Shown: positions 1 through 64,000 of the stretch, in pieces | Position numbering within the stretch: the stretch's first letter is position 1 | How the letters are laid out: the number at the start of each line of letters is the position of its first letter | Origin: an uncultured Hyphomicrobiales bacterium | Lineage (GTDB): Bacteria; Pseudomonadota; Alphaproteobacteria; Rhizobiales; Beijerinckiaceae | Direction: 5' to 3' | Assembly: GCA_903861645.1 (NCBI GenBank) | Contig: CAIOVE010000098.1 | Coordinates: 1-64,000 of the forward strand | Length of the DNA: 64,000 bases | Program-made: the position numbers and the translations under genes | The notes under the pieces: generated by a model | What the model was told of the DNA's origin: nothing | Seen by the model: the letters and a program-made list of their open reading frames with translations, nothing else | Databases searched by the model: none

Positions 1-878
1 GCTTCGCGGCCCGGCGGGCGGCGCAGCAGCAGCGACATCTGGCGATAGGCGACGGCCTGCTTGGACAGATCGTCATAGATGATGACCGCGTGCATGCCGT
101 TGTCGCGGAAGAACTCGCCCATGGCGCAGCCCGAGAAGGGCGCCAGGAACTGCATCGGCGCCGGATCGGAAGCGGTGGCCGCCACGACGATGGAGTAGTC
201 GAGCGCGCCGCGCTCCTCCAGCACCTTCACGAACTGCGCGACGGTCGAACGCTTCTGGCCGATCGCGACATAGACGCAATACAGCTTCTGGTTCTCGTCG
301 GTGCTCGTGTTGAGCGCCTTCTGGTTGAGGATCGTGTCGAGCGCGATGGCGGTCTTGCCGGTCTGGCGATCGCCGATGATCAGTTCGCGCTGGCCGCGAC
401 CGATCGGGATGAGCGCATCGACGGCCTTGAGGCCGGTCGCCATCGGCTCGTGCACCGACTTGCGCGGAATGATGCCGGGGGCCTTCACGTCCACGCGGGC
501 GCGCTGGGCGGCCTTGATCGGGCCCTTGCCGTCGATCGGGTTGCCGAGCGCGTCGACGACGCGGCCAAGCATTTCCTTGCCGACGGGCACGTCGACGATG
601 GCGCCGGTGCGCTTGACTGTCTGGCCTTCCTTGATGTCGCGGTCGGAGCCGAAGATGACGACGCCGACGTTGTCGCTCTCGAGGTTGAGCGCCATGCCGC
701 GGATGCCGTTTTCGAACTCGACCATCTCGCCCGCCTGGACCTGATCAAGGCCGTAGACGCGCGCGATGCCGTCGCCGACCGACAGCACCTGACCGACTTC
801 CGTGACCTGCGCTTCGTTGCCGAAGTTGGCGATCTCGTTCTTGAGGATTGCGGAAATTTCCGCGGCGCGGATGTCCAT
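1..878 (-). CDS. atpA: F1F0 ATP synthase subunit alpha (3' end beyond window)
   Basis: Catalytic-core alpha subunit of F1, which forms the alpha3beta3 hexamer of ATP synthase at the inner membrane. The visible 292 residues begin [12 protein letters not shown] and include the nucleotide-binding P-loop GDRQTGKT at about residues 169-176 and the following conserved segment [12 protein letters not shown]. The full family protein is about 510 residues, so roughly 40 percent of the gene, including its end, lies outside the window to the left. The start codon overlaps the atpH stop by one base (TGATG), which indicates translational coupling. The order atpH-atpA, running on presumably into atpG-atpD-atpC, is the separate F1 operon usual in alphaproteobacteria. 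Confidence 0.97.
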
Positions 879-1441
879 CAGCCGACCTCTTTCATTTTCG
901 TTCTGATTGCGTTGAGTTTGGTGCGAAGCGAACCGTCGACCATGCGCGAACCGAGCTGGACGACGAGCCCGCCGATAATGGCGGGATCAACCTTGACGTC
1001 GACGTCGACGCTCTTGCCGCCGGAAATCTGGGCCAGCGCCGACGTCAGCGCCTCCAGATGTTGCGGCGCGAGCGGGCTGGCGACGGTGACCTTGGCCCGG
1101 GTCACGCCCTTGGCCGCGTCATTGAGTTTCTGGAAATCGGCGATCATCGCCTCGATGGCGAACAGGCGACGCTTGGTCGCCGTCAGCCGGATGAAATTGG
1201 CGGCGAGGCCGCTGACGTCCATTTTCGCGAGAATGGCGTCGAGCGCCTTGGTCTGCTGCTCGGCGGTGAACACCGGGCTGCGCACGAGGCAGCGCAAATC
1301 CTCGCTCCCGGCGATCGCCGCGGCGAAGGCCTTGAGATCGCCGGCCACCTTTTCGGTGGCCTTGTTGTCCCACGCGAGATCGTAGAGCGCCTGGGCGTAG
1401 CGCCCGGTCATGCCGGATACGATCGTCTGTTCCTTAGCCAC
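878..1441 (-). CDS. atpH: F1F0 ATP synthase subunit delta
   Basis: Delta (OSCP-like) subunit that joins the F1 head to the peripheral stalk of ATP synthase. The 187 residues match the usual 180-190 of the family. The N-terminal helical domain starts around [11 protein letters not shown]. The C-terminal family signature is around residues 140-180 ([22 protein letters not shown]). It is the first gene of the F1 operon on this strand and its stop codon shares one base with the atpA start. About 257 bases separate it from gpsA upstream on the same strand. That gap presumably holds the atp promoter, but I could not pick a convincing -35/-10 pair in it. Confidence 0.97.
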
Positions 1442-1698
1442 TTCGGCCTCTGGTCTGGCGCCGCCATCGGGATTTCATCGTCCGGTTCAGCAAAAGCGCG
1501 CGTTGTACGCTTTTCCTGTCGCGGCGGACGCCGCAAACCTGGACGACGGTGTGCACGGAAACGGAACCGCGACCGCGCGAACGCGGCGGCTCCGACCGGG
1601 GGCCGGGTAACATATGCATTTTCGCGGCGCAACCCTGCGACGGTTTCGCTGGCTTGTTCCTTAGGCTCATTCGCCGCGAAGTTGGGGTTAACGGCGAT

Positions 1699-2682
1699 CT
1701 ATTCCGGCTTCGAGGGGCGGCTCATCAGCGCCTCGATAGCCCTGTCGATGCTGATTCGGCCCGCCAGCAGAGCCTCCACGCTGGCGGCGATGGGCATCTC
1801 GACGCCTTTTTCGCGCGCCATTTCGACCAGCACGGGCGCGGTGGCCGCGCCCTCGGCCAGCTTGCCGTGGGCGGCGCCGGCGGGTGTCTCGCCCCGGCCG
1901 AGCGCGAGGCCAAGCGCGAAATTGCGCGATTGCTCCGATCCGCAGGTCAGCACGAGGTCGCCAAGGCCCGAAAGTCCCATCAATGTTTCCGGTCGGGCGC
2001 CCCACGCCGCGCCGAAGCGACGCAATTCGGCGAAGCCCCGCGCGACCAGCGCCGCGCTGGCGCTCGCGCCGAGCCCCCGACCCGCGGCGGCCCCGCAGGC
2101 GATGGCCAGAACGTTCTTGGCGGCGCCGCCGATCTCCACGCCACGTAGATCGGTGGTGTGGTAGAGGCGGAAATTCGGCGTCGTCAGCGCGGCGGCGATT
2201 TGTCGCGCGAGGTCTTCGTGACCAGCCGCCAGCGTCACCGCCGTCGGCAGGCCGCGCGACACGTCGGCGGCGAAACTTGGTCCCGACAGCACGGCGGGCG
2301 GATTGTCGGGCAGACGCGCGGCGACGATATCGCTGACGAAGCGGCGGGTGGTTCGTTCAATGCCCTTGGCGCAGAGCGTCAACGGAACGCCCGCGCGCAG
2401 ATGCGGCGCCAGCCGGGCGGCCGCCTCGTCGAGCGCCTGAGCGGGGGTGACCATCAGCACGAGATCGGCGGCGCCGGCGATGGACAGGTCCGCTTCGGGG
2501 CGCACCCGGGCCTCCAGCGCCACGCCGGGCAGGCGGCGGCTTTCGCGCCGCGCCCGCATGTCGGCCACGTGGTCGGGGTCGCGCGCCCACAGCGCCACGT
2601 CATGGCCCGCCCGCGCCGCCACGTTGGCCAGCGCCACGCCCCAGGCGCCCGCGCCGATCACGCCGATGGTTCGAAATGTCAT
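1699..2682 (-). CDS. gpsA: Glycerol-3-phosphate dehydrogenase [NAD(P)+]
   Basis: Soluble GpsA, which reduces dihydroxyacetone phosphate to sn-glycerol 3-phosphate for phospholipid synthesis. The 327-residue product opens with the Rossmann motif GAGAWGVALANVAARAGHDV (residues 10-29). It contains the catalytic-lysine region LCAKGIERTT at about 102-111, the motif LSGPSFAADV near 135 and the C-terminal-domain signature EIGGAAKNVLAIACG near 187. Length is normal for the family (325-340). In many alphaproteobacteria gpsA lies next to tsaD; here the two genes are 1.3 kb apart, with a nuclease and a cytochrome gene between them. Confidence 0.96.
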   Translation of the reverse strand: MTFRTIGVIGAGAWGVALANVAARAGHDVALWARDPDHVADMRARRESRRLPGVALEARVRPEADLSIAGAADLVLMVTPAQALDEAAARLAPHLRAGVPLTLCAKGIERTTRRFVSDIVAARLPDNPPAVLSGPSFAADVSRGLPTAVTLAAGHEDLARQIAAALTTPNFRLYHTTDLRGVEIGGAAKNVLAIACGAAAGRGLGASASAALVARGFAELRRFGAAWGARPETLMGLSGLGDLVLTCGSEQSRNFALGLALGRGETPAGAAHGKLAEGAATAPVLVEMAREKGVEMPIAASVEALLAGRISIDRAIEALMSRPSKPE

Positions 2683-2703
2683 TTCCAGCTCATGTCCACG
2701 GGG

Positions 2704-3261
2704 TCACGGGGCGAATTTTCCATTGTCGCGGCGCGCCCATATTTCCTCGAACCGCGCCGCGTAGGCGCCGGCGGCGTCCACGCTTTCCACGATCACGATA
2801 TCATTGTCCTGCCGCGCCTCGCCGGAAAAGGAAAAATTCGCCGAGCCGCTGCGCAGCCACCGCCCGTCCACCTGATAGGATTTGAGGTGCATGAGGTCGC
2901 CGGACGCCGACTTAACCCGCGCCTCGACGCCGGGCTGGCGCAACAATTCGTTGAGCTTGCCGCCCGGCGCTCCGGCGCGCGGTCCGTTCTGCTCCGGGTC
3001 GAGATAGAGCCTGACGCGCACGCCGCGCCGCGCGGCGCCGGCCAGCGCGTCGATGACGCGGCGGTCGCTGAGAACATAGGCCGTCATGTCGATGCGCCGG
3101 CTCGCCCTGCCGATCAGGTCTTCGTCCACGCCGTCGACGCCGGGCCTCGGCCCATAGAAAACACGCACGCCGGCGATCGTCGGCTCCCGGTCGACCGGCG
3201 CCCGAGCGCTCGGCGATGTCGCGCCAAGCAAGAGGGCGATGAGCAACGCGCGCTTCCACAT
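2704..3261 (-). CDS. Secreted phospholipase D-family (Nuc-like) protein
   Basis: Small single-domain member of the PLD superfamily, probably a periplasmic endonuclease or phosphodiesterase. I place the start at the ATG that gives a signal peptide (MWKRALLIALLLGATSPSARA); the 185-residue length then fits the Nuc-type enzymes. One HxK(x4)D motif is visible (HLKSYQVD, followed by GSANFSFSGEARQDND), together with an upstream RRIDMTAYVLSDRRVIDAL segment typical of the fold. Proteins with a single motif must dimerise to build the active site; that is known for the family and inferred here. It ends 21 bases before gpsA and may be co-transcribed with it. The substrate is unknown. Confidence 0.8.
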   Translation of the reverse strand: MWKRALLIALLLGATSPSARAPVDREPTIAGVRVFYGPRPGVDGVDEDLIGRASRRIDMTAYVLSDRRVIDALAGAARRGVRVRLYLDPEQNGPRAGAPGGKLNELLRQPGVEARVKSASGDLMHLKSYQVDGRWLRSGSANFSFSGEARQDNDIVIVESVDAAGAYAARFEEIWARRDNGKFAP

Positions 3262-3429
3262 GGACGGGTTCCGGTTGGGCGTCCGATTCGATCGGGCGGA
3301 CGGCATTGTGACCGGACGCGCCGGCCCGGTCGAGCGGCCAGTGGATTGATCCCGCGCAAGGGCCGACATTCGTCGCCAGCGTAATGAGAAGCGCGGGCGG
3401 GTGGTGAGGAAATATAGCGGGAGTTCAAA

Positions 3430-3936
3430 ATGTTGGCCGGAATCGCGAGGCGCGTGGGCGCCTGTCTTCTTGGGTTTGGCCTGACCGCGTTGGCTGGCGG
3501 CGCGCTGGCTGACGACGTCCCCTTCGCCCAGCCAAATCCCGCGCCGCTCGGTGCCTCCGCACCGGCGAGCCCGGCCCGCCTCGGGGACATGATGAGCGTC
3601 ATCCAGACGCGCCACTCCAAGCTCTGGTTCGCCGGCGGCGTCAGGAACTGGCCGCTGGCGGCCTATGAAATGGACCAGTTGAAGCAAAGCTTCATCGACG
3701 CGGCCATGCTTTACGGCAACATTCCCGTGGACGCGATAACGCTGGCGACCCGTCCGCTGGACGCGATCAACGAGGCGGTCAAGGCGAGGGATCTGGCCAG
3801 ATTCAGCGATGGGTTTCGCAAGCTGACCGCCGGCTGCAACTCCTGCCACGCGGCGGGCGGCGTTGGCTTCATTTCCATTCGCTCGCCGACCGCCTCGCCC
3901 TTCAGCAACCAGACGTTCGAGCCGGCGGGCAAGTAG
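3430..3936 (+). CDS. Exported c-type cytochrome-like protein, single CxxCH
   Basis: A 168-residue secreted protein with an N-terminal signal peptide (GACLLGFGLTALAGGALA). One haem-binding motif, CNSCH, lies at about residue 137 near the C terminus. The preceding region is alpha-helical in character (MDQLKQSFIDAAMLYGN, LDAINEAVKARDLARF). This resembles small periplasmic monohaem proteins of the cytochrome c-prime/DUF-type group, in which CxxCH sits in the last helix. The electron partner is unknown. It is transcribed away from the PLD-like gene and converges on tsaD. Confidence 0.7.
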   Translation: MLAGIARRVGACLLGFGLTALAGGALADDVPFAQPNPAPLGASAPASPARLGDMMSVIQTRHSKLWFAGGVRNWPLAAYEMDQLKQSFIDAAMLYGNIPVDAITLATRPLDAINEAVKARDLARFSDGFRKLTAGCNSCHAAGGVGFISIRSPTASPFSNQTFEPAGK

Positions 3937-3947
3937 GCCGATGGCAT

Positions 3948-5006
3948 TCAGGCCTTGCCGTTGTTGACCCGCTCCGCGCCGGGATCGAGCGGCCAGCGCG
4001 GACGCGGGGCGAAGTCCATGCCATCGGTGAGGCCGAGCCGCAGGCGCTCGATACCGGCCCATGCGATCATGGCGCCATTGTCGGTGCACAGATTGAGCGG
4101 CGGCAGCGACAGACGCAGGCCGCTCTCCACCGCGAAGCGCGCCAGCGCCGCGCGCAGGGGACCATTGGCGGCGACCCCGCCCGCCACCACCAGCCCGCGC
4201 GGCGCGCCGGACTGTTCGCGGAACAGGCGCAGCGCCATCCGGGCGCGATCGATCACCACGTCGACGATCGCCGCCTGAAACGAAGCGCAGATGTCCTGAA
4301 TATCGGTGCGATTGGGCCGCCGCAGCTTGTCGACCTCGATCCGGACGGCCGTTTTCAGTCCGGACAGGGAAAAATCCGCGTTGGGCCGGCGCAGCATGGG
4401 CCGGGGAAACTCGAAACGCTGCGGGTCTCCCTGCGCGGCCTGCTTCTCCACTTGAGGGCCGCCGGGATAGGGCAGGCCGAGCATCTTGGCGACCTTGTCG
4501 AAGGCCTCGCCGATGGCGTCGTCGAGCGTCGTGCCGAGACGCCGGTATTCGCCCACGCCCAGCACGCCGATCAGTTGCGTATGCCCGCCGGAGGCCAGCA
4601 GCAGCAGATAGGGAAACTCCAGCCCATCCGTCAGCCGCGCGGTCAGGGCGTGGGCCTCCAGATGGTTGACCGCGATGAATGGCTTGCCGCTGGCGAGCGC
4701 GAGGCCCTTGCCCATGGTCAGGCCAACCATCACGCCGCCGATCAGGCCGGGGCCGGCCGCGGCGGCGACGCCGTCGAGATCGGCCAGTCGCAAGCCGGCT
4801 TTCGCCAGCGCCCGCGCGACGAGTTCGTCGAGATGCTCCACATGGGCTCGCGCGGCGATTTCAGGCACCACGCCGCCATAGGCCGCATGTTCGGCGATCT
4901 GGCTGACGACCTCGTCGGCGAGGATTTCGCCCTTTCCATCCGGTCCGGCGCGCACGATCGCCGCCGCCGTCTCGTCGCAGGTCGTTTCAATGCCCAGTAC
5001 GCGCAT
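3948..5006 (-). CDS. tsaD: tRNA N6-adenosine threonylcarbamoyltransferase
   Basis: TsaD (formerly YgjD/Gcp) transfers the threonylcarbamoyl group to A37 of ANN-decoding tRNAs, working with TsaB, TsaE and TsaC. The start is set by the family N terminus [18 protein letters not shown], giving 352 residues. Metal-binding histidines are seen in [10 protein letters not shown] (about His115 and His119). The sugar-kinase-fold motifs [11 protein letters not shown] (near 85) and [16 protein letters not shown] are present. The frame stays open far upstream, but that stretch lies opposite hemC and is not family sequence. It is divergent from hemC, with 99 bases between the start codons. Confidence 0.96.
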
Positions 5007-5105
5007 GTCGTTCCAGTTGGCGGCCCGGCTTTCGGGCCGCGCGGTTACCCCATATAGTCCTCCTATAAGCGCCGCGCGGCGCGAAGGAAACGACATAGAG
5101 CGCCC

Positions 5106-6038
5106 ATGAACCCTCCGACGGAAACGCCCTGGCTCAGAATTGGCACGCGAGGCTCGCCGCTGGCGCTTTATCAGGCGCATGAAACGCGCCGCTTGCTGGC
5201 GGCCGCCCACGGCGTGCCGGAGGCGCGCATCGAGATCGTGATCATCAAGACCACGGGCGACATGATTCAGGATCGCGCCCTGTCCGAATCGGGTGGCAAG
5301 GGCCTGTTCACCCGCGAGCTCGACGCCGCCCAACTGGCCGGCGACATTGATCTCGCGGTCCATTCGTCGAAGGATTTGCCGACCCTGCTGCCCGACGGAC
5401 TGATCGTCGCTGGCTTCCTGCCGCGCGAGGATCCACGCGACGCGTTCATTTCGACAAAGGCGACCCGCCTCAGGGAGTTGCCCCATGGCGCGACGCTCGG
5501 CACGGCCTCCCTGCGACGCGGCGCCATGGCGCTGCGGCTGCGCCCCGATCTGCGCCTGACCCTCTTGCGTGGCAACGTCGAAACCCGCCTGCGCAAGGTC
5601 GAGGGCGGCGAGATCGACGCCACCATGTTGGCGCTCGCCGGCCTGAAGCGTCTCGGCCTCGCCGACCGCGCGACCTCGATTCTCGACACGGACGAATTCC
5701 TGCCCGCCGTCGGACAAGGCGCCATCGCGATCACGACCCGCGACGATGACCACAAGACGCTGGTCGCGCTGGGCGCCATCCTGCATGGCGCGACGGGACT
5801 GGCGCTGACCGCCGAGCGCGCCTTTCTCACCGTGCTCGACGGCTCCTGCCGCACGCCCATCGGCGGCCACGCGACCGTCGCCGATGGTCGCCTCGAACTG
5901 CGGGGCGTGGTCCTGCGCAAGGACGGTTCCGAGGCGCTTGATATTGTCGAGTCCGGCCCCGTCGCCGACGCGCAGAAAATCGGCGTCCGCGCCGGCCGCG
6001 CCTTGCTGGAGCGCATGCCGTCCGGCTTTCTGGCCTGA
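5106..6038 (+). CDS. hemC: Porphobilinogen deaminase (hydroxymethylbilane synthase)
   Basis: Polymerises four porphobilinogen molecules into hydroxymethylbilane, the step before uroporphyrinogen III in haem and corrin synthesis. The 310-residue protein starts near [14 protein letters not shown] and has the motifs [16 protein letters not shown] (about residues 58-73) and [11 protein letters not shown]. The dipyrromethane-anchoring cysteine is in [13 protein letters not shown] at about residue 247. hemD follows after 5 bases, so the two form an operon that makes the tetrapyrrole ring from the linear tetramer. Confidence 0.97.
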
Positions 6039-6043
6039 CGTCC

Positions 6044-6742
6044 ATGCGCGTTCTGGTGACGCGGCCGCCGCCGGAAGCCAACCAGACCGCCGCCCGCCTC
6101 GCCGCCCTTGGCCACGCGGCGATCATCGCGCCGTTGACCACGATCGAGCCGACCGGCGCGATCATTCCGGCGCGCGCGTTCGAGCTTGTTGTCGCAACCA
6201 GCGCCCGCGCGCTTGAAATGATGGACGCGTCGGCGCTCGCGCCCGTGCTGAACGCGCCGTTTCATGGCGTCGGCGCGCGCACGATCGACGCCGCCCGCGC
6301 CCGCGGCTTCAGGGTCGCCGCGCCAGCGCCCGATGTCGCCGGTTTGCTCGCCATGCTGGCGCGAACGCCGCGCGGCGCCCGTGTTCTCTATCTGGCGGGC
6401 GAGGACCGCAAGCCCGCGCTGGAAACGGGACTCGCCGCCGCCGGCCACGATGTTCAAACGGTTGTCGTCTATCGCGCCGCGGCCGTGGCGCGACTGCCGG
6501 AAGCCGCGCGCCTGGCGCTCGAGACAAACGCGCTCGACGCCGCGTTTTGTTTTTCGCGCCGGAGCGCGGAACTGCTGATCGAACTGGCCGACGCGGCGGG
6601 TTTGATCGCGGGTTTGAAGCAAGTGCCGCAGGTCTGCATTTCGGCGGAAGCCGCGGCGCCCCTCGTCGCGCTCGGCGCCCGGACATTGGTGGCGACAACG
6701 CCGGATTCGTCGGGTCTGTTCGACGCGCTCGAATTTGTGTAG
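6044..6742 (+). CDS. hemD: Uroporphyrinogen-III synthase
   Basis: Cyclises hydroxymethylbilane, the HemC product, to uroporphyrinogen III. HemD sequences diverge strongly. The assignment rests on the N-terminal [19 protein letters not shown], the [12 protein letters not shown] motif near residue 46, a C-terminal [17 protein letters not shown] segment, the 232-residue length and the position 5 bases behind hemC. No membrane segment is evident. The gene downstream of hemC-hemD in many relatives is a mitofilin-like membrane protein; here it is replaced by a Bug-type binding protein. Confidence 0.92.
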
Positions 6743-6776
6743 AGCCTGATGACAACATAATTCGGGAGGACGTCCG

Positions 6777-7826
6777 ATGTTCAGTCTTGGCGCCATCGGG
6801 AATTTGACGCGCGCAATTGGGGCGATCTTTTGTCTCGCGCTGTCGAACCCCACGCACGCCAGCGCCCAGACCGCGGACGACGCCTACTACAAGGGCAAGA
6901 CAGTTCGCATCGTCGTTGGCTATGGTCCCGGCGGCGGCTATGACATTTACGCGCGCATGATCGCGCCCTATCTCGCCAAGGCGCTCGGCGCGACCGTGGT
7001 GGTCGAGAACCAGCCCGGCGCCGGCGGCATCACCGCGCTCAACCGCATCATGACCGCGCCGCCCGATGGCTTGCAGATGATGCTCGTCAACGGATTGGGC
7101 GCCGCCTTCGCGCAACTCACCGAACAGCAGGGCGTGCGCTTTGATCTCGCGAAGCTCTCGCATCTCGGCACGGTCAGCGCGTCGCCATGGGTCTGGCTCG
7201 TTGGTCCCAACGCGACGATTGACACCCCGCAAAAGGCGCTGGAGGCGAAGCGGCGCTTCATGTGGTCGGCGAGCGGGCCGATTGACGGCCTGTCCGACGG
7301 CGCGGCGTTTTCCTGCGAGGCGCTCAGCCTCGATTGCGGCATCGTGCTTGGCTATCCCGGATCGAACGAGGCCGCGCTCGCGGTCGCCAAGGGCGAGATG
7401 GACATGATCTACGTGTCCGACACCTCGGCCAACAATTACGTCAAGGCCGGCCAGAACAAGGCGGTCGCCACCATGGGCCGCGTGCGCTCGCGGTTCTTCC
7501 CGGACACGCCGACGATTTTCGAGGCGGTCAAGCTGTCGCCAGATCGGGCGCAAATCTTCGATTTCCATTCAACGGCGGAAAACCTCGGCCGCATTCTCGT
7601 CGCGCCGCCGGGCCTGCCGCCGGAGCGCCTCGCCGCGCTGCGCGACGCTGTCAAGACCGCGCTCACCGATCCCGCCCTCGTCGCCGAGGGAGAAAAAACC
7701 CAGCGCTATGTCGATTTCATCGGCGCGGAGGAAACCCGCAAGGCGACCGTCAGCGTCGTCGCCGACCCGACGCCCGCGCAGAAGAAGCGGATGATGGAAA
7801 TCATCGCCAAGGCGGAAAAGAAATAG
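6777..7826 (+). CDS. Bug/TctC-family periplasmic binding protein (1 of 4)
   Basis: Tripartite-tricarboxylate-transporter-type (Bug) solute receptor of 349 residues with a signal peptide ending around ASA (residues 24-30). Family hallmarks are KTVRIVVGYGPGGGYDIYARMIAPYLAK with the ligand-loop glycines, VVENQPGAGGITALN, and the C-terminal DPALVAEGEKTQRYVDF. It has a good ribosome site (GGGAGG, about 6 bases before the ATG). No TctA or TctB membrane partner is nearby. Orphan Bug receptors are a known feature of several proteobacteria; the ligand cannot be read from the sequence. The YGPGGGYD variant is shared with the gene at 42542-43597, which suggests one subfamily. Confidence 0.88.
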   Translation: MFSLGAIGNLTRAIGAIFCLALSNPTHASAQTADDAYYKGKTVRIVVGYGPGGGYDIYARMIAPYLAKALGATVVVENQPGAGGITALNRIMTAPPDGLQMMLVNGLGAAFAQLTEQQGVRFDLAKLSHLGTVSASPWVWLVGPNATIDTPQKALEAKRRFMWSASGPIDGLSDGAAFSCEALSLDCGIVLGYPGSNEAALAVAKGEMDMIYVSDTSANNYVKAGQNKAVATMGRVRSRFFPDTPTIFEAVKLSPDRAQIFDFHSTAENLGRILVAPPGLPPERLAALRDAVKTALTDPALVAEGEKTQRYVDFIGAEETRKATVSVVADPTPAQKKRMMEIIAKAEKK

Positions 7827-7843
7827 CCGCTTTCGTCCCGCGC

Positions 7844-8137
7844 CTAGCGATCCTCGATCGTGACCTCGACGCAGCGCCAGCCGATCATGCACTGCGCGTT
7901 GTCGGATGTCGGCGCGAAGGCGGGCAGGGTCGACTGACCGCGCTGGCATTGCGACTGATCCGAGACGTAGCGGTCAAACAGATCGCGGCCGGTTCCTAGC
8001 ACGACGGCGCCGCGCGCCCGCACGAAGGCGTTGGCCGCCGCGCAGGTCATCGAGGTCGTCGAGGGGCGCGATTGCGCCATGACGGGCGACGCGCTTGCCA
8101 GGCATGAGGCGATGATGATGACGCGCGATGCTTTCAT
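7844..8137 (-). CDS. Small secreted cysteine-containing protein, unknown function
   Basis: A 97-residue product with a clear signal peptide (IIIASCLASASPVMAQ) and a mature part of about 75 residues. The mature part carries four cysteines (in MTCAAANAF, SQCQRGQ, AQCMIGWRC), which could form two disulphides in the periplasm. It has a ribosome site AGAGGAA ahead of the ATG. The motif AFVRARGAVVLGTGRDLFDRYV looks ordered and conserved rather than random. I do not recognise a named family. It converges with the Bug gene 18 bases away and is downstream of yciB on the same strand. Confidence 0.65.
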   Translation of the reverse strand: MKASRVIIIASCLASASPVMAQSRPSTTSMTCAAANAFVRARGAVVLGTGRDLFDRYVSDQSQCQRGQSTLPAFAPTSDNAQCMIGWRCVEVTIEDR

Positions 8138-8219
8138 GGCGTGTTCCTCTTTTGATTGGCGCGGTTTCGTTCATTGAACCACTGGCGACCGTCGGCAACT
8201 CACAACACCGTGAGCCCGC

Positions 8220-8819
8220 CTACCAGTGCTCGACGTCCTTCTGTTCGGCGTCGTCCTTGATTTCGTGGCGCAGGATCAGCGGCGCCTGCGACAGGGCGAA
8301 GAGGATGGTGATGGGCATCGTGCCAAAAACCTTGAAATTCACCCAGAAATCGTTGGTCTGCGTGCGCCAGATGACCTCGTTGAGCGCCGCGAGAAAAAAG
8401 AAGAAAAGACCCCAGCGGAACGTCAGGATGCGCCATCCCGTTTCGCTCAGGCGCATCACGCTGTCGAGCACGATGGGTAACAGCGGCTTGCCCATGGCGA
8501 GGCCGATCAGCAGCGCCGATCCGAACAGCGCGTTGACGATCGTCGGCTTCAGCTTGATGAACATCTCGTCGTGAAACAGGAACGTCAGCGTCCCGAAAAA
8601 CACCACGGCGACGGCGGTCACCAGCGGCATGACCGGTATATGCCGCGTGACGATCCACGAGACGATGAGCGCGGTGACCACGCTGATCATCAGCGCGGCG
8701 GTGCCGGGGAAAATGCCGAATTTCGAATTGACGACGAAAAAAATCGCCAGCGGCCCCAATTCCAGCGCCAGCTTGAGCGCGGGGTTCTGTTTCGGCCGTC
8801 CGTTGTTCGCTTGCGTCAT
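8220..8819 (-). CDS. yciB: Septation protein A / YciB-family inner membrane protein
   Basis: Polytopic inner-membrane protein of the YciB/IspZ (septation protein A) family, linked to cell division and envelope synthesis. The 199 residues (ATG at 8819; a TTG one codon upstream is unlikely) include the family N terminus KLALELGPLAIFFVVNSKFG and several hydrophobic helices. Also present are the conserved LKPTIVNALFGSALLIGL and WRILTFRWGLFFFFLAALNEVIWR. It lies 39 bases behind ftsY on the same strand, a frequent alphaproteobacterial arrangement. Confidence 0.93.
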   Translation of the reverse strand: MTQANNGRPKQNPALKLALELGPLAIFFVVNSKFGIFPGTAALMISVVTALIVSWIVTRHIPVMPLVTAVAVVFFGTLTFLFHDEMFIKLKPTIVNALFGSALLIGLAMGKPLLPIVLDSVMRLSETGWRILTFRWGLFFFFLAALNEVIWRTQTNDFWVNFKVFGTMPITILFALSQAPLILRHEIKDDAEQKDVEHW

Positions 8820-8858
8820 CAAATTCGTCCCGAAAGGGCGATTCGCCCGGCGCGCAGT

Positions 8859-9902
8859 TTACTCGCCCAGACCGGCGATGGCGCGCGCGAAATCCGCCGC
8901 CTCGAAGGGTTCCAGATCGCCCTGGCCCTCGCCGACGCCGATGAAATGCACCGGCAGGCCGAACCGCTCGGCGATGGCCACGAGAATGCCGCCGCGCGCC
9001 GTGCCGTCGAGCTTGGTCATCACGAGGCCGGTCACGCCCGCCACCTTGCCGAAGATGTCGACCTGATTCAGCGCGTTCTGGCCGACCGTCGCGTCGAGCA
9101 CCAGCAGCACCGCGTGGGGCGCGGCGGAGTCGACCTTTTTCATCACGCGGATGACTTTTTCGAGTTCGGCCATCAACTCGGCGCGGTTCTGCAACCGCCC
9201 CGCGGTGTCCATCAGCAGCACGTCGGCGCCTTCCGCGCGCGCCTGATTGATGGCGTCGAAGGCAAGGCCCGCCGCGTCCGCGCCCTGCGGTCGCGCCACC
9301 ACGGTAGCGCCGATGCGGCCGCCCCAGATCTGCAATTGCTCGATGGCGGCGGCGCGGAATGTGTCGCCCGCCGCCAGCATGACCTTGCGGCCTTCCGCGT
9401 TCAGTTGCGAGGCGAGCTTGCCGATGGTCGTGGTCTTGCCCGAACCGTTGACGCCCACGACGAGGATGACGAAGGGCTTGGCCTCGGGGTCGATGGCGAG
9501 CGGCCGCGCGACGGGGGTCAGAACCTTCTCGACCTCGGCGGCGAGAATGGACTTCACTTCCTCGGGGTCGATTTCGCGGTCGTAGCGGCCCTTGCCGACG
9601 GCGTCGCGAATTCGCGTCGCCGTGGCGATGCCGAGATCGGCCTGAATGAGAATGTCCTCCAGCTCGTCGAGCATGTTTCCGTCGAGCTTGCGCTTGGTGA
9701 AGATCGACGAGATGCCCTCGCCGATGGCCGAGGACGAACGGGCGAGCCCGTCCTTCAGGCGTCGCCACCAGCTCCGCTTCTGTTCCGGCTCGGGCGCGAC
9801 GGTGGCCGGCGGCGGCTCGACCGGCGCGGTCGGGCGCGCGCCGAACAGGCGGCCCAGCAGCCCCGGCTTTTTTGTCTCGCTCGTCCGCTCGTCGTCGCTC
9901 AT
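8859..9902 (-). CDS. ftsY: Signal recognition particle receptor FtsY
   Basis: SRP-receptor GTPase that docks ribosome-SRP complexes to the membrane for co-translational insertion. With the start at MSDDERTSETKK (347 residues) it has a short proline- and arginine-rich A region, then the N domain. The G domain follows with P-loop GVNGSGKTT (about 150-158), the GDTFRAAA motif, DTAGRLQN and TKLDGTARGG. The acidic A domain is shorter than in E. coli, as is common in alphaproteobacteria. It is divergent from the rluA-type gene, with 62 bases between the starts. Confidence 0.96.
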   Translation of the reverse strand: MSDDERTSETKKPGLLGRLFGARPTAPVEPPPATVAPEPEQKRSWWRRLKDGLARSSSAIGEGISSIFTKRKLDGNMLDELEDILIQADLGIATATRIRDAVGKGRYDREIDPEEVKSILAAEVEKVLTPVARPLAIDPEAKPFVILVVGVNGSGKTTTIGKLASQLNAEGRKVMLAAGDTFRAAAIEQLQIWGGRIGATVVARPQGADAAGLAFDAINQARAEGADVLLMDTAGRLQNRAELMAELEKVIRVMKKVDSAAPHAVLLVLDATVGQNALNQVDIFGKVAGVTGLVMTKLDGTARGGILVAIAERFGLPVHFIGVGEGQGDLEPFEAADFARAIAGLGE

Positions 9903-9964
9903 GGTTCGTCTGTTCCGCCGCGCCGATTTGCGCGCCCGCCGTCCTACCCGATACCCTGCCGGGC

Positions 9965-10669
9965 ATGACATCGGAAGAGATTCTTGCCCGGCTCCTTTAT
10001 CGCGACGCGCTGATGCTCGTCATCGACAAGCCGCCCGGCATCGCCGTCCATCAGGGCCCCAAGGGCGGCGACAACCTCGAGGCGCATTTCGGCGCGCTGC
10101 GCTTCGGCCTGCCGCGCACCCCCGCGCTCGCCCACCGGCTGGACAAGGACACCTCCGGCTGCCTGGTCCTCGGTCGCCACCGCAAGGCGCTGGAAACATT
10201 GGGCCTTCTGTTCAAGCAGGGCAAAATTTCCAAGACTTACTGGGCGGTCGTCGAGGGCGCCCCGCCGGACGAGGGCCTGATCGACCTGCCGCTCGGCAGG
10301 CTCGATTCCAAGCGCGGCTGGTGGATGAAGGTCGATCCCCTCGGCGCCGCCTCGCAAACGCGCTGGCGGGTCGTCGGCCGGGGCGTCGACGCCGAGGAAA
10401 AGCCGCTGGCCTTTCTGGCGCTGGAGCCGCTGACCGGGCGCACGCACCAGTTGCGGGTCCATTGCGCCGCCATGGGCTGGCCCATTCTGGGCGACCCCAT
10501 CTACGGCGCGGGCTTCGTCGAGGGCGGGCCCAATTTGCAGTTGCACGCCCGCAAGATCGTCGTGCCGCTCTACAAGAACAAGTCCGCCATCGAGGTCGAG
10601 GCCGAGCCGCCCGAACACATGCGTCCTTGGTTGGCGCTCTGCGCGCCGGCGTCCGTCGCCGCGCCTTGA
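9965..10669 (+). CDS. RluA-family 23S rRNA/tRNA pseudouridine synthase
   Basis: Isomerises specific uridines to pseudouridine in RNA. The 234 residues contain the RluA-family active-site motif HRLDKDTSGCLVL, with the catalytic aspartate at about residue 60, followed by KTYWAVVEG and LTGRTHQLRVHCA. The start MTSEEILARLLYRD is preferred over in-frame codons further upstream because those overlap the ftsY start region. There is no S4 domain, so it belongs to the shorter RluA/RluC-like forms. The exact target base cannot be told from sequence. Confidence 0.93.
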   Translation: MTSEEILARLLYRDALMLVIDKPPGIAVHQGPKGGDNLEAHFGALRFGLPRTPALAHRLDKDTSGCLVLGRHRKALETLGLLFKQGKISKTYWAVVEGAPPDEGLIDLPLGRLDSKRGWWMKVDPLGAASQTRWRVVGRGVDAEEKPLAFLALEPLTGRTHQLRVHCAAMGWPILGDPIYGAGFVEGGPNLQLHARKIVVPLYKNKSAIEVEAEPPEHMRPWLALCAPASVAAP

Positions 10670-10731
10670 TGGCGTGGGACGCGCCCGCTATCGTATGGCC
10701 AAGCTGAAAAACGCCGTTCCGGGAGGCTATC

Positions 10732-11664
10732 TTGCGCAAACTCATCACCGCCATGGCGTTCGCGCTGGTTCCCCTGACGGCGGGGGCCGCCGACAAGCCC
10801 GACTGGGCGTTTCCCGTGACGGAGAAGGTTCAGCCCCCCTCGCGCGACGACGGCAAGCCCAAAACCGCGCCGGGCAGCAACCTCAGCCTCACCCGCGCCC
10901 AGATTGACGATCTCTTCAATCCGCCCGACTGGCGGCCCGACCTGCATCCGCCGATGCCCGATGTCGTGGCGCACGGTCGCCCGCCGAACGTCCGCGCCTG
11001 CGGCTCCTGCCATTTGCCCACCGGAAATGGGCATGACGAGTCCGCCTACGTGGCCGGTCTGACCCCCGGCTATTTCACCCGCCAGATGCTCGACTTCAAA
11101 AGCGGCGCCCGCAAGGGCTCCGGATCGATGACGGCCATCGGCAAGGACATCACCGACGCCGAGATCAAGGCCGCCGCCGAATACTTCGCGTCGGTCAAGC
11201 CGCGCACATGGGTGCGGGTGGTCGAGGCGGACGCCGCGCCGAAAACCTACGTCGGCCCCGGCAACAAGCGCCTTGTCCATCCAGATGGCGGAACCGAGCC
11301 GATTGGTCAGCGCATCATCGTCGTGCCCGAGGACGAGGACATCGTGCTCAACCGCGATCCCATCAAGGGATTCGTCGCCTATGTGCCCAGGGGTTCGATC
11401 GCCAAGGGCGAGGCGCTGGCGAGGACGGGCGGCGACGGCAAGACGGTCGCCTGCGGCATTTGCCATGGGCCAACCCTGCACGGCCTCGCCGATATTCCCC
11501 CGCTGGCCGGCCGCATGCCCAACCACATGGTCCGGCAGATGTTCATGATCCAAAACGGCGACCGGGCCGGCCCGCAATCGGCGCTGATGGCGCAGGTGGT
11601 GGCGAAGCTGTCGGTCGAGGACATGTTGAACCTCGCTGCCTACGCCGCGTCGCTGGAGCCCTGA
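10732..11664 (+). CDS. Periplasmic diheme cytochrome c
   Basis: A 310-residue secreted protein with two class-I cytochrome domains, each with one haem motif: CGSCH at about residue 93 and CGICH at about 240. The distal-ligand methionine candidates are in GSGSMTA and GRMPNHMVRQMF. The start is a TTG preceded by GGGAGG at good spacing, giving the signal peptide MRKLITAMAFALVPLTAGAA. Similar diheme proteins accept electrons from periplasmic dehydrogenases. No dehydrogenase gene adjoins it here, so its partner is unknown. Confidence 0.85.
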   Translation: MRKLITAMAFALVPLTAGAADKPDWAFPVTEKVQPPSRDDGKPKTAPGSNLSLTRAQIDDLFNPPDWRPDLHPPMPDVVAHGRPPNVRACGSCHLPTGNGHDESAYVAGLTPGYFTRQMLDFKSGARKGSGSMTAIGKDITDAEIKAAAEYFASVKPRTWVRVVEADAAPKTYVGPGNKRLVHPDGGTEPIGQRIIVVPEDEDIVLNRDPIKGFVAYVPRGSIAKGEALARTGGDGKTVACGICHGPTLHGLADIPPLAGRMPNHMVRQMFMIQNGDRAGPQSALMAQVVAKLSVEDMLNLAAYAASLEP

Positions 11665-11673
11665 ACGCGCCGG

Positions 11674-12654
11674 TTATTTAGGCGCGAGCCCCAAGTCCTG
11701 TTTAGGCGCTAGCCCCATGTCGAACAGGCCGGCGATGTCGGCGGCCTTCATCGGCTTGCCAACGTATTTGTTGGCGTAGGCGTCGCGCAACGCGTCGTCC
11801 ACGCCCTTGACCTCGCCCATCGCCATGGCCGCGCGCGGATAGAATTCGTCGCGGATTTTGCGAACCGTCTCGGCGTCCGATTTCATGATGTCGGCGAGAA
11901 CGGGCAGGGCTTTCGGGTCATCATAGGCGGCGTCGATGGCCTTTTGCATCCCCGCCAGCAACTTGCCGATGGCCGCGCGCTTGGCTTGCAGCGCGCCGGC
12001 GTTGGCGATGTTGACCCGCACGCTCTGGCCCAGCAGATCCTTCGCGTCGCGCCCGTAGGCGAGGATGCGGATTTTCCCCTCGTTCAGTTCCTTCACGCCG
12101 ACCGGCGGCACGGTGAAGCCGACATCGATCTGGCCGGACATGACCTGCGTCAGTGTCGTTGTTTGCGTGCCCGTCGGCGTGGGCCGCGCGCCCTCGACGC
12201 CATTCTGCTTGAGCAGGGACAGGATGGTCAGATGCGAGGAGGAACCCGTCGTCGAGAAGGCGACCGTGTGGCCCGCCGCCTCCTTCAGCGATTTGATCGG
12301 GCTGTCGGCGCGCACGTACCAGAACGAGTCGAGCGCGCCGATGAATTCGGACGAAATGACCCGCACCGGCGCGCCCTTGTCGTAGGCGGCCATCACGCTC
12401 AGCAAACCATTGAGCAGGCCAACGTCCGCGCTGCCGGAGACGACGGTCTGGATCTGCTGGCCGCCGCCCTCGGTGTAGAAGAATTCGACATCGACGCCCG
12501 CGTCCTTGAAATAGCCTTGCTGCTTGGCGAAGGTCACCAGCGTCGAATCCCACAGACCCGGATGCGGCACGGCGACGGTGAGGGATTGGGCGGCGGCGGC
12601 GCCCGCGGCGCAGGTTGCGACGAAGCCGGCGATCGCGGCGGCGAGCCATTTCAT
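11674..12654 (-). CDS. NitT/TauT-type ABC transporter substrate-binding protein, orphan
   Basis: Periplasmic receptor of the NMT1/SsuA-like family (nitrate, taurine, sulfonate or thiamine-precursor type). The start MKWLAAAIAGFV gives a signal peptide and 326 residues, and a GGGAGAA ribosome site precedes it. Family features are GLWDSTLVTFAKQQGYFKDAGVDVEFF, GSADVGLLNG and HTVAFSTTGSSSHLTI. No permease or ATPase gene is adjacent, so it must use a distant transporter or act otherwise. The extreme C terminus carries an 8-residue tandem repeat (GLAPK repeated), described as a separate feature. Confidence 0.88.
   Translation of the reverse strand: MKWLAAAIAGFVATCAAGAAAAQSLTVAVPHPGLWDSTLVTFAKQQGYFKDAGVDVEFFYTEGGGQQIQTVVSGSADVGLLNGLLSVMAAYDKGAPVRVISSEFIGALDSFWYVRADSPIKSLKEAAGHTVAFSTTGSSSHLTILSLLKQNGVEGARPTPTGTQTTTLTQVMSGQIDVGFTVPPVGVKELNEGKIRILAYGRDAKDLLGQSVRVNIANAGALQAKRAAIGKLLAGMQKAIDAAYDDPKALPVLADIMKSDAETVRKIRDEFYPRAAMAMGEVKGVDDALRDAYANKYVGKPMKAADIAGLFDMGLAPKQDLGLAPK
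11677..11717. repeat. 24-bp tandem duplication at the 3' end of a binding-protein gene
   Basis: Two copies of TTTAGGCGC(G/T)AGCCCCA start at 11677 and 11701, with one mismatch over 17 bases and a period of 24 bases. The repeat is in frame and gives MGLAPKQD followed by LGLAPK and the stop codon. It looks like a recent short slippage duplication that extended the protein C terminus by 8 residues. Confidence 0.8.
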
Positions 12655-12819
12655 GGCGTTCTCCCTGTTTTTCCGCTTGTCGCGGATTGCCGTCAGCCTG
12701 CGGCGGGCCGCTGCCCGGGTCAAGATGGTTGCGCGACCCGTTCACCCTGTCGATTAAAATGCTTCGCATCCGGGCGGCGCGCTTGCTAGAAGGCCGCGTA
12801 CTCAAGGAGTTCTGGCATC

Positions 12820-13956
12820 ATGGCCGAGGTGGGCGTGACTTCTGGCGCGGGCGAACGGAGCGGGCGGTTGATCGACTGCCTGATCGCCGCCGGCTATCCG
12901 CGCGCCGAACCGGCGATCTTGCAACCCGCCGACGTGTTCCTCGACCTCTCTGGCGAGGACATTCGCGGACGGTTGTTCCTCACCGCCGATCCCTCGGGCG
13001 CCGAACTCTGCCTGCGTCCGGAATATACGATCCCCGTTTGCCGTGATTACCTTGCCTCGGCGGCGGCCGGCCAGCCGGCGACCTTCTCCTACCTCGGTCC
13101 CGTGTTCCGCCACCGGCCCGACCTGCCGGCTGAATTCGTTCAGGCGGGCGTTGAAAGTTTTGGGCGCGCCGACGCCGAGGCCGCGGACGCGGAAATCCTC
13201 GCCCTGTCGCTTGAAGCCGCCGCCCGCGCGGGCGCCGCGCCGCTCGACACGCGCCTTGGCGACACCGGCCTGTTCAATCGCCTGCTGGAGGCGCTCGACC
13301 TGCCGGCGCCCTGGCTGCGCCGCATCCGCCGCGGCCACATGCGCGGCCAGAAAATCGCCGAGATCCTCGCCGCGCCCTCGAATGGCGCGGTCAGCGATCA
13401 TTCGGGCGTCCTCGCCGCGCTCGAAGGCGCGGACCGGCAGGGCGCGCGGGCGCTGGTGGGCGATCTGCTCTCCATCGCCGGCATCTCGTCGGTGGGCGGT
13501 CGCACGGCGGGTGAAATCGCCGACCGTTTTCTGGAGCAGGCCTCCATGCACGCCGTCGCCGGGGTGCCGGACGAAAAGCGCGCCGCTCTCGAGGCGTTTC
13601 TCGCCATCGCCGGCGAGCCCGACGCCTGCTCGGCGGCGCTGCGCAAGCTCGCCCGCGACGCCAGGCTCGATATTCACGCCGCGCTCGATTCCTTCGACGA
13701 GCGGCTTGGCTTCATCGCGGCGCGCGGCGTCGACATGGCCCGCCTGCGCTTCGCGGCGAGTTTCGGCCGCAACCTCGATTACTACACCGGCTTCGTCTTC
13801 GAGGCGCACGATCCCGCCCGCGCGGACGGGCGGCCGCTGATTGGCGGCGGCCGCTATGACCGGCTGTTGCGCGTGCTCGGCGCGGCCACGGATATTCCCG
13901 CCGTCGGCGCGGCCATCTGGTGCGAGCGACTGGACAACACGGGAGCCGCCGCGTGA
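12820..13956 (+). CDS. hisZ: ATP phosphoribosyltransferase regulatory subunit HisZ
   Basis: HisZ is a histidyl-tRNA-synthetase paralogue that forms a complex with short HisG and is needed for its activity and histidine feedback. The 378-residue sequence has class II synthetase motif 2 ([13 protein letters not shown], about residues 89-101) and the HisA-like segment [15 protein letters not shown] motif-3-like [10 protein letters not shown] follows, without a complete synthetase domain set. It reads into hisG with a GTGA overlap, which fits obligate co-expression in the first step of histidine synthesis. Confidence 0.95.
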
Positions 13957-14927
13957 CCGCCACATCCCCCCTGATCCTCGCGGTGCCCTCCAAGGGCCGC
14001 TTGCAGGAAAACGCCGCCAACTTCTTCAAGCGCGCGGGTCTCACCATCGCGCAGGGTCGTGGCGCGCGCGACTATCGCGGCGCCCTGAATGAATTGCCCG
14101 GCGTCGAGATCGCTTTCCTTTCCGCGGGCGAAATCGTCCAGCAACTGGCCGCCGGCACGGTTCACCTCGGCGTCACCGGCGAGGATCTCATCCGGGAAAC
14201 CATTCCCGACGCCGAGAAGAAGGTCGAACTGCTCGCGCCGCTCGGCTTTGGCCACGCCAATGTGGTCGTCGCCGTGCCGCAGGCGTGGATCGACGTGCGC
14301 ACCATGGCGGACCTCGAGGACGTCGCGGCGGCCTTCCACGCGCGGCGCGGGGCGCGCATGCGCGTCGCCACCAAGTATATTCAGACGACCCGCCGGTTTT
14401 TCGCCCAGAGGGGCGTCGCCGATTACCGCATCGTCGAGAGCCTTGGCGCGACCGAGGGCGCGCCCGCCTCGGGCGGCGCGGAACTCATCGTCGACATCAC
14501 AACCACTGGCGCGACCCTTCGCGCCAACGCGCTGAAGGTGCTCGACGACGGCGTCATTCTGCGCTCGGAGGCCAATCTGGTGGCGTCGGTGGGCGCGGAG
14601 TGGAGCAACGCCACGCGCGATTCCGCCCGCGCCATTCTCGCGCGCATCGCCGCGGAGGAGGAGGCGCGCCTGAACCGTCTCGTCACCGCGCTCGCGCCCG
14701 ATCCCATGCAACTCACCGCCGAGGCGGGCAGGGCCTTCGGCGCCCGCGCGCTGTTTGGCGTCGCGAACGAGGGGCCGTTGCGTCTGGTGTGCCCCGTCGA
14801 TCAGGCGCCGCGCCTCGCCGACTGGTTGATCGGCAAGGGCGCGGCCCACGTGGGCATTGGCGCGCTCGATTACATTTTCGGCGCGCGCAACGAACTCTAT
14901 GAAAAGCTCGCGCGTCGCATCGGCTAA
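13953..14927 (+). CDS. hisG: ATP phosphoribosyltransferase catalytic subunit (extended short form)
   Basis: Catalyses ATP + PRPP to phosphoribosyl-ATP, the first step of histidine synthesis. The GTG start overlaps the hisZ stop (GTGA) and gives [23 protein letters not shown] at the N terminus. The signature for PRPP binding is [16 protein letters not shown]...[16 protein letters not shown] (about 160-200). At 324 residues it is about 100 longer than the classic HisZ-dependent enzyme (about 210-230). The extension after residue 230 does not obviously resemble the ACT-like domain of long HisG. HisZ-partnered HisG of this length is, to my knowledge, typical of Bradyrhizobium-like lineages. The stop overlaps the convergent neighbour by three bases. 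Confidence 0.95.
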
Positions 14928-15337
14928 AACGGCTTGACGATCACGAGGATGAGGATCGCGGTCACGATCAGCACCGATACCTCGTTGAAAAACCTGAAAT
15001 AGAGCGGGCTTTGCGTCAGCGTTCCCGCGACCATGCGGCGTAGCATGACGCCGCAGACGACGTGATAGGCGATCAGCGCCAGCACGAAGACAAGCTTCCA
15101 GTGCAGCCATTTGCCGTCGATGCCATAGACGGTCCACAGCGCCATGCCGAGCGCCAGCGCGAAGACCGCGAGAATCGTGGCGAAGCGGAACAGCCGGCGC
15201 GCCATGCCGACGAGCCGCGCGGTGGGCTCGCCGAGGTCGCGGGCCTGGGCGTAATTGACGAAAATACGCGGCAGGTAAAACACGCCGGCGAGCCAGGCCA
15301 TCACGGTCAGGACATGAAAGGTTTTGACCCAGAGCAC
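14924..15337 (-). CDS. hemJ: HemJ/CopD-family membrane protein, probable protoporphyrinogen oxidase
   Basis: Integral membrane protein of 137 residues with about four helices. The N terminus [20 protein letters not shown], the central [14 protein letters not shown] and the end [20 protein letters not shown] follow the UPF0093/HemJ pattern, including the conserved His near residue 8 and the WK pair. HemJ oxidises protoporphyrinogen IX to protoporphyrin IX in many alphaproteobacteria. The related CopD group is the alternative. The window also holds hemC and hemD, but this gene is not in that operon. It is convergent with hisG and overlaps it by three bases. Confidence 0.72.
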
Positions 15338-15773
15338 GCGCGTCTCCCGTTCGTCGCCGCGCGGCGCGCGGGGCTCCCGTCTGTTTACAACCGAAGCGCG
15401 GCGGGGCGGAAGCCCAACCCCGCGCGCGCCGGCGATGTTGGGAAAATATTTTTAGATAATTGTTTTTAAAAGAATATTTTTGATTATGACGCCGCGCGGT
15501 CCCTTCTTTGTTTACCGGCCGAACGGGAAAAGCTTCCTCCCTTCCACGCGAGCGGCTAAACTCCTTTCCGGTTGGCGCTCATGGTGCGCCGGGCCTTCGG
15601 GTCTTTAAAAGCCCAATGAAATCAGTCCCTGATCCGGCCAGTCGCGGGCGGCGCTCGCGCGTCCGCTTGGTTGGGGGCTCAAGAGAAAGCCGTGTGAGGT
15701 CCCCTCTGACTGACCATGGCTAGGCCGGAGCCGCAACAGGCGGCGGCTCCGGCCACCCTTTTTCGGGAGCGCC
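15338..15773 (+). other. 436-bp gene-free region with AT-rich patch and candidate structured leader
   Basis: No convincing protein is encoded here. At 15444-15487 there is a sharp AT-rich island in a GC-rich genome (AATATTTTT appears twice), which could hold a promoter or a nucleoid-protein site. From about 15574 several possible stems follow: GGCGC/GCGCC (15574-15590), a UUCG-capped stem (15591-15604), and GGGG-CTCA paired with TGAG-CCCC (15673-15704). A strong terminator hairpin (15723-15763) comes last, ending ten bases before the Nudix ATG. The layout fits a regulatory leader or an independent small RNA. No known riboswitch consensus was recognised by eye. Confidence 0.4.
15723..15763 (+). 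terminator. Intrinsic terminator immediately upstream of the Nudix start
   Basis: Perfect 12-bp stem GGCCGGAGCCGC (15723-15734) and GCGGCTCCGGCC (15743-15754) with an 8-base loop, then ACCC and a run of five T. It would stop transcription entering from the left, yet no plus-strand gene ends nearby. The ribosome site of the Nudix gene (CGGGAG) follows directly. Confidence 0.8.
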
Positions 15774-16349
15774 ATGGAAACCCCGCCGCGCATCGTCTCC
15801 ATCCGGCCCGTCCACGAAGGTTGGGCCTCCTTTTCCATCGCGACCATTCGCCTGCCCGACGGGCGTGAAATCAACCGCGAGATCGAGGACCATGGCCGCG
15901 CCGTGGCGGTTCTGCCCTTCGATCCCTTGCGAAAGCTCTGCCTTCTGGTCATCCAGCCGCGTTTCGCCGCCATGGTCGCGGGGAGCGACGCGCTTTTCGT
16001 CGAGGCGCCGGCCGGTCGTCTCGACGAGGACGACCCCGCCGCCTGCGCCCGCCGCGAGGCGATGGAGGAATGCGGGGTGCGATTGGCGGCCCTCGAACAC
16101 GTGGTCGACGCCTGGACAATGCCGGGGGTTTCGACCGAACGGATTGACCTTTACCTCGCCGAATATGGCGCGAGCGACCGCGTGACGTCGGGCGGCGGAC
16201 TGGCGCATGAGGACGAGGACATCGAGGTCGTCGAAATGCCGCTCGCCGAACTCGCAGGGCTCATGGATAGCGGCGGGCTGGTCGACATGAAGACCCTCGT
16301 GCTGGCGCTGGCGCTGCGGGCGCGACGACCGGATCTCTTCGCGCCGTGA
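15774..16349 (+). CDS. Nudix hydrolase, ADP-ribose pyrophosphatase-like
   Basis: Hydrolyses nucleoside diphosphates linked to another moiety; the NudF/NudK-like overall form suggests ADP-ribose or a nucleotide sugar. In the 191-residue protein the Nudix box is at about residues 81-102: GRLDEDDPAACARREAMEEC, then GV. The REAMEECGV core is canonical. The first half is one residue shorter than GX5EX7 and has Asp at the first acidic position. The upstream region RAVAVLPFDPLRKLCLLVIQPR matches the subfamily. Its ATG lies ten bases beyond a strong terminator. Confidence 0.88.
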   Translation: METPPRIVSIRPVHEGWASFSIATIRLPDGREINREIEDHGRAVAVLPFDPLRKLCLLVIQPRFAAMVAGSDALFVEAPAGRLDEDDPAACARREAMEECGVRLAALEHVVDAWTMPGVSTERIDLYLAEYGASDRVTSGGGLAHEDEDIEVVEMPLAELAGLMDSGGLVDMKTLVLALALRARRPDLFAP

Positions 16350-16416
16350 GGTTCCGCGCGCCATTGCGCGCGCGTCGGGCGCGGCTAGAATGGGTCATCG
16401 ATTCTCGGAGTCCGCG

Positions 16417-16761
16417 ATGCTCAATGTTCGGCGCCTGACGCCCGCGATCATGGCCCTTGCTTTCGGCCTCGTGGCGAGCATTCCGGCGCGCGCCGGCGAC
16501 CTGACGATCTCCGCCTCCGGCGTCGCGGTCGACGGGCCGAGCTGCGGCGCGCTTTCGCATCTGTCGCCCACGGGCTCGATCTGGCTGGGACATTTCACCG
16601 GCGGCTCCATAGCGCTGGGCGGGCTGGAGGCGGGCGGCGTGATCTGGCGGGATGCTTACGCCTGCTTCGACTCCAGAAAATCCTGCCATGCCTGGCAGCG
16701 CGGCCAGAAAGCCGCCTTTCGCGGTCTCGACGGCTATCGCACCTGCCTGATCATTCGCTGA
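16417..16761 (+). CDS. Small secreted protein, unknown function
   Basis: A 114-residue product from an ATG preceded by CGGAG at 7 bases; an in-frame ATG 27 bases upstream lacks a ribosome site. A signal peptide is evident (TPAIMALAFGLVASIPARAG). The mature part of about 85 residues has four cysteines (PSCGAL, YACFDSRKSCHAW, RTCLIIR) and could form two disulphides. No family is recognised. It is a monocistronic-looking gene 67 bases behind the Nudix gene. Confidence 0.6.
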   Translation: MLNVRRLTPAIMALAFGLVASIPARAGDLTISASGVAVDGPSCGALSHLSPTGSIWLGHFTGGSIALGGLEAGGVIWRDAYACFDSRKSCHAWQRGQKAAFRGLDGYRTCLIIR

Positions 16762-17015
16762 AGCCCGCCGGCGATAGAACTGAACCCGACAATTTTTCGC
16801 CCATGGTGGGCATTGACGCGTTCGACCTACGGCCCATGCGTGGGACGCGAATTGTCGCGCGTGGGACCATGGCGCGGCTCGCTGATATTGTTGTATAGGA
16901 TAACAGATCAGGGTTACCCGACGGAAAGGCGCTCGCCTTGTCGCGTGGGCCCCGACCGCGACGGCCCGCTCAAGGCGCCGCGCGAAACGCGCGTTACGCC
17001 CAAGGAGAATTCAGC

Positions 17016-18119
17016 ATGATGAGGACCAAGCCCCCCTTCCGCGCCGACCATGTCGGCTCGATCCTGCGCACCGCGCCGTTGAAGACCGCCCGCGAGCAGT
17101 TCGCCGCCGGCAAGATTTCCGCCGCCGACCTCAAGGCGGTCGAGGACGTCGAGATCCGCAAGATCATCGTCAAGCAGGAAGAAGTTGGTCTTGACGCGAT
17201 CACAGACGGCGAGTTCCGCCGCTCGTGGTGGCACATGGACTTCCTCGGCGAACTTGATGGCGTCGAAGTCGTCGAGGTCGATCAGGGCATCCAGTTCACC
17301 GGCGTTCAGACCAAGGCGCGCGGCCCGCGCATCACCAGCAAGCTCGGTTCGAAGGCGCATCCGCACATCGAGCACTTCAAGTTCCTCGCCGCGAACACCA
17401 AGAAGACGCCGAAGCAGTCGATCCCCAGCCCGTCGATGCTGCACTATCGCGGCGGTCGCAAGTCCATCAACATGGGCGTCTATCCGACGATGGAGGAATT
17501 CTACCACGACCTCGGGCAGGCCTATAAGCAGGCGATAGACGGCTTCTACGCCGCCGGCTGCCGCTACATCCAGATCGACGATTGCAGCTTCGCCTACCTG
17601 TGCGATCCCAAGCAGCGCGAAATGCTCGCCGCCCGCGGCGATGATCCGGTGAAGCAGGGCGACATCTACGTCGGCATGATCAACGACGCGCTCGCCGGCA
17701 AGCCCGCCGACCTCGCGGCCACCATGCATGTCTGCCGCGGCAACTTCCGCTCGACCTTCATTTCCTCGGGCGGCTACGAGCCGATCGCCGATCTCATGTT
17801 CAACAAGCTGAACATCGACGGATATTTCCTCGAGTGGGACAACGACCGTTCGGGCGGCTTCGAGCCCCTGCGCTTCCTGCCGAAGGGCAAGACCGTCATC
17901 CTCGGCCTCGTGACGTCGAAGACAGGCATGCTGGAAACCCGCGACGCTCTGCTGCGCCGCATCGACGAAGCCTCCAAATACGCCCCGCTCGATCAGCTTT
18001 GCCTGTCGCCGCAGTGTGGCTTCGCCTCGACGGAAGAGGGCAACACCCTCGCCGAGGCCGAGCAATGGGCCAAGCTGAAGCTTGTCGTTGACGTGGCGAA
18101 GGAAGTCTGGGGCAAGTAA
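17016..18119 (+). CDS. MetE C-terminal-like (YxjG-type) methyltransferase
   Basis: A 367-residue cobalamin-independent methionine-synthase-fold protein lacking the MetE N-terminal half. It may methylate homocysteine or another thiol, or demethylate a small methyl donor. The start MMRTKPPFRADHVGSIL is chosen from the AAGGAGAA site 6 bases upstream. Zinc-ligand positions are visible in ATMHVCRGNFRST (His and Cys), in the acidic DGYFLEWD segment and in LSPQCGFAS (Cys near residue 331). The family is common in soil bacteria and often works with corrinoid or one-carbon enzymes. It is flanked by its own terminator and appears monocistronic. Confidence 0.87.
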   Translation: MMRTKPPFRADHVGSILRTAPLKTAREQFAAGKISAADLKAVEDVEIRKIIVKQEEVGLDAITDGEFRRSWWHMDFLGELDGVEVVEVDQGIQFTGVQTKARGPRITSKLGSKAHPHIEHFKFLAANTKKTPKQSIPSPSMLHYRGGRKSINMGVYPTMEEFYHDLGQAYKQAIDGFYAAGCRYIQIDDCSFAYLCDPKQREMLAARGDDPVKQGDIYVGMINDALAGKPADLAATMHVCRGNFRSTFISSGGYEPIADLMFNKLNIDGYFLEWDNDRSGGFEPLRFLPKGKTVILGLVTSKTGMLETRDALLRRIDEASKYAPLDQLCLSPQCGFASTEEGNTLAEAEQWAKLKLVVDVAKEVWGK

Positions 18120-18140
18120 TCCCCGGACCGAATGTTTCAA

Positions 18141-18175
18141 CCCGCGCCGCGCGTGTCGCCGGCGCGGGTTTTTTT
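18141..18175 (+). terminator. Intrinsic terminator of the MetE-like gene
   Basis: Nine-base stem CCCGCGCCG (18141-18149) and CGGCGCGGG (18160-18168), followed by seven T. It begins 21 bases after the stop codon of the upstream gene and separates it from the convergent SnoaL-like gene. Confidence 0.9.
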
Positions 18176-18196
18176 ATCGCGCCGGCTCGCCGGCGT

Positions 18197-18637
18197 TCAC
18201 GCGCCGCCGATGACCTTCGCCAGCGCCGCCGTGTCGTTGAGCTGGACGATCTCCACGACCTTGCCATCGCGAAAGACAAAAATGTCCATCACGTGCACGA
18301 GGCGGGCCGCGCCGGTGCCGCGATTGACCGGCCGCTGCCGCCGGAAAACGAGCGCGCGATTGTTTTCAATGATGGTGTCGAGCACTTCGCTGTCGAGATA
18401 TTCGAACATGGCGTGAATACGCAAGATGAAGGCGAGCACCGCGTCCCGACCTTCGTGCATGTTGGGCAGGGGATAGATCGCGCGTGGCTCGCCGATCACC
18501 GACAGCGTGACGTCCTGATGGAGCAATCGCGTGAGTTCGGCCATGTCGAGTTTGGCGCGCGCGTCCATGAGCCGCCATAGCAAGGGTTCAATCGTCGCGC
18601 GACCATTGACAGGGATGACCGGTGACGGCGGGTTCAA
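18197..18637 (-). CDS. SnoaL-like / NTF2-fold protein
   Basis: A 146-residue protein of the NTF2-like superfamily, with the helix-then-sheet pattern seen in SnoaL polyketide cyclases and ketosteroid isomerases. Visible segments are RLMDARAKLDMAELTRLLHQDVTLSVIG at the start and, at the end, VHVMDIFVFRDGKVVEIVQLNDTAAL, the usual DxxxFxDGKI strand pair. The family covers small-molecule isomerases, dehydratases and ligand binders, so the reaction cannot be assigned. It is divergent from the CoA-transferase operon, with 174 bases between them. Confidence 0.72.
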   Translation of the reverse strand: MNPPSPVIPVNGRATIEPLLWRLMDARAKLDMAELTRLLHQDVTLSVIGEPRAIYPLPNMHEGRDAVLAFILRIHAMFEYLDSEVLDTIIENNRALVFRRQRPVNRGTGAARLVHVMDIFVFRDGKVVEIVQLNDTAALAKVIGGA

Positions 18638-18737
18638 GAATTAACCTCGCGAAAAAAAATTCAATACTTATCGCCGATAGCATCAGTCGCCCGTTGCCGC
18701 AATCGAACGATTGACGGGCCTCGCGCGCGCGATCTAA

Positions 18738-18753
18738 GACAATTGCAATTATC
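18738..18753. promoter_or_regulatory. Imperfect palindrome upstream of the CoA-transferase operon
   Basis: AATTGCAATT (18741-18750) is a perfect 10-bp palindrome inside the 16-bp near-palindrome GACAATTGCAATTATC. It is centred about 66 bases before the CoA-transferase ATG, a plausible operator position. The AT-rich core stands out against GC-rich surroundings. A MarR gene is encoded at the other end of the cluster, but a link is only a guess. Confidence 0.35.
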
Positions 18754-18811
18754 GTGGAAGGCCAAGGCGCGCGTCGTCCCGCGCGATCGCGCGTGGCCGT
18801 GGGGAAGGCGC

Positions 18812-19663
18812 ATGGCTCGTATTTTGACCTTGTCGGAAGCCGTGGAGGAAACCATTCGCGATGGCGACAGCGTCGCGATGGAGGGCTTCACCCATCTCAT
18901 CCCCTTCGCCGCCGCGCACGAGACCATTCGTCAGGGCCGCAAGGATCTGTCGTTGATCCGCATGACGCCCGATCTCATCTATGACCAGATGATCGGCATG
19001 GGTTGCGCGCGCAAGCTGACGTTTTCATGGGGCGGCAATCCCGGCGTAGGCTCGGCCCATCGCATTCGCGACGCGGTGGAAAACGCCTGGCCCCGGCCAC
19101 TCGAACTGGAGGAACACTCCCACGCGGCCATGGCGAACGCCTATGAGGCGGGCGCGGCCAACCTGCCCTTCGCCGTGTTTCGCGGCTACATCGGCGTTGA
19201 TCTGCCGCGCGTCAATCCGAGCATCCGGAGCGTTGTCTGCCCCTACACCGGCGAGAAACTCGCCACGGTGCCGGCCCTGCGCCCGGACGCGACGGTCATC
19301 CACGCGCCGCGCGCCGATCGTGCCGGCAATGTTTTGATCGAGGGCATCGTCGGCGTGCAGAAGGAGGCCGTGCTCGCCGCGCGCCGAACGCTCGTCACCG
19401 TCGAGGAGATCGTCGATGATCTCGGCGCGCCCAGTGTCAATTCCGTCGTGTTGCCGTCGTGGACCGTGGGGGCGATCGCGGTCGTGCCGGGCGGCGCGCA
19501 CCCCGCCTACGCGCATGGCTACTACAAGCGCGACAATTCGTTCTACATCGCGTGGGACAAGGTTTCGCGCGAGCGCGAGACGTTCCTCGCGTGGATGAAG
19601 GAAAACGTGCTCGACAAGAGGCCCGAGGCCTTCGCCGTTCATGGTCGGAGGGCCAGCCGATGA
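18812..19663 (+). CDS. CoA-transferase subunit A (glutaconate CoA-transferase/IpdA type)
   Basis: Larger subunit of a class I two-subunit CoA-transferase of 283 residues, starting MARILTLSEAVEETIRDGDSVAMEGFTHL after a GGGGAAGG ribosome site. Motifs include the GFTHLIPFAAAHE nucleotide-loop region and FSWGGNPGVGSAHRIRDAVE. Glutaconate CoA-transferases move CoA between acyl groups; related IpdAB proteins instead hydrolyse a steroid-ring CoA ester. The sequence alone does not decide between these. The stop overlaps the subunit B start (ATGA), as expected for a heteromeric enzyme. Confidence 0.85.
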   Translation: MARILTLSEAVEETIRDGDSVAMEGFTHLIPFAAAHETIRQGRKDLSLIRMTPDLIYDQMIGMGCARKLTFSWGGNPGVGSAHRIRDAVENAWPRPLELEEHSHAAMANAYEAGAANLPFAVFRGYIGVDLPRVNPSIRSVVCPYTGEKLATVPALRPDATVIHAPRADRAGNVLIEGIVGVQKEAVLAARRTLVTVEEIVDDLGAPSVNSVVLPSWTVGAIAVVPGGAHPAYAHGYYKRDNSFYIAWDKVSRERETFLAWMKENVLDKRPEAFAVHGRRASR

Positions 19664-20433
19664 GTTCGACGCATACGCCCACCGAAATGATGACCATCGC
19701 CGCGGCGCGCGCGCTGCGCAACGAGGACATTTGCTTTGTCGGCATCGGCGCGCCATCGGCCGCGTGCAATCTCGCGCGCCTCACCCACGCGCCGGACATC
19801 ACGTTGATTTACGAGTCCGGCACGATCGCGACAAAGCCCAACGTTTTGCCCTTGTCGATCGGCGACGGCGAACTCTGTGACACCGCGCTCTGCACGGTCT
19901 CGGTGCCGGAGATGTTCCGTTACTGGTTGCAGGGCGGACGCATCACCGTGGGGTTTCTCGGCGGCGCGCAGATCGATCGCTTCGCCAATCTGAACACGAC
20001 CGTCGTGGGCGATTACGCCAAGCCAAAGGTGCGCCTGCCCGGCGGCGGCGGCGCGCCCGAGATCGCCACCAACTGCGGCGAGATCTTCATCATCATGGCG
20101 CTGGGCCAACGCTCGTTCGTCGAGAAACTGCCGTTCATCACCTCCATGGGCCATGGCCCGACGGGGCGCGAGCGGCGCGCGATGGGTTTGACCTCCCGCG
20201 GTCCGACGAAACTGATCACCGATCTCTGCGTTTTCGAGCCCGACGCCGAGACGAAGGAAATGACCGTCGTTTCACTGCATACGGGCGCGACGCGCGAACA
20301 GGTTGTCGCCAATTGCGGCTGGGCGCCACGCTTTGCCGTCGACGTCGTCGAGACCCCAGCGCCAACGGCGCTGGAGCTGGAGACGTTGCGCTCGATGCAC
20401 GCGCGCACCAAGGCCGCGCACGCGGGCGCGTGA
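19660..20433 (+). CDS. CoA-transferase subunit B (glutaconate CoA-transferase/IpdB type)
   Basis: Smaller subunit, 257 residues, translationally coupled to subunit A. TLIYESGTIATKP near residue 49 holds the glutamate at the place of the catalytic Glu that forms the acyl-CoA anhydride in class I CoA-transferases. LPGGGGAPEIATNCG (about 126-140) and RRAMGLTSRGPTKLITDLCVFE are family motifs. Retention of the Glu favours a true transferase over the hydrolytic IpdAB branch, although that inference needs an alignment. The convergent gene is an acyl-CoA synthetase 6 bases beyond the stop, suggesting a shared acyl-CoA pathway. Confidence 0.85.
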   Translation: MSSTHTPTEMMTIAAARALRNEDICFVGIGAPSAACNLARLTHAPDITLIYESGTIATKPNVLPLSIGDGELCDTALCTVSVPEMFRYWLQGGRITVGFLGGAQIDRFANLNTTVVGDYAKPKVRLPGGGGAPEIATNCGEIFIIMALGQRSFVEKLPFITSMGHGPTGRERRAMGLTSRGPTKLITDLCVFEPDAETKEMTVVSLHTGATREQVVANCGWAPRFAVDVVETPAPTALELETLRSMHARTKAAHAGA

Positions 20434-20439
20434 CGCGGT

Positions 20440-22068
20440 TCAGGCCGTCGGCAATTTATACGAGCTGAATGTCTCGCGCAGTTTCAGCTTGTTGATCTTG
20501 CCGGTGGCCGTGTGGGGAATTTCCGCGACGGCCTGCACGTCGTCCGGCATCCACCATTTGGCGATCTTGCCTTCCATGAATTTCAGCACGTCGTCGCGCT
20601 GGATGACCCGTCCCTCCTTCGGCACGACGACCAGCAGCGGGCGTTCGTCCCACCGCGGATGCGCCACGCCGATGACAGCGGCCTCCGCCACGTCGGGATG
20701 GCCGACGGCGAGATTTTCCAGATCGATGGAGGATATCCATTCGCCGCCGGACTTGATCACGTCCTTCGACCGGTCGGTGATCTGCATGTAGCCGTTGGCG
20801 TCGATCGTCGCGACGTCGCCCGTGTCGAAGAAGCCCTCGTCGTCGAGCAGGCCCGCGTTGTCGACGCCATAATAGCCTTTCGTCACCGCGAAGCCGGCCA
20901 CCTTCAGGCGGCCAAAGGTCTTGCCATCCCATGGCAGGCTCTTGCCGGCGTCGTCGGTGATTTTCATCTCGACGCCGAAAAACGCGAAGCCCTGCTTGGC
21001 TTTCAGGTCGATCAGCGCGTCGCCCGCGACATCGGCGAGTTGCGCCTTCACCGCGCCGCACGAACCAACCGGGCTCATTTCCGTCATGCCCCACGCATGC
21101 ACGACATCGATGCCATAATCGCGCTCGAAAGCCTCGATCATCGCGCGCGGGCAGGCGGAGCCGCCGATCAGCATGCGCTCGACGGTCGACAGGCGCTTGC
21201 CCTCCTTTTGCATGTATTGCAGCAACATCAGCCAGACCGTCGGCACGCCCGCGGCCATGGTCACCTTTTCCGCCTCCATAAGTTCAAACAGCGAAGCGCC
21301 GTCGAGCCGCATGCCCGGCATGACCATCTTCGCGCCGTACATGGGGCAGGAGAAGGCGAGCGACCACGAGTTCGCGTGGAACAACGGCACGACCGGCAGG
21401 ATCGACGCGCGCGACGACAGGCCGAAGGCGTCGGCGTTCGACAGCGACATGGAATGCAGGACGTTCGAGCGATGCGAATACAGAACGCCCTTGGGATTGC
21501 CCGTCGTGCCCGACGTGTAGCAAAGGCCGGCGGCGGTTTTCTCGTCGAAGGAAGTCCAGCGGAAATCGCCATCCGCTTCCGCCAGCCAGTCCTCGTAGGC
21601 GACGGCGTTCCTCAGTTTCGTGGCGGGCATGTGCGCGCCGTCGGTAAAGACGATGTAACGCTCGACCTTGGGGAGCCGGTCCGCGAGCGCCTCGAGCAGC
21701 GGCACGAAGGTGAGGTCCGTCATCACGACGCGGTCCTCGGCGTGATTCATGATCCAGACAATCTGTTCGGGAAAGAGCCGCGGATTGACCGTGTGATAGA
21801 TCGCGCCAATGCCGGTGATCCCGTACCAGGATTCCAGATGGCGCCAGGTGTTCCAGGCGAGCGTCGCGACCCGGTCGCCATTGACGACGCCGTCGCGCGC
21901 CAGCCGTTGGGCGACGCGCAGCGACCGCTCCCGCACCCTCGCGTAATCGGTGCGATGGATGGGCCCCTCGATCGAGCGCGACACCACCTCGCGCGGGCCA
22001 AACTGCGACGCCGCGTGGTCGATGACGCGATGAATCAGCAGCGGCCAGTCCTGCATCAACCCGAGCAT
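20440..22068 (-). CDS. AMP-forming acyl-CoA synthetase (medium/long-chain type)
   Basis: Activates a carboxylic acid to its CoA thioester through an acyl-adenylate. With the ATG following GGGGAGGAACAC the product is 542 residues, typical of the family. The P-loop CYTSGTTGNPKG is at about 183-194. The A4-type VHAWGMTEMSPV and A8-type ITDRSKDVIKSGGEWIS are present, and the catalytic lysine is in TATGKINKLKLRE near the C terminus. Closest resemblance is to fatty-acyl-CoA synthetases of the FadD3/AlkK group, but the chain preference is not readable. It is divergent from the MarR gene, which may control it. Confidence 0.92.
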   Translation of the reverse strand: MLGLMQDWPLLIHRVIDHAASQFGPREVVSRSIEGPIHRTDYARVRERSLRVAQRLARDGVVNGDRVATLAWNTWRHLESWYGITGIGAIYHTVNPRLFPEQIVWIMNHAEDRVVMTDLTFVPLLEALADRLPKVERYIVFTDGAHMPATKLRNAVAYEDWLAEADGDFRWTSFDEKTAAGLCYTSGTTGNPKGVLYSHRSNVLHSMSLSNADAFGLSSRASILPVVPLFHANSWSLAFSCPMYGAKMVMPGMRLDGASLFELMEAEKVTMAAGVPTVWLMLLQYMQKEGKRLSTVERMLIGGSACPRAMIEAFERDYGIDVVHAWGMTEMSPVGSCGAVKAQLADVAGDALIDLKAKQGFAFFGVEMKITDDAGKSLPWDGKTFGRLKVAGFAVTKGYYGVDNAGLLDDEGFFDTGDVATIDANGYMQITDRSKDVIKSGGEWISSIDLENLAVGHPDVAEAAVIGVAHPRWDERPLLVVVPKEGRVIQRDDVLKFMEGKIAKWWMPDDVQAVAEIPHTATGKINKLKLRETFSSYKLPTA

Positions 22069-22237
22069 GTGTTCCTCCCCGCGCATGGCCATTTCGGCGC
22101 TGGCCACCCCATGCCGCAATCTAGCGCAATGTTCGCCGGCGGGAAGGGCGACCATAAGCCAAGGCGCTGTTTTGTAGGTGGAACACACTTGCGGCGTCAG
22201 GGGCGCGCTAATACAAGATTTGGGGTGGGGCCGATTA

Positions 22238-22702
22238 ATGAGCAGTGACGACGACAGCGGAAAAGCCGACCGGGTCTGGTTTCGATTGATGCGCCTGCAC
22301 GCCCGGCTGGGCGCGGCGATCAGCGACCGACTGAAGACCATCGGCCTGTCGGTTCCCCAGTGCGACGTGCTGACGACGCTGACCGAGCGCGAGGGCGTCA
22401 GCCAGCAGGAGCTCGCCCAGCGCCTTTATGTCACCAAGGGCAATATATCCGGTCTGATCGACCGGCTCGTGACGGCGGGGCTGGTCGAGCGTCGCGTGAC
22501 CGAGGGCGACCGGCGGTCCCACGCGATCTACCTGACGAAGGAAGGGCGGCGCCTCGCCGGGCTCGGCCTCGAACTGCAAAAACGCTTCGTGGGCGAAACC
22601 ATTGGCCGGCTGTCGGCCGGCCAGGTGGGCGAGCTCGAGGATCTCATCGTTACCGTCAGGGATCACGTGCGCGCGGCGACCGGCGAAAAGCGCCGCCGCT
22701 GA
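22238..22702 (+). CDS. MarR-family transcriptional regulator
   Basis: A 154-residue winged-helix dimeric regulator. The start MSSDDDSGKADRVWFRLMRLHARL is chosen as the ATG that begins the family N-terminal helix; there is no strong ribosome site. The DNA-binding domain spans about residues 30-95 (LSVPQCDVLTTL, VSQQELAQRLYVTKGNISGLIDRL, RRVTEGDRRSHAIYLTKEG, the wing with the DRR signature). Its position next to and divergent from an acyl-CoA synthetase gene suggests it senses an acyl-CoA or aromatic acid and represses that promoter. That is context only. Confidence 0.9.
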   Translation: MSSDDDSGKADRVWFRLMRLHARLGAAISDRLKTIGLSVPQCDVLTTLTEREGVSQQELAQRLYVTKGNISGLIDRLVTAGLVERRVTEGDRRSHAIYLTKEGRRLAGLGLELQKRFVGETIGRLSAGQVGELEDLIVTVRDHVRAATGEKRRR

Positions 22703-22718
22703 ATAGCGGCTGGTTTTT

Positions 22719-22754
22719 ACCAGTTTCGCCAACTCTTTTTTTACCAAAACTGGT
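22719..22754. promoter_or_regulatory. Inverted repeat behind the MarR gene
   Basis: ACCAGTTT (22719-22726) and AAACTGGT (22747-22754) form an 8-bp inverted repeat with a 20-base AT-rich spacer containing a T-run. The related palindrome TGGTTTTTACCA (22711-22722) overlaps it. It could be a terminator variant for marR or an operator for the next gene (start at 22813). The stem is too weak and the T-run is misplaced for a clear terminator call. Confidence 0.35.
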
Positions 22755-22812
22755 CAGGCTCGGTCGACGCGTGGAAATGCGCGTGCGTTCAGTTAGTGCG
22801 TGAGTGTGCCCC

Positions 22813-23013
22813 ATGAACCAGCCTCAGGTTTCCAGCCAGCAGCAGCCGGCCGTCGCGTCGCAGGAACTCGACATTCTCGCCCGGCTTTATCGCGAAATAG
22901 GCATTTCGGCGGTCGCCGCCGCCCTCGCCGTCGCCGAGGGAACGCCGCGCAAGAGCCGCATTTCGGCCCAGAAACTCATCGACAACAGTCGCTCGGAAAG
23001 TCTGGCCGCCTGA
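22813..23013 (+). CDS. Small conserved-looking protein, unknown function
   Basis: A 66-residue cytoplasmic protein with no signal peptide or membrane segment. A Gln-rich N terminus leads into a helical core LDILARLYREIGISAVAAALAVAEG (about 21-45) and a basic end. Coding is supported by GC-rich third positions typical of the neighbours and by the spacing to the next gene (43 bases). Its helix composition resembles small regulatory or adaptor proteins, but I do not recognise a family. A GTG three codons upstream is another possible start. Confidence 0.5.
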   Translation: MNQPQVSSQQQPAVASQELDILARLYREIGISAVAAALAVAEGTPRKSRISAQKLIDNSRSESLAA

Positions 23014-23056
23014 ACGCGTCGCCCGCCGCGGCGCGAGGCGCGGCCCGCGAGGCAAC

Positions 23057-23968
23057 ATGGCGTTCAGCCGCAGGAAATTCCTGAAGGGCGCGTCAACCCT
23101 TGGTTTGGGGGTCGGCGGGCTGGGATCATACGCCTTCGGCGTCGAACCCGGCCTGATGCTCGACGTCAGTAATTACGCGCTGACCCCGCCGGGCTGGCCC
23201 GAAACCCTGCCTCTCAGGATCGCCGTCATCGCGGACATTCACGCCTGCGAACCCTACATGTCGGCGGCGCGCATCGCCTCCATCTGCGATCTGGCCAACG
23301 CCATGTCGCCCGACCTCACCGTCATACTCGGCGATTTCAACGGTGGGCATAACTATGTCACCGCGCCAGTGATGCCGCACCAGTGGGGCGAGGCGATCGC
23401 GCGCCTGAAGGCGCCGTTGGGCGTTTTCGCGATCCTTGGCAACCATGACTGGTGGCACGGCGCGATTCCGAGCATGCGGACCAACAATGTCGAGGCCATT
23501 TCCACGGCGCTTCGCCACGCGGGCGCGCGCCTGCTCGACAACGAGGCGGTCCAACTGCGCCAGCATGGACGGTCGTTCTGGCTTCTTGGCCTGGGCGATC
23601 AGCTTGCCTATCGCGTCTCGCGCGGCGTCTACAACGGCGCCGACAATCTCGATCGGGCGCTTGGGCAGGTCACCGATGACGCGCCGGTCCTGCTGCTCGC
23701 CCACGAACCCTTCATTTTCAATCGCGTGCCGAGGCGGGTTTCGCTGACCCTCTGCGGCCATACCCACGGGGGGCAGGTCGATCTGCCGATCATCGGCACG
23801 CCCTTCGCCAGCCGTCGATTTGGCGCGAACCATGTCTATGGCCATGTGGTCGAGGACGACAGACACATGATCATATCGGCCGGGCTCGGCACATCGATCC
23901 TGCCGGTCCGGTTTGGCCGGCCGCCGGAACTGGTTTGCGTCGAACTCGGCGCGCCGGCCATTGCCTGA
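23057..23968 (+). CDS. Tat-exported metallophosphoesterase
   Basis: Calcineurin-type phosphoesterase of 303 residues with a twin-arginine signal SRRKFLKGASTLGLGVGG at the N terminus. All binuclear-metal motifs are present: DIHACE (about 60-65), GDFNGG (near 92), GNHDWWH (near 128) and GHTHGGQVDLP (near 235). This pattern matches the YkuE/LpxH-like group that acts on phospholipids or nucleotides outside the cytoplasm. Export through Tat implies that metals are loaded in the cytoplasm. It probably shares a transcript with the 66-residue protein upstream. Confidence 0.88.
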   Translation: MAFSRRKFLKGASTLGLGVGGLGSYAFGVEPGLMLDVSNYALTPPGWPETLPLRIAVIADIHACEPYMSAARIASICDLANAMSPDLTVILGDFNGGHNYVTAPVMPHQWGEAIARLKAPLGVFAILGNHDWWHGAIPSMRTNNVEAISTALRHAGARLLDNEAVQLRQHGRSFWLLGLGDQLAYRVSRGVYNGADNLDRALGQVTDDAPVLLLAHEPFIFNRVPRRVSLTLCGHTHGGQVDLPIIGTPFASRRFGANHVYGHVVEDDRHMIISAGLGTSILPVRFGRPPELVCVELGAPAIA

Positions 23969-23979
23969 CGCACGAACAA

Positions 23980-24006
23980 AAACGGCCGGGACAAGCCCGG
24001 CCGTTT
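23980..24006. terminator. Bidirectional intrinsic terminator
   Basis: Eleven-base perfect stem AAACGGCCGGG (23980-23990) and CCCGGCCGTTT (23996-24006) with loop ACAAG. T-rich sequence follows on the plus strand and the A-run at the start serves the minus strand. It lies between the convergent phosphoesterase and L,D-transpeptidase genes. Confidence 0.88.
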
Positions 24007-24027
24007 CAATTCAATCGAGCGCGAAGC

Positions 24028-24633
24028 TTACTTCACGATGACCTTGGCGCCGACCTTGATCCGGTTGAACAGGTCGATGGCGTCGATGTTGGTCATGCGG
24101 ATGCAGCCGGAGGAAACGTCATGACCGATCTTGTCCGGCTCGTTGGTGCCGTGGATGCGGTACATGGAGTCCTTGCCGTTCATGTAGAGATACATGGCGC
24201 GCGCGCCGAGCGGATTGTCGGGACCGCCCGGCAGACCGCCCGCGGCGGCGGTCGGCTTCAGGTGGGGCCAGCGCTCCAGCATGTCGGCCGGCGGCATCCA
24301 GTGCGGCCACTCGGCCTTGCGGCCCACGGAGGCGACGCCGGTCCAGCCCTGCGCTTCCGAACCGGTGGCGACGCCGTAACGGATCGCCTTCTTGCCGGGC
24401 AGGACGAAATAGAGGTAGTGCGCGCGCGTATCGATCAGCACCGTGCCAGGCGCTTCGCCGGTGGGGTCTTCCACCTGATAGCGGCGGAAATCAGTCGGAA
24501 TTTCGAAGTTCGGCACCATCGCGAGGTACTTGGCGTCCTGCGCCGAAACCGTCGGATCGGGCACCGCCTGATAGTTGCAGCCCGCCAGTCCGACTGCCAT
24601 CAGACATGCAATTGAAAAACCCTTGAAAGTCAT
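24028..24633 (-). CDS. L,D-transpeptidase lipoprotein (YkuD domain)
   Basis: Predicted outer- or inner-membrane lipoprotein of 201 residues with signal and lipobox VGLAGC (Cys at about 19). The YkuD catalytic signature is near the C terminus: RIHGTNEPDKIGHDVSSGCIRM, with the nucleophile Cys at about 177 and the preceding His. Such enzymes make 3-3 peptidoglycan crosslinks or anchor outer-membrane proteins to peptidoglycan, and Hyphomicrobiales encode many. It is monocistronic, with its own downstream terminator. Confidence 0.92.
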   Translation of the reverse strand: MTFKGFSIACLMAVGLAGCNYQAVPDPTVSAQDAKYLAMVPNFEIPTDFRRYQVEDPTGEAPGTVLIDTRAHYLYFVLPGKKAIRYGVATGSEAQGWTGVASVGRKAEWPHWMPPADMLERWPHLKPTAAAGGLPGGPDNPLGARAMYLYMNGKDSMYRIHGTNEPDKIGHDVSSGCIRMTNIDAIDLFNRIKVGAKVIVK

Positions 24634-24736
24634 AGCCCCGCCTCGATTCGCCCGAAATGCTTAACCCTAGTTATTAGGAAATTCCTTACCATAATATTGA
24701 CTGCCGGACAGATTGCGGCGCACAAGTCCATAAGCT

Positions 24737-24752
24737 GTGTCCTAAAGGACAC
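24737..24752. promoter_or_regulatory. Perfect inverted repeat upstream of the HDAC-family gene
   Basis: GTGTCCT (24737-24743) and AGGACAC (24746-24752) are 7-bp arms around AA. The repeat is centred 58 bases before the deacetylase start and about 110 bases before the divergent L,D-transpeptidase start. The short spacing argues for a dimeric repressor site rather than an RNA hairpin. Confidence 0.4.
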
Positions 24753-24802
24753 GCTTGGTGGCCGTCAGGGTCGCCTCGTTATCGCAAGCGCTGGAAACGT
24801 CC

Positions 24803-25732
24803 GTGAATACGCTCTTTCTTTCCCACCCGGTGGCGCTGCTGCACGAAATGGGCGAAGGCCATCCGGAGCGCCCGGAGCGGTTGCGGGCGATCGAGCAGGC
24901 GCTCGAGGTCGAGGCTTTCCAGACACTTTCGCGTGACCGGGCCAAACCCGTTCGTCGCGAGGCTATCCTGCGGGTCCATCCCGAGGCTTATGTCGCCGCG
25001 CTCGAGGCGGCCGTTCCGGCCTCGGGCTACGCCGAACTCGACGGCGACACCACCATGTGCCCGCGCACGCTCGACGCGGCCAGCATGGCGGCGGGGGCGG
25101 CGTGTCAGGCGGTCGACGAAATCATGGCTGGCCATGTCGACAATGTGTTTGTCGCCATGCGTCCGCCGGGCCATCACGCCGAGCGCGCCACGGCCATGGG
25201 TTTCTGCTTTTTCAACAGCGCCGCCATCGCGGCGCGCCACGCGCAGGCTGTCCACGGCATCGACCGCGTCGCCATCATTGATTTCGACGTGCACCACGGC
25301 AATGGCACGCAGGATATTTTCTGGGCCGATCCGACCGTCATGTATTGCTCGACCCATCAGATGCCGCTTTATCCCGGCACCGGCGCCGTGAACGAACGCG
25401 GCGAGCACGACAATATCGTCAACGCGCCCCTGCGCGCGGGCGACGGCGGCGAGGCGTTCAAGGCCGCGATGACCGAGCGCATCCTGCCGCGACTCGAATC
25501 GTTCGGGCCCGATCTCGTCATCATCTCGGCTGGCTTCGACGCCCATCGGCGCGACCCGCTCGCCAACCTCAACCTCGTCGAGGATGATTTTGGCTGGGCG
25601 ACGGGCAAGTTGATGGAAGTCGCCGACCGGCGCGCCGGGGGCAGGCTCGTCTCGCTGCTCGAAGGCGGCTATGATCTGCGCGGTCTGTCTTCCTCGGTCG
25701 CTGTTCACGTGCGCCGGCTGATGGGCGCCTGA
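24803..25732 (+). CDS. HDAC-family (AcuC/acetylpolyamine amidohydrolase-like) deacetylase
   Basis: Zinc-dependent class II histone-deacetylase-like hydrolase that removes acetyl groups from small amides or proteins. From the GTG start it has 309 residues, beginning NTLFLSHPVALLHEMGEGHPERPERL, the usual N terminus; TTG and GTG codons upstream extend it without family sequence. Active-site motifs are RPPGHHAERATAMGFCFFN (tandem His near 126-127), IIDFDVHHGNGTQDIF (Asp and His zinc ligands) and ISAGFDAH. The MFS transporter gene starts 26 bases after its stop, so the two probably form an operon. Confidence 0.9.
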   Translation: MNTLFLSHPVALLHEMGEGHPERPERLRAIEQALEVEAFQTLSRDRAKPVRREAILRVHPEAYVAALEAAVPASGYAELDGDTTMCPRTLDAASMAAGAACQAVDEIMAGHVDNVFVAMRPPGHHAERATAMGFCFFNSAAIAARHAQAVHGIDRVAIIDFDVHHGNGTQDIFWADPTVMYCSTHQMPLYPGTGAVNERGEHDNIVNAPLRAGDGGEAFKAAMTERILPRLESFGPDLVIISAGFDAHRRDPLANLNLVEDDFGWATGKLMEVADRRAGGRLVSLLEGGYDLRGLSSSVAVHVRRLMGA

Positions 25733-25758
25733 CGAGCAACCCGGGAGGGATCGCAAAG

Positions 25759-26976
25759 ATGCAGACCGCGACTTTCGCGGCGACCGACGACGTAAAGGCC
25801 GAATACAAGACCCTCGGGCTGGTTTCCGCCGCGCATCTCGTCAGTCACCTCTACTGGATTGCCTTTGTTCCGTTGCTGCCGGACCTCAAGGCCCTGCTCG
25901 ACGTTTCCTACACCGACCTCGCGCTGGCGATGACGACCATGAACATCGTGTCCGCGCTGACTCAGGCGCCGACCGGCTTTCTGGTTGACCGACTGGGCGC
26001 GCGCGCGTTGCTCGTCGGCGGCCTGCTGCTCGGCGGCGCCTCCTTCGCGGCCATTGGCCTTTGGCCTTCCTATCCCGTGCTGATGATCGCCGCGGTCGCC
26101 ATCGGCCTCGCCAACGCGGTCTATCATCCAGCCGACTATTCGATCCTGTCGGCCGAGATGAGTCAGGCGCGCATGGGACGCGCCTTCTCGATTCACGCCT
26201 TCATGGGCTATCTCGGCTTCGCCGTCGCGCCGCCCATCCTGCTGGGCGCGGCGCATTTCGGCGGCGCGCGCGCCGCGCTGATCGTGTGTGGCCTGATCGG
26301 CCCGCTGGTGGCCTTGCCGCTCATGCCCGATTGCCGCGGCGAGCGCGACGGCGCCCGCGCGGCGGCGAAATCCGGCGCGCCCAAGGGCCCGTCCGCCCTG
26401 GCCTTGCTGACGCCCGCCGTCATCCTGCTGACGGTCATGTACACAATGCTCAACCTCGGCACGGGCATCCTTCAGACCTACATGGTCGTCGCCCTAGCCG
26501 ATCTGTTGCACCTGCCCAAGGCGACGGGCGACCTCTGCCTGACGCTGTTCCTCGTCGCGATGGTGATTGGCGTGCTCTCGGGCGGCTTTCTCGCCGATCG
26601 CGCGTCGCGCCAGTCGCTGGTCACAAGCGGCGGCTTTGGTCTGGCCGCGATCCTGATCGCATTGATCGGCGCCGTTGACCTTGGCGAACACCTGACGGTC
26701 GCGCTGCTGACGGCCGCGGGCTTCGTCGCCGGTCTCATCATGCCCTCGCGCGACATGCTGACCCGCGCCGCCTCGCCGCCTGGCGCGGTAGGTCGCGTGT
26801 TCGGCATCGTGACCACGGGCTTCAACTTCGGCGGCATGATAGGCCCGGTGCTTGGCGCCTGGCTGATCGACCATCACATGCCGCAATGGATTTTCTACAG
26901 CGCGGCGATCTTCATGGCGGTCACCATCGCGCTGGCGATCAAGGCCGACGTGGACGCTCAGCCCGCCCAGAAGTAA
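25759..26976 (+). CDS. MFS transporter
   Basis: Twelve-helix major facilitator superfamily permease of 405 residues. The loop 2-3 signature is seen in TGFLVDRLGARALLVGG (about residues 73-89). The central loop is at about 195-215 (CRGERDGARAAAKSG). It starts after GGGAGGGAT and follows the deacetylase closely, so it might export or import that enzyme's substrate. Its last 19 bases overlap the convergent gene. Drug, sugar or organic-acid specificity cannot be told. Confidence 0.88.
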   Translation: MQTATFAATDDVKAEYKTLGLVSAAHLVSHLYWIAFVPLLPDLKALLDVSYTDLALAMTTMNIVSALTQAPTGFLVDRLGARALLVGGLLLGGASFAAIGLWPSYPVLMIAAVAIGLANAVYHPADYSILSAEMSQARMGRAFSIHAFMGYLGFAVAPPILLGAAHFGGARAALIVCGLIGPLVALPLMPDCRGERDGARAAAKSGAPKGPSALALLTPAVILLTVMYTMLNLGTGILQTYMVVALADLLHLPKATGDLCLTLFLVAMVIGVLSGGFLADRASRQSLVTSGGFGLAAILIALIGAVDLGEHLTVALLTAAGFVAGLIMPSRDMLTRAASPPGAVGRVFGIVTTGFNFGGMIGPVLGAWLIDHHMPQWIFYSAAIFMAVTIALAIKADVDAQPAQK

Positions 26977-27497
26977 TGCCAGGTGCCGTCGGCGCCGATG
27001 CCGACGCGCTCGATCAGCGGCAGACCGATGTCGTTGGTGAGCAATAAGTTGGCGAAGCGCGCGCAGCGATACATCGCCAACCGCTCCTCCGCCGTCGGGT
27101 CCGGCTTTTGCCGCGCGGCGAAGGCCGGCCAGACGAACATCTCGACGGGTCCGCGGGTGACGCGGACGTAGGGTTGTTCGAGGATCGCGCCGAGCATCGC
27201 GAGAATTTCATGGCCCTTGCCGTCGAAGGATCGCGCCTTCAGGAAATCGACGGCCGCGGCGAAACCGACCGGTTTCGCGCCGCGCGCGAAAAGCGGCGGC
27301 GTTTCGTTGAATTCGATTACTGGCCGCAGGGCGTCGATGTCGCCGGTGGCGACCGCCGCCAGCATCCGCTCGCGCATGGCGCGCGCGCCCGCGGGCAGCG
27401 CTGCGAGATCATCGGAAGGGTCCGATATCGTCTCGACGTGCGCTGGCGCCGGTTTCGCGGCTTGTGAATGTCCGGGCGCATGGGGCGGCTTGGCCAT
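26958..27497 (-). CDS. Uncharacterised protein at the end of the urea operon
   Basis: A 179-residue soluble protein (ATG at 27497; a GTG 9 bases upstream is also possible). The N terminus is Pro/Ala-rich and disordered in character. A helical segment GARAMRERMLAAVATGDIDALRPVIEFN (about 38-65) follows, and then a globular part ending in IGADGTWHYFWAG. The DALRPVIEFNETPP segment resembles a helical repeat plus an SH3-like end. It starts 23 bases after ureC, so it is likely on the urea transcript. It is not any of UreE, UreF, UreG or UreJ. It overlaps the MFS gene by 19 bases at the 3' ends. Confidence 0.65.
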   Translation of the reverse strand: MAKPPHAPGHSQAAKPAPAHVETISDPSDDLAALPAGARAMRERMLAAVATGDIDALRPVIEFNETPPLFARGAKPVGFAAAVDFLKARSFDGKGHEILAMLGAILEQPYVRVTRGPVEMFVWPAFAARQKPDPTAEERLAMYRCARFANLLLTNDIGLPLIERVGIGADGTWHYFWAG

Positions 27498-27519
27498 GCC
27501 CCACACTTACCCGCGAGCG

Positions 27520-29232
27520 TCAGAACATGAAATAGCGCTGCGCCATCGGCAGGACATCGGCGGGCTGGCAGGTCAGCAGAACGCCATCGGCGATCACGGC
27601 GTAGGTCTCCGGATCGATGTCGATTTTCGGCGTCGCGCCGTTGTGGATCATGCTCGCCTTGGAAATGCCGCCGCGCGTGTTGTTGACGGCGACGAGGGGC
27701 TTTGACACGCGCAGCGCCGCCGCGAGCCCCTTGTCGAGCGAGGTTTGCGACACGAAGGTCAAGGACGTCGCCGCGATGGCGCGACCAAACGCGCCGAACA
27801 TCGGCCGATAATGCGTCGGCTGCGGCGTCGGGATCGACGCGTTGGGATCGCCCATGGGGGCGGCGGCGATCATGCCGCCCTTGATGATGAGGTCGGGCTT
27901 CACGCCGAAGAAGGACGGCGTCCACAACACGAGGTCGGCCAGCTTGCCCGCCTCGATGGAGCCGATGTGCTTCGACACGCCGTGCGCGATGGCGGGGTTG
28001 ATCGTGTATTTGGCGATGTAGCGCCGCGCGCGCATGTTGTCGTTGTCGCCCTTCTCGCCGGGCAGGGCGCCGCGCTGGCGCTTCATCTTGTCGGCGGTCT
28101 GCCACGTGCGAATGATGACCTCGCCGACGCGGCCCATGGCCTGCGAATCAGACGACATCATCGAGAGCGCGCCGAGATCGTGCAGAATATCCTCCGCCGC
28201 GATGGTCTCCTTGCGGATGCGGCTTTCCGCGAAGGCGAGATCCTCGGGGATCGAGCCATCGAGGTGATGGCAGACCATCAGCATGTCCAGATGCTCGTCG
28301 AGCGTGTTGCGCGTGAAGGGCCGCGTCGGATTCGTCGACGACGGCAGCACGTTGGGCAGGCCCGCGACGGACATGATGTCGGGCGCGTGGCCGCCGCCCG
28401 CGCCCTCGGTATGGAAGGCGTGGATCGTGCGGCCCTTGAAGGCCTTGATCGTCTCCTCGACGAAGCCCGATTCATTCAGCGTGTCGCTGTGCAGCATCAC
28501 CTGAATGTCGTGGTCGTCGGCGACCGACAGGCAGCAATCGATGGCGGCGGGCGTCGTGCCCCAGTCCTCGTGCAGTTTGAGCGCGCAGGCGCCGGCCTCG
28601 ATCTGTTCAACGAGGCCGCGCGGCGTCGCCGCGTTGCCCTTGCCGGCGAAGCCGAGGTTCATCGGAAACGAATCCGCCGCCTCGATCATCCGCGCGATGT
28701 GCCAGGGGCCCGGCGTGCAGGTGGTGGCGAAGGTGCCCGTCGCCGGGCCGGTGCCGCCGCCGAGCATGGAGGTGACGCCAGACATGAGCGCCTCCTCGAT
28801 CTGCTGCGGGCAGATGAAATGGATATGCGTGTCGAATCCGCCGGCGGTGAGAATCTTGCCTTCGCCCGCGATGATTTCCGTGCCCGGACCGATGACGATC
28901 GTCACGCCGGACTGGTTCTCGGGATTGCCCGCCTTGCCGATTGCCGCGATGCGCCCGTCGCGCAGGCCAACATCCGCCTTCACGACGCCCCAGTGGTCGA
29001 GAATGACGGCGTTGGTGATGACCGTGTCCATCGCGCCCTCGGCGCGCGAGGCCTGTGACTGGCCCATGCCGTCGCGAATGACCTTGCCGCCGCCGAATTT
29101 CACCTCCTCGCCGTAGGTGGTGAAGTCTTTCTCGATCTCGATGAACAGCGAGGTGTCGGCGAGGCGCACCTTGTCGCCGGTGGTGGGGCCGAACATGTCG
29201 GCGTAGGCGGCGCGGGTGAGGGTGGTGGACAT
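27520..29232 (-). CDS. ureC: Urease subunit alpha
   Basis: Catalytic subunit that hydrolyses urea to ammonia and carbamate at a dinickel site. The 570 residues match the family. Nickel-site sequences are visible: the carbamylated lysine in [15 protein letters not shown] (about residue 219), [37 protein letters not shown] (the mobile flap region with His about 324) and [18 protein letters not shown]. The N terminus [21 protein letters not shown] is standard. It lies 57 bases behind the fused ureAB. Confidence 0.98.
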
Positions 29233-29289
29233 GATGTACTTCCGCTGAAGCTGTTCTGATCGGTGCGGCGTTCGCCAACGGCGCGCGGG

Positions 29290-29910
29290 CTACAATTTCC
29301 CCATCACGTCCTGTCTGAATCCATACACTTCGCGACGGCCCTCGAAGGCGACGAGCCGCACCTCGCGCGACTGGCCGGGCTCGAAGCGCACGGCGGTGCC
29401 CGCCGCGATGTCGAGCCGCATGCCGCGCGCCAGCGCGCGGTCGAACACGAGCGCCGGATTGGTTTCGGCGAAATGGTAATGCGAGCCGACCTGTATCGGC
29501 CGGTCGCCGCTGTTGGAGACGCGCAGCGCGACCGTGGCGCGCCCGGCGTTTATGACGATGTCGCCCTCGGGCGTCGTCACCTCGCCCGGCGTGAAGGCGT
29601 GGCTGGAGCCGCGGATCGGGTTGTGAACCGTCACGAGCTTCGTGCCATCGGGAAAGGTCGCCTCCACCTGCACGTCGTGGATCATTTCGGCGATGCCCGG
29701 CATCACCTGATCCGCGCTGATGACATGCGCGCCGGCCTCCATGAGTTCGGCCACCGTGCGCCCGTCGCGCGCACCTTCCACGACGAAATCGGTGATCAGC
29801 GCGATCGCCTCGGGGTGGTTCAGCTTGACGCCGCGCTCGAGGCGACGGCGCGCCACGTTCGCCGCCATGGCGATCAGCAATTTATCTTTTTCACGCGGCG
29901 TCAGGTTCAT
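29290..29910 (-). CDS. ureAB: Fused urease gamma-beta subunit
   Basis: A single 206-residue protein that joins the gamma subunit (residues 1-100: [70 protein letters not shown]) to the beta subunit. The beta part starts near residue 104 with HAFTPGEV and includes [24 protein letters not shown] and the end [16 protein letters not shown]. No stop or frameshift separates them. Such fusions are known in Helicobacter (UreA) and some actinobacteria and alphaproteobacteria. Together with UreC it forms the urease trimer unit. Confidence 0.97.
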
Positions 29911-29928
29911 TGTTTTGTTCCGGTGTCG

Positions 29929-30768
29929 TCATTGCCAGACGCGGGGCGCCTCGCGTCCGCGCGTCGCCCGCAGCAAATGCACGATAGCAGTCCGCAGAAT
30001 TTCAGGCGATGGCGAAAGCAGGCGCGCCACCGCCATGCCGTTCCAGGCGCTCGCGCCCCATTCGCACGCGGTTGGCTCCAGCGCCGCGCGCAGGGCGTCG
30101 ATGGTGGCCTCGGCGTCCGGCGCGATATGCACGAAGGTCGCCGTCGCCCGCGCCTTGCGCCCGATCGCCGGCCGGTCGAGCAGGCCCGTCACGTCGCCGT
30201 CGACATTGGTGTCCTCGGCGAAAAGCAAACGCCGGTCGCGCCGGATGCGCCAGCGGTCGCGAAACGAACCCTCGACGCGCAATTCGCCCATGGCCATGCG
30301 GCCGAACGTGACGGCCTCCAGCAATGTGAGCGACGCGGAGGCGTCGAGATCGATGTCCAGTCGCCGGGTCAGGCGCGCGCCGTCGAACAGAATTGTTTCC
30401 TGCGGCAGCCATTCAAACCGCGCCCGCGCATCAAGGCGCAGACCGACGGAAATCTCGGCCGGTTCGTTCTGCGCGCGATAGATTTTCTCGGCGGACTGGG
30501 TCGTCATCGTCACGTCGCTGCCCTCGCCGGCGACAATGTCGAACGTGGCGCTGTCGCCGCCCGCGACGCCGCCGCCCGTGTTGACGATCACGCCCTCGCA
30601 GCCGCGCGCGACATTGGGGCATCGCAGGCGCAAGCCACCCGCCTCGAAGACGCGCGCCATTTCCGTGCGCGCGCCCACCGCGCGGAATTCCGCGCGGATT
30701 TCGCCGCGCGCCCGCGCGTGGGGCGGCACAAGTCCCGCGCCGTCAGACCGACATGTGTTTGCGGACAT
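29929..30768 (-). CDS. ureD: Urease accessory protein UreD
   Basis: Chaperone that binds apo-urease and with UreF and UreG delivers nickel to the active site. The 279 residues run from MSANTCRSDG; a GTG at 30729 would give 266. Family sequence includes ARARGEIRAEF, GVIVNTGGGVAGGDSATFDI (about 64-83), TQSAEKIYRA and RVEGSFRDRWRIRRDRRLLFAED. The preferred start overlaps the end of urtE by 26 bases, giving tight coupling of importer and enzyme. UreE, UreF and UreG are absent from the window and must be encoded elsewhere. Confidence 0.93.
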   Translation of the reverse strand: MSANTCRSDGAGLVPPHARARGEIRAEFRAVGARTEMARVFEAGGLRLRCPNVARGCEGVIVNTGGGVAGGDSATFDIVAGEGSDVTMTTQSAEKIYRAQNEPAEISVGLRLDARARFEWLPQETILFDGARLTRRLDIDLDASASLTLLEAVTFGRMAMGELRVEGSFRDRWRIRRDRRLLFAEDTNVDGDVTGLLDRPAIGRKARATATFVHIAPDAEATIDALRAALEPTACEWGASAWNGMAVARLLSPSPEILRTAIVHLLRATRGREAPRVWQ

Positions 30769-31438
30769 CCGATTCCACCATCGAGGCCCTGTCGCCCGAA
30801 AGAACGACCGCGCCGCGATCCATGACGACGAACGTGTCGGCGAGATCCCGCGCGAATTCAAAATATTGCTCGACCAGAACGATGGCCATGTCGCCCTTGC
30901 CGCGAAGATAGTCGATGGCGCGGCCAATGTCCTTGATGATCGAAGGCTGGATTCCCTCCGTGGGCTCGTCGAGCACCAGCAGACGCGGGCGCGTGACCAG
31001 CGCGCGGCCAATGGCGAGCTGTTGCTGTTGTCCGCCGGAAAGATCGCCGCCGCGTCGTCCCATCATGTCCTTGAGCACGGGAAACAGATCGAACACCTCG
31101 TTGGGTATGAAACGCTCCTTGCGTGGAACGGGCGCGAAGCCTGTTTCGAGATTTTCCTTCACCGTCAGCAGGGGAAAGATTTCGCGGCCCTGCGGTACGT
31201 AGGCGATGCCGCGCGCGGCGCGCGCGTGCGGCGACAGTTTCGACACGTCGGCGCCCTGCCAGCCGATGCTTCCGGCTGCGATGGGCTGATGGCCGATGAT
31301 GGCGCGCATGAGCGATGTCTTGCCGACGCCGTTGCGGCCGAGCACGCAGGTGACCTTGCCCGGCGTGGCGGCCAATGACACGCCGCGCAGGGCCCGCGCC
31401 GCGCCGTAGAAAAGATCGATCGATTCAACGTTCAGCAT
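30743..31438 (-). CDS. urtE: Urea ABC transporter ATP-binding protein UrtE
   Basis: Second ATPase of the urea importer, LivF-like, 231 residues. Walker A GRNGVGKTSL (about 34-43), signature LSGGQQQQLAIGRAL, Walker B RLLVLDEPTEGIQPSII and a switch histidine region AIVLVEQYFEFARDLAD are all present. The EGIQPSIIKDI segment after Walker B is typical of UrtE. It starts one base after the urtD stop. Confidence 0.97.
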   Translation of the reverse strand: MLNVESIDLFYGAARALRGVSLAATPGKVTCVLGRNGVGKTSLMRAIIGHQPIAAGSIGWQGADVSKLSPHARAARGIAYVPQGREIFPLLTVKENLETGFAPVPRKERFIPNEVFDLFPVLKDMMGRRGGDLSGGQQQQLAIGRALVTRPRLLVLDEPTEGIQPSIIKDIGRAIDYLRGKGDMAIVLVEQYFEFARDLADTFVVMDRGAVVLSGDRASMVESDVRKHMSV

Positions 31439-31439
31439 G

Positions 31440-32207
31440 TCATCGCCCGAGATAGACTTCGATCACGCGGGGGTCCGCGCTGACATCGTCGAGGTTGCCC
31501 TCCGCGAGCACGGACCCTTCGTGCAGCACGGTGACCTTGACGCCGAGATCGCGCACGAAGGTCATGTCGTGCTCGACGACCACGACGGAATGATCCCTGG
31601 CGATCTCGCGCAGCAGAATGGCGGTTTGCGCCGTCTCGGCGTCGGTCATGCCGGCGACGGGCTCGTCGACGAGCAGCAGCTTGGGATCCTGCGCGAGCAA
31701 CATGCCGATTTCCAGCCATTGCTTCTGTCCATGCGACAGATCGGCGGCGAGGCGGTCGCGATGATCCTTCAGGCGGGTCGTTTCGAGGATCTGGTCGATG
31801 CGCTCGCGTTCGTCGACGGGCGGCTTGCCGAACAGGGTCGCGAAGGCCTTGCGCGGCGCCTTGAGCGCCAGCAGGATGTTGTCGCGGACGGTGTGGCTTT
31901 CAAACACCGTGGGCTTCTGGAATTTGCGGCCGATGCCGAGTTCCGCGATGGTCGCCTCGTCGAGTTTCGACAGATCATGCGTGCCGGCGAAATAAACATC
32001 GCCGGTGTCGGCGCGCGTCTTGCCGGTGATGATGTCCATCATCGTGGTCTTGCCCGCGCCATTGGGTCCGATGATGGCGCGCATCTCGCCCGGCGCGAGC
32101 ACGAGGGAAAGGCCACGCAAGGCCTTGTATCCATCGAAGCTGACGGCGACGCCATCGAGATAAAGCAACGATGACGTGAGCGCGGGATTGTCCGAGGCGA
32201 TGCTCAT
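31440..32207 (-). CDS. urtD: Urea ABC transporter ATP-binding protein UrtD
   Basis: First ATPase of the urea importer, LivG-like, 255 residues. The ATG overlaps the urtC stop (ATGA). Walker A is GPNGAGKTTMMDIITGK (about 47-63). The signature helix is LSHGQKQWLEIGMLL, the UrtD-type variation of LSGGQ, followed by LLLVDEPVAGMTDAET. The FQKPTVFESHTVRDNILLAL Q-loop region is typical of the branched-chain/urea ATPase group. Confidence 0.97.
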   Translation of the reverse strand: MSIASDNPALTSSLLYLDGVAVSFDGYKALRGLSLVLAPGEMRAIIGPNGAGKTTMMDIITGKTRADTGDVYFAGTHDLSKLDEATIAELGIGRKFQKPTVFESHTVRDNILLALKAPRKAFATLFGKPPVDERERIDQILETTRLKDHRDRLAADLSHGQKQWLEIGMLLAQDPKLLLVDEPVAGMTDAETAQTAILLREIARDHSVVVVEHDMTFVRDLGVKVTVLHEGSVLAEGNLDDVSADPRVIEVYLGR

Positions 32208-33328
32208 GACTGGGCCTCCGTGACGGAAACGGGCGCGTCGGGCGCGGCTTGTCGGCGCTGGAAGCGCGAGAACAATCCAAGCAGCCCCTTGGGCATGAAC
32301 ACCGTGACAAGAATGAACAGTAGGCCGAGGGCGAACAGCCAGAACGATGGCAACACGCCGGTGAACCACGTCTTGGCGAAGTTGACGAGGATCGCTCCCA
32401 GCGCCGCGCCAACGAGCGTGCCGCGCCCGCCGACCGAGACCCAGATCACCGCCTCGATGGAATTGGCGGGCGCGAATTCACCGGGGTTGATGATGCCGAC
32501 CTGCGGCACGTACAGCGCGCCGGCGACGCCGGCCATCATGGCCGACACGGTGAAGACGACGAGTTTGTAGGACTCTACGCGGTAACCCAGAAAGCGCGTG
32601 CGCGATTCAGCGTCGCGAATGGCGATCACGACCTTGCCGAATTTCGACACGACCATCGCCCGCGCGATCAGATAAGCGCCGACGAGGGCCAACGCGGAAA
32701 GGGAGAACAATGTCGCGCGCGTGGCGTCCGACTGCACGTTGAAGCCGAGAATGTCCTTGAAATCGGTCAGGCCGTTGTTGCCGCCAAGCCCCATGTCGTT
32801 GCGGAAAAACGCCAGTTGCAGGGCGTAGGTCATGGCCTGCGTGATGATGGACAGATAGACGCCCGTCACGCGCGAGCGGAAGGCGAGCCAGCCGAAGGCG
32901 AAGGCCAGCACGCCCGGCACGAGCAGCACCATGACGGCGGCGTAGGGGAACCAGTTGAAGCCCCACCACGCGACCGGCAGCGCCTTGTAGTTCAGGAACA
33001 CCATGAAATCCGGCAATAGCGGATTGGCGTAGACGCCACGCGGGCCGATCTGCCGCATGAGATACATGCCCATCGCGTAACCGCCGAGAGCGAAGAAGGC
33101 GCCATGGCCAAGCGATAGAATGCCGCAGTAGCCCCACACAAGGTCGAGCGCCAGCGCGAGCATCGCGAAGCAGAGATACTTGCCCATGAGCGCCACCAGA
33201 TAGGGCGGCACGTGCAGCGCCGAGCCGGTGGGCGTCGCCAGCGCGAGCACGGGCACGATGATGGCCGCCGCGACGAGGATGGCGACGAAGACGAGGCCGC
33301 GCGTGTCGAGAAGACGGTTGGCGTTCAT
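32204..33328 (-). CDS. urtC: Urea ABC transporter permease UrtC
   Basis: LivM-like integral membrane subunit, 374 residues with about 9-10 helices. The conserved region LVWGYCGILSLGHGAFFALGGYAMGMYL (about 63-90) and the EAA-like cytoplasmic loop IRDAESRTRFLGYRVESYKL are recognisable. UrtC family members have the long YANPLLPDFMVFLNYKALPVAWWGF insertion seen here. It starts one base after the urtB stop. Confidence 0.97.
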   Translation of the reverse strand: MNANRLLDTRGLVFVAILVAAAIIVPVLALATPTGSALHVPPYLVALMGKYLCFAMLALALDLVWGYCGILSLGHGAFFALGGYAMGMYLMRQIGPRGVYANPLLPDFMVFLNYKALPVAWWGFNWFPYAAVMVLLVPGVLAFAFGWLAFRSRVTGVYLSIITQAMTYALQLAFFRNDMGLGGNNGLTDFKDILGFNVQSDATRATLFSLSALALVGAYLIARAMVVSKFGKVVIAIRDAESRTRFLGYRVESYKLVVFTVSAMMAGVAGALYVPQVGIINPGEFAPANSIEAVIWVSVGGRGTLVGAALGAILVNFAKTWFTGVLPSFWLFALGLLFILVTVFMPKGLLGLFSRFQRRQAAPDAPVSVTEAQS

Positions 33329-33329
33329 G

Positions 33330-34955
33330 TCACGCCTCCACCGCGCGGCCCTTGAGCGCGAAGAGTCCGCGCGGGCGTTTTTGAATGAACAGGATGATGA
33401 AGATCAGCAGCGCGATCTTGCCGAGAACGGCGCCGATCAACGGTTCGAGGAACTTGTTGGCGATGCCCAGCGTCAGCGCCGCCACCAGGGTGCCCCAGAG
33501 GTTGCCGACGCCGCCGAACACCACGACGAGGAAACTGTCGATGATGTAGGACTGGCCAAGATTGGGCGACACGTTGTCGATCTGCGAGAGCGCCACGCCG
33601 GCCATGCCGGCGATGCCCGATCCCAGCCCGAAGGCGAGCGCGTCGATGCGGTTGGTGTCGATGCCCATGGCCGAGGCCATGCGCCGGTTCTGCGTGACCG
33701 CGCGAATGCGCAGTCCGAAGGATGTCGCGCGCAACACGAGTTGCAGGGCCACGAACACGGCCATGGCGAACACGATGATCCACATGCGGCCCGACGTGAT
33801 GGCGAGGCCGCCGAAGTCGAACGAACCGGCCATGAAGGCGGGCGCGCCAACCTCGCGGTTGTTCGCGCCGAAAACGGAGCGAACCGCCGGTTGCAGGATG
33901 AGCGACAGGCCGAAGGTCGCCAGCAGTGTTTCAAGCGGACGGCCATATAGGAAGCGGATGATCGAGCGCTCGATCACGACGCCGATGAAGCCGGTCACGA
34001 GGAAGGCGAGGGGAATGGCGATGAACAGCGAATAGTTGAACAGCTCTGGCTTGTAGGCCTTGATGGCCTCCTGCGTCACGAAGGTCGTGTAGGCGCCGAG
34101 CATCACCATTTCGCCATGCGCCATGTTGATGACGCCCATGACGCCGAAGGTGATCGCGAGCCCGATCGCCGCGAGCAGCAAGACCGAGCCGAGCGACAGG
34201 CCGTAAAAAACATTTTGGAGGTTGTTCCAAAGCGCGAGTTTCGACTGAATGGCCGCCGTGGCGTTGGCAGCGGCGGTCTTGACGCGCCCTTGCGACGCGG
34301 CGACGAGTTCGTTCAAAAGGCCAACAGAGTCCTGATCGCCCCGCGCGTTCAGCGTGTTGACGGCCGCGAGCCGATCGGCCTCGGGGGCGTCCGATTGCAT
34401 GACGATGATCGCCGCGCGCGCCTCTGCAAGCGCCTGCTTGACGCGCGCGGTCTTTTCCGCGGCGATGGCCGCGTCGAGTTGCGGCAGCGACGCGGGGTCG
34501 CGGGATTTGAAAATCGTCTCGGCGGCGTCGATGCGGGCCTTGGGGTCGGGCACCATGAGGCTCATCGAGCCGCGCGCTGTCTCCAGCGCCGCGCGCACCG
34601 CGTTGTTCACGCGCACCTTCTTGAGATCGTCGGGTGAATCGACGTTCGCTTTTTCGCCCGTGCGCGCGTCAACGAGATTGTCGGCGCCATCCGACACGTA
34701 AAGCTTGTTCTCGTCGGAGTCGAACAACAGACGCCCCTCGGCGAGCGCGTCGAACAACTTGGGCGCGATGGGGGCGCCCGAGGCGATGAGTTCGCCGATC
34801 GCGGCCTGGGTGTCGGGAAACTTGTCGGTGGTGAATTTCGCCAGCGTATCGTCGAGCGCGTCCGCCATGGCAAGCGAGGCGAACATCATGGCGCAAAGCG
34901 CGAAAAACACCGTTGCGATCGGGCGCGTGACCCGCCGCTTGCATTGAACCATCAT
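33330..34955 (-). CDS. urtB: Urea ABC transporter permease UrtB
   Basis: LivH-like permease, 541 residues. A signal-anchor (ATVFFALCAMMFASLAMA) is followed by a soluble helical region of about 200 residues (25-235), then the membrane domain from LWNNLQNVFYGLSLGSVLLLAAIG. The long N-terminal extension is a hallmark of UrtB against other LivH proteins. Conserved AHGEMVMLGAYTTFVTQ and VTQNRRMASAMGIDTNRIDALAFGLGSGIAG are seen. Two adjacent ATG codons (34955, 34952) are possible starts. Confidence 0.96.
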   Translation of the reverse strand: MMVQCKRRVTRPIATVFFALCAMMFASLAMADALDDTLAKFTTDKFPDTQAAIGELIASGAPIAPKLFDALAEGRLLFDSDENKLYVSDGADNLVDARTGEKANVDSPDDLKKVRVNNAVRAALETARGSMSLMVPDPKARIDAAETIFKSRDPASLPQLDAAIAAEKTARVKQALAEARAAIIVMQSDAPEADRLAAVNTLNARGDQDSVGLLNELVAASQGRVKTAAANATAAIQSKLALWNNLQNVFYGLSLGSVLLLAAIGLAITFGVMGVINMAHGEMVMLGAYTTFVTQEAIKAYKPELFNYSLFIAIPLAFLVTGFIGVVIERSIIRFLYGRPLETLLATFGLSLILQPAVRSVFGANNREVGAPAFMAGSFDFGGLAITSGRMWIIVFAMAVFVALQLVLRATSFGLRIRAVTQNRRMASAMGIDTNRIDALAFGLGSGIAGMAGVALSQIDNVSPNLGQSYIIDSFLVVVFGGVGNLWGTLVAALTLGIANKFLEPLIGAVLGKIALLIFIILFIQKRPRGLFALKGRAVEA

Positions 34956-35077
34956 CTTGCTGTTCCGGGTCCGTCCCTTTGGATATTGAAGCCCGGCCCG
35001 AATGAAGGGCGCTGGGCGTTTTGTCATCATGGCGGCCGCGGGACACCGGGCGCGCCATGCGCCACTGGTCGCGTGAC

Positions 35078-35299
35078 TTATTCGACCTCTGGGAAATCGA
35101 AGGCGCTGAGCTTTTGACCGTTCGCGCCATCCGGCGTTTCCGCGCGGGTGGCGATGGAAAGTCCCGTCAACAGGAAGGCGAAGAACAGAAGGCCGAACAC
35201 GAAACCCGCGAGATCGAAAAACGCGCTCTTGCCATTCACCTGGCGCCGTGCCAGCGCGATACCGCGCTCATGAGCCATCATTGTCGGTTCGATGCGCAT
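35078..35299 (-). CDS. Small single-pass membrane protein between urtA and urtB
   Basis: A 73-residue product starting MRIEPTMMAHERGIALA after an excellent AAGGAGATCGG ribosome site. A single membrane helix lies at about residues 28-46 (LAGFVFGLLFFAFLLTGLS), with a basic region before it and an acidic, polar tail after it. It sits 87 bases after urtA and 122 bases before urtB on the same strand. The standard urt operon lacks such a protein, so it may be a lineage-specific accessory of the importer or an assembly factor. Its function is unknown. An upstream ATG in frame (MKEIG) is possible. Confidence 0.7.
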   Translation of the reverse strand: MRIEPTMMAHERGIALARRQVNGKSAFFDLAGFVFGLLFFAFLLTGLSIATRAETPDGANGQKLSAFDFPEVE

Positions 35300-35348
35300 T
35301 CCGATCTCCTTCATGGGCCGTGAAAGACATGCCGAAAGCAATTGGGGC

Positions 35349-35372
35349 GGACGGAAGGCGCGCCTTCCGTCC
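35349..35372. terminator. Intercistronic hairpin after urtA
   Basis: Perfect 24-bp palindrome with half-site GGACGGAAGGCG (35349-35360), mirrored to 35372, 14 bases after the urtA stop. On the minus (operon) strand it is not followed by a T-run, so it is more likely an mRNA-stabilising hairpin or a leaky stop that keeps the binding-protein mRNA abundant over the permease genes. On the plus strand GGTTTTT follows. Confidence 0.7.
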
Positions 35373-35386
35373 GGTTTTTCATGCAA

Positions 35387-36694
35387 TCAGTTGGTGGCCT
35401 TGCCGCCGCACTTGCCGGTCTTGACGTTCAGGTTTCCGCAAGAGAGCGGCTTGCGCCAATCGGCGATCAGGTCGCGCGAACCTTCGAGGTAGGGCGACCA
35501 TTCCTGCGCCACCACGGTGCCCGGCGTCTGCCAGACCGTGTTGATCTGGCCGTTGCCCTGGATTTCGCCAATCAGCACCGGCTTGGTGATGTGGTGGTTC
35601 GGCATCATGGTCGAGGTTCCGCCGGTGAGGTTCGGCACGGAAACGCCAACCATCGCGTCGATGACCGCGTCCGGATCGGTCGTGCCGGCCTTCTCGATGG
35701 CCTTGATCCACATATTGAAGCCGATCACGTGGGCTTCCATGGGGTCGTTGGTGGTGCGCTTCGGATTCTTGGTGAACTCCTTCCAGCGCTTGATGAACGC
35801 CTTGTTGTCCTTGTTGTCGACGGACTCGAAGTAGTTCCAGGCGGCGAGATGGCCGACGAGCGGCTTGGTGTCGATGCCCGCGAGTTCTTCCTCGCCGACC
35901 GAGAACGCGACGACCGGGATATCGGTGGCCTTGATGCCGGCGTTGGCGAGCTGCTTGTAGAAGGGAACGTTCGCGTCGCCATTGATGGTCGACACAACCG
36001 CGGTCTTCTTGCCGGCCGAGCCGAACTTCTTGATGTCGGCGACGATCGTCTGCCAATCGGAATGACCGAACGGCGTGTAGTTGATCATGATGTCTTCGGC
36101 GGCGACGCCCTTGGCCTTCAGATAGGCCTCGAGAATTTTGTTGGTGGTGCGCGGATAGACATAGTCGGTGCCGGCGAGCACCCAGCGCTTCACCGAGCCG
36201 CCTTCCTTGCTCATCAAATAGTCAACGGCCGGAATAGCCTGCTGATTGGGCGCGGCGCCCGTATAGAAGACGTTCCGCTGCGATTCCTCGCCTTCGTATT
36301 GCACGGGGTAGAACAGGATCGAGTTCAACTCCTCGAAAACCGGCAGCACGGACTTGCGCGAAACCGAGGTCCAGCAACCGAAAACGGCCGCGACCTTGTC
36401 CTTGGCGACGAGCTCGCGCGCCTTTTCAGCGAACAGCGGCCAGTTGGAGGCCGGGTCGACGACGACGGCTTCCAGCTTCTTGCCGAGCACGCCGCCCTTC
36501 TTGTTTTGCTCGTCGATGAGCATCAGCATGACGTCCTTCAGCGTGGTTTCGCTGATCGCCATCGTGCCGGAAAGTGAATGGAGAATGCCAACCTTGATGG
36601 TGTCGGCCGCCTGGGCGCCGAACGACGCGAGCGTTACCGCGCCTCCTACGAGCGCGCCCGTGGCGCGCAGCATGGTTCGCCTTGAGAAGTTCAT
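35387..36694 (-). CDS. urtA: Urea ABC transporter substrate-binding protein UrtA
   Basis: Periplasmic urea receptor of 435 residues. It starts MNFSRRTMLRATG, a twin-arginine-like signal, after AAGGGGA at 8 bases. The mature domain begins DTIKVGILHSLSGTMAISETTLKD and contains the UrtA-type ELNSILFYPVQYEGEESQRNVFYTGAAPNQQAIPA (about 125-158) and VLAGTDYVYPRTTNKILE. It is the first gene of the urt-ure operon, 70 bases below a sigma-54-type promoter. Confidence 0.97.
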   Translation of the reverse strand: MNFSRRTMLRATGALVGGAVTLASFGAQAADTIKVGILHSLSGTMAISETTLKDVMLMLIDEQNKKGGVLGKKLEAVVVDPASNWPLFAEKARELVAKDKVAAVFGCWTSVSRKSVLPVFEELNSILFYPVQYEGEESQRNVFYTGAAPNQQAIPAVDYLMSKEGGSVKRWVLAGTDYVYPRTTNKILEAYLKAKGVAAEDIMINYTPFGHSDWQTIVADIKKFGSAGKKTAVVSTINGDANVPFYKQLANAGIKATDIPVVAFSVGEEELAGIDTKPLVGHLAAWNYFESVDNKDNKAFIKRWKEFTKNPKRTTNDPMEAHVIGFNMWIKAIEKAGTTDPDAVIDAMVGVSVPNLTGGTSTMMPNHHITKPVLIGEIQGNGQINTVWQTPGTVVAQEWSPYLEGSRDLIADWRKPLSCGNLNVKTGKCGGKATN

Positions 36695-36763
36695 ACGCGT
36701 CCCCTTGAGTAAGGCCGGCTTTTGCCGGGTCATTGGTTTGGTCCGGATGGACGTTTACGAGTT

Positions 36764-36779
36764 AGCAACCCCTGTGCCA
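36764..36779 (-). promoter_or_regulatory. Sigma-54 (RpoN) -24/-12 promoter of the urt-ure operon
   Basis: On the minus strand the sequence reads TGGCACAGGGGTTGCT: TGGCAC, then a five-base spacer, then TTGCT. This matches the RpoN consensus TGGCAC-N5-TTGCW at all defined positions, with the invariant GG and GC 12 bases apart. Transcription would start near 36753 and give a leader of about 59 bases before the urtA ATG. RpoN promoters need an activator such as NtrC, which fits nitrogen-limited expression of urea uptake. Confidence 0.85.
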
Positions 36780-36900
36780 TGAACGCGGAGCCCTTCGTTT
36801 CATCGCTTTTGGGGCGTTTATTGCGCGGTCGCCTGTTTTCTGGGCGAAGTGGCCAGCGCGGCGGCGAGCGACCAGGGATTGTTCGATGGCGTCGATATCG

Positions 36901-36915
36901 GCCTAATTGTTAGGC
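36901..36915. promoter_or_regulatory. Inverted repeat in the urtA-Bug intergenic region
   Basis: GCCTAA-TTG-TTAGGC, a perfect 6-bp inverted repeat, lies 112 bases before the Bug gene start and about 120 bases upstream of the sigma-54 box. It could be an operator or activator site for either direction. It does not match the NtrC consensus. Confidence 0.35.
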
Positions 36916-37026
36916 GGTATTGCGCCTTGTGGTTATTTTCTAGGCGCGTTGACGACTGGGGGCCACCATGGACAAGCGTGCGCGCGCGGCTAAGCTGTGG
37001 CGAAAGAGGTCTTGGGAGGGACGGAA

Positions 37027-38001
37027 ATGCGGATCGACCGGAGAAGTCTGACATGTGGTCTGGCGGCGGCCGTCGCCTCGCCCTTGCTGGCGCGGGGGCA
37101 GACAGGCTGGCCAGCGGGCCGGACGATCCGGATCGTGGTGCCGTTCACGCCGGGCGGGGCCACCGACATCATCGCGCGCATCGTCGGCGACAAGCTCGGA
37201 CGCATGTGGGGCGCTTCCGTCATCGTCGAGAACAAGGCTGGCGGCGGCGCGAACATTGGCGCCGAGGCGGTGGCCCACGCCACGCCCAATGGCGACACCT
37301 TCGTGATGACGGCGCCTTTCATGGCGCTCAATCAATATCTCTACAAGAAGCTCCAGTACGATCCCGCCGAGGATTTCACCCATGTCTCGCTGGTGGCGCT
37401 CGTGCCCAACATGCTGGTCGCCGGCAAGCATCTCAACATTTCGACGGTCGGCGATCTCATCGCCCATGGCAAGGCGCATCAGGGCCAATTGACCTACGCC
37501 TCGTCGGGCGTTGGCACGTCGATCCATCTGGCTGGCGAGCTCTTCAAGAAAATGACGGGCGTCGACATGGTGCACGTGCCCTACCGGGGCAGCGCGCCCG
37601 CCATTCAGGACATCATCGGCGGCAGGGTCGACGTGATGTTCGACAACATCACCTCCTCGCTCGAACAGGTCCGTTCGGGCCAGCTCAAGGGCATCGCCAT
37701 CACCACGGCGAAGCGCTCCAAGCTCGCGCCCGAATTGCCGCCCGTCGCCGACACGGTTCCCGGCTACGACGTGAGTTCGTGGTTCGGCTTTTCCGCGCCG
37801 CGCAAGACACCCGCCGACATTGTCGAGCGCTTCGCCGCCGACGTGAAGACCGCCATCGCCGATCCCGACGTGCGCGCCAGGCTGGAAGGTCTCGCCGCCG
37901 AGCCCATTGGTTCCACGCCCGCCGAATTCACCGCCTTCATCAAGAAGGAAAGCGGCGTTTGGGGCAAGCTCATCACCGAGCAGGGCATCACGGCGGAATA
38001 G
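37027..38001 (+). CDS. Bug/TctC-family periplasmic binding protein (2 of 4)
   Basis: A 324-residue Bug receptor with an N-terminal RRSLTCGLAAAVASPLLARG export signal (twin-arginine-like). Family motifs are IRIVVPFTPGGATDIIARIVGDKLGRMWG (about 30-58), VIVENKAGGGANIGAEAVA, TYASSGVGTSIHLAGELF and VHVPYRGSAPAIQDIIGGRVDVMFDN. The complete motif set places it in the classical Bug group. There is no transporter membrane gene nearby. It is divergent from the urea operon and could be an unrelated carboxylate sensor. Confidence 0.93.
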   Translation: MRIDRRSLTCGLAAAVASPLLARGQTGWPAGRTIRIVVPFTPGGATDIIARIVGDKLGRMWGASVIVENKAGGGANIGAEAVAHATPNGDTFVMTAPFMALNQYLYKKLQYDPAEDFTHVSLVALVPNMLVAGKHLNISTVGDLIAHGKAHQGQLTYASSGVGTSIHLAGELFKKMTGVDMVHVPYRGSAPAIQDIIGGRVDVMFDNITSSLEQVRSGQLKGIAITTAKRSKLAPELPPVADTVPGYDVSSWFGFSAPRKTPADIVERFAADVKTAIADPDVRARLEGLAAEPIGSTPAEFTAFIKKESGVWGKLITEQGITAE

Positions 38002-38113
38002 TTATCGCTGGCGCGCGATCGTGGCGGACAACGAAGTCGTGATCGGGCGCCTCGGTGACAGCGACCGATTTCGCGCCTAGAAGACGGAATAATCAAAAGA
38101 CGGAGGGTTTCGC

Positions 38114-38710
38114 ATGAGGATCGCGGTATTCGGATTGATGGGCTTGCTGGCCGTTGGCGCCTCGCCGGCCATGGCGCAAGCGCCCAACCCCTTGAACGTC
38201 TTTGGCGTGATCGAAAAGATCGACGCCACCTCGGTCGTGGTGAAAAAGGACGAGGGCGGCGCCACGGCGACCTTCGCCATCGCGCCCGAGCTCACCGTCA
38301 TTCAGAACAAGGCCGCGACCCTGGCTGATATCAGGCCGAATGATTTCGTCGCCTCCGCCGCCGTGCGCAAGGAGGACGGCAAGCTTCATTCGACCGAACT
38401 GCGTATTTTCCCGGAAATCATGCGCGGCCTCGGCGAGGGGCAGCGTCCCATGAATGACGCCCGCAACCAGACCATGACCAACGCGACGGTGACCGGCGCC
38501 GCGATTGTCTCGGGCAGCAACAACATCAAGGTCAAGTTCGCCAATGGCGCCGAGTCCGAACTCATCCTCGATCCCGGCGTGCCCGTGACGCGCATGGATA
38601 CGGTCGACAAGAGCGCGTTGAAGCCGCAAATGAAGGTGCGCTTGCAGGGGCCGCCAGCGGCGGGCGATGGCGGCACGGTCAACCGCGTCACCATCCTCGG
38701 CGGGCCGTAA
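38114..38710 (+). CDS. Secreted DUF5666-like beta-rich protein
   Basis: A 198-residue exported protein (signal MRIAVFGLMGLLAVGASPAMA). The mature part has two similar beta-rich segments: FGVIEKIDATSVVVKKDEGGATATFAIAPE and GAAIVSGSNNIKVKFANGAESELILDPG. Each reads like an OB/SH3-type small barrel of the DUF5666 kind. Function is unknown. It has a good ribosome site (GGAGGG) and a strong hairpin after the stop. It may be a periplasmic metal- or polymer-binding protein, but nothing in the sequence proves this. Confidence 0.65.
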   Translation: MRIAVFGLMGLLAVGASPAMAQAPNPLNVFGVIEKIDATSVVVKKDEGGATATFAIAPELTVIQNKAATLADIRPNDFVASAAVRKEDGKLHSTELRIFPEIMRGLGEGQRPMNDARNQTMTNATVTGAAIVSGSNNIKVKFANGAESELILDPGVPVTRMDTVDKSALKPQMKVRLQGPPAAGDGGTVNRVTILGGP

Positions 38711-38716
38711 CGGCCA

Positions 38717-38742
38717 GTCGGCGCGCGGTCGCGCGCGCCGAC
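38717..38742. terminator. GC-rich hairpin between convergent genes
   Basis: Eleven-base stem GTCGGCGCGCG (38717-38727) and CGCGCGCCGAC (38732-38742) with loop GTCG. It lies between the convergent stop codons at 38710 and 38750. There is no T-run on either strand, so it may act with Rho or as an mRNA 3' stabiliser. Confidence 0.5.
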
Positions 38743-38749
38743 GCCGTCG

Positions 38750-39775
38750 TCAGCGTATCTCGACGAGACCGGCTGACGAGGTTTCGCCATGGTAGAGCGT
38801 TTCCGCGAGCTTGCGCGCCCGCGCCCGCGCATCCGGCGCCCGCGTTTGATATAGAACGCCGGCGAGCGCCAGCGCGCCAATGACGCGATTGATCGAGGGC
38901 GGGTTTTCGATCCACGAAAAAGGCGCGCCCTGATCCACGAAAAAGCGTGTCGAGGCGGGCAGGGCTCGCCGTAGCGCGCTGTCGGGAGCGGCTGCCGCGC
39001 CATCGGCGACGATAACGATGTCCGGCTTCGCCTCCGCGATCTCCGCCAGCGTTCGTGTCACGAATGCGCCGCGCCCGGCGGGCGTTACATTGCGCGCGCC
39101 AGCGAAAGTCAACGCCTCGGAAAGGCTTGATTTCGCGCGGATCGCCTGCAAGCCATCGGCGCCGCGCGCGTAATAGGCGGAAATGCGATCCGTCTCGGCG
39201 AGCGAGGACAGTGGCGCCAGAATGGCGAGGGCGTCTTCGATCGCCGAGGCGATTTCCTCGCCGCGCGTCTCGCGTCCCATCGCCGCGCCAAGCATGCGCG
39301 CGATGCGTGGCGTTTGCTCGATCCTTCCATCGAGCAGCAGATAAGGCGCGCGCAGCGTTTCGCTCATCTTGTCCGCGAGGGCGGCGAAATCGGCGTTCAC
39401 GTCGCCATAATCAACGATCAGATCCGGATGCAGCGCCTTGAGCGCCTCGATCGCGGTTTCATCGGGCTTGCCCGTTATGCGCGGCGTCTTGGGCAGGCCC
39501 CGATAGGCCGCTGGCGCGGCGCTCGCCTTGAGGCCAGCGAAAGGTTCGACGAGACCCGCGAGCAGGTCGGGCGACAGGGCGAAAAGCAGGGCGTCCGCCG
39601 GTGGTCCGGCCGGCAGGATTTTCCGGATGGACGCCGGCGGTTGGACGTGGCGGCCCGCCGAGTCGACGATGTCAGCCGCGCAAGCGGCCCGCGTAATCAG
39701 GCCGCCGACCAACATCAGGCAAGTGAAGAAGAACGTGCGAATGGGCGCGCGCAAGGTGAACTCCCGGTTGGTCAT
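38750..39775 (-). CDS. BtuF/FecB-type periplasmic binding protein, orphan
   Basis: A 341-residue substrate-binding protein of the helical-backbone type used for iron-siderophores, haem or cobalamin. After a signal peptide it has DIVDSAGRHVQPPASIRKIL. The conserved ITGKPDETAIEALKALHPDLIVDYG follows at about 100-124 and a C-terminal half ends SINRVIGALALAGVLY. No permease or ATPase follows. The start is uncertain: ATG at 39775 lacks a ribosome site, whereas TTG at 39754 has GGGAG 6 bases ahead and still gives a good signal peptide. Confidence 0.8.
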   Translation of the reverse strand: MTNREFTLRAPIRTFFFTCLMLVGGLITRAACAADIVDSAGRHVQPPASIRKILPAGPPADALLFALSPDLLAGLVEPFAGLKASAAPAAYRGLPKTPRITGKPDETAIEALKALHPDLIVDYGDVNADFAALADKMSETLRAPYLLLDGRIEQTPRIARMLGAAMGRETRGEEIASAIEDALAILAPLSSLAETDRISAYYARGADGLQAIRAKSSLSEALTFAGARNVTPAGRGAFVTRTLAEIAEAKPDIVIVADGAAAAPDSALRRALPASTRFFVDQGAPFSWIENPPSINRVIGALALAGVLYQTRAPDARARARKLAETLYHGETSSAGLVEIR

Positions 39776-39894
39776 CGGATTGATTTCGTCGACCAGACCG
39801 GGACCATCGTGCCGGAGCGCGCTCCCGGCGCGCGGCGGGGAGCGGGATCATTATGAACTGCACGATATAGCGTGGCGCGGTATCGTCAATCGCC

Positions 39895-41121
39895 TCAGAA
39901 CGCGTCGCTCATGCCGCCGCCCTCGACGGGCCCCTCGTAAAGCTCGGGCTCCATGCGGGTGCGCGCGCCCTCCCTCGCGAGCGTCGCCTCGAACTCGCGG
40001 CGCAGATAAGGGTCTTCCTCGTGATAGGGAATGGCGCTACCGCCCTTTTTCAGGTCGATCGCGCCGTAATCCATGATCGCCTCGCCGGGCACGCCCGGCT
40101 TGCGCGCGCGCTGGTTGTTGGCGCCGAACCACGCCGACAGGCGCAGCGGGTCTTTCGACACGCCGAAGTGCTGGTGGAACCAGTCGCCCGACATGGGGGC
40201 GGCGGTGACCATGCCGCCGTATTCATAGTCCTGCCGCTGCACGTATTGTTCCTTGCCATCCTTCCACGGTGTCGGCCCGAGCGCGTCCGGCCAGGTGTAG
40301 GTGTAGCCCTTGCCCTTAAGGCAGATCAGCACCGCCGCGGACCCATGCTTGTGGGCCTTGGAATAGCGACCGGTCTCGTGCTGGCCGACCCACAGATAGA
40401 AGCGCTGGCCCGCCATCGACGGTTCCATGCGGCGATAGCCGGGCGAGCGTCGGTTATCCAGCGGCAGTTCCGCGGCGACCACGTCGGGAATGAAATTCGT
40501 GCGGCGCATGGCGAGGCCGCGCACGGGATCGGGCTCGATGTCGTCGCTCGGCTTGAAGTAATCCTCGTCGCCCGAATAGCGGTCGGTGAAATTGAACGGG
40601 CAGTCGAACACGAAGCGCGGGTTGTCGATCAGGTTCATGATATTGGGCGCGGTCGTGCCGCACAGGATGATCGCCGGCGCGTTGGTCGCGTTGACGAAGC
40701 GGTGATAGGCGTTCAGCGGAATGGAAAACAGCGAGCCGCGCTGCCATTCGAACGTCTGCTTTTTCGTCTGGCCTTCTTGCCAGACTTCCGTCGAGCCGCG
40801 TCCCTCGACGATCAGCACGGTCTTTTCATAGACGTGTCGCTCGATGTTGAGCGCGCCGCCCGCGGGCACCTCAACGACATACATGCCCCACAGGCCTTCC
40901 GTGCCGTAAAGCTGGATATAGGTGCCGCGGCCGCCAAGCCGTTTCCACGGCGCCATGGGCAATTCGAGCACGGTCTTGCAGCCGATGCCGCGATGACAGG
41001 GAACGCCCTCCGCCTCCATGAACCGGTCATAGGGCATGGCCGGGCGCTTGAACTTGCCAAATCCGGCGTTTTCGCCGGCCTTGGGCTCGTGCCAATGGGT
41101 GCGGACTTCATCATGCGGCAT
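39895..41121 (-). CDS. Two-domain cupin protein
   Basis: A 408-residue bicupin. The first barrel has NIERHVYEKTVLIVEGRGSTEVWQ (about 85-108) and SIPLNAYHRFVNATN. The second has SKAHKHGSAAVLICLKGKGYTYTW (about 250-273) and DWFHQHFGVSKDPLRL. Each barrel keeps His residues in metal-ligand positions. No signal peptide is seen, so it is cytoplasmic. Size and layout resemble gentisate- or hydroxynaphthoate-dioxygenase-type bicupins, but I cannot assign the substrate. It follows the diheme peroxidase gene on the same strand after 57 bases. Confidence 0.82.
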   Translation of the reverse strand: MPHDEVRTHWHEPKAGENAGFGKFKRPAMPYDRFMEAEGVPCHRGIGCKTVLELPMAPWKRLGGRGTYIQLYGTEGLWGMYVVEVPAGGALNIERHVYEKTVLIVEGRGSTEVWQEGQTKKQTFEWQRGSLFSIPLNAYHRFVNATNAPAIILCGTTAPNIMNLIDNPRFVFDCPFNFTDRYSGDEDYFKPSDDIEPDPVRGLAMRRTNFIPDVVAAELPLDNRRSPGYRRMEPSMAGQRFYLWVGQHETGRYSKAHKHGSAAVLICLKGKGYTYTWPDALGPTPWKDGKEQYVQRQDYEYGGMVTAAPMSGDWFHQHFGVSKDPLRLSAWFGANNQRARKPGVPGEAIMDYGAIDLKKGGSAIPYHEEDPYLRREFEATLAREGARTRMEPELYEGPVEGGGMSDAF

Positions 41122-41178
41122 GTGCTTCTCTCCCTTTGCCCTGTTTTTACAACGATCCCTCGGCAAGGGGTAGGGGCG

Positions 41179-42471
41179 TCAGCGCGCCGGACGATCCGTC
41201 AGCGTTTTCAGAAACGCCACGATATCGTCGATCTCCGCGTCGGTGGCGCGCGGCGCCTCGCCCGGCTTGCGATCATAGGGCGCCTGCCGGACGTTGACGT
41301 TGCGATGATGCTCGATCGGCAGATCGTTGAATTTGGCGACATGGCCATTGGCGGCTTTCGGATACCAGCGCTCGGGATTCGTGTCGCGCGTGAAATAGAA
41401 GGCCACGGCCTCGCGCAGCGTTCTGAAAACGCCGTTGTGCATGTAGGGCGCGGTGACCGCGACGTTGCGCAGGGTGGGAACCTTGAACGCGCCGCAAAGG
41501 CTTTTCAGATCGTATCCCGCCGGCGCGAAATCCGCGAGGCGCGGTCGCTCGCACAGTCCCAGATCGTAATGCGCGGCGTCGGCGTTGTCGGGTATGCGCG
41601 GATTGCGCGGCGCGCCCAGCACGTCATAGGTGAAGTCGGTGAACAGCCAATCCTTCGGGTTGCGCGACAAGCCCGTGATTGCGCCAGCAGGCCCTTCGCC
41701 GTCGTCGCCGCCGGGCGTTCCGCCATCGTGGCAGGAAATACAATTGCCCTTCGCCGGATTTTTGAAGAGTTCAAATCCGCGCGCCTCGCGGGCGCTCAGC
41801 AGCGCGCGCCCTTCCAGCCATTCATCGAACTTCGACGAAAACGGTCGGAACCGCGCCGTCGCCTCGTAGGACGCGACGGCGGCGGCCAGCTTGCCGAAGG
41901 CGCTGGCCGTATCTTTGAACAGATCGGCGCCAAACACATCGCGCGCGAGGGTCGCGTAGGCGCCGTCGCGCACCTTTGCGACGACGGCCTCCCGCGATGG
42001 ATTGTTCATTTCGCGCTTGTCGAGCAGCGGTCCCTCGACCTGCGCCGCCAGATCGTCGGCCCGTCCATCGCGGAACTGGCCGCCAACGGGCACGATTTCC
42101 GGCAGGCCCGTCACGTCGTTTTTCTTGGTTGTGAACGCGAAGGGCGGCGAGCGCATGGCGTAGAGCAGGCTCGGCGTCTTGCGCGACCCCAACGAGCCGG
42201 GGCTGCTGAAGCGCGCCAGCGCCGGCACGGGCGAATGATTGTTGCCCTGATAGGCCGCGCGCGCGTCGTGGCACGAGGCGCAGGCGAGGCCGCGTGGCTC
42301 TGAAAGCGCCTTGTCCTCGAACAGGCGCTTGCCCAGCAGGTCGCCGGGCATCAGCATAAGTTCGTCGGGCTTGAGGGGTTTGTTCGCGTCCGCGGCGCGG
42401 ACGGATGGCGTGGCGAAAACAATCGTCAGCAGGGCGATGATCGCCGCCTTGCGTTCCGATTTCGCGCGCAT
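41179..42471 (-). CDS. Diheme cytochrome c peroxidase / MauG-family protein
   Basis: Exported 430-residue protein with signal peptide IIALLTIVFATPSVRA and two haem sites, CASCH (about residue 66) and CISCH (about residue 245). The family phrases SRKTPSLLYA, PVGGQFRDGRADDLAAQVEGPL and FKVPTLRNVAVTAPYMHNGVFRTLREAV are present. The group covers bacterial cytochrome c peroxidases and MauG enzymes that oxidise protein side chains. The long length and the insertion between the domains fit a peroxidase/MauG hybrid form. It is transcribed with a cupin and a Bug receptor. Confidence 0.88.
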   Translation of the reverse strand: MRAKSERKAAIIALLTIVFATPSVRAADANKPLKPDELMLMPGDLLGKRLFEDKALSEPRGLACASCHDARAAYQGNNHSPVPALARFSSPGSLGSRKTPSLLYAMRSPPFAFTTKKNDVTGLPEIVPVGGQFRDGRADDLAAQVEGPLLDKREMNNPSREAVVAKVRDGAYATLARDVFGADLFKDTASAFGKLAAAVASYEATARFRPFSSKFDEWLEGRALLSAREARGFELFKNPAKGNCISCHDGGTPGGDDGEGPAGAITGLSRNPKDWLFTDFTYDVLGAPRNPRIPDNADAAHYDLGLCERPRLADFAPAGYDLKSLCGAFKVPTLRNVAVTAPYMHNGVFRTLREAVAFYFTRDTNPERWYPKAANGHVAKFNDLPIEHHRNVNVRQAPYDRKPGEAPRATDAEIDDIVAFLKTLTDRPAR

Positions 42472-42541
42472 CGCTCGAGTCCTCGTTCACCCGTTTGAAT
42501 GAGTGGCGAACATGACGATATCATGACATCTGGCGCGCGCC

Positions 42542-43597
42542 TCAGCCACCCTTGTTCGCCGCCTGCAACTTGCGCAATGTGTCGAACAGATCGGTTGGCG
42601 CCGCCGACAGTTTCTCGATCAGCCGCAATGCCTCCGCGCCATCGACGGGGCTGACGTCAAGCCCGAGCTTTTCCGCTTCGCGCAGATAATCCGGATCCTT
42701 CTGCATCGCCATGAAGGCGCCCTGCAAGGCCTTGGCGCGCTCGGCTGGAATGCCCGGCGGCGCGGCGACCGGCCGCGAAAGCGTGTAGGGCAATTCCGCG
42801 AGTTCGATCAGCGCGCGGCCGCGATCATCGCGCGCCAGTTCGCGCGCCGTCGGCGCGTCGGGAAAATCCGGGTGGCGCGTCGCGCGCGCGAATTGCAGCA
42901 AGACCTTCATGCCGCTGTCGGGTTTCAGCCAGTCGGGTTTCGACGAGCGCACGGCGGACGTGCCGACGAAGCGGCCATCGACTTCCTTGCGGTCGACGGC
43001 GAGAAACATCGCGCCGCTGTCTGGATAGCCGTTGATGATTTTCAGATTGAGCCCCAGCGTGTCGCGCACGAGCACGGTGACGTCGTTGCCGGTCGCGCCT
43101 TCCCCCGTGCCGGCGAGCACGATGGGCGCGCCACCGGGCCGTCGCGCGGCCTCGATGGAATTGACCGCCGCGTCCTTGCGCACGAACAGCAGATAGGAGT
43201 CGTTCGCCGAACTCGACGCCGAGCCCAGCCAGTTGAATTTGCGCGCGTCGAACTGGACGGCGGGATTGCCGCCCATCACGCCCATCAGCGCCATGTCGCG
43301 CGCGAAGGCGCCGATCGTCAGCCCGTCCTTTGGCGCGGTATTGTAAAGGTAGTTGGTTCCGCGCAGCGAGCCCGCGCCCGGCATGTTCACGACGACCACG
43401 TTCGGCTCGCCGGGAATGTACTTGCCGAGAAACCGCGCGATGAGACGGGCGTAAACGTCGTAGCCGCCGCCGGGCCCGTAGCCGAGAACGAGCTGGACCG
43501 TCTTGCCATGGTAGAAATCCGCCACCGTGTCGGCCCTGGCCATCGCCGGAAATACGGCGAGGCAGAGGGCGCACAGCAGGGCGCGCGGGTTTGGCAT
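42542..43597 (-). CDS. Bug/TctC-family periplasmic binding protein (3 of 4)
   Basis: A 351-residue receptor with a signal peptide (ALLCALCLAVFPAMARA), preceded by AGGAGG at 9 bases. It has the subfamily motif KTVQLVLGYGPGGGYDVYARLIARFLG (about 30-56) and VVVNMPGAGSLRGTNYL. The YGPGGGYD form matches the receptor at 6777-7826 and differs from the classical FxPGG. It is 70 bases upstream of the peroxidase gene on the same strand, which suggests linked expression. Confidence 0.87.
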   Translation of the reverse strand: MPNPRALLCALCLAVFPAMARADTVADFYHGKTVQLVLGYGPGGGYDVYARLIARFLGKYIPGEPNVVVVNMPGAGSLRGTNYLYNTAPKDGLTIGAFARDMALMGVMGGNPAVQFDARKFNWLGSASSSANDSYLLFVRKDAAVNSIEAARRPGGAPIVLAGTGEGATGNDVTVLVRDTLGLNLKIINGYPDSGAMFLAVDRKEVDGRFVGTSAVRSSKPDWLKPDSGMKVLLQFARATRHPDFPDAPTARELARDDRGRALIELAELPYTLSRPVAAPPGIPAERAKALQGAFMAMQKDPDYLREAEKLGLDVSPVDGAEALRLIEKLSAAPTDLFDTLRKLQAANKGG

Positions 43598-43709
43598 GTC
43601 GATTGGTCCTCCTGGCGCGTTTGATTTTTGTCGTCAGCCTATCGGCGGTCGCGCGGACGCACAATCGGGCCGCCGTTGGCCCGCCGATTTATCCGTGATA
43701 CTCGCGGCC

Positions 43710-44957
43710 ATGTTTCAAATTCCGTTTCGCGCGGTTCTCCTGGCCGCCCTCGCGTTTCCCGCTGTCGCCAGCGCCGGATCGCCCTACCGTCAATGGGTTC
43801 AATATGTGCCCGGCGGCGTCGAGGCGCGCGCCATCATGGAAGGCGCGCAAGCGTGCCCGGCCATCCGGATCGACGGCAAGACCGCGTCGATGAATGTCCG
43901 CTCCGCGCCGGGCGAGGCTTATCCGATCACCGTTTGCGCCTCGGCCATTCCCGCGGGCGCGGTCGCGGCCGATATCGACGGCAAGGCCTTGCCCCTGCCG
44001 CGTCCGAATCCCTCGCGCGTGTTGCTCGTCGGCGACACTGGCTGCCGCGTGTCGAAAGAGGCGGTTCAGGACTGCAACAACATGGATGCCTGGCCCTTTC
44101 CCAAGGGGTCCGCCGTCGAGGCCGCGCTGAAGCCCGACGTCGTCATCCACGTCGGCGATTTCCACTATCGCGAGGCGCCCTGTCCACTGGCGAACAAGGG
44201 TTGCGAGGGCTCGCCCTTCGGCGACAAGTGGGATGTCTGGAACGCGGATTTTTTTGGCCCGGCTCAGCCGCTGCTGCGGGCCGCGCCCTTCGTTTTCGTG
44301 CGCGGCAACCACGAGGAATGCGAGCGCGGCGGCAAGGGATGGAGCCGGACTCTTGATCCCTATCCCGGCGTTTCCGAATCGGGCTGCCTTGGCATGGGCG
44401 CGCCGTTTCTCGTCGACCTCGGCGACCAGAAGCTCGTCGTCCTCGACGTTTCCACGGCGGCCGAGCTGCGCGCCTCGGCGACGCAGGTCCCCTTCTTCCG
44501 CAAGGAGTTTCAGGACATCGCGCGGTTGGCGCCGACGGGCCCGGTCTGGGTGGCGTTCCACCGGCCGATCTGGGCGACCGGCGTCTCCGTGTTCGGCTTT
44601 ACCGTCGGCGACAACAAGACCCTGGCGGAGGCGGCGCGCAACGATATGCCCGCCAACGTGGACGCGCTGTTGTCGGGCCACATCCACACGTTCCAGATAT
44701 TGTCCTACAAGGAGGATCTGCCGATCCAGATCGTCTCGGGCAATGGCGGCGACGATCTGCATCGCACCGCGCCGTCCGACCCGACGGGCATGACGATCAA
44801 TGGCGTCACCGTCGCCACCGGGCGCGGCGCGCCGGGGGTTTTTGGTTTCGCCATGCTGGAGCGCGAGCCGGGCGGCTGGCGCGCCACCAATTACGACATG
44901 AACGCCCACCCGCTCGACGTGTGCCACATGAAGGGCCGCGCGCTCGCCTGCGAGTGA
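43710..44957 (+). CDS. Secreted metallophosphoesterase (purple-acid-phosphatase-like)
   Basis: A 415-residue exported calcineurin-type phosphatase with signal peptide AVLLAALAFPAVASA. Motifs are LLVGDTGCR (about residue 108), VIHVGDFHYRE (near 150), VRGNHEEC (near 198), HRPIWA (near 286) and LSGHIHTFQI (near 324). An Ig/FnIII-like N-terminal part of about 90 residues precedes the catalytic domain, as in purple acid phosphatases. Several cysteines suggest disulphides. It may release phosphate from organic esters in the periplasm. Confidence 0.88.
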   Translation: MFQIPFRAVLLAALAFPAVASAGSPYRQWVQYVPGGVEARAIMEGAQACPAIRIDGKTASMNVRSAPGEAYPITVCASAIPAGAVAADIDGKALPLPRPNPSRVLLVGDTGCRVSKEAVQDCNNMDAWPFPKGSAVEAALKPDVVIHVGDFHYREAPCPLANKGCEGSPFGDKWDVWNADFFGPAQPLLRAAPFVFVRGNHEECERGGKGWSRTLDPYPGVSESGCLGMGAPFLVDLGDQKLVVLDVSTAAELRASATQVPFFRKEFQDIARLAPTGPVWVAFHRPIWATGVSVFGFTVGDNKTLAEAARNDMPANVDALLSGHIHTFQILSYKEDLPIQIVSGNGGDDLHRTAPSDPTGMTINGVTVATGRGAPGVFGFAMLEREPGGWRATNYDMNAHPLDVCHMKGRALACE

Positions 44958-44970
44958 ACGGGGGCGGCGC

Positions 44971-45984
44971 TCAAGGCTCCGTCTTCATCGACTTTTCGAG
45001 CACCGGCAGCATCTTGGCCTGCTCCGAGGCGACGAAGGCCGTCATTTCAGCCGGCGTCATGGCGCGCGTTTCGCCGCCATTGGCCGCGAACTTCTCGATC
45101 AGGCCGGGATCGGCCAGAGCCTTGTTGAGGTCGGCGTTGATCTTGGCGATGAGTGTATCCGGCGTGCCGAGCGGCGCGACCAGCACGCCCCAGGCCTGAA
45201 CCTCGAAGCCCGGCACGGTCTCCGCGATGGCGGGGATGTCCGGGAAGGCCTTGACCCGCGTCATCGAGGTCGTGCCGAAGCCCTTCACGAGATCGCCGCG
45301 GAAGGCGGGGGCGAGGCCAGCGTAGGCTTCCAGCACCAGTTCCACGCGGCCAGATGTCAGATCGGGCATCGCCTGCGCCGCGCCGCCGGTGTACGAGACC
45401 ATTTCGAATTTCACGTTGGCGACGCTTTGCAGCAGTTCCATCGCGAGATGGGTCAGGCGGCCGCGCCCGGTCGTCGCGTAGGCGATGGATCCCGGCTTTT
45501 CCTTCGCGAGCGCCAGCATCTCGCCCATGGTCTTGAAGCGCGCCTTGTGCGAGGCGCCCATGAACAGGGGTTGCCGGTTCACGAAACCGACGGACTTGAA
45601 GTCCCGCTCCAGTTTCAGGGGCAAGTTGGGCGCGACGTCCGGCGCGCCGGCGAGCGCGTAGAATTCCGATGTCACCGGCATGAACAGGGTATAGCCGTCG
45701 GGCGCGGCGGCCGAGGCCATGCGCGCGGCGATGGCGCCGCCCGCGCCCGGCGCGTTGACCACCACCACCTGCTGATTCCAGATCGCGCTCAGGCGATCGG
45801 CGAGGATGCGCGCGGTCACGTCGTTGGCGCTGCCCGGGGCGGAATCGCAGATCAATTTGACGGGGGCGGTCGGAAAGCTCTGCGCCCTGGCCGGGGCGAC
45901 GGCCAGAAGGGCTGAAACGCTGGCCAGAAGAGCGGCGAAAAGTCCGCGTTTGAACGTCGCCGCGCGATCGCCGTAGCCTGCCAT
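44971..45984 (-). CDS. Bug/TctC-family periplasmic binding protein (4 of 4)
   Basis: A 337-residue receptor, start MAGYGDRAATFKRG after AAGGGGAG, with signal GLFAALLASVSALLAVAPARA. Motifs are VKLICDSAPGSANDVTARILADRLS (about 42-66), VVVNAPGAGGAIAARMAS and IAYATTGRGRLTHLAMELL. The first motif has SAPGSAND in place of FxPGGxxD, so the ligand-binding loop differs from the other three. There is no TctAB gene nearby. It is convergent with the phosphatase and divergent from glnD. Confidence 0.88.
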   Translation of the reverse strand: MAGYGDRAATFKRGLFAALLASVSALLAVAPARAQSFPTAPVKLICDSAPGSANDVTARILADRLSAIWNQQVVVVNAPGAGGAIAARMASAAAPDGYTLFMPVTSEFYALAGAPDVAPNLPLKLERDFKSVGFVNRQPLFMGASHKARFKTMGEMLALAKEKPGSIAYATTGRGRLTHLAMELLQSVANVKFEMVSYTGGAAQAMPDLTSGRVELVLEAYAGLAPAFRGDLVKGFGTTSMTRVKAFPDIPAIAETVPGFEVQAWGVLVAPLGTPDTLIAKINADLNKALADPGLIEKFAANGGETRAMTPAEMTAFVASEQAKMLPVLEKSMKTEP

Positions 45985-46129
45985 GACGCTTTCTCCCCTT
46001 GCCATTGCGTGGCGGCCGCCGATCCGGACGCGGCCGCCTCGTTCCTCAAAACACGCAACGCCCCCGCCCGTCAATGAACCGGCGCGAGCCCGCCATGGTT
46101 CCCGGCCCGAATAGTGCTAGAAGGGGCAC

Positions 46130-48961
46130 ATGAGCCTTGCCCTTCCAGAAACCGTCGCCACGAGCCGCGCCCGCGCGCGCGCCGCCGGCCCAAGATCCAT
46201 CATCGACGTCGCCCTGCTCGACGCCGACATCGATAGTCTCGCGCGCATCCATTCGGGGTCGCCCGACATTTTGCGCAAGGCCGTCGTCGATCGCCTGCGC
46301 AGCGCTCTCGATATCGGTCGGGAGAAAGCCCGCGCCTGGCTGGAGGCCGATGGCCGCGGCATGGCCTGCGCCACGCAGATATCGCTGCTGGAGGATGAGA
46401 TCATCCGGGCGATCCATCGCTATGTCACCCGCTACGTCTATCCCGCCATCAATCCATCCTCGGCCGAGCGCCTCGCGATCGCCGCCGTCGGCGGCTATGG
46501 CCGCGGCACGCTGGCCCCCGGCTCCGATATCGATCTGCTGTTCCTGCTGCCTTACAAGCAAACGGCATGGGGCGAGAGCGTCGTCGAGGCGATGCTCTAT
46601 ATACTGTGGGATCTCAAGCAGAAGGTCGGCCACTCGACCCGTTCCGTCGATGAATGCGTGCGACAGGCGCGCGACGACATGACGATCCGCACGGCGATGC
46701 TGGAGGCGCGCCTGATTCTCGGCGACGAAGGCCTGTTCGAGGAAATGCGACAGCGTTTCGACAAGGAGATCGTGCGTGGCACGGCGCGCGAGTTCGCCGC
46801 GGCCAAGCTCGCCGAGCGCGACGCCCGCATCAAGCGCGCCGGCACCTCGCGCTACCTCGTCGAGCCCAACGTCAAGGAGAGCAAGGGCGGCCTGCGCGAT
46901 CTCAACACGCTGTTCTGGATCGCCAAGTATGTCTATCGCGTGCGCGATGTTTCGGAACTTGTCGCCGCGGGTCTTTTCACGACGCGCGAGCTTCAACTGT
47001 TCCTGCGGTGCGAGGAGTTTCTGTGGCGCGTGCGCTGCCATCTTCACTTCATCACCGGACGCGCCGAGGACCGGCTTTCATTCGATCAGCAGCGCGGCGT
47101 CGCCACCCGTCTCGGCTATGTCACGCGCGACGGAATGAGCGACGTCGAGCGCTTCATGAAGCACTATTTCCTCGTCGCCAAGGATGTCGGCGATCTCACC
47201 GCCATCGTCTGCGCGGCGCTGGAGGAAAAGCACGCCAAGCCGCGCGCCGTTCTCGACCGTTTCATGGGCGGGTTGCGCCGTCGGTCCTCGCCGATCAAGG
47301 AACCCGGTTTCGCCAGCGAACACGGGCGCATCACGGTTGACGGCGCGAGCGTCTTCGAGCGCGATCCCACGAACATCATCCGGCTGTTCGCGCTCGCGCA
47401 TCGCAACGGCCTCGCCATTCACCCCGACGCCGCGCGCCTTGTCACGCGTTCGTTGAAGCTGATCGACGCGAAGGCGCGCGCCGACAAGGCCGCGAACGCG
47501 CTTTTCCTCGATATTCTGACGTCGAAGGATTCGCCGGAGACGATCCTGCGACAGATGAACGAGGCCGGCGTTCTCGGCCGCTTCATTCCCGAGTTCGGAC
47601 GCATCGTCGCGATGATGCAGTTCAACATGTATCATCACTACACGGTCGACGAACATCTGCTTTACGCGATGGGCATTCTCGCGGGCATCGAGGCGGGCAG
47701 CCTGAAGGAGGACCATCCGCTCGCCAGCGAAATGCTTGGCTCGATCGTCAATCGCCGCGCGCTTTACGTGGCCCTGTTCCTTCACGACGTCGCCAAGGGC
47801 CGCAAGGAGGACCATTCGATCGCCGGCGCCCGCGTGGCGCGCGAGCTTTGTCCGCGCCTAGGCCTGACCGACGCGGAGACCGAGACGGTCGCATGGCTCA
47901 TCGAAAATCATCTGGTCATGTCGGACACCGCGCAAAGCCGCGATCTGAGCGATCCCCGCACCATTCAGGCCTTCGCCGCGACGGTGCAGACGCTGGAGCG
48001 TCTGCGCCTGCTGCTGGTGCTGACCGTGTGCGACATTCGCGCCGTCGGGCCGGGCGTCTGGAACGGCTGGAAGGGGCAATTGCTGCGCACCCTCTACTGG
48101 GAGACGGAGGTCGTGCTGGCCGGCGGCCATTCCGCCATCAACCGCAACGCGCGCGTGCAGGCCTCCATGCGCGAATTGCGCGACGCGCTCGCGACCTGGT
48201 CCGATCCGGATTTCGAGGCCTACGCCGCGCGGCATTATCCCGCCTACTGGCTACGCGCCGATCTGCCGCACAAGATCGCCCATGCCCAGCTTCTCCGCCT
48301 CGTCGACGTCGAGGTGAAGTCGCTGATGACGGAATATTCGACCGACGCGTTTCGCGGCGTGACCGAACTGACGGTGATCGCGCCCGATCATCCGCGGCTG
48401 CTGTCGATCATCGCGGGCGCTTGCGCCGCGGCCGGCGCCAACATCGTCGACGCGCAGATTTTCACGACCACCGATGGCCTCGCGCTCGACACTATTTTCA
48501 TAAATCGCGGCTTCGAGCGCGACGAGGACGAGATGCGTCGCGCCAGCCGCGTCGCCCAGACCATCGAAAAGACCCTTCGCGGCGAAATGCGTCTTGGCGA
48601 AGCGGTCGCCGCGCGCGGGCAGGGCTCGACGGCGCCCAGGCCCTTCGTCATCGCGCCCGAGGCGGTCATCGACAACAACCTGTCGAACCAGTACACGGTC
48701 ATTCAGGTGTCCGGCCTCGATCGCGCGGGCCTGCTCTACGATCTCACCGCCGCCCTGTCCGATCTAAGCCTGAACATCGGCTCGGCCCATGTCGTGACCT
48801 TCGGCGAGCGGGCGGTCGACGTGTTCTACGTCACCGACCTGACCGGCGCGAAGATCGTTTCGCCGGAGCGGCAGGCGTCGATCCGCGAGCGCATGCTGGG
48901 GGTGTTCAACCCCTCGGAGCAGGCGGGCAAACCCCGCCGCGCCCGACCCGCCGCGGGCTGA
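46130..48961 (+). CDS. glnD: Bifunctional PII uridylyltransferase / uridylyl-removing enzyme
   Basis: GlnD senses glutamine and adds or removes UMP on PII proteins, thereby setting NtrBC and glutamine-synthetase activity. At 943 residues it has the full set: the nucleotidyltransferase motif [18 protein letters not shown] (about 121-138), an HD hydrolase domain ([17 protein letters not shown], about 545-561) and two ACT domains near 745-820 and 855-930. It links with the sigma-54-type promoter of the urea operon in the same window. It is followed after 74 bases by grpE. Confidence 0.98.
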
Positions 48962-49035
48962 TCGCGGTCGTCGCGCTTGATTTTTCCGCGCGGCGACCTG
49001 ATATGCGCGTCAAGCATTATTTGGAACGGTTTCAA

Positions 49036-49602
49036 ATGAACGATCCCAAGCATCCCGAGGTCGAGGAAATGGCGGCGGCTTCCGAGGCGCCGGCCGAAAC
49101 GACCGCCGAGCCCGATCCCTTTGCCGTGCTTGAGGCGCTGAACGCCGAAAACGCCGCCCTCAAGGACAAGGCGCTGCGCTCGCTGGCGGAAATGGAAAAC
49201 CTGCGCCGCCGCACCGAGCGCGAGGTCGCCGACGCGCGCGCCTATGGCGTCACCTCCATGGCGCGGGACATGCTGACGTTCGCCGATAATCTGCGCCGGG
49301 CGCTCGACAGCGTCGGCGAGGAGGCGCGCAACGAGGCTTCCGCGCCGCTCAAGGCTTTCGTCGAGGGCATCGAGCTGACCGAGCGCGATTTCCTGTCGCG
49401 GCTCGCCCGCCATGGCGTCAAGAAGCTGGAGCCCAAGGGGCAGAAGTTCGATCCGAACATGCACGAGGCGCTGTTCGAAATTCCCGACCCCAGCGTGCCC
49501 AACGGCACGGTGCGCGAGGTCGTCGAGGATGGCTACGCCATCGGCGAGCGTTGCCTGCGCCCCGCCAAGGTCGGCGTCGCCCGCGGCGGACCGAAAGCCT
49601 AG
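49036..49602 (+). CDS. grpE: Nucleotide exchange factor GrpE
   Basis: Exchanges ADP on DnaK in the heat-shock chaperone cycle. The 188 residues show a disordered acidic N terminus, the long coiled coil ([21 protein letters not shown], about 61-81) and the beta domain with [24 protein letters not shown] and [29 protein letters not shown] at 49036 is preferred; an ATG 11 codons upstream is also open. It overlaps the convergent AlkB-like gene by four bases. Confidence 0.96.
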
Positions 49603-50219
49603 CGTGGCGACACGCGCCGCATCGTCAGATTGAGCCGCGCTCCGCCCTCGATCAGGGTGGAGCCGCCCGGCAGGATCCGGTCGACGCCATGAAAGCACAG
49701 GCGCGATGGACCGCCGATAATCAGCACGTCGCCTGAATGCAGCTTGATCGAGCGCGTGCGTCCGCCGCGCTCGACGCCGCCAAAGCGGAACAGGCACGAC
49801 GCGCCGAGCGAGATCGACACGACCGGCGCCAGCAGATCCTTTTCGTCGCGGTCCTGATGCAGGCCCATTTTCGCGTCGGCCGCGTAGTAGTTCACGAGGC
49901 ATGCCTCGGGCGGCAGCGGATAGGCGCCCGCCTCGTTCCACGCGCGCAAGGCTAGCGCGGGCATGGCCGGCCATGGCGCGCCGGTCTCGGGATGCGTGGG
50001 CTGGTAGCGATAGCCGCCCCGCGCGTCCGACACCCAGCCGAGATCGCCGCAATTCGTCATGCGCGCCGAAAACGGCTTGCCCGTGCGCGGCATGCGCGGC
50101 GTGAACAGCGGCGCGGCGCGAACCACCTCGCGCAGGTCCGCGACCAGCGCCTCCTGTTCGGCGCGGTCGTGGAATTCGGGAAAATAGAAAAGGCCCGGCG
50201 CGAGCTCCATCATCGCCAC
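49599..50219 (-). CDS. AlkB-family Fe(II)/2-oxoglutarate dioxygenase
   Basis: A 206-residue oxidative demethylase-like protein, probably repairing 1-methyladenine and 3-methylcytosine in nucleic acids. The GTG start has GGGAGG 8 bases upstream; ATG codons at the third and fourth positions are alternatives. The iron ligands are in LHQDRDE (HxD, about 120-126) and the distal His in RLCFHGVDR (about 176). The 2-oxoglutarate-binding arginines are in LNLTMRRV at the end. The short two-exit form is like bacterial AlkB. Confidence 0.92.
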
Positions 50220-50237
50220 GGGCCTTGCCTCCCTCGT

Positions 50238-51047
50238 TCAGGCGAGTCCGAGGACGTCGGCCATGGAATAATGGCCGGGCTTCTGGCCGCGCCCCCACAG
50301 GGCGGCGCGCACGGCGCCATGAGCGAAGAGCGCGCGATCCTCGGCCTTGTGGGTGATTTCGATCCGCTCGCTGGGGCCGGCGAAAATCACCGTGTGATCG
50401 CCGACGACCGTGCCGCCGCGCAGGCTTGCGAAGCCGATGTCGCCGGCCTTGCGCGCGCCGGTGATGCCGTCGCGGCCGCGCTGGGCACGGCTGGCGAGAT
50501 CGACGCCGCGACCCCGCGCCGCCGCCTCGCCGAGCATCAGCGCCGTGCCCGAGGGCGCGTCGACCTTCATCTTGTGATGCATCTCGACGATTTCGATGTC
50601 GTAGCCCTCGCCGAGCGTCGCGGCGACCTGCCGCACGAGCCCCGCGAGAACATTCACGCCAAGGCTCATGTTGCCCGAGCGGATGACGACGGCGTGTCGC
50701 GCCGCGGCGTCGATGCGCGCGATGTCCTCGGCCGACAGACCCGTCGTGCCGATGACATGGATGACGCGCGCCTGCGCCGCGAGGGCCGCGAGAGCCACCG
50801 TGCTCGCGGGCGTCGTGAAGTCGATGACGGCGTCGGCGTTCAGCAGGGTCTCCAGCGGATTGTCGGAAACCGCCACGCCCAGCGCGCCAACGCCCGCGAG
50901 TTCGCCCGCGTCGCGGCCAAGCGCGTCCGAGCCCGCGCGCTCCAGCGCGCCGGCGACGACCATGCCGGGCGTCGCATGGGCGAGCGCGACCAGCGTGCGA
51001 CCCATGCGGCCGCCGGCGCCGGCGATGACAACGCGCAAATCACTCAT
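50238..51047 (-). CDS. dapB: 4-hydroxy-tetrahydrodipicolinate reductase
   Basis: NAD(P)H-dependent reductase of the lysine and diaminopimelate pathway. The 269 residues have the Rossmann motif [15 protein letters not shown] (about 6-20), DFTTPAST and the active-site [16 protein letters not shown] (about 155-170). A GGGAG ribosome site precedes the ATG. It is 18 bases upstream of the AlkB-like gene on the same strand and 24 bases behind the dienelactone-hydrolase gene, so the three may be co-transcribed. Confidence 0.97.
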
Positions 51048-51071
51048 TTGAAAAACTCCCGTCGCGCGCGC

Positions 51072-51743
51072 TCACAGATGGGCCTTCCAGAACGTCAGCA
51101 TGCGCTCCCACGCGAGTTCAGCCGCGGCTCGATCGTGGGCGGTTGGCCGCTGTTCGTTCATGAAGCCATGCGCGGCGTCGTAGCGGAAGAGATCGGCGTG
51201 CTTGCCCGCGGCCTTGAGTCCCGCCTCGAAGGCGTTGACGACGGCGGGCGTGCACCAGTCGTCCGTGTTCGCGAAGTGGCCCTGCAACGGGATCTTCACG
51301 TCCGCCGGCTTGGCGACCGCTTCCGGCGGCACGCCGTAAAAGCAGACCGCGGCGGAGAACTCGGGCACGCGGCAGGCGCCGAGCACGGTGACCGCGCCGC
51401 CAAGGCAAAAGCCGGTGATGCCGACGTTGGCGCCGTTCTTCTTCAGGAATTGCGCCGCGCCGCGCACGACCTGATCGGTCGCGTCAAGGAAATTGAGCGA
51501 TCCCATTTCCTTTCCCGCCGCTTCCGCGTCGTGATAGGGGACGACCGTTCCCGCGTAGAGGTCGGGCGCGAGCGCGTCATAGCCCGCCGCGGCCAGGCGA
51601 TCGCAGATGCCCTTGATCTGGTCCTGCAGGCCCCACCACTCCTGAATCACGACGACGCCGGGCGCGTGCGCGCGACCCGGCCGCGCCAGATAGCCCTCGG
51701 CGGTCTTGCCGTCGGGTCGGTTGAACGTGATCCTCGTGCCCAT
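51072..51743 (-). CDS. Dienelactone hydrolase family protein
   Basis: Alpha/beta hydrolase of 223 residues related to carboxymethylenebutenolidase. The catalytic Cys is in GITGFCLGGAVT (about 112-123), the Asp in ANTDDWCTP and the His in DAAHGFMNEQ, matching a complete Cys-His-Asp triad. The second ATG (51743) is preferred because GGGAG is 7 bases before it; the first ATG (51749) is almost on top of that site. It may open lactone rings from aromatic degradation, but it is separated from the aromatic cluster to its right. Confidence 0.9.
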   Translation of the reverse strand: MGTRITFNRPDGKTAEGYLARPGRAHAPGVVVIQEWWGLQDQIKGICDRLAAAGYDALAPDLYAGTVVPYHDAEAAGKEMGSLNFLDATDQVVRGAAQFLKKNGANVGITGFCLGGAVTVLGACRVPEFSAAVCFYGVPPEAVAKPADVKIPLQGHFANTDDWCTPAVVNAFEAGLKAAGKHADLFRYDAAHGFMNEQRPTAHDRAAAELAWERMLTFWKAHL

Positions 51744-51893
51744 GGGCATGCTCCCAAATCCGTTGCGCTGGATGGCGCGGACTTAAGCGCGCCACGCGGC
51801 GTCGCGCAAGGGCGCTGCTTGCCGCCCCGCGCGCGGCGCCTGTAGACTGTTACGGATAATCAACGCCGCGAAGGCGAATACTGGGAGGGAAGC

Positions 51894-53273
51894 ATGGCGG
51901 CCTTATCGAGGAACGTCGATCTGACGGAATTCGTCGATCGTCAGAAATTTGGCAATTTCCATTTCATCGTCATTCTCTGGTGCTTCCTCGTCCAGCTCGC
52001 CGATGGCTTCGACATCACGGCCGCGGCCTTCGTCGCGCCGGTGCTGCGCGGTCAATGGAACCTGACCGGGCCGCAGCTGGGCGGCCTGTTCAGCGCCAGT
52101 CTGTTCGCCGGCTTCTTCGGCCCGCCGATCTTCGGCATGATCTCCGACCGTTTCGGCCGCCGCGTCGCGATCACGCTGGGCGCGCTGGTGTTTGGCGCCT
52201 TCACGCTGGCCGCGGTCTGGGCGACCGATATCGACCAGTTGATCTATCTGCGCTTCGCCGCGGGCCTCGGCATGTCCGGCGCGCTGCCGGTAACGGTCGC
52301 GCTCACCAACGAATACGCGCCGCGGCGGTTGCGCGGCATGCTGGTCATGCTGATGTTCACCGGCAGCACCATCGGCGGCGGCTTGCCCGGCCTGTTCGCG
52401 GGACAACTCATTCCGGCTTATGGCTGGCAGAGCATTTTCTGGATCGGCGGCGTGGCGCCCCTCGTCATCTGCGTCGGCGCGTTTTTCTTCCTGCCGGAAT
52501 CGCTGAAGTTCCTGTCGCTGCGCCCGGCGCGCCGCGCCGAGCTCGTCGGCAACATGGCGCGCATGGAGCCGGGCTATAACGCGCCCGCCGACGCGACATT
52601 TGACATCGTGGGCGAGGAGAACAAAGCGAATTTCTCGCCGCGCCATCTGTTCACCGGCAAGCTCGCGCTGCTGACGCCGCTGTTGTGGTGGTGCTTCGCC
52701 ACGGCGACGCTGATCTTCTATTTCATCAACAACTGGATTCCCTCGATCCTCACCGCGCAGGGCTGGCCCCTGAGTCATGCGGTCTGGGCGACGACGCTGT
52801 TCCAGTTCGGCGGCACGCTCGGGGGCATCGCCATCAGCCGGCCATTCGACAAATACGGCATGATCCCCGTGACGATCCTCTACGCGCTGGCAATTCCCGT
52901 CGTCGCCTGCATCGGATTGCCGGGCAACACCGAGCCGATGCTGCTCGCCTTCGTTGGCCTCGCGGGCTTCTGCGTGCTGGGGCTGAACTTCGGCAACATC
53001 GCCTGCGCCGGCAACATCTATCCCACCGCCATTCGCTCCTACGGCACGGGCTGGGCGTTCTTCTTCGGTCGCGGCGGCGCGGTGCTTGGTCCGATGATCG
53101 GCGGCTGGCTCATCGCCTCGAAGGTCTCGACGGAGAATATTTTCTACATCGCCGCGATCCCGTTGGCGATCGCCGTCGTCGTGTCCTTCATCGTGTCGCG
53201 TCTTTACAAGGCGCACTATCACGATAACAAAACCATTCTCGACGCCCGCCACGCGGCGGCCGCCGCCGAATGA
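51894..53273 (+). CDS. Aromatic acid:H+ symporter-family MFS transporter
   Basis: A 459-residue permease of the AAHS group (benzoate, 4-hydroxybenzoate or protocatechuate uptake). The characteristic charged DGFDITAAAFVAPVL motif of helix 1 and the loop SDRFGRRVAITLGALVFG are present, with 12 hydrophobic segments. It begins the aromatic cluster, preceded by GGGAGGG, and the lyase gene starts 7 bases after its stop. The actual acid imported is unknown. Confidence 0.93.
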   Translation: MAALSRNVDLTEFVDRQKFGNFHFIVILWCFLVQLADGFDITAAAFVAPVLRGQWNLTGPQLGGLFSASLFAGFFGPPIFGMISDRFGRRVAITLGALVFGAFTLAAVWATDIDQLIYLRFAAGLGMSGALPVTVALTNEYAPRRLRGMLVMLMFTGSTIGGGLPGLFAGQLIPAYGWQSIFWIGGVAPLVICVGAFFFLPESLKFLSLRPARRAELVGNMARMEPGYNAPADATFDIVGEENKANFSPRHLFTGKLALLTPLLWWCFATATLIFYFINNWIPSILTAQGWPLSHAVWATTLFQFGGTLGGIAISRPFDKYGMIPVTILYALAIPVVACIGLPGNTEPMLLAFVGLAGFCVLGLNFGNIACAGNIYPTAIRSYGTGWAFFFGRGGAVLGPMIGGWLIASKVSTENIFYIAAIPLAIAVVVSFIVSRLYKAHYHDNKTILDARHAAAAAE

Positions 53274-53280
53274 GGCATGC

Positions 53281-54180
53281 ATGACCTATCTGATCGGCGC
53301 GTCGGTTCCCGATGAACCGGCGGGCCAGCGTTTTCGGGCGCTGTTGAATCGACCGGGCATCCTGCGGATGCCCGGCGCGCATAACGGCCTCGCGGCGCAT
53401 CAGGCGCGGGCGGCGGGTTTCGAGGCGCTCTATCTGTCTGGCGCGGCCATGTCCGCCTCGATGGGACTTCCCGATCTCGGCGTCATCACCATCGAGGATG
53501 TCTGCTTTTTCATTCGTCAGGTCGCGCGCGCGTCGGGCCTGCCGGTGCTGGTCGATGGCGACACCGGCTATGGCGAGGCGCTCAACGTCATGCACATGGT
53601 GCGTTGCTTCGAGGACGCCGGCGCCGCGGCCGTGCACATCGAGGATCAGATATTGCCCAAGAAATGCGGGCATCTGAACGACAAGCGGCTGGCGAGCGCC
53701 GACGACATGGCCGCAAAGATCGCCGCGGCCGCGCGCGCCCGGCGTCATCTGCATATCATCGCGCGCACCGACGCCGCGGCGAGCGAGGGCATGGACGGCG
53801 CCGTCGCGCGCGCGGAAAAATATCTCGCCGCCGGGGCGGACGCGATCTTTCCCGAGGCGCTGACGAGCGCGGAAATGTTCCGCGAATTCGCCCGCCGCGT
53901 GAAGGCGCCGCTGCTCGCCAACATGACGGAATTCGGCCGCACGCCCTTCTTCACCGCCGATGAATTCGAGGCGATGGGCTACCGGATGGTCATCTGGCCG
54001 GTGAGTTCGCTGCGCGTCGCCGCGCGCGCCCAGCGCGAACTCTACGACGTCTTGCGCCGCGACGGTTCGACGCAGGCGATGCTGCCGGCCATGCTGACCC
54101 GCGCCGAACTCTACGAAACCATCGGTTACGCGGAATTCGAGTCGCTCGATGGCTCCATCGCGGCCTCGGTCGCCCCCTAG
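53281..54180 (+). CDS. Isocitrate-lyase/PEP-mutase superfamily lyase (methylisocitrate-lyase-like)
   Basis: A 299-residue TIM-barrel enzyme that cleaves or hydrolyses C-C bonds in 2-hydroxy- or 2-methyl-dicarboxylates. Active-site motif PKKCGHLN (Cys about 122) and the metal-binding DGDTGYGEALNV (about 92-103) are present. The RMPGAHNGLAAHQARAAGFEALYLSGA motif is typical of methylisocitrate lyase and of 2,3-dimethylmalate or oxaloacetate-type family members. It is operonic with the AAHS transporter and the flavin hydroxylase, pointing to a terminal step of an aromatic pathway. Confidence 0.88.
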   Translation: MTYLIGASVPDEPAGQRFRALLNRPGILRMPGAHNGLAAHQARAAGFEALYLSGAAMSASMGLPDLGVITIEDVCFFIRQVARASGLPVLVDGDTGYGEALNVMHMVRCFEDAGAAAVHIEDQILPKKCGHLNDKRLASADDMAAKIAAAARARRHLHIIARTDAAASEGMDGAVARAEKYLAAGADAIFPEALTSAEMFREFARRVKAPLLANMTEFGRTPFFTADEFEAMGYRMVIWPVSSLRVAARAQRELYDVLRRDGSTQAMLPAMLTRAELYETIGYAEFESLDGSIAASVAP

Positions 54181-54234
54181 CGCCGAGGCCCGTCAAGGCG
54201 CTATTTTGCGCCGAGGAAACGACCCGGGAAAATC

Positions 54235-55851
54235 ATGATCAAGATACCAGTTCTCGTCGTCGGCGGTGGTCCCGTCGGCCTGTGCGTCGCCGGCGATCTG
54301 GGCTGGCGCGGCGTCAATGTGCTTGAAATCGAACGCGGCGACGGCGCCGTCGGCCAGCCCAAGATGGACATGCCGCATATCCGCACGCTGGAGTTCTGCC
54401 GTCGCTGGGGCCTTGTCGAGCAGGTCGAGCAGGCCGGTTACAATCGCGCATATCCGCAAGACAATATCTGGGTCACCTCGTTGATCGGCGGGTATGAACT
54501 CGGGCGCGAACCCTTTCCCTGTCCCGACGACGAACCCTATCCGCCGCAATCGCCGCAGCGGCGCGAGCGCTGCCCGCAGAATTTCTTCGATCCCGTCATC
54601 GCGCGCTGGACGAAGAGTTTCCCGTCCGTCGATCTGCGCTACTTCACCGAACTCGCCGACTTCACCGAAGGCGACGCGGGCGTGCGCGCGACGATCCGCG
54701 ATGTGAACACGGGCGCCACCGAGGAGGTGGAGGCGGAATACATGGTCGCCTGCGACGGCGCCGGCAGCATGATCCGCGAGAAGCTCGGCATCGGCATGAC
54801 CGGCAACGCGGTGCTCACCTACACCACGAACGTCATTTTCCGCTCGCGCGATCTCGACAAGCTGAAGACCATCAAGACCGGTTATCGCTACATCTTCATC
54901 GGGCCGGAGGGCACGTGGGCGACGCTGGTCGCCATCGATGGCTATGAGAATTTCCGCTTCTCGCTGGTGGGCAGCCAGAGCCGCGCGAAGATGACGGACG
55001 ACGAGCTTGTCGCCGCCATACGCCGCGCCATCGGCGGCCCCTGCGACATTGAGCTCATCTCGACCATGCCGTGGACGCGCCGCGAACTCGTCGCCAACGA
55101 ATATGGCACGAAGCGGATTTTCCTCGTCGGTGATTCCGCTCATCAGTTGTCGCCCACCGGCGCCTTTGGCATGAACACCGGCCTGCAGGAAGCGGTCGAT
55201 ATCGCGTGGAAGCTCGAAGCCGTGTTCCGCGGCTGGGGCGGGCCGAACCTGCTCGCCACCTACGAGACGGAGCGCAAGCCTGTGGCGGCGCGCAACGTCA
55301 GGACGGCGGCGGAAAATCTCGCGCGCATGCTTGAAACACGCAAGCGGTTGCCGCCGCCCGCGATCTTCGAGCCGGGCCCGGCGGGCGACGCCGCGCGCAA
55401 GGAATATGGCGACTGGTACACACAACAGATGTGGCCCGAGTGGAACACCATCGGCATTCACATCGGCTATCGCTATGACAACTCGCCGATCGTCGTTGGC
55501 GATGGGTCGCCACTGCCGCCGCTCGACGTGCACACGTATATCCAGTCGTCGCACGCGGGTTGCCGCGCGCCACACGCGTGGATGAAGGATGGCCGCTCGA
55601 CGCTTGATCTCTACGGCAAGGGCTTTGTGTTGCTGCGTCTCGGCGCCAATCCGCCCGAGGCGACCGCGCTGGTCGAGGCGGCGAAATCGCGCGGCGTGCC
55701 GCTGCGTGTCGAGGCCATCGACGAGCCGGACGTCAACGCGGTCTATGAAAAGAAGCTGGTGCTCGTGCGTCCAGATGGACACGTGGCGTGGCGTGGCGAC
55801 GCCGTGCCCGCCGACGCGTTGAAGCTCATCGACACCGTTCGCGGCGCCTGA
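54235..55851 (+). CDS. FAD-dependent aromatic hydroxylase (MhpA/TfdB type)
   Basis: A 538-residue flavoprotein monooxygenase of group A. The FAD motif VVGGGPVGLCVAGDLGWRG (about 7-25), the DG motif VACDGAGSMIREKLG (about 171-185) and the GD motif RIFLVGDSAHQLSPTGAFGMNTG (about 298-320) are intact. The C-terminal extension of about 150 residues with a thioredoxin-like strand pattern ends VRPDGHVAWRGD, as in phenol and 3-(3-hydroxyphenyl)propionate hydroxylases. It would hydroxylate a phenolic ring before cleavage. No extradiol dioxygenase is seen next to it. Confidence 0.92.
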   Translation: MIKIPVLVVGGGPVGLCVAGDLGWRGVNVLEIERGDGAVGQPKMDMPHIRTLEFCRRWGLVEQVEQAGYNRAYPQDNIWVTSLIGGYELGREPFPCPDDEPYPPQSPQRRERCPQNFFDPVIARWTKSFPSVDLRYFTELADFTEGDAGVRATIRDVNTGATEEVEAEYMVACDGAGSMIREKLGIGMTGNAVLTYTTNVIFRSRDLDKLKTIKTGYRYIFIGPEGTWATLVAIDGYENFRFSLVGSQSRAKMTDDELVAAIRRAIGGPCDIELISTMPWTRRELVANEYGTKRIFLVGDSAHQLSPTGAFGMNTGLQEAVDIAWKLEAVFRGWGGPNLLATYETERKPVAARNVRTAAENLARMLETRKRLPPPAIFEPGPAGDAARKEYGDWYTQQMWPEWNTIGIHIGYRYDNSPIVVGDGSPLPPLDVHTYIQSSHAGCRAPHAWMKDGRSTLDLYGKGFVLLRLGANPPEATALVEAAKSRGVPLRVEAIDEPDVNAVYEKKLVLVRPDGHVAWRGDAVPADALKLIDTVRGA

Positions 55852-55878
55852 GCCGCCAACGCATATCCGGCGACCCCG

Positions 55879-55905
55879 CCGCCGCGCGCAAGCGCGGCGG
55901 TTTTT
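55879..55905 (+). terminator. Intrinsic terminator behind the flavin hydroxylase
   Basis: Nine-base stem CCGCCGCGC (55879-55887) and GCGCGGCGG (55892-55900), loop GCAA, then five T. It ends the transporter-lyase-hydroxylase transcript, so the Rieske-GntR pair has its own promoter. Confidence 0.92.
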
Positions 55906-55926
55906 ATTTCACGCCTGTTGGGATGC

Positions 55927-55950
55927 AATATAAGATTATAATCTTATATT
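55927..55950. promoter_or_regulatory. 24-bp perfect AT-rich palindrome, candidate GntR operator
   Basis: Half-site AATATAAGATTA (55927-55938) with exact dyad symmetry to 55950. It is embedded in about 75 bases of AT-rich DNA that probably also contain the promoter of the Rieske-gntR pair, and lies about 100 bases before the Rieske start. The size and symmetry suit a dimeric FCD-type GntR repressor. The gene for such a regulator is the second cistron of the downstream transcript. Confidence 0.7.
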
Positions 55951-56052
55951 TTGTCATTTATTGCAGATAATTTTGATTTACGGGATACAATTTATGAGAT
56001 ACGGATCCTGAGTGGTCCGCCGCAAAGCGCTGGCGCCATCAGGAGGAACCCC

Positions 56053-57138
56053 ATGAGCCTCGCGACCGTCACCCCGCTAGGACCGCTCCAGAAGCACGCC
56101 GATCACGCCACGCCGCTGGTGCGCGACGCCTGGTATGTCGCCGGCCTGTCGCGTGAGTTTTCCCGCGCGCTCCTGCCGCGCACGCTGCTCGGCGCGCGCG
56201 TGGTGCTGTATCGCAAGCAGGATGGCTCGATCGTCGCGCTGCACGATCGCTGCCGCCATCGCTCGTTTCCCCTGTCGAAGGGAAAGCTGGAGGGCGACAA
56301 GGTCGTCTGCGGTTATCACGGCATGGTCTACAACGCGGAGGGACGCTGCGAACACGTGCCCGCGCTGCCGAACACGCCCGGCAATATCCGCGTCGACAGC
56401 TATCCCGTGGTCGAGAAGGCGCCGCTCGTCTGGATCTGGATGGGCGACCGCGCCAAGGCCGATCCCGCCGCGATTCCCGATACGAGTTGGTTGTCCGATC
56501 CCGAATGGGCGACGGTGGGCGATTGCTTTCCGATCAGGACCAACTACGTGGCGATGCACGAGAACCTGCTCGATCAGACGCATTTCTCGTTTCTGCACGC
56601 GGGCGCCGTGGGCACGCCGGAATGGGCGACCGCGCCCATGGACGTGACCGAGCGGGACGATGGCGTCTATCTGCGCCGCGAGCTGAAAAACTCCCCCGCG
56701 CCAGGCATTTACGCGGAACCCATGAAACTCGGCGACCGCCCCGTCGATCGTTTGTCGGACGCTGGTTACGTGGGGCCGGGCCTGCATGTGGCGCACGCGA
56801 CCATTTCCGTTCCCGAGCCCGAAAATGGCGAGCGCGCGGCCTTCCGGGTCAACATCGCCCACGTCATCACGCCCGAAACGCAAAGCACCATTCATTACTG
56901 GTGGTTCAACAGCCGCGACTTCGCGCTCGATGACGCCGATATCAGCGCGCTCTTCCACGCGGCCTCTTCGAGCGCCTACATGGAGGATGTCGAGGCGCTC
57001 GCCTGGATTTCCGACATTGTCGAAAGCGAGCCGCCCGGCTATCGGGAGATGAGCTTTCGCTCCGACCGGCCGGGACTGCTGATGCGCCAGTCGCTCCAGC
57101 GCCGGGCGGACGCCGAGATGGAGAAAAGGCGCGCATGA
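56053..57138 (+). CDS. Rieske-type aromatic ring oxygenase subunit (VanA-like)
   Basis: A 361-residue Rieske non-haem iron oxygenase, class of vanillate/phenoxybenzoate demethylases and dioxygenases. The start follows AGGAGG. The [2Fe-2S] site is CRHRSFPLSKG...CGYHGMVY (about 59-90). The mononuclear iron motif is in ENLLDQTHFSFLHAG (about 173-187). Its electron-transfer reductase (VanB-like) is not in the window. The substrate could be an aromatic ether or acid. Rieske and regulator overlap by four bases (ATGA). Confidence 0.92.
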   Translation: MSLATVTPLGPLQKHADHATPLVRDAWYVAGLSREFSRALLPRTLLGARVVLYRKQDGSIVALHDRCRHRSFPLSKGKLEGDKVVCGYHGMVYNAEGRCEHVPALPNTPGNIRVDSYPVVEKAPLVWIWMGDRAKADPAAIPDTSWLSDPEWATVGDCFPIRTNYVAMHENLLDQTHFSFLHAGAVGTPEWATAPMDVTERDDGVYLRRELKNSPAPGIYAEPMKLGDRPVDRLSDAGYVGPGLHVAHATISVPEPENGERAAFRVNIAHVITPETQSTIHYWWFNSRDFALDDADISALFHAASSSAYMEDVEALAWISDIVESEPPGYREMSFRSDRPGLLMRQSLQRRADAEMEKRRA

Positions 57139-57839
57139 AAAATCCCTCGCCCGTGCTGACGACGATCCGGGAGATGATTCTCCAGGGCAGTCTCGCGCCG
57201 GGCGAACGGGTGCCCGAGACCGATCTGGCGGGAATGCTCGGCGTATCACGCACGCCGATCCGTCAGGCGTTGCCCGTCCTGGCGGAGGAGGGGCTGCTTG
57301 TCGAGGCCGGCGCCCGCGGCTTCTCCGTGCGCGCCTTCACGATCGAGGAGATCGTCGAGGCCGTTGACGTGCGCGGCGCGCTGGAGGGCATGGCCGCGCG
57401 CGCGCTGGCCGACCGGGGCGCGCCGCGCTCGCTCGCGCGCGCTTTTCGCGACCTGCTCGACGACGGCGACGCGATCTTCGCCAAGCGTTTTCTCGTCGAG
57501 GCCGACGAGGAAGCCTATGGCGACATGAACGCGCGCTTCCATGAACTGATCATCGAAGGGTCGAAGTTGCGCATGGTTCGCGACCTGATCGAGCGGGTCA
57601 ACAGGACGCCCTTCGCCTCGCCACGCACCATCGCCTTCGACAAGCTGAATTTGCAGGAGATGTTCGACGCGCTGCATTTCGCCCATCGTCAGCATCACCA
57701 GATCGCGCAGGCGATCGAGGGCGGCGAGTCCGCCCGCGCCGAGTCGCTTTTGCGCGAACACGTGAACATCCAGAAATACAGCATGAACCTGCGGCGCATC
57801 CCCGTCGCGCCCGGCGCGCGCGCGACGCCGGAAACGTAA
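57135..57839 (+). CDS. GntR-family regulator with FCD ligand domain
   Basis: A 234-residue repressor. The winged helix (residues 5-70) has IREMILQGSLAPGERVPETDLAGMLGVSRTPIRQALPVLAEEGLL. The all-helical FCD domain follows, with a metal/ligand histidine pattern in NARFHELIIEGS and FAHRQHHQIAQAI. It probably autoregulates the Rieske-gntR transcript through the palindrome at 55927-55950, with an aromatic acid as inducer. That is inferred from position. Confidence 0.92.
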   Translation: MKNPSPVLTTIREMILQGSLAPGERVPETDLAGMLGVSRTPIRQALPVLAEEGLLVEAGARGFSVRAFTIEEIVEAVDVRGALEGMAARALADRGAPRSLARAFRDLLDDGDAIFAKRFLVEADEEAYGDMNARFHELIIEGSKLRMVRDLIERVNRTPFASPRTIAFDKLNLQEMFDALHFAHRQHHQIAQAIEGGESARAESLLREHVNIQKYSMNLRRIPVAPGARATPET

Positions 57840-57901
57840 ATCCCGCGCGCCGCCTCGACAGGATCGCGAATCACGATTAGCGATTCCCCATCGCGCGCGC
57901 C

Positions 57902-58600
57902 GTGGAGCCGACCCTGGAAACGACCCTTTATCCGCCGGTGAAGCGGTTTCTCGAGAGTCTTGGCCTCGAGGCCAAGGGCGAGATTCGCGGTTGCGATATT
58001 GTCGCGCTTGATGGCGGCGAGCCGGTCGCGGTCGTCATCGCCGAATTGAAGGAAACCTTCACGCTTGAGCTCGTGTTGCAGGCGGTCGAACGGACCGCGG
58101 CCTGCGACGAGGTCTGGCTCGCGGTGCGCGCGTCGAAACGCGGTCGCGGACGCGAGAATGATTCCCGCGTCAAGAAATTGTGCCGCTATCTCGGCTTCGG
58201 GCTTCTGTCGGTGTTCGGGAGCGGCCGCGTCGAGGCGCTGGTCGAGCCCGCGCCGTGGCGGCCGCGCCTCGATAAAAAGCGCCGCTCGCGCATTGTCGAT
58301 GAACATCGCAAGCGCAAGGGCGACCCGGTCATGGGCGGCTCGACGCGGTTGCCGCAAATGACCGCCTATCGCCAGCAGGCGCTGGCCTGCGCCGCGGCGC
58401 TGGCCGCCGGTCCGGCCCGGCCGCGCGACCTCAAGCGCGCGTCGCCTGACGCGCCGAAAATCCTGCAACGCGACGTCTATGGATGGTTCACCCGCGTCGA
58501 GCGCGGCGTCTATGGCCTGTCGGAGGGCGGCAAGGCCGCGCTGCTGCGCTGGAAAGCCGACTTGCCAGGGACTCCGCCAGAGGCCACCGCCGCCGCGTGA
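57902..58600 (+). CDS. DUF2161-family putative PD-(D/E)XK phosphodiesterase
   Basis: A 232-residue protein with a PD-(D/E)XK nuclease-like core: GEIRGCDIVALDGGEPVAVVIAELKE (about 25-50) supplies the Asp and the ExK pair. The C-terminal half (about 140-215) has a DNA-binding-like helix-turn-helix character (TRLPQMTAYRQQALACAAAL, YGWFTRVERGVYGLSEGG). The start is a GTG without a strong ribosome site. Such proteins are usually called DUF2161 phosphodiesterases; their substrate is unknown. Confidence 0.82.
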   Translation: MEPTLETTLYPPVKRFLESLGLEAKGEIRGCDIVALDGGEPVAVVIAELKETFTLELVLQAVERTAACDEVWLAVRASKRGRGRENDSRVKKLCRYLGFGLLSVFGSGRVEALVEPAPWRPRLDKKRRSRIVDEHRKRKGDPVMGGSTRLPQMTAYRQQALACAAALAAGPARPRDLKRASPDAPKILQRDVYGWFTRVERGVYGLSEGGKAALLRWKADLPGTPPEATAAA

Positions 58601-58676
58601 CAATCCGACGCGTCGTTCGCCATGATCCCGCCGTCGTCGTGGCGCGTAAAGGGAAGGCGTTATTCCGGAGCCGTCC

Positions 58677-60086
58677 ATGAGCCTGACCGAAGTCACGCCT
58701 TCCCCCGCGCCGGTGTCCTTCCGGCCCGCGGCGCCGCGGCGACCAGACAAGCCCGTCGGCCCCATCGGCTTTCTGCTGGGCATGTGGACGAACCCTCTGT
58801 CGACCTGGTCGCGGCAGAGTTTTGAACTGCCCGTGGTGCGCGCCGATGGCGTCATGGGCAAGGTGACGGTCATCAGCGATCCCGCCGCGATCCGTCATGT
58901 CTTCGTCGACAATGTCGCCAATTACCGCAAGGACGCGCTGCAACTGCGCGTGCTGTCGCCGGGCCTCGGCAATGGATTGCTGACCGCGGAGGGCGACGAA
59001 TGGCGCGCGCAACGCCGCGCGCTCGCGCCGCTGTTCACGCCGCGCGTCGTCGAGACCTTCGAGCCGGCGATGATCGAATGCGCCGAATGGCTGACCGCGC
59101 GCTGGGCGCCGTTGCGCGAGGGGCGTCGGCTAGATGTTTCCGCCGAAATGTCGCGCGTGACGCTGGAAGTCTTGCAGCGAACCATTTTTCCCGCCGGCCT
59201 CAAGCGCGACCCTTCCGACTTCGCAACCGCCATGTCGCGCTATTTCGACCGCATCGGTCAGGTGCATCCCTTTGACGTGCTTGGCCTGCCAAAATGGGCG
59301 CCGCGCGTCGGCAAGCGCGACACCACGCGTGAATTGCGTTTCTTCGCCGAGGCGACCGCCGATCTCGTGGCGGAACGTCGCGCGACGCTCGATGATCGTC
59401 CGGACGCGCCGCGTCCGCGTGACCTTCTCGGCCTCTTGCTGACGGCGCGCGATCCGCAAACCGGCGAGGGCCTGACCGAGGCCGAGATCAACGCCAACAT
59501 CCTGACCTTTATCGGGGCGGGTCACGAGACGACCGCCGCTGGCCTCACCTGGGCGCTCTATCTGTTGAGCCAGCGGCCCGAATGGCGCGCGCGCGTCGAG
59601 GCCGAGGTTGACGACGTTCTCGCCGAGGGTTTTCGCGGGCCGGAAACCATTGATCGCCTCGTGGCCGTGCGCGCCACGTTCGAGGAAGCGCTGCGGCTCT
59701 ATCCGCCGGCGGCCACCCTGTCGCGCGAGGCCATCGGCCCGGACGAGGTCGCCGGCCACGCCATCCGCGCCGGCGAAACCATCGTGGTCTCGCCCTGGGT
59801 GCTGCAACGTCATCGTACCCTTTGGGAGCGGCCGGATGATTTCGTCCCCGAGCGCTTCATGCCGGGCGCGCGCGACACGATCGACCGCTTCACCTACTTG
59901 CCCTTCGGCGCGGGGCCGCGGGTCTGCATCGGCATGGGCTTCGCGATGCGCGAAGGGGTCATCCTGCTGGCGAGCATGCTCAGGCGGTTTCGGTTCGATC
60001 TCGCGCCGGGCCATGAGGTTGAGCCCGTCCAGCGCATTACGGTGCGCCCGCGCGGCGGCATGCCGATGATCCTGCGCCACCGGTAA
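58677..60086 (+). CDS. Cytochrome P450
   Basis: Soluble bacterial P450 of 469 residues with no N-terminal anchor. The I-helix motif AGHETTAAGLTWALY (about 281-295), the K-helix EEALRLYPP and the haem loop FGAGPRVCIGMGFAMREG (Cys about 417) are all intact. Length and motifs resemble fatty-acid or terpene-hydroxylating class E-like bacterial P450s. No ferredoxin or reductase gene is adjacent. Its stop overlaps a short hairpin; the next gene is convergent. Confidence 0.95.
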   Translation: MSLTEVTPSPAPVSFRPAAPRRPDKPVGPIGFLLGMWTNPLSTWSRQSFELPVVRADGVMGKVTVISDPAAIRHVFVDNVANYRKDALQLRVLSPGLGNGLLTAEGDEWRAQRRALAPLFTPRVVETFEPAMIECAEWLTARWAPLREGRRLDVSAEMSRVTLEVLQRTIFPAGLKRDPSDFATAMSRYFDRIGQVHPFDVLGLPKWAPRVGKRDTTRELRFFAEATADLVAERRATLDDRPDAPRPRDLLGLLLTARDPQTGEGLTEAEINANILTFIGAGHETTAAGLTWALYLLSQRPEWRARVEAEVDDVLAEGFRGPETIDRLVAVRATFEEALRLYPPAATLSREAIGPDEVAGHAIRAGETIVVSPWVLQRHRTLWERPDDFVPERFMPGARDTIDRFTYLPFGAGPRVCIGMGFAMREGVILLASMLRRFRFDLAPGHEVEPVQRITVRPRGGMPMILRHR

Positions 60087-60101
60087 CGGACTTGCCGTTA
60101 C
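60083..60101. terminator. Short hairpin between convergent P450 and coiled-coil genes
   Basis: Seven-base stem GTAACGG (60083-60089) and CCGTTAC (60095-60101) with loop ACTTG. It covers the P450 stop codon and the last codons of the convergent gene. It has no T-run and may be only a weak terminator. Confidence 0.35.
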
Positions 60102-61282
60102 TCGGCCGCGCCGACGTGTGTTTCCCCGCGCGGAGCGTCCAGCGGCCGGGCCATTGCGCTGTCGTCGTTCGCCGGCGCCGCGGGGGCGGGCGCTTCCATT
60201 CGATCGACCATCTGCGAGACGCGCGCGCCGATATCGACGATGGCGCGGCGAAGCAGGGCGGTTTCACCGTCGCCATCGACGTGCGGCGGGAGGTTCGCGA
60301 CGCGTTCGGCGCGCAGGTTCGTCGCGTCGCGTCGCGCGGCGGCGAGCGCGCCTTCCAGCGCGGCGTTTTGCGCGCGCAGGTTTTCGACGTTTTGCAGCAG
60401 TTCCCGCTCGGCGTGGCGCAATGCCGCCATTTCCGCCGCGTGAGCTTCCCGCAGCGCGGCCTGACTGGCCTCCGCGGCTGCCAGCGCGCTTGTCTGGGTC
60501 GCCAGTTCGCTTTCAAGCCGTAGGCGCGCGCGGCGCTCGACGCGATGCTGGCGCTCGAATTCCTGCGCCCGGTCGACGTTGTCCTTGACAAGCGAGAGCG
60601 CCTGATCGCGCGCGGCCGTCGCGCGCTCGGCGTCGGCCCGCGCCGCCGCGTTCTTGTCCTCGAGGGCGAGCGTGGCGCGAGTCAGTTCCTGATGGTCGCG
60701 CTTGAGGCTCTCCAGCGCGCCCCCGAGTTCGGCGTTATCGGCTTCGTGCCCGATGATCCGTGTCTCAAGCGCCGCGATGGCGCCGCGCCGTTCCTCGGCG
60801 AGATCGGCCAGAGCGCGATGCTTGTCGGCGAGCGCGGCGAATTCGCGCGTCCTGACGCCGAGCCGTCCTTCCGCGTCCCAGAGCAATTGGTGGGCGACGC
60901 CCAGTTCCGCCTGCTGGTTGATGAGATCGGCGCCCAGCGCGGCGAGTCGCTCGGCGCGCAATTCGCTCTGATGCCAGGTTTCGACGAGTTCGGCTTCGAG
61001 CGTGGCGATATGCGTCGCGCGGCGTCCGAGCTCGGCCATGTCGCGGGCGCGCGCGTCCGACAAATCCTCGACATGTTTTTCGATGCGGCGTTGTTCGAGC
61101 GCGAATTCCGCGCGCAACTGATCGCGCTCCGCGACGATTTCGGTCATCGACAGGGGCAGTTGCATTTCGAGCCGTCGCGTCGACAGCCGAAGCGCCCGCC
61201 GCCAGAAGGCCGGCAGGAACAAAAGCGCGAGGAGGCCCGAAGCCAGGAACCCCAGCGCGAAATAGATCCCGTTTTCGATCAA
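60098..61282 (-). CDS. Membrane-anchored long coiled-coil protein
   Basis: A 394-residue protein from a TTG start (IENGIYFALGFLASGLLALLFLPAFWRR). One N-terminal membrane helix (about 6-26) leads to a Gln/Arg/Glu-rich coiled coil from about 45 to 330, with heptad patterning (EIVAERDQLRAEFALEQRRIEKHVEDL, DQALSLVKDNVDRAQEFERQHRVERRARLRLE). It ends in a low-complexity Ala/Pro tail. I recognise the N-terminal block as resembling a conserved Hyphomicrobiales protein, but no function is assigned. It may act as a scaffold at the membrane. Confidence 0.75.
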   Translation of the reverse strand: MIENGIYFALGFLASGLLALLFLPAFWRRALRLSTRRLEMQLPLSMTEIVAERDQLRAEFALEQRRIEKHVEDLSDARARDMAELGRRATHIATLEAELVETWHQSELRAERLAALGADLINQQAELGVAHQLLWDAEGRLGVRTREFAALADKHRALADLAEERRGAIAALETRIIGHEADNAELGGALESLKRDHQELTRATLALEDKNAAARADAERATAARDQALSLVKDNVDRAQEFERQHRVERRARLRLESELATQTSALAAAEASQAALREAHAAEMAALRHAERELLQNVENLRAQNAALEGALAAARRDATNLRAERVANLPPHVDGDGETALLRRAIVDIGARVSQMVDRMEAPAPAAPANDDSAMARPLDAPRGETHVGAAE

Positions 61283-61370
61283 AACGACCCAGCCGGTCCG
61301 TCGCCTAGCGAGCTATAATCATGGCACGCGCGGCGTTTTAAATCAAAGCCGGGCGCCCCGAAAACCCCGC

Positions 61371-61955
61371 CTAGAAGGGGTTCCAGGTCGATTGGGGGGT
61401 GAATTTAAGGTAGCCAAGGTTAACGCCGAGGCGGGCTCCGACGCCCGAGCGGATCGGCACGACGACGATATTGTCGGCGGTGAGCGCGGTGAAGCCAAAG
61501 CCGCCGACGAGATAGGCGGAGCCGTTGATCCCGCCATAGCGACGGAAAATCGCGTCCACGGCCGGCAGATTATAGACCAGCATCATCGTGCGATCGCCGT
61601 CCGCGCCCGCGTCGAAGCCAAGCGATGGGCCCTGCCAGTAAACTTTCTTGTCGCCGGCGTTGCGGGTGTACATGACGCCCTCGCCGAACCGGGCACCGGC
61701 CACGAAGGCGCCGGAAGCCTCCTGGCCCAGGATGTAGGCGTTGGGCTGGCCCCAGCGTTTGCTTGCGCTTTCAATGGCCTGGGCCAGACCGCGCGAGATG
61801 GCGCCAAAGAACTGATGGCCGCTGTCGACCAGTTGGCCGGTCTCGAATTTCTGCGGTCGCGCGCCCTGGGCCAGCGCGGGTAGCCCCGAAACGCCAGCGC
61901 CGCCGGCGACGGCGCCAAGGCCGATCATCGCTGTCCTGCGGTTCATGCTAGTCAT
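61371..61955 (-). CDS. eipA: Envelope integrity protein EipA (DUF1134)
   Basis: Periplasmic small beta-barrel protein of 194 residues. An export signal MTSMNRRTAMIGLGAVAGGAGVSGLPALA has a twin-arginine-like start. The DUF1134 core is strongly recognised: PNAYILGQEASGAFVAGARFGEGVMYTRNAGDKKVYWQGPSLGFD (about 72-116), MMLVYNLPAVDAIFRRYGGINGSAYLVGGFG and GVGARLGVNLGYLKFT. In Brucella, EipA protects envelope integrity and its gene is directly activated by CtrA. A perfect CtrA box lies 122 bases upstream here. Confidence 0.92.
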   Translation of the reverse strand: MTSMNRRTAMIGLGAVAGGAGVSGLPALAQGARPQKFETGQLVDSGHQFFGAISRGLAQAIESASKRWGQPNAYILGQEASGAFVAGARFGEGVMYTRNAGDKKVYWQGPSLGFDAGADGDRTMMLVYNLPAVDAIFRRYGGINGSAYLVGGFGFTALTADNIVVVPIRSGVGARLGVNLGYLKFTPQSTWNPF

Positions 61956-62076
61956 GGCGGTCCTCTCCGTGATGAGCCTGTCGAGTTATCAACCTCGCCC
62001 CCGACCGTGGCGAAGCGAAGGCGCGGGCGTGGCCGTGCGATGTCATCCCTCGAACGAGGAAACCTCGCGCAACAGG

Positions 62077-62092
62077 GTTAATCAATGGTTAA
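62077..62092 (-). promoter_or_regulatory. Perfect CtrA box upstream of eipA
   Basis: On the minus strand the sequence is TTAACCATTGATTAAC, that is TTAA-N7-TTAAC, an exact match to the full CtrA-binding consensus. It lies between cysQ and eipA, 122 bases upstream of the eipA start codon. It agrees with the known CtrA activation of eipA in Brucella. Confidence 0.85.
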
Positions 62093-62113
62093 GCCGACGG
62101 GTCGCGCCCCGCG

Positions 62114-62977
62114 TCAGAGCTTCACGCCGCTGGCCTCGAAGGCGGCGGCGGCCGCCGGATCGCCCCAGGCGATAAAGCCGTCATTGTAAAAACGGCGCGT
62201 CGCGCGACCGTAGCGCAACGGCGCGCCGTCCTCGCCCAGCACCATGCCGCCCGCGGCCCGCAGGATCGCGTCGCCGGCGGCGGTGTCCCATTCCATCGTC
62301 GGCCCAAACCGCGGATAGATGTCCGCCTCGCCCTCGGCGATCAGGCAGAACTTGATCGATGAGCCCATGGGGCGGCGCTCGGCGACGGGCAGGCGAGCGA
62401 GCGCGTCGAGCGATCGGTCGTCCAGATGCGAGCGGCTGATCAGAGCCACGAGATCGCGTGATGGCGCGCGGCGCGCCCGGATCAACCGCCGATCCTCGCC
62501 AGGCGGCAGCGCGTCGCCCGGATGCGCCGGCGCGCAAAAGGCCTCGCGGCCCGAGAACCAGAGGCGATCCATCGCCGGAGCGAAAACCGCGCCCGCCACG
62601 GGCGCCCCATCGCGCACCAGCGCGATATTGACGGTGAAATCATTATGGCCGGCGAGAAACTCGCGCGTGCCGTCCAGCGGATCGACGAGGATGAAAGCGG
62701 CTGGCGTCGCGGGAATCGATCCGCGCGAAACCGACTCCTCGGCGATCACGGGGACGCCCGGCAACAGGGACGCCAGCCGTTCCAGGATGATCTCCTCGGC
62801 GCGTTCGTCGGCCTCGGTGACAGGGCTTTCGTCGGATTTGCGGCGGGTGCGGAAGCTTGACTGACGCGTTTCCATGATCGCGAGGCCGGCCGTGAGCGCG
62901 ATGGCTCCGAACGCCTCCCCGATCTCGTCCCTGTCGTCGCCTCTGTGTTGTAAAACGTTCATGACCGGGTCGACCAT
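62114..62977 (-). CDS. cysQ: 3'(2'),5'-bisphosphate nucleotidase CysQ-type
   Basis: Mg-dependent, Li-sensitive phosphatase of the inositol-monophosphatase fold that removes the 3'-phosphate from pAp and PAPS in sulfur assimilation. The 287 residues hold the motif IAEES (about 78), the metal-binding VDPLDGTREFLAGHNDFTVNIALV (about 98-121) and WDTAAGDAILRAAGG (about 227-241). The start at 62977 has GGGGA 5 bases ahead. It is divergent from chpT across 288 bases. Confidence 0.92.
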   Translation of the reverse strand: MVDPVMNVLQHRGDDRDEIGEAFGAIALTAGLAIMETRQSSFRTRRKSDESPVTEADERAEEIILERLASLLPGVPVIAEESVSRGSIPATPAAFILVDPLDGTREFLAGHNDFTVNIALVRDGAPVAGAVFAPAMDRLWFSGREAFCAPAHPGDALPPGEDRRLIRARRAPSRDLVALISRSHLDDRSLDALARLPVAERRPMGSSIKFCLIAEGEADIYPRFGPTMEWDTAAGDAILRAAGGMVLGEDGAPLRYGRATRRFYNDGFIAWGDPAAAAAFEASGVKL

Positions 62978-63026
62978 AGCATCCCCGCCGGAAATGCGAA
63001 GGCGACCTAGCTAGACGGGCGCGAGG

Positions 63027-63042
63027 TAAACCAACGCTTAAC
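63027..63042 (+). promoter_or_regulatory. CtrA-like box between cysQ and chpT
   Basis: TAAA-CCAACGC-TTAAC has one mismatch to TTAA-N7-TTAAC. It lies 50 bases upstream of the cysQ start and 224 bases upstream of chpT. A GATTC (GANTC methylation) site occurs at 63141 closer to chpT. The match is suggestive only. Confidence 0.4.
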
Positions 63043-63265
63043 CTCCGTCGTGGCACTTCTTCCACAAGTGTTTTGTCGAGCGGCGCGATCTTGCGTCGAA
63101 CGGCGGGCGCGCTATGAATTCGGCATGTTCAACGCGCGGTGATTCGCGCGGCGTTCGAAGCGCTCCCGTTGCAATGCGTGCATGCCAGTCGCGTCGAAAT
63201 GATGTCGCGTCGCTGGCGCGCTGTATGTTCAACCCGGAGCAGCGACAGCAAAGCTCCCAATCTGG

Positions 63266-63937
63266 ATGACGCCCATGTCGGTTTTCGCGCTCGACGCCCT
63301 CGACCTCGCCGCCCTGCTTTGCTCCCGCGTGTGCCACGACGTGATCAGCCCCGTGGGCGCCATCGTCAACGGGCTGGAAGTGCTCGAGGACGAAAAGGAC
63401 GCCGATATGCGCGCCTTCGCCATCGACCTCATCAAGAAAAGCGCCAAGACGGCGTCGGGCCGCTTGCAGTTTTGCCGCCTCGCCTTCGGCGCGGCGGGCT
63501 CGGCGGGCGCGCTCATCGACACCGGCGACGCCGAACAGGTGGCGCGCAACCTGCTCGCCGACGACCGCACGAAATTCGAATGGAACGCCGCGCGCGTGCT
63601 GCTCGCCAAGAACAAGGTGAAGGTCGCGCTCAATCTGTGCCTGATCGCCGGCGCCGCGATTTCGCGCGGCGGCGTCATCACCGTGACCATCGAGGGGCAG
63701 GACGAGAACGCGCGCATCTCCGTCAGCGCCAAGGGCGCGAACGCCCGCCTCGCGCATCATGTTCCCGCGCTTCTGGCGGGCACGCCCGAGTCCGACAATG
63801 TCGACGCGCACGGCATCCAGGCCTACTACACCGGCCTTGTGGCGCGCGCGTCGGGCATGGACGTCACCGTCGAGGTCACGCCCGAGGGCATCGAACTGCG
63901 CGCCGCGCCCGTCGCCGCGGTCGAGGCGGCCGCCTGA
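63266..63937 (+). CDS. chpT: Histidine phosphotransferase ChpT
   Basis: Passes phosphate from the CckA kinase to CtrA and CpdR in the alphaproteobacterial cell-cycle relay. The 223-residue protein has the phospho-accepting histidine region LLCSRVCHDVISPVGAIVNGLEVL (His about 24) in a helical dimerisation domain. A degenerate ATPase-like C-terminal domain follows (about 80-215, VALNLCLIAGAAISRGGVI). Lack of ATP-binding N/G motifs is typical of ChpT. A second ATG at 63275 is possible. The 63 bases after its stop to the window end show no gene start. Confidence 0.93.
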   Translation: MTPMSVFALDALDLAALLCSRVCHDVISPVGAIVNGLEVLEDEKDADMRAFAIDLIKKSAKTASGRLQFCRLAFGAAGSAGALIDTGDAEQVARNLLADDRTKFEWNAARVLLAKNKVKVALNLCLIAGAAISRGGVITVTIEGQDENARISVSAKGANARLAHHVPALLAGTPESDNVDAHGIQAYYTGLVARASGMDVTVEVTPEGIELRAAPVAAVEAAA

Positions 63938-64000
63938 GGCCGGATTGGGGCCTGAAAGAAAGCCTCCCTTAACTCCTTGAGTCCATTCTACCGATCGGTT

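Follow-up and report, generated by a model that had tools for sequence, protein, structure and literature searches.

The locus raises the question of whether urea import and urea hydrolysis in this bacterium are controlled together, and by which switch. The window, that is, the whole 64-kb stretch of DNA analysed, had been described in a first-pass annotation as carrying a minus-strand urea transporter and urease unit under a near-exact RpoN promoter. Profile libraries and inspection of the reading frames gave the gene order claimed there, with ten minus-strand genes running from 36694 to 26958. These are urtA for the urea-binding protein (35387..36694), a small open reading frame (ORF) of 78 amino acids (35078..35314), the permease genes urtB (33330..34953) and urtC (32204..33328), the ATPase genes urtD (31440..32207) and urtE (30743..31438), the accessory gene ureD (29929..30729), a fused ureAB encoding the gamma and beta subunits (29290..29910), ureC for the alpha subunit (27520..29232), and a last gene (26958..27497). 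All five Urt subunits scored above their NCBIfam family cut-offs (score/cut-off in bits: UrtA, 560/493; UrtB, 418/250; UrtC, 433/296; UrtD, 372/304; UrtE, 346/286), as did the fused UreAB against PRK13192 (306/243) and UreC against TIGR01792 (968/680), and UreD was identified by Pfam. Neither the small ORF nor the last gene had a match at an E value of 0.001 or below in the NCBIfam-type or Pfam library. The structural subunits of urease are complete, and ureC is present in a single copy in the genome.

The likely start of urtA is ATG 36694, which is preceded by AGGGGA; an in-frame ATG upstream, at 36733, has no such motif. UrtB has a long N-terminal extension, and its start is uncertain. The junctions of 1 to 4 bases noted earlier were found from urtB to urtE (1 nt between urtB and urtC, a 4-nt overlap between urtC and urtD, and 1 nt between urtD and urtE). 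An overlap into ureD had also been claimed, but the likeliest start of this gene, GTG 30729, leaves 13 nt after urtE. The gap between ureAB and ureC is 57 nt.

The sequence TGGCACAGGGGTTGCT at 36779-36764 on the minus strand (36764..36779) faces urtA and is the sole zero-mismatch match to TGGCAYRNNNNTTGCW in the 64-kb window, so that the promoter earlier called near-exact is an exact match. It has the GG and GC dinucleotides of the -24 and -12 elements at their fixed spacing and is close to the sigma-54 promoter consensus, printed as YTGGCACGrNNNTTGCW in PMC13207237. From this box, transcription would start near 36753, which would place ATG 36694 about 59 nt downstream. The genome of 4.18 Mb contains the exact pattern TGGCACNNNNNTTGCW six times and the reversed pattern twice; the other five exact matches lie before or beside genes for an NMT1_2-family binding protein, dctA, a GST-family protein, a creatininase-family protein and an NMT1-family binding protein. 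A single match to rpoN was found in the genome, with AID, CBD and DBD domains.

Boxes were scored with weights set by hand from the sigma-54 consensus, not fitted, and boxes scoring at least 17 are frequent by chance, with seven in the 64-kb window. Conservation was evaluated by searching for urtA in the genome itself and 100 relatives, 98 of the 101 giving some match. The 67 upstream stretches that were scored came from the genome itself and 66 relatives; three fragments without the N-terminus (G002, G030 and G038), G025 and G035, and genomes with distant homologues only were left out. A box of at least 17 within 160 nt of the urtA start was present in 61 of the 67 stretches, own included: the genome itself (1/1), all members of the genus (42/42) and family (4/4), and 14 of the 20 order-level relatives, the remaining 6 of these 20 having none. 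One order-level box, that of L074 (17.0), is probably a chance match. Among dinucleotide shuffles 2.0% reached the threshold. That the urtA box itself arose by chance, with a sigma-70 promoter driving the operon, might be argued from the loose matches to the pattern (at most 2 mismatches), which are common in the window, although at 15 they are not enriched over the 20.0 expected. The match at urtA is exact and retained in relatives, and control stretches reached 17 in 0/67 cases on the opposite strand and in 0/64 distal stretches; a chance origin is highly improbable.

Contigs of named genomes gave a wider view. The best 80 of 597 relatives were taken, and 79 were scorable; 57 of these reached a box of at least 17, 43 of them together with a palindrome (described below) of at least 8, and 22 had no box. 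At least four named loci match contigs of G017, G026, G037 and G043 in length and are not independent. Within this best 80 of 597, the box was found in all seven Mesorhizobium loci and was absent from all 14 scored records of Sinorhizobium, Ensifer, Shinella, Agrobacterium, Neorhizobium, Rhizobium and Rhizobiaceae, as well as from eight further named loci. For a further record from the Rhizobiaceae, L205, the upstream DNA was too short to score. The locus L145 ("Rhizobium sp. Q54"), outside these 14, has the box and is equal in length to G037:C3, which belongs to a congener of the organism studied here.

Sigma-54 promoters at nitrogen genes raise the question of the activator, and a scan for NtrC enhancers had been proposed in the first-pass annotation. 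The enterobacterial NtrC consensus is TGCAC-N7-GTGCA. At 8 or more of its 10 letters it was present in 16 of 61 loci against about 8.2 expected, a weak enrichment at best, and as a candidate enhancer it was set aside in favor of a palindrome found de novo. The de novo search, with no preset motif, in the 61 stretches upstream of the box yielded TGCCTAAAATTTAGGCA. In the first search, the palindromes obtained at widths of 15, 16 and 18 were A/T-rich or weaker. At a width of 17 the motif came from one of two seeds, and it was regained with 6 to 8 seeds on two split sets. The window has three such palindromes, of the TGCCTA-N5-TAGGCA type and listed without strand, starting 67 to 167 nt before the box. 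These putative NtrC sites are CGCCTAGAAAATAACCA (site 1, 36930..36946, starting 167 nt upstream of the box), CGCCTAACAATTAGGCC (site 2, 36900..36916, 137 nt) and CGCCCAGAAAACAGGCG (site 3, 36830..36846, 67 nt), which rank 2, 1 and 5, respectively, in the 64-kb window under a matrix derived from 41 congeners, the genome under study being kept out of the training set.

The palindrome fit for the 41 congeners was 461, compared with 228 to 235 in four shuffled sets (6 seeds versus 3 per set). A matrix built from 18 loci outside the genus placed a site of at least 8 ahead of the box in 35 of the 41 congeners and in none of 39 control stretches; with this matrix, the 36900 site ranks fourth in the window, and the 36930 and 36830 sites score 6.1 and 7.1. 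A blind scan of the genome for exact GCCTAN5TAGGC gave three places, namely, urtA (the 36900 site), nirA and the inside of the gene immediately upstream of rpoN. When one mismatch was tolerated, matches were fewer than for the backward control (88 versus 186), so that weak palindrome matches mean nothing.

Pairs of a palindrome (at least 7) and a box (at least 17) spaced 20 to 220 nt apart were then counted in 179,311 bases of the own genome, a count that is not blind, as the stretches were picked partly for containing boxes or PII genes. Three pairs were found at urtA, one at glnK-amtB, two at a second amtB, one at nirA, one at an NMT1-family ABC gene (L090) and one at L088, where no nitrogen gene was recognised; six mononucleotide shuffles gave none. 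The boxes of glnK-amtB (TGGCACGGCCCTTGAT) and the second amtB (TGGCATATTTTTTGTA) are imperfect, without a proper -12 GC. A palindrome at the right spacing accompanies only two of the genome's six exact boxes (urtA and L090). Another palindrome, with no box, was found 100 nt upstream of a gene (dusB-like, as judged by eye) that itself precedes ntrB-ntrC. Direct sigma-54 control of urtA, as claimed earlier, is strongly supported as a prediction, because both the box and the upstream palindrome are conserved and the palindrome also marks glnK-amtB, the second amtB and nirA.

The genes glnK-amtB, amtB, nirA and the ntrBC group are usually under NtrC. Since the genes paired with the palindrome belong to this set (see also PMC5343134), the palindrome is most likely an NtrC site. 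The NtrC of this genome scored above its equivalog cut-off (695/559 bits) and has the GAFTGA motif; NtrX lacks it. The presence of GAFTGA matters because the NtrC proteins of Caulobacter and Rhodobacter capsulatus, which lack it, were reported to work with sigma-70 (PMC10274813). A third GAFTGA-bearing response regulator, encoded on contig C5, could instead be the activator at a correctly assigned sigma-54 promoter, as its receiver, sigma-54 domain and Fis helix-turn-helix are all present along with the GAFTGA motif. It scored 425 bits, below the NtrC cut-off of 559, and the recurrence of the palindrome at glnK-amtB, the second amtB, nirA and the ntrBC gene group argues against it; this regulator may act at dctA, where the box is not accompanied by a palindrome. 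We consider it improbable as the activator of urtA and retain NtrC in that role. The gene glnD, cited earlier as a neighbor from the same regulatory cascade, is real (46130-48961), but its distance of 9.4 kb proves nothing.

Related arrangements are known. In cyanobacteria, UrtABCDE-urease clusters are under NtcA, with the same transporter family and the same nitrogen-limitation logic; unlike the system here, NtcA is a CRP-type activator and does not involve sigma-54. In Bradyrhizobium sp. DOA9, urtA-D and ureA-D were strongly down in rpoN mutants, and the -24/-12 box TGGCATGGTTCTTGC is listed for urtA (PMC13207237); the same 15 letters are present in L066. The DOA9 urtA-B-C promoter in the RpoN regulon thus resembles the one here in having a -24/-12 box at urtA, but DOA9 belongs to another genus, and we found no activator or activator site named for urtA in that study (PMC13207237). 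In a comparative genomics study, ureABC and urtABCDEF were assigned to NtrC in four orders, including Rhizobiales (PMC5343134). This predicted regulon of Rhizobiales and Rhodobacterales, like the locus here, places urease and urea ABC transporter genes under NtrC, but we found neither motif letters nor the present genome in the account of it (PMC5343134). According to a 2025 survey, urease genes are controlled by sigma-54 chiefly in alpha- and betaproteobacteria (PMC12316311). For the urea genes of relatives, both a dependence on RpoN and a predicted control by NtrC are therefore already published (PMC13207237, PMC5343134), and the sigma-54 model earlier put forward as specific and testable is largely established for relatives already.

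Whether all genes of the operon follow this promoter equally was considered from the DNA between urtA and urtB. An 11-pair hairpin was predicted by folding directly 3' of urtA (35348..35373, minus strand), and a fold with z below -2, relative to mononucleotide shuffles, was found behind urtA in 21 of the 29 stretches folded, taken from this genome and its kin. Hairpins in other binding-protein operons can protect the mRNA and allow an excess of binding protein. By analogy, mRNA protection and an excess of UrtA are a more likely role here than termination, since the sense strand behind the hairpin has no U tract. Equal output of all operon genes would be unlikely given this hairpin. Inspection by eye showed, in 11 of the 29 loci including the own, a short independent ORF between urtA and urtB that has a single hydrophobic stretch. 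Compared with L017, the small ORF (41% identity) and the UrtB N-terminus (37%) change fast, and UrtA is 95% identical.

The hairpin, together with the 57-nt gap before ureC, which leaves room for an internal promoter, might also mean that the two halves are uncoupled, with the sigma-54 promoter serving mainly urtA and the ure genes transcribed from an internal constitutive promoter. The missing U tract speaks against this, as do the tight junctions from urtB to ureD and the position of ureD behind urtE in 15 of 17 relatives' stretches. There were 0 sigma-70-like matches in 26500-37100, though shuffles average just 1.4, and ureA-D fell together with urtA-D in the DOA9 rpoN mutants (PMC13207237). 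Such uncoupling is unlikely, and a transcript from urtA that would reach ureC is the preferred reading.

The remaining accessory genes are elsewhere. A genome search placed ureF outside the window, on a separate contig, C32, which carries ureE, ureF, a DUF3995 gene and ureG. Neither a box of at least 17 nor a palindrome was found in the roughly 130 nt ahead of ureE or close by. The earlier statement that importer and enzyme are made together is therefore incomplete: it would apply to the urt genes, the urease structural genes and ureD, which are in the unit, but not to ureE, ureF and ureG. In relatives, ureE and ureF follow ureC in the same orientation in 14 of 17 longer stretches, with a ureC-ureE gap of up to about 2 kb, and ureG also follows in 13 of the 17. 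Of the remaining three, L124 ends in ureAB, L125 shows nothing of the ure set after urtE, and in L121 a ureC remnant and ureE are all that is present. Among 18 congener ureC loci, from genomes partly shared with these stretches, ureE follows in 13. The five others are L236, L237 (a divergent copy with a ureE match on the other side), L240 (divergent, then ureF and ureG), and L241 and L242, which are fragments without the ureC end. In the closest relative, G015, ureE lies within about 30 nt after ureC.

The gene behind ureG on C32 is also behind ureG in G033, and the TctC gene before urtA is also before urtA in G048. These shared neighbors are the reason for placing the break between ureC and ureE, and by gene order the operon is a truncated one. 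A misassembly at the junction of ureC and the last gene may be considered; the two junctions are each well within a long contig (151 and 91 kb) and fall between intact genes. A search for a published split of ureABC from ureEFG gave nothing to the point among the titles and abstract openings listed. We tentatively suggest, at somewhat less than even odds, that a clean break between ureC and ureE in this lineage removed the nickel-loading genes from the NtrC/sigma-54 operon, so that urease would be made on starvation and activated by UreEFG, whose supply would be under separate control and possibly constant.

The last gene, the end of the unit as first described, does adjoin ureC on the same strand; it starts at ATG 27497, 22 nt behind ureC, and similarity to the G015 copy begins at that ATG (by eye). 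Homologues were found in 62 of the 101 genomes, counting this one; the relatives' urt-ure stretches that were read contained none. Across 14 homologue loci with flanks of at most 1.5 kb, the MFS and deacetylase-like genes that flank it here recur in G015 and G048, and G050 has the MFS gene alongside, giving an MFS neighbor in three congeners; the other 11 of these loci had no MFS match within those flanks, and a TctC-family gene was close to the homologue in 10 of the 14. The deacetylase-like and dusB-like names of neighbors were judged by eye. On these neighbors in relatives, a role of the last gene in urea use was dropped. It is probably a passenger that came to adjoin ureC through the rearrangement, and it may now be cotranscribed with the operon.

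Taken as a whole, the locus is very probably a nitrogen-scavenging operon with an NtrC and sigma-54 switch acting from urtA to ureC, a hairpin favoring UrtA, and UreEFG supplied from a switchless locus. When nitrogen is short, phosphorylated NtrC would occupy the three palindromes that lie ahead of the -24/-12 box, and its GAFTGA loop would open the RNA polymerase held at the box by sigma-54. Transcription from urtA through ureC would then yield an importer with high affinity for urea as well as the urease body plus UreD, and the hairpin behind urtA would probably allow an excess of UrtA. UreE, UreF and UreG for nickel loading would be supplied by the separate locus.

The analysis sharpens a known picture and opens no new one; its oddity is that the nickel-insertion genes have moved elsewhere. 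It proposes TGCCTA-N5-TAGGCA as the letters that NtrC probably recognises in a large genus, in which urea uptake, ammonium uptake and nitrite reduction would be tied to one predicted switch, and it flags a genome where the urease maturation genes appear to have left that switch. If this last point is true, the regulation and maturation of one enzyme would have been uncoupled by a rearrangement, offering a natural test of whether accessory protein supply limits urease.

The minus-strand urea operon contains a small ORF with one hydrophobic stretch (35078-35314, minus strand) between urtA and urtB, and the sequence of this ORF diverges very rapidly. A separate short ORF occupies the urtA-urtB interval in 11 of 29 loci, as judged by eye. 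In other loci, a similar hydrophobic stretch is found in the N-terminus of UrtB. The N-terminal 250 residues of the UrtB encoded at 33330-34953 (minus strand) form an extension, which shares 37% identity with that of the closest relative; UrtA shares 95%.

Elsewhere in the genome, contig C32 encodes a UreE with a long histidine-rich tail (L083, 7238-7870). Two sigma-54 boxes, scoring 19.8 and 19.5, lie back to back on opposite strands at 4050-4082 of stretch L088, with a GST-family gene on one side and a gene beginning MLYDAYQ on the other. A strong palindrome (score, 12.5) is located at 6866-6882 of the rpoN region (L091), within a predicted gene that directly precedes rpoN; no box was found at the right spacing from the palindrome.

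In the congener G022, a ureC remnant of 69 residues lies behind urtE (L121, 8104-8310). A divergent ureC (69% identity) is located on another contig (L237). Together, the two copies perhaps indicate urease replacement in the congener.

Among the urtA loci on named contigs (best 80 of 597 relatives, 79 scored), the sigma-54 box was present in 57 of 79. It was absent in all 14 Rhizobiaceae loci scored (L158, L160, L163, L170, L173, L174, L181, L186, L187, L194, L203, L210, L215, and L219), a count that leaves out Mesorhizobium. This absence may reflect a lineage-wide loss or rewiring at urtA in the Rhizobiaceae.
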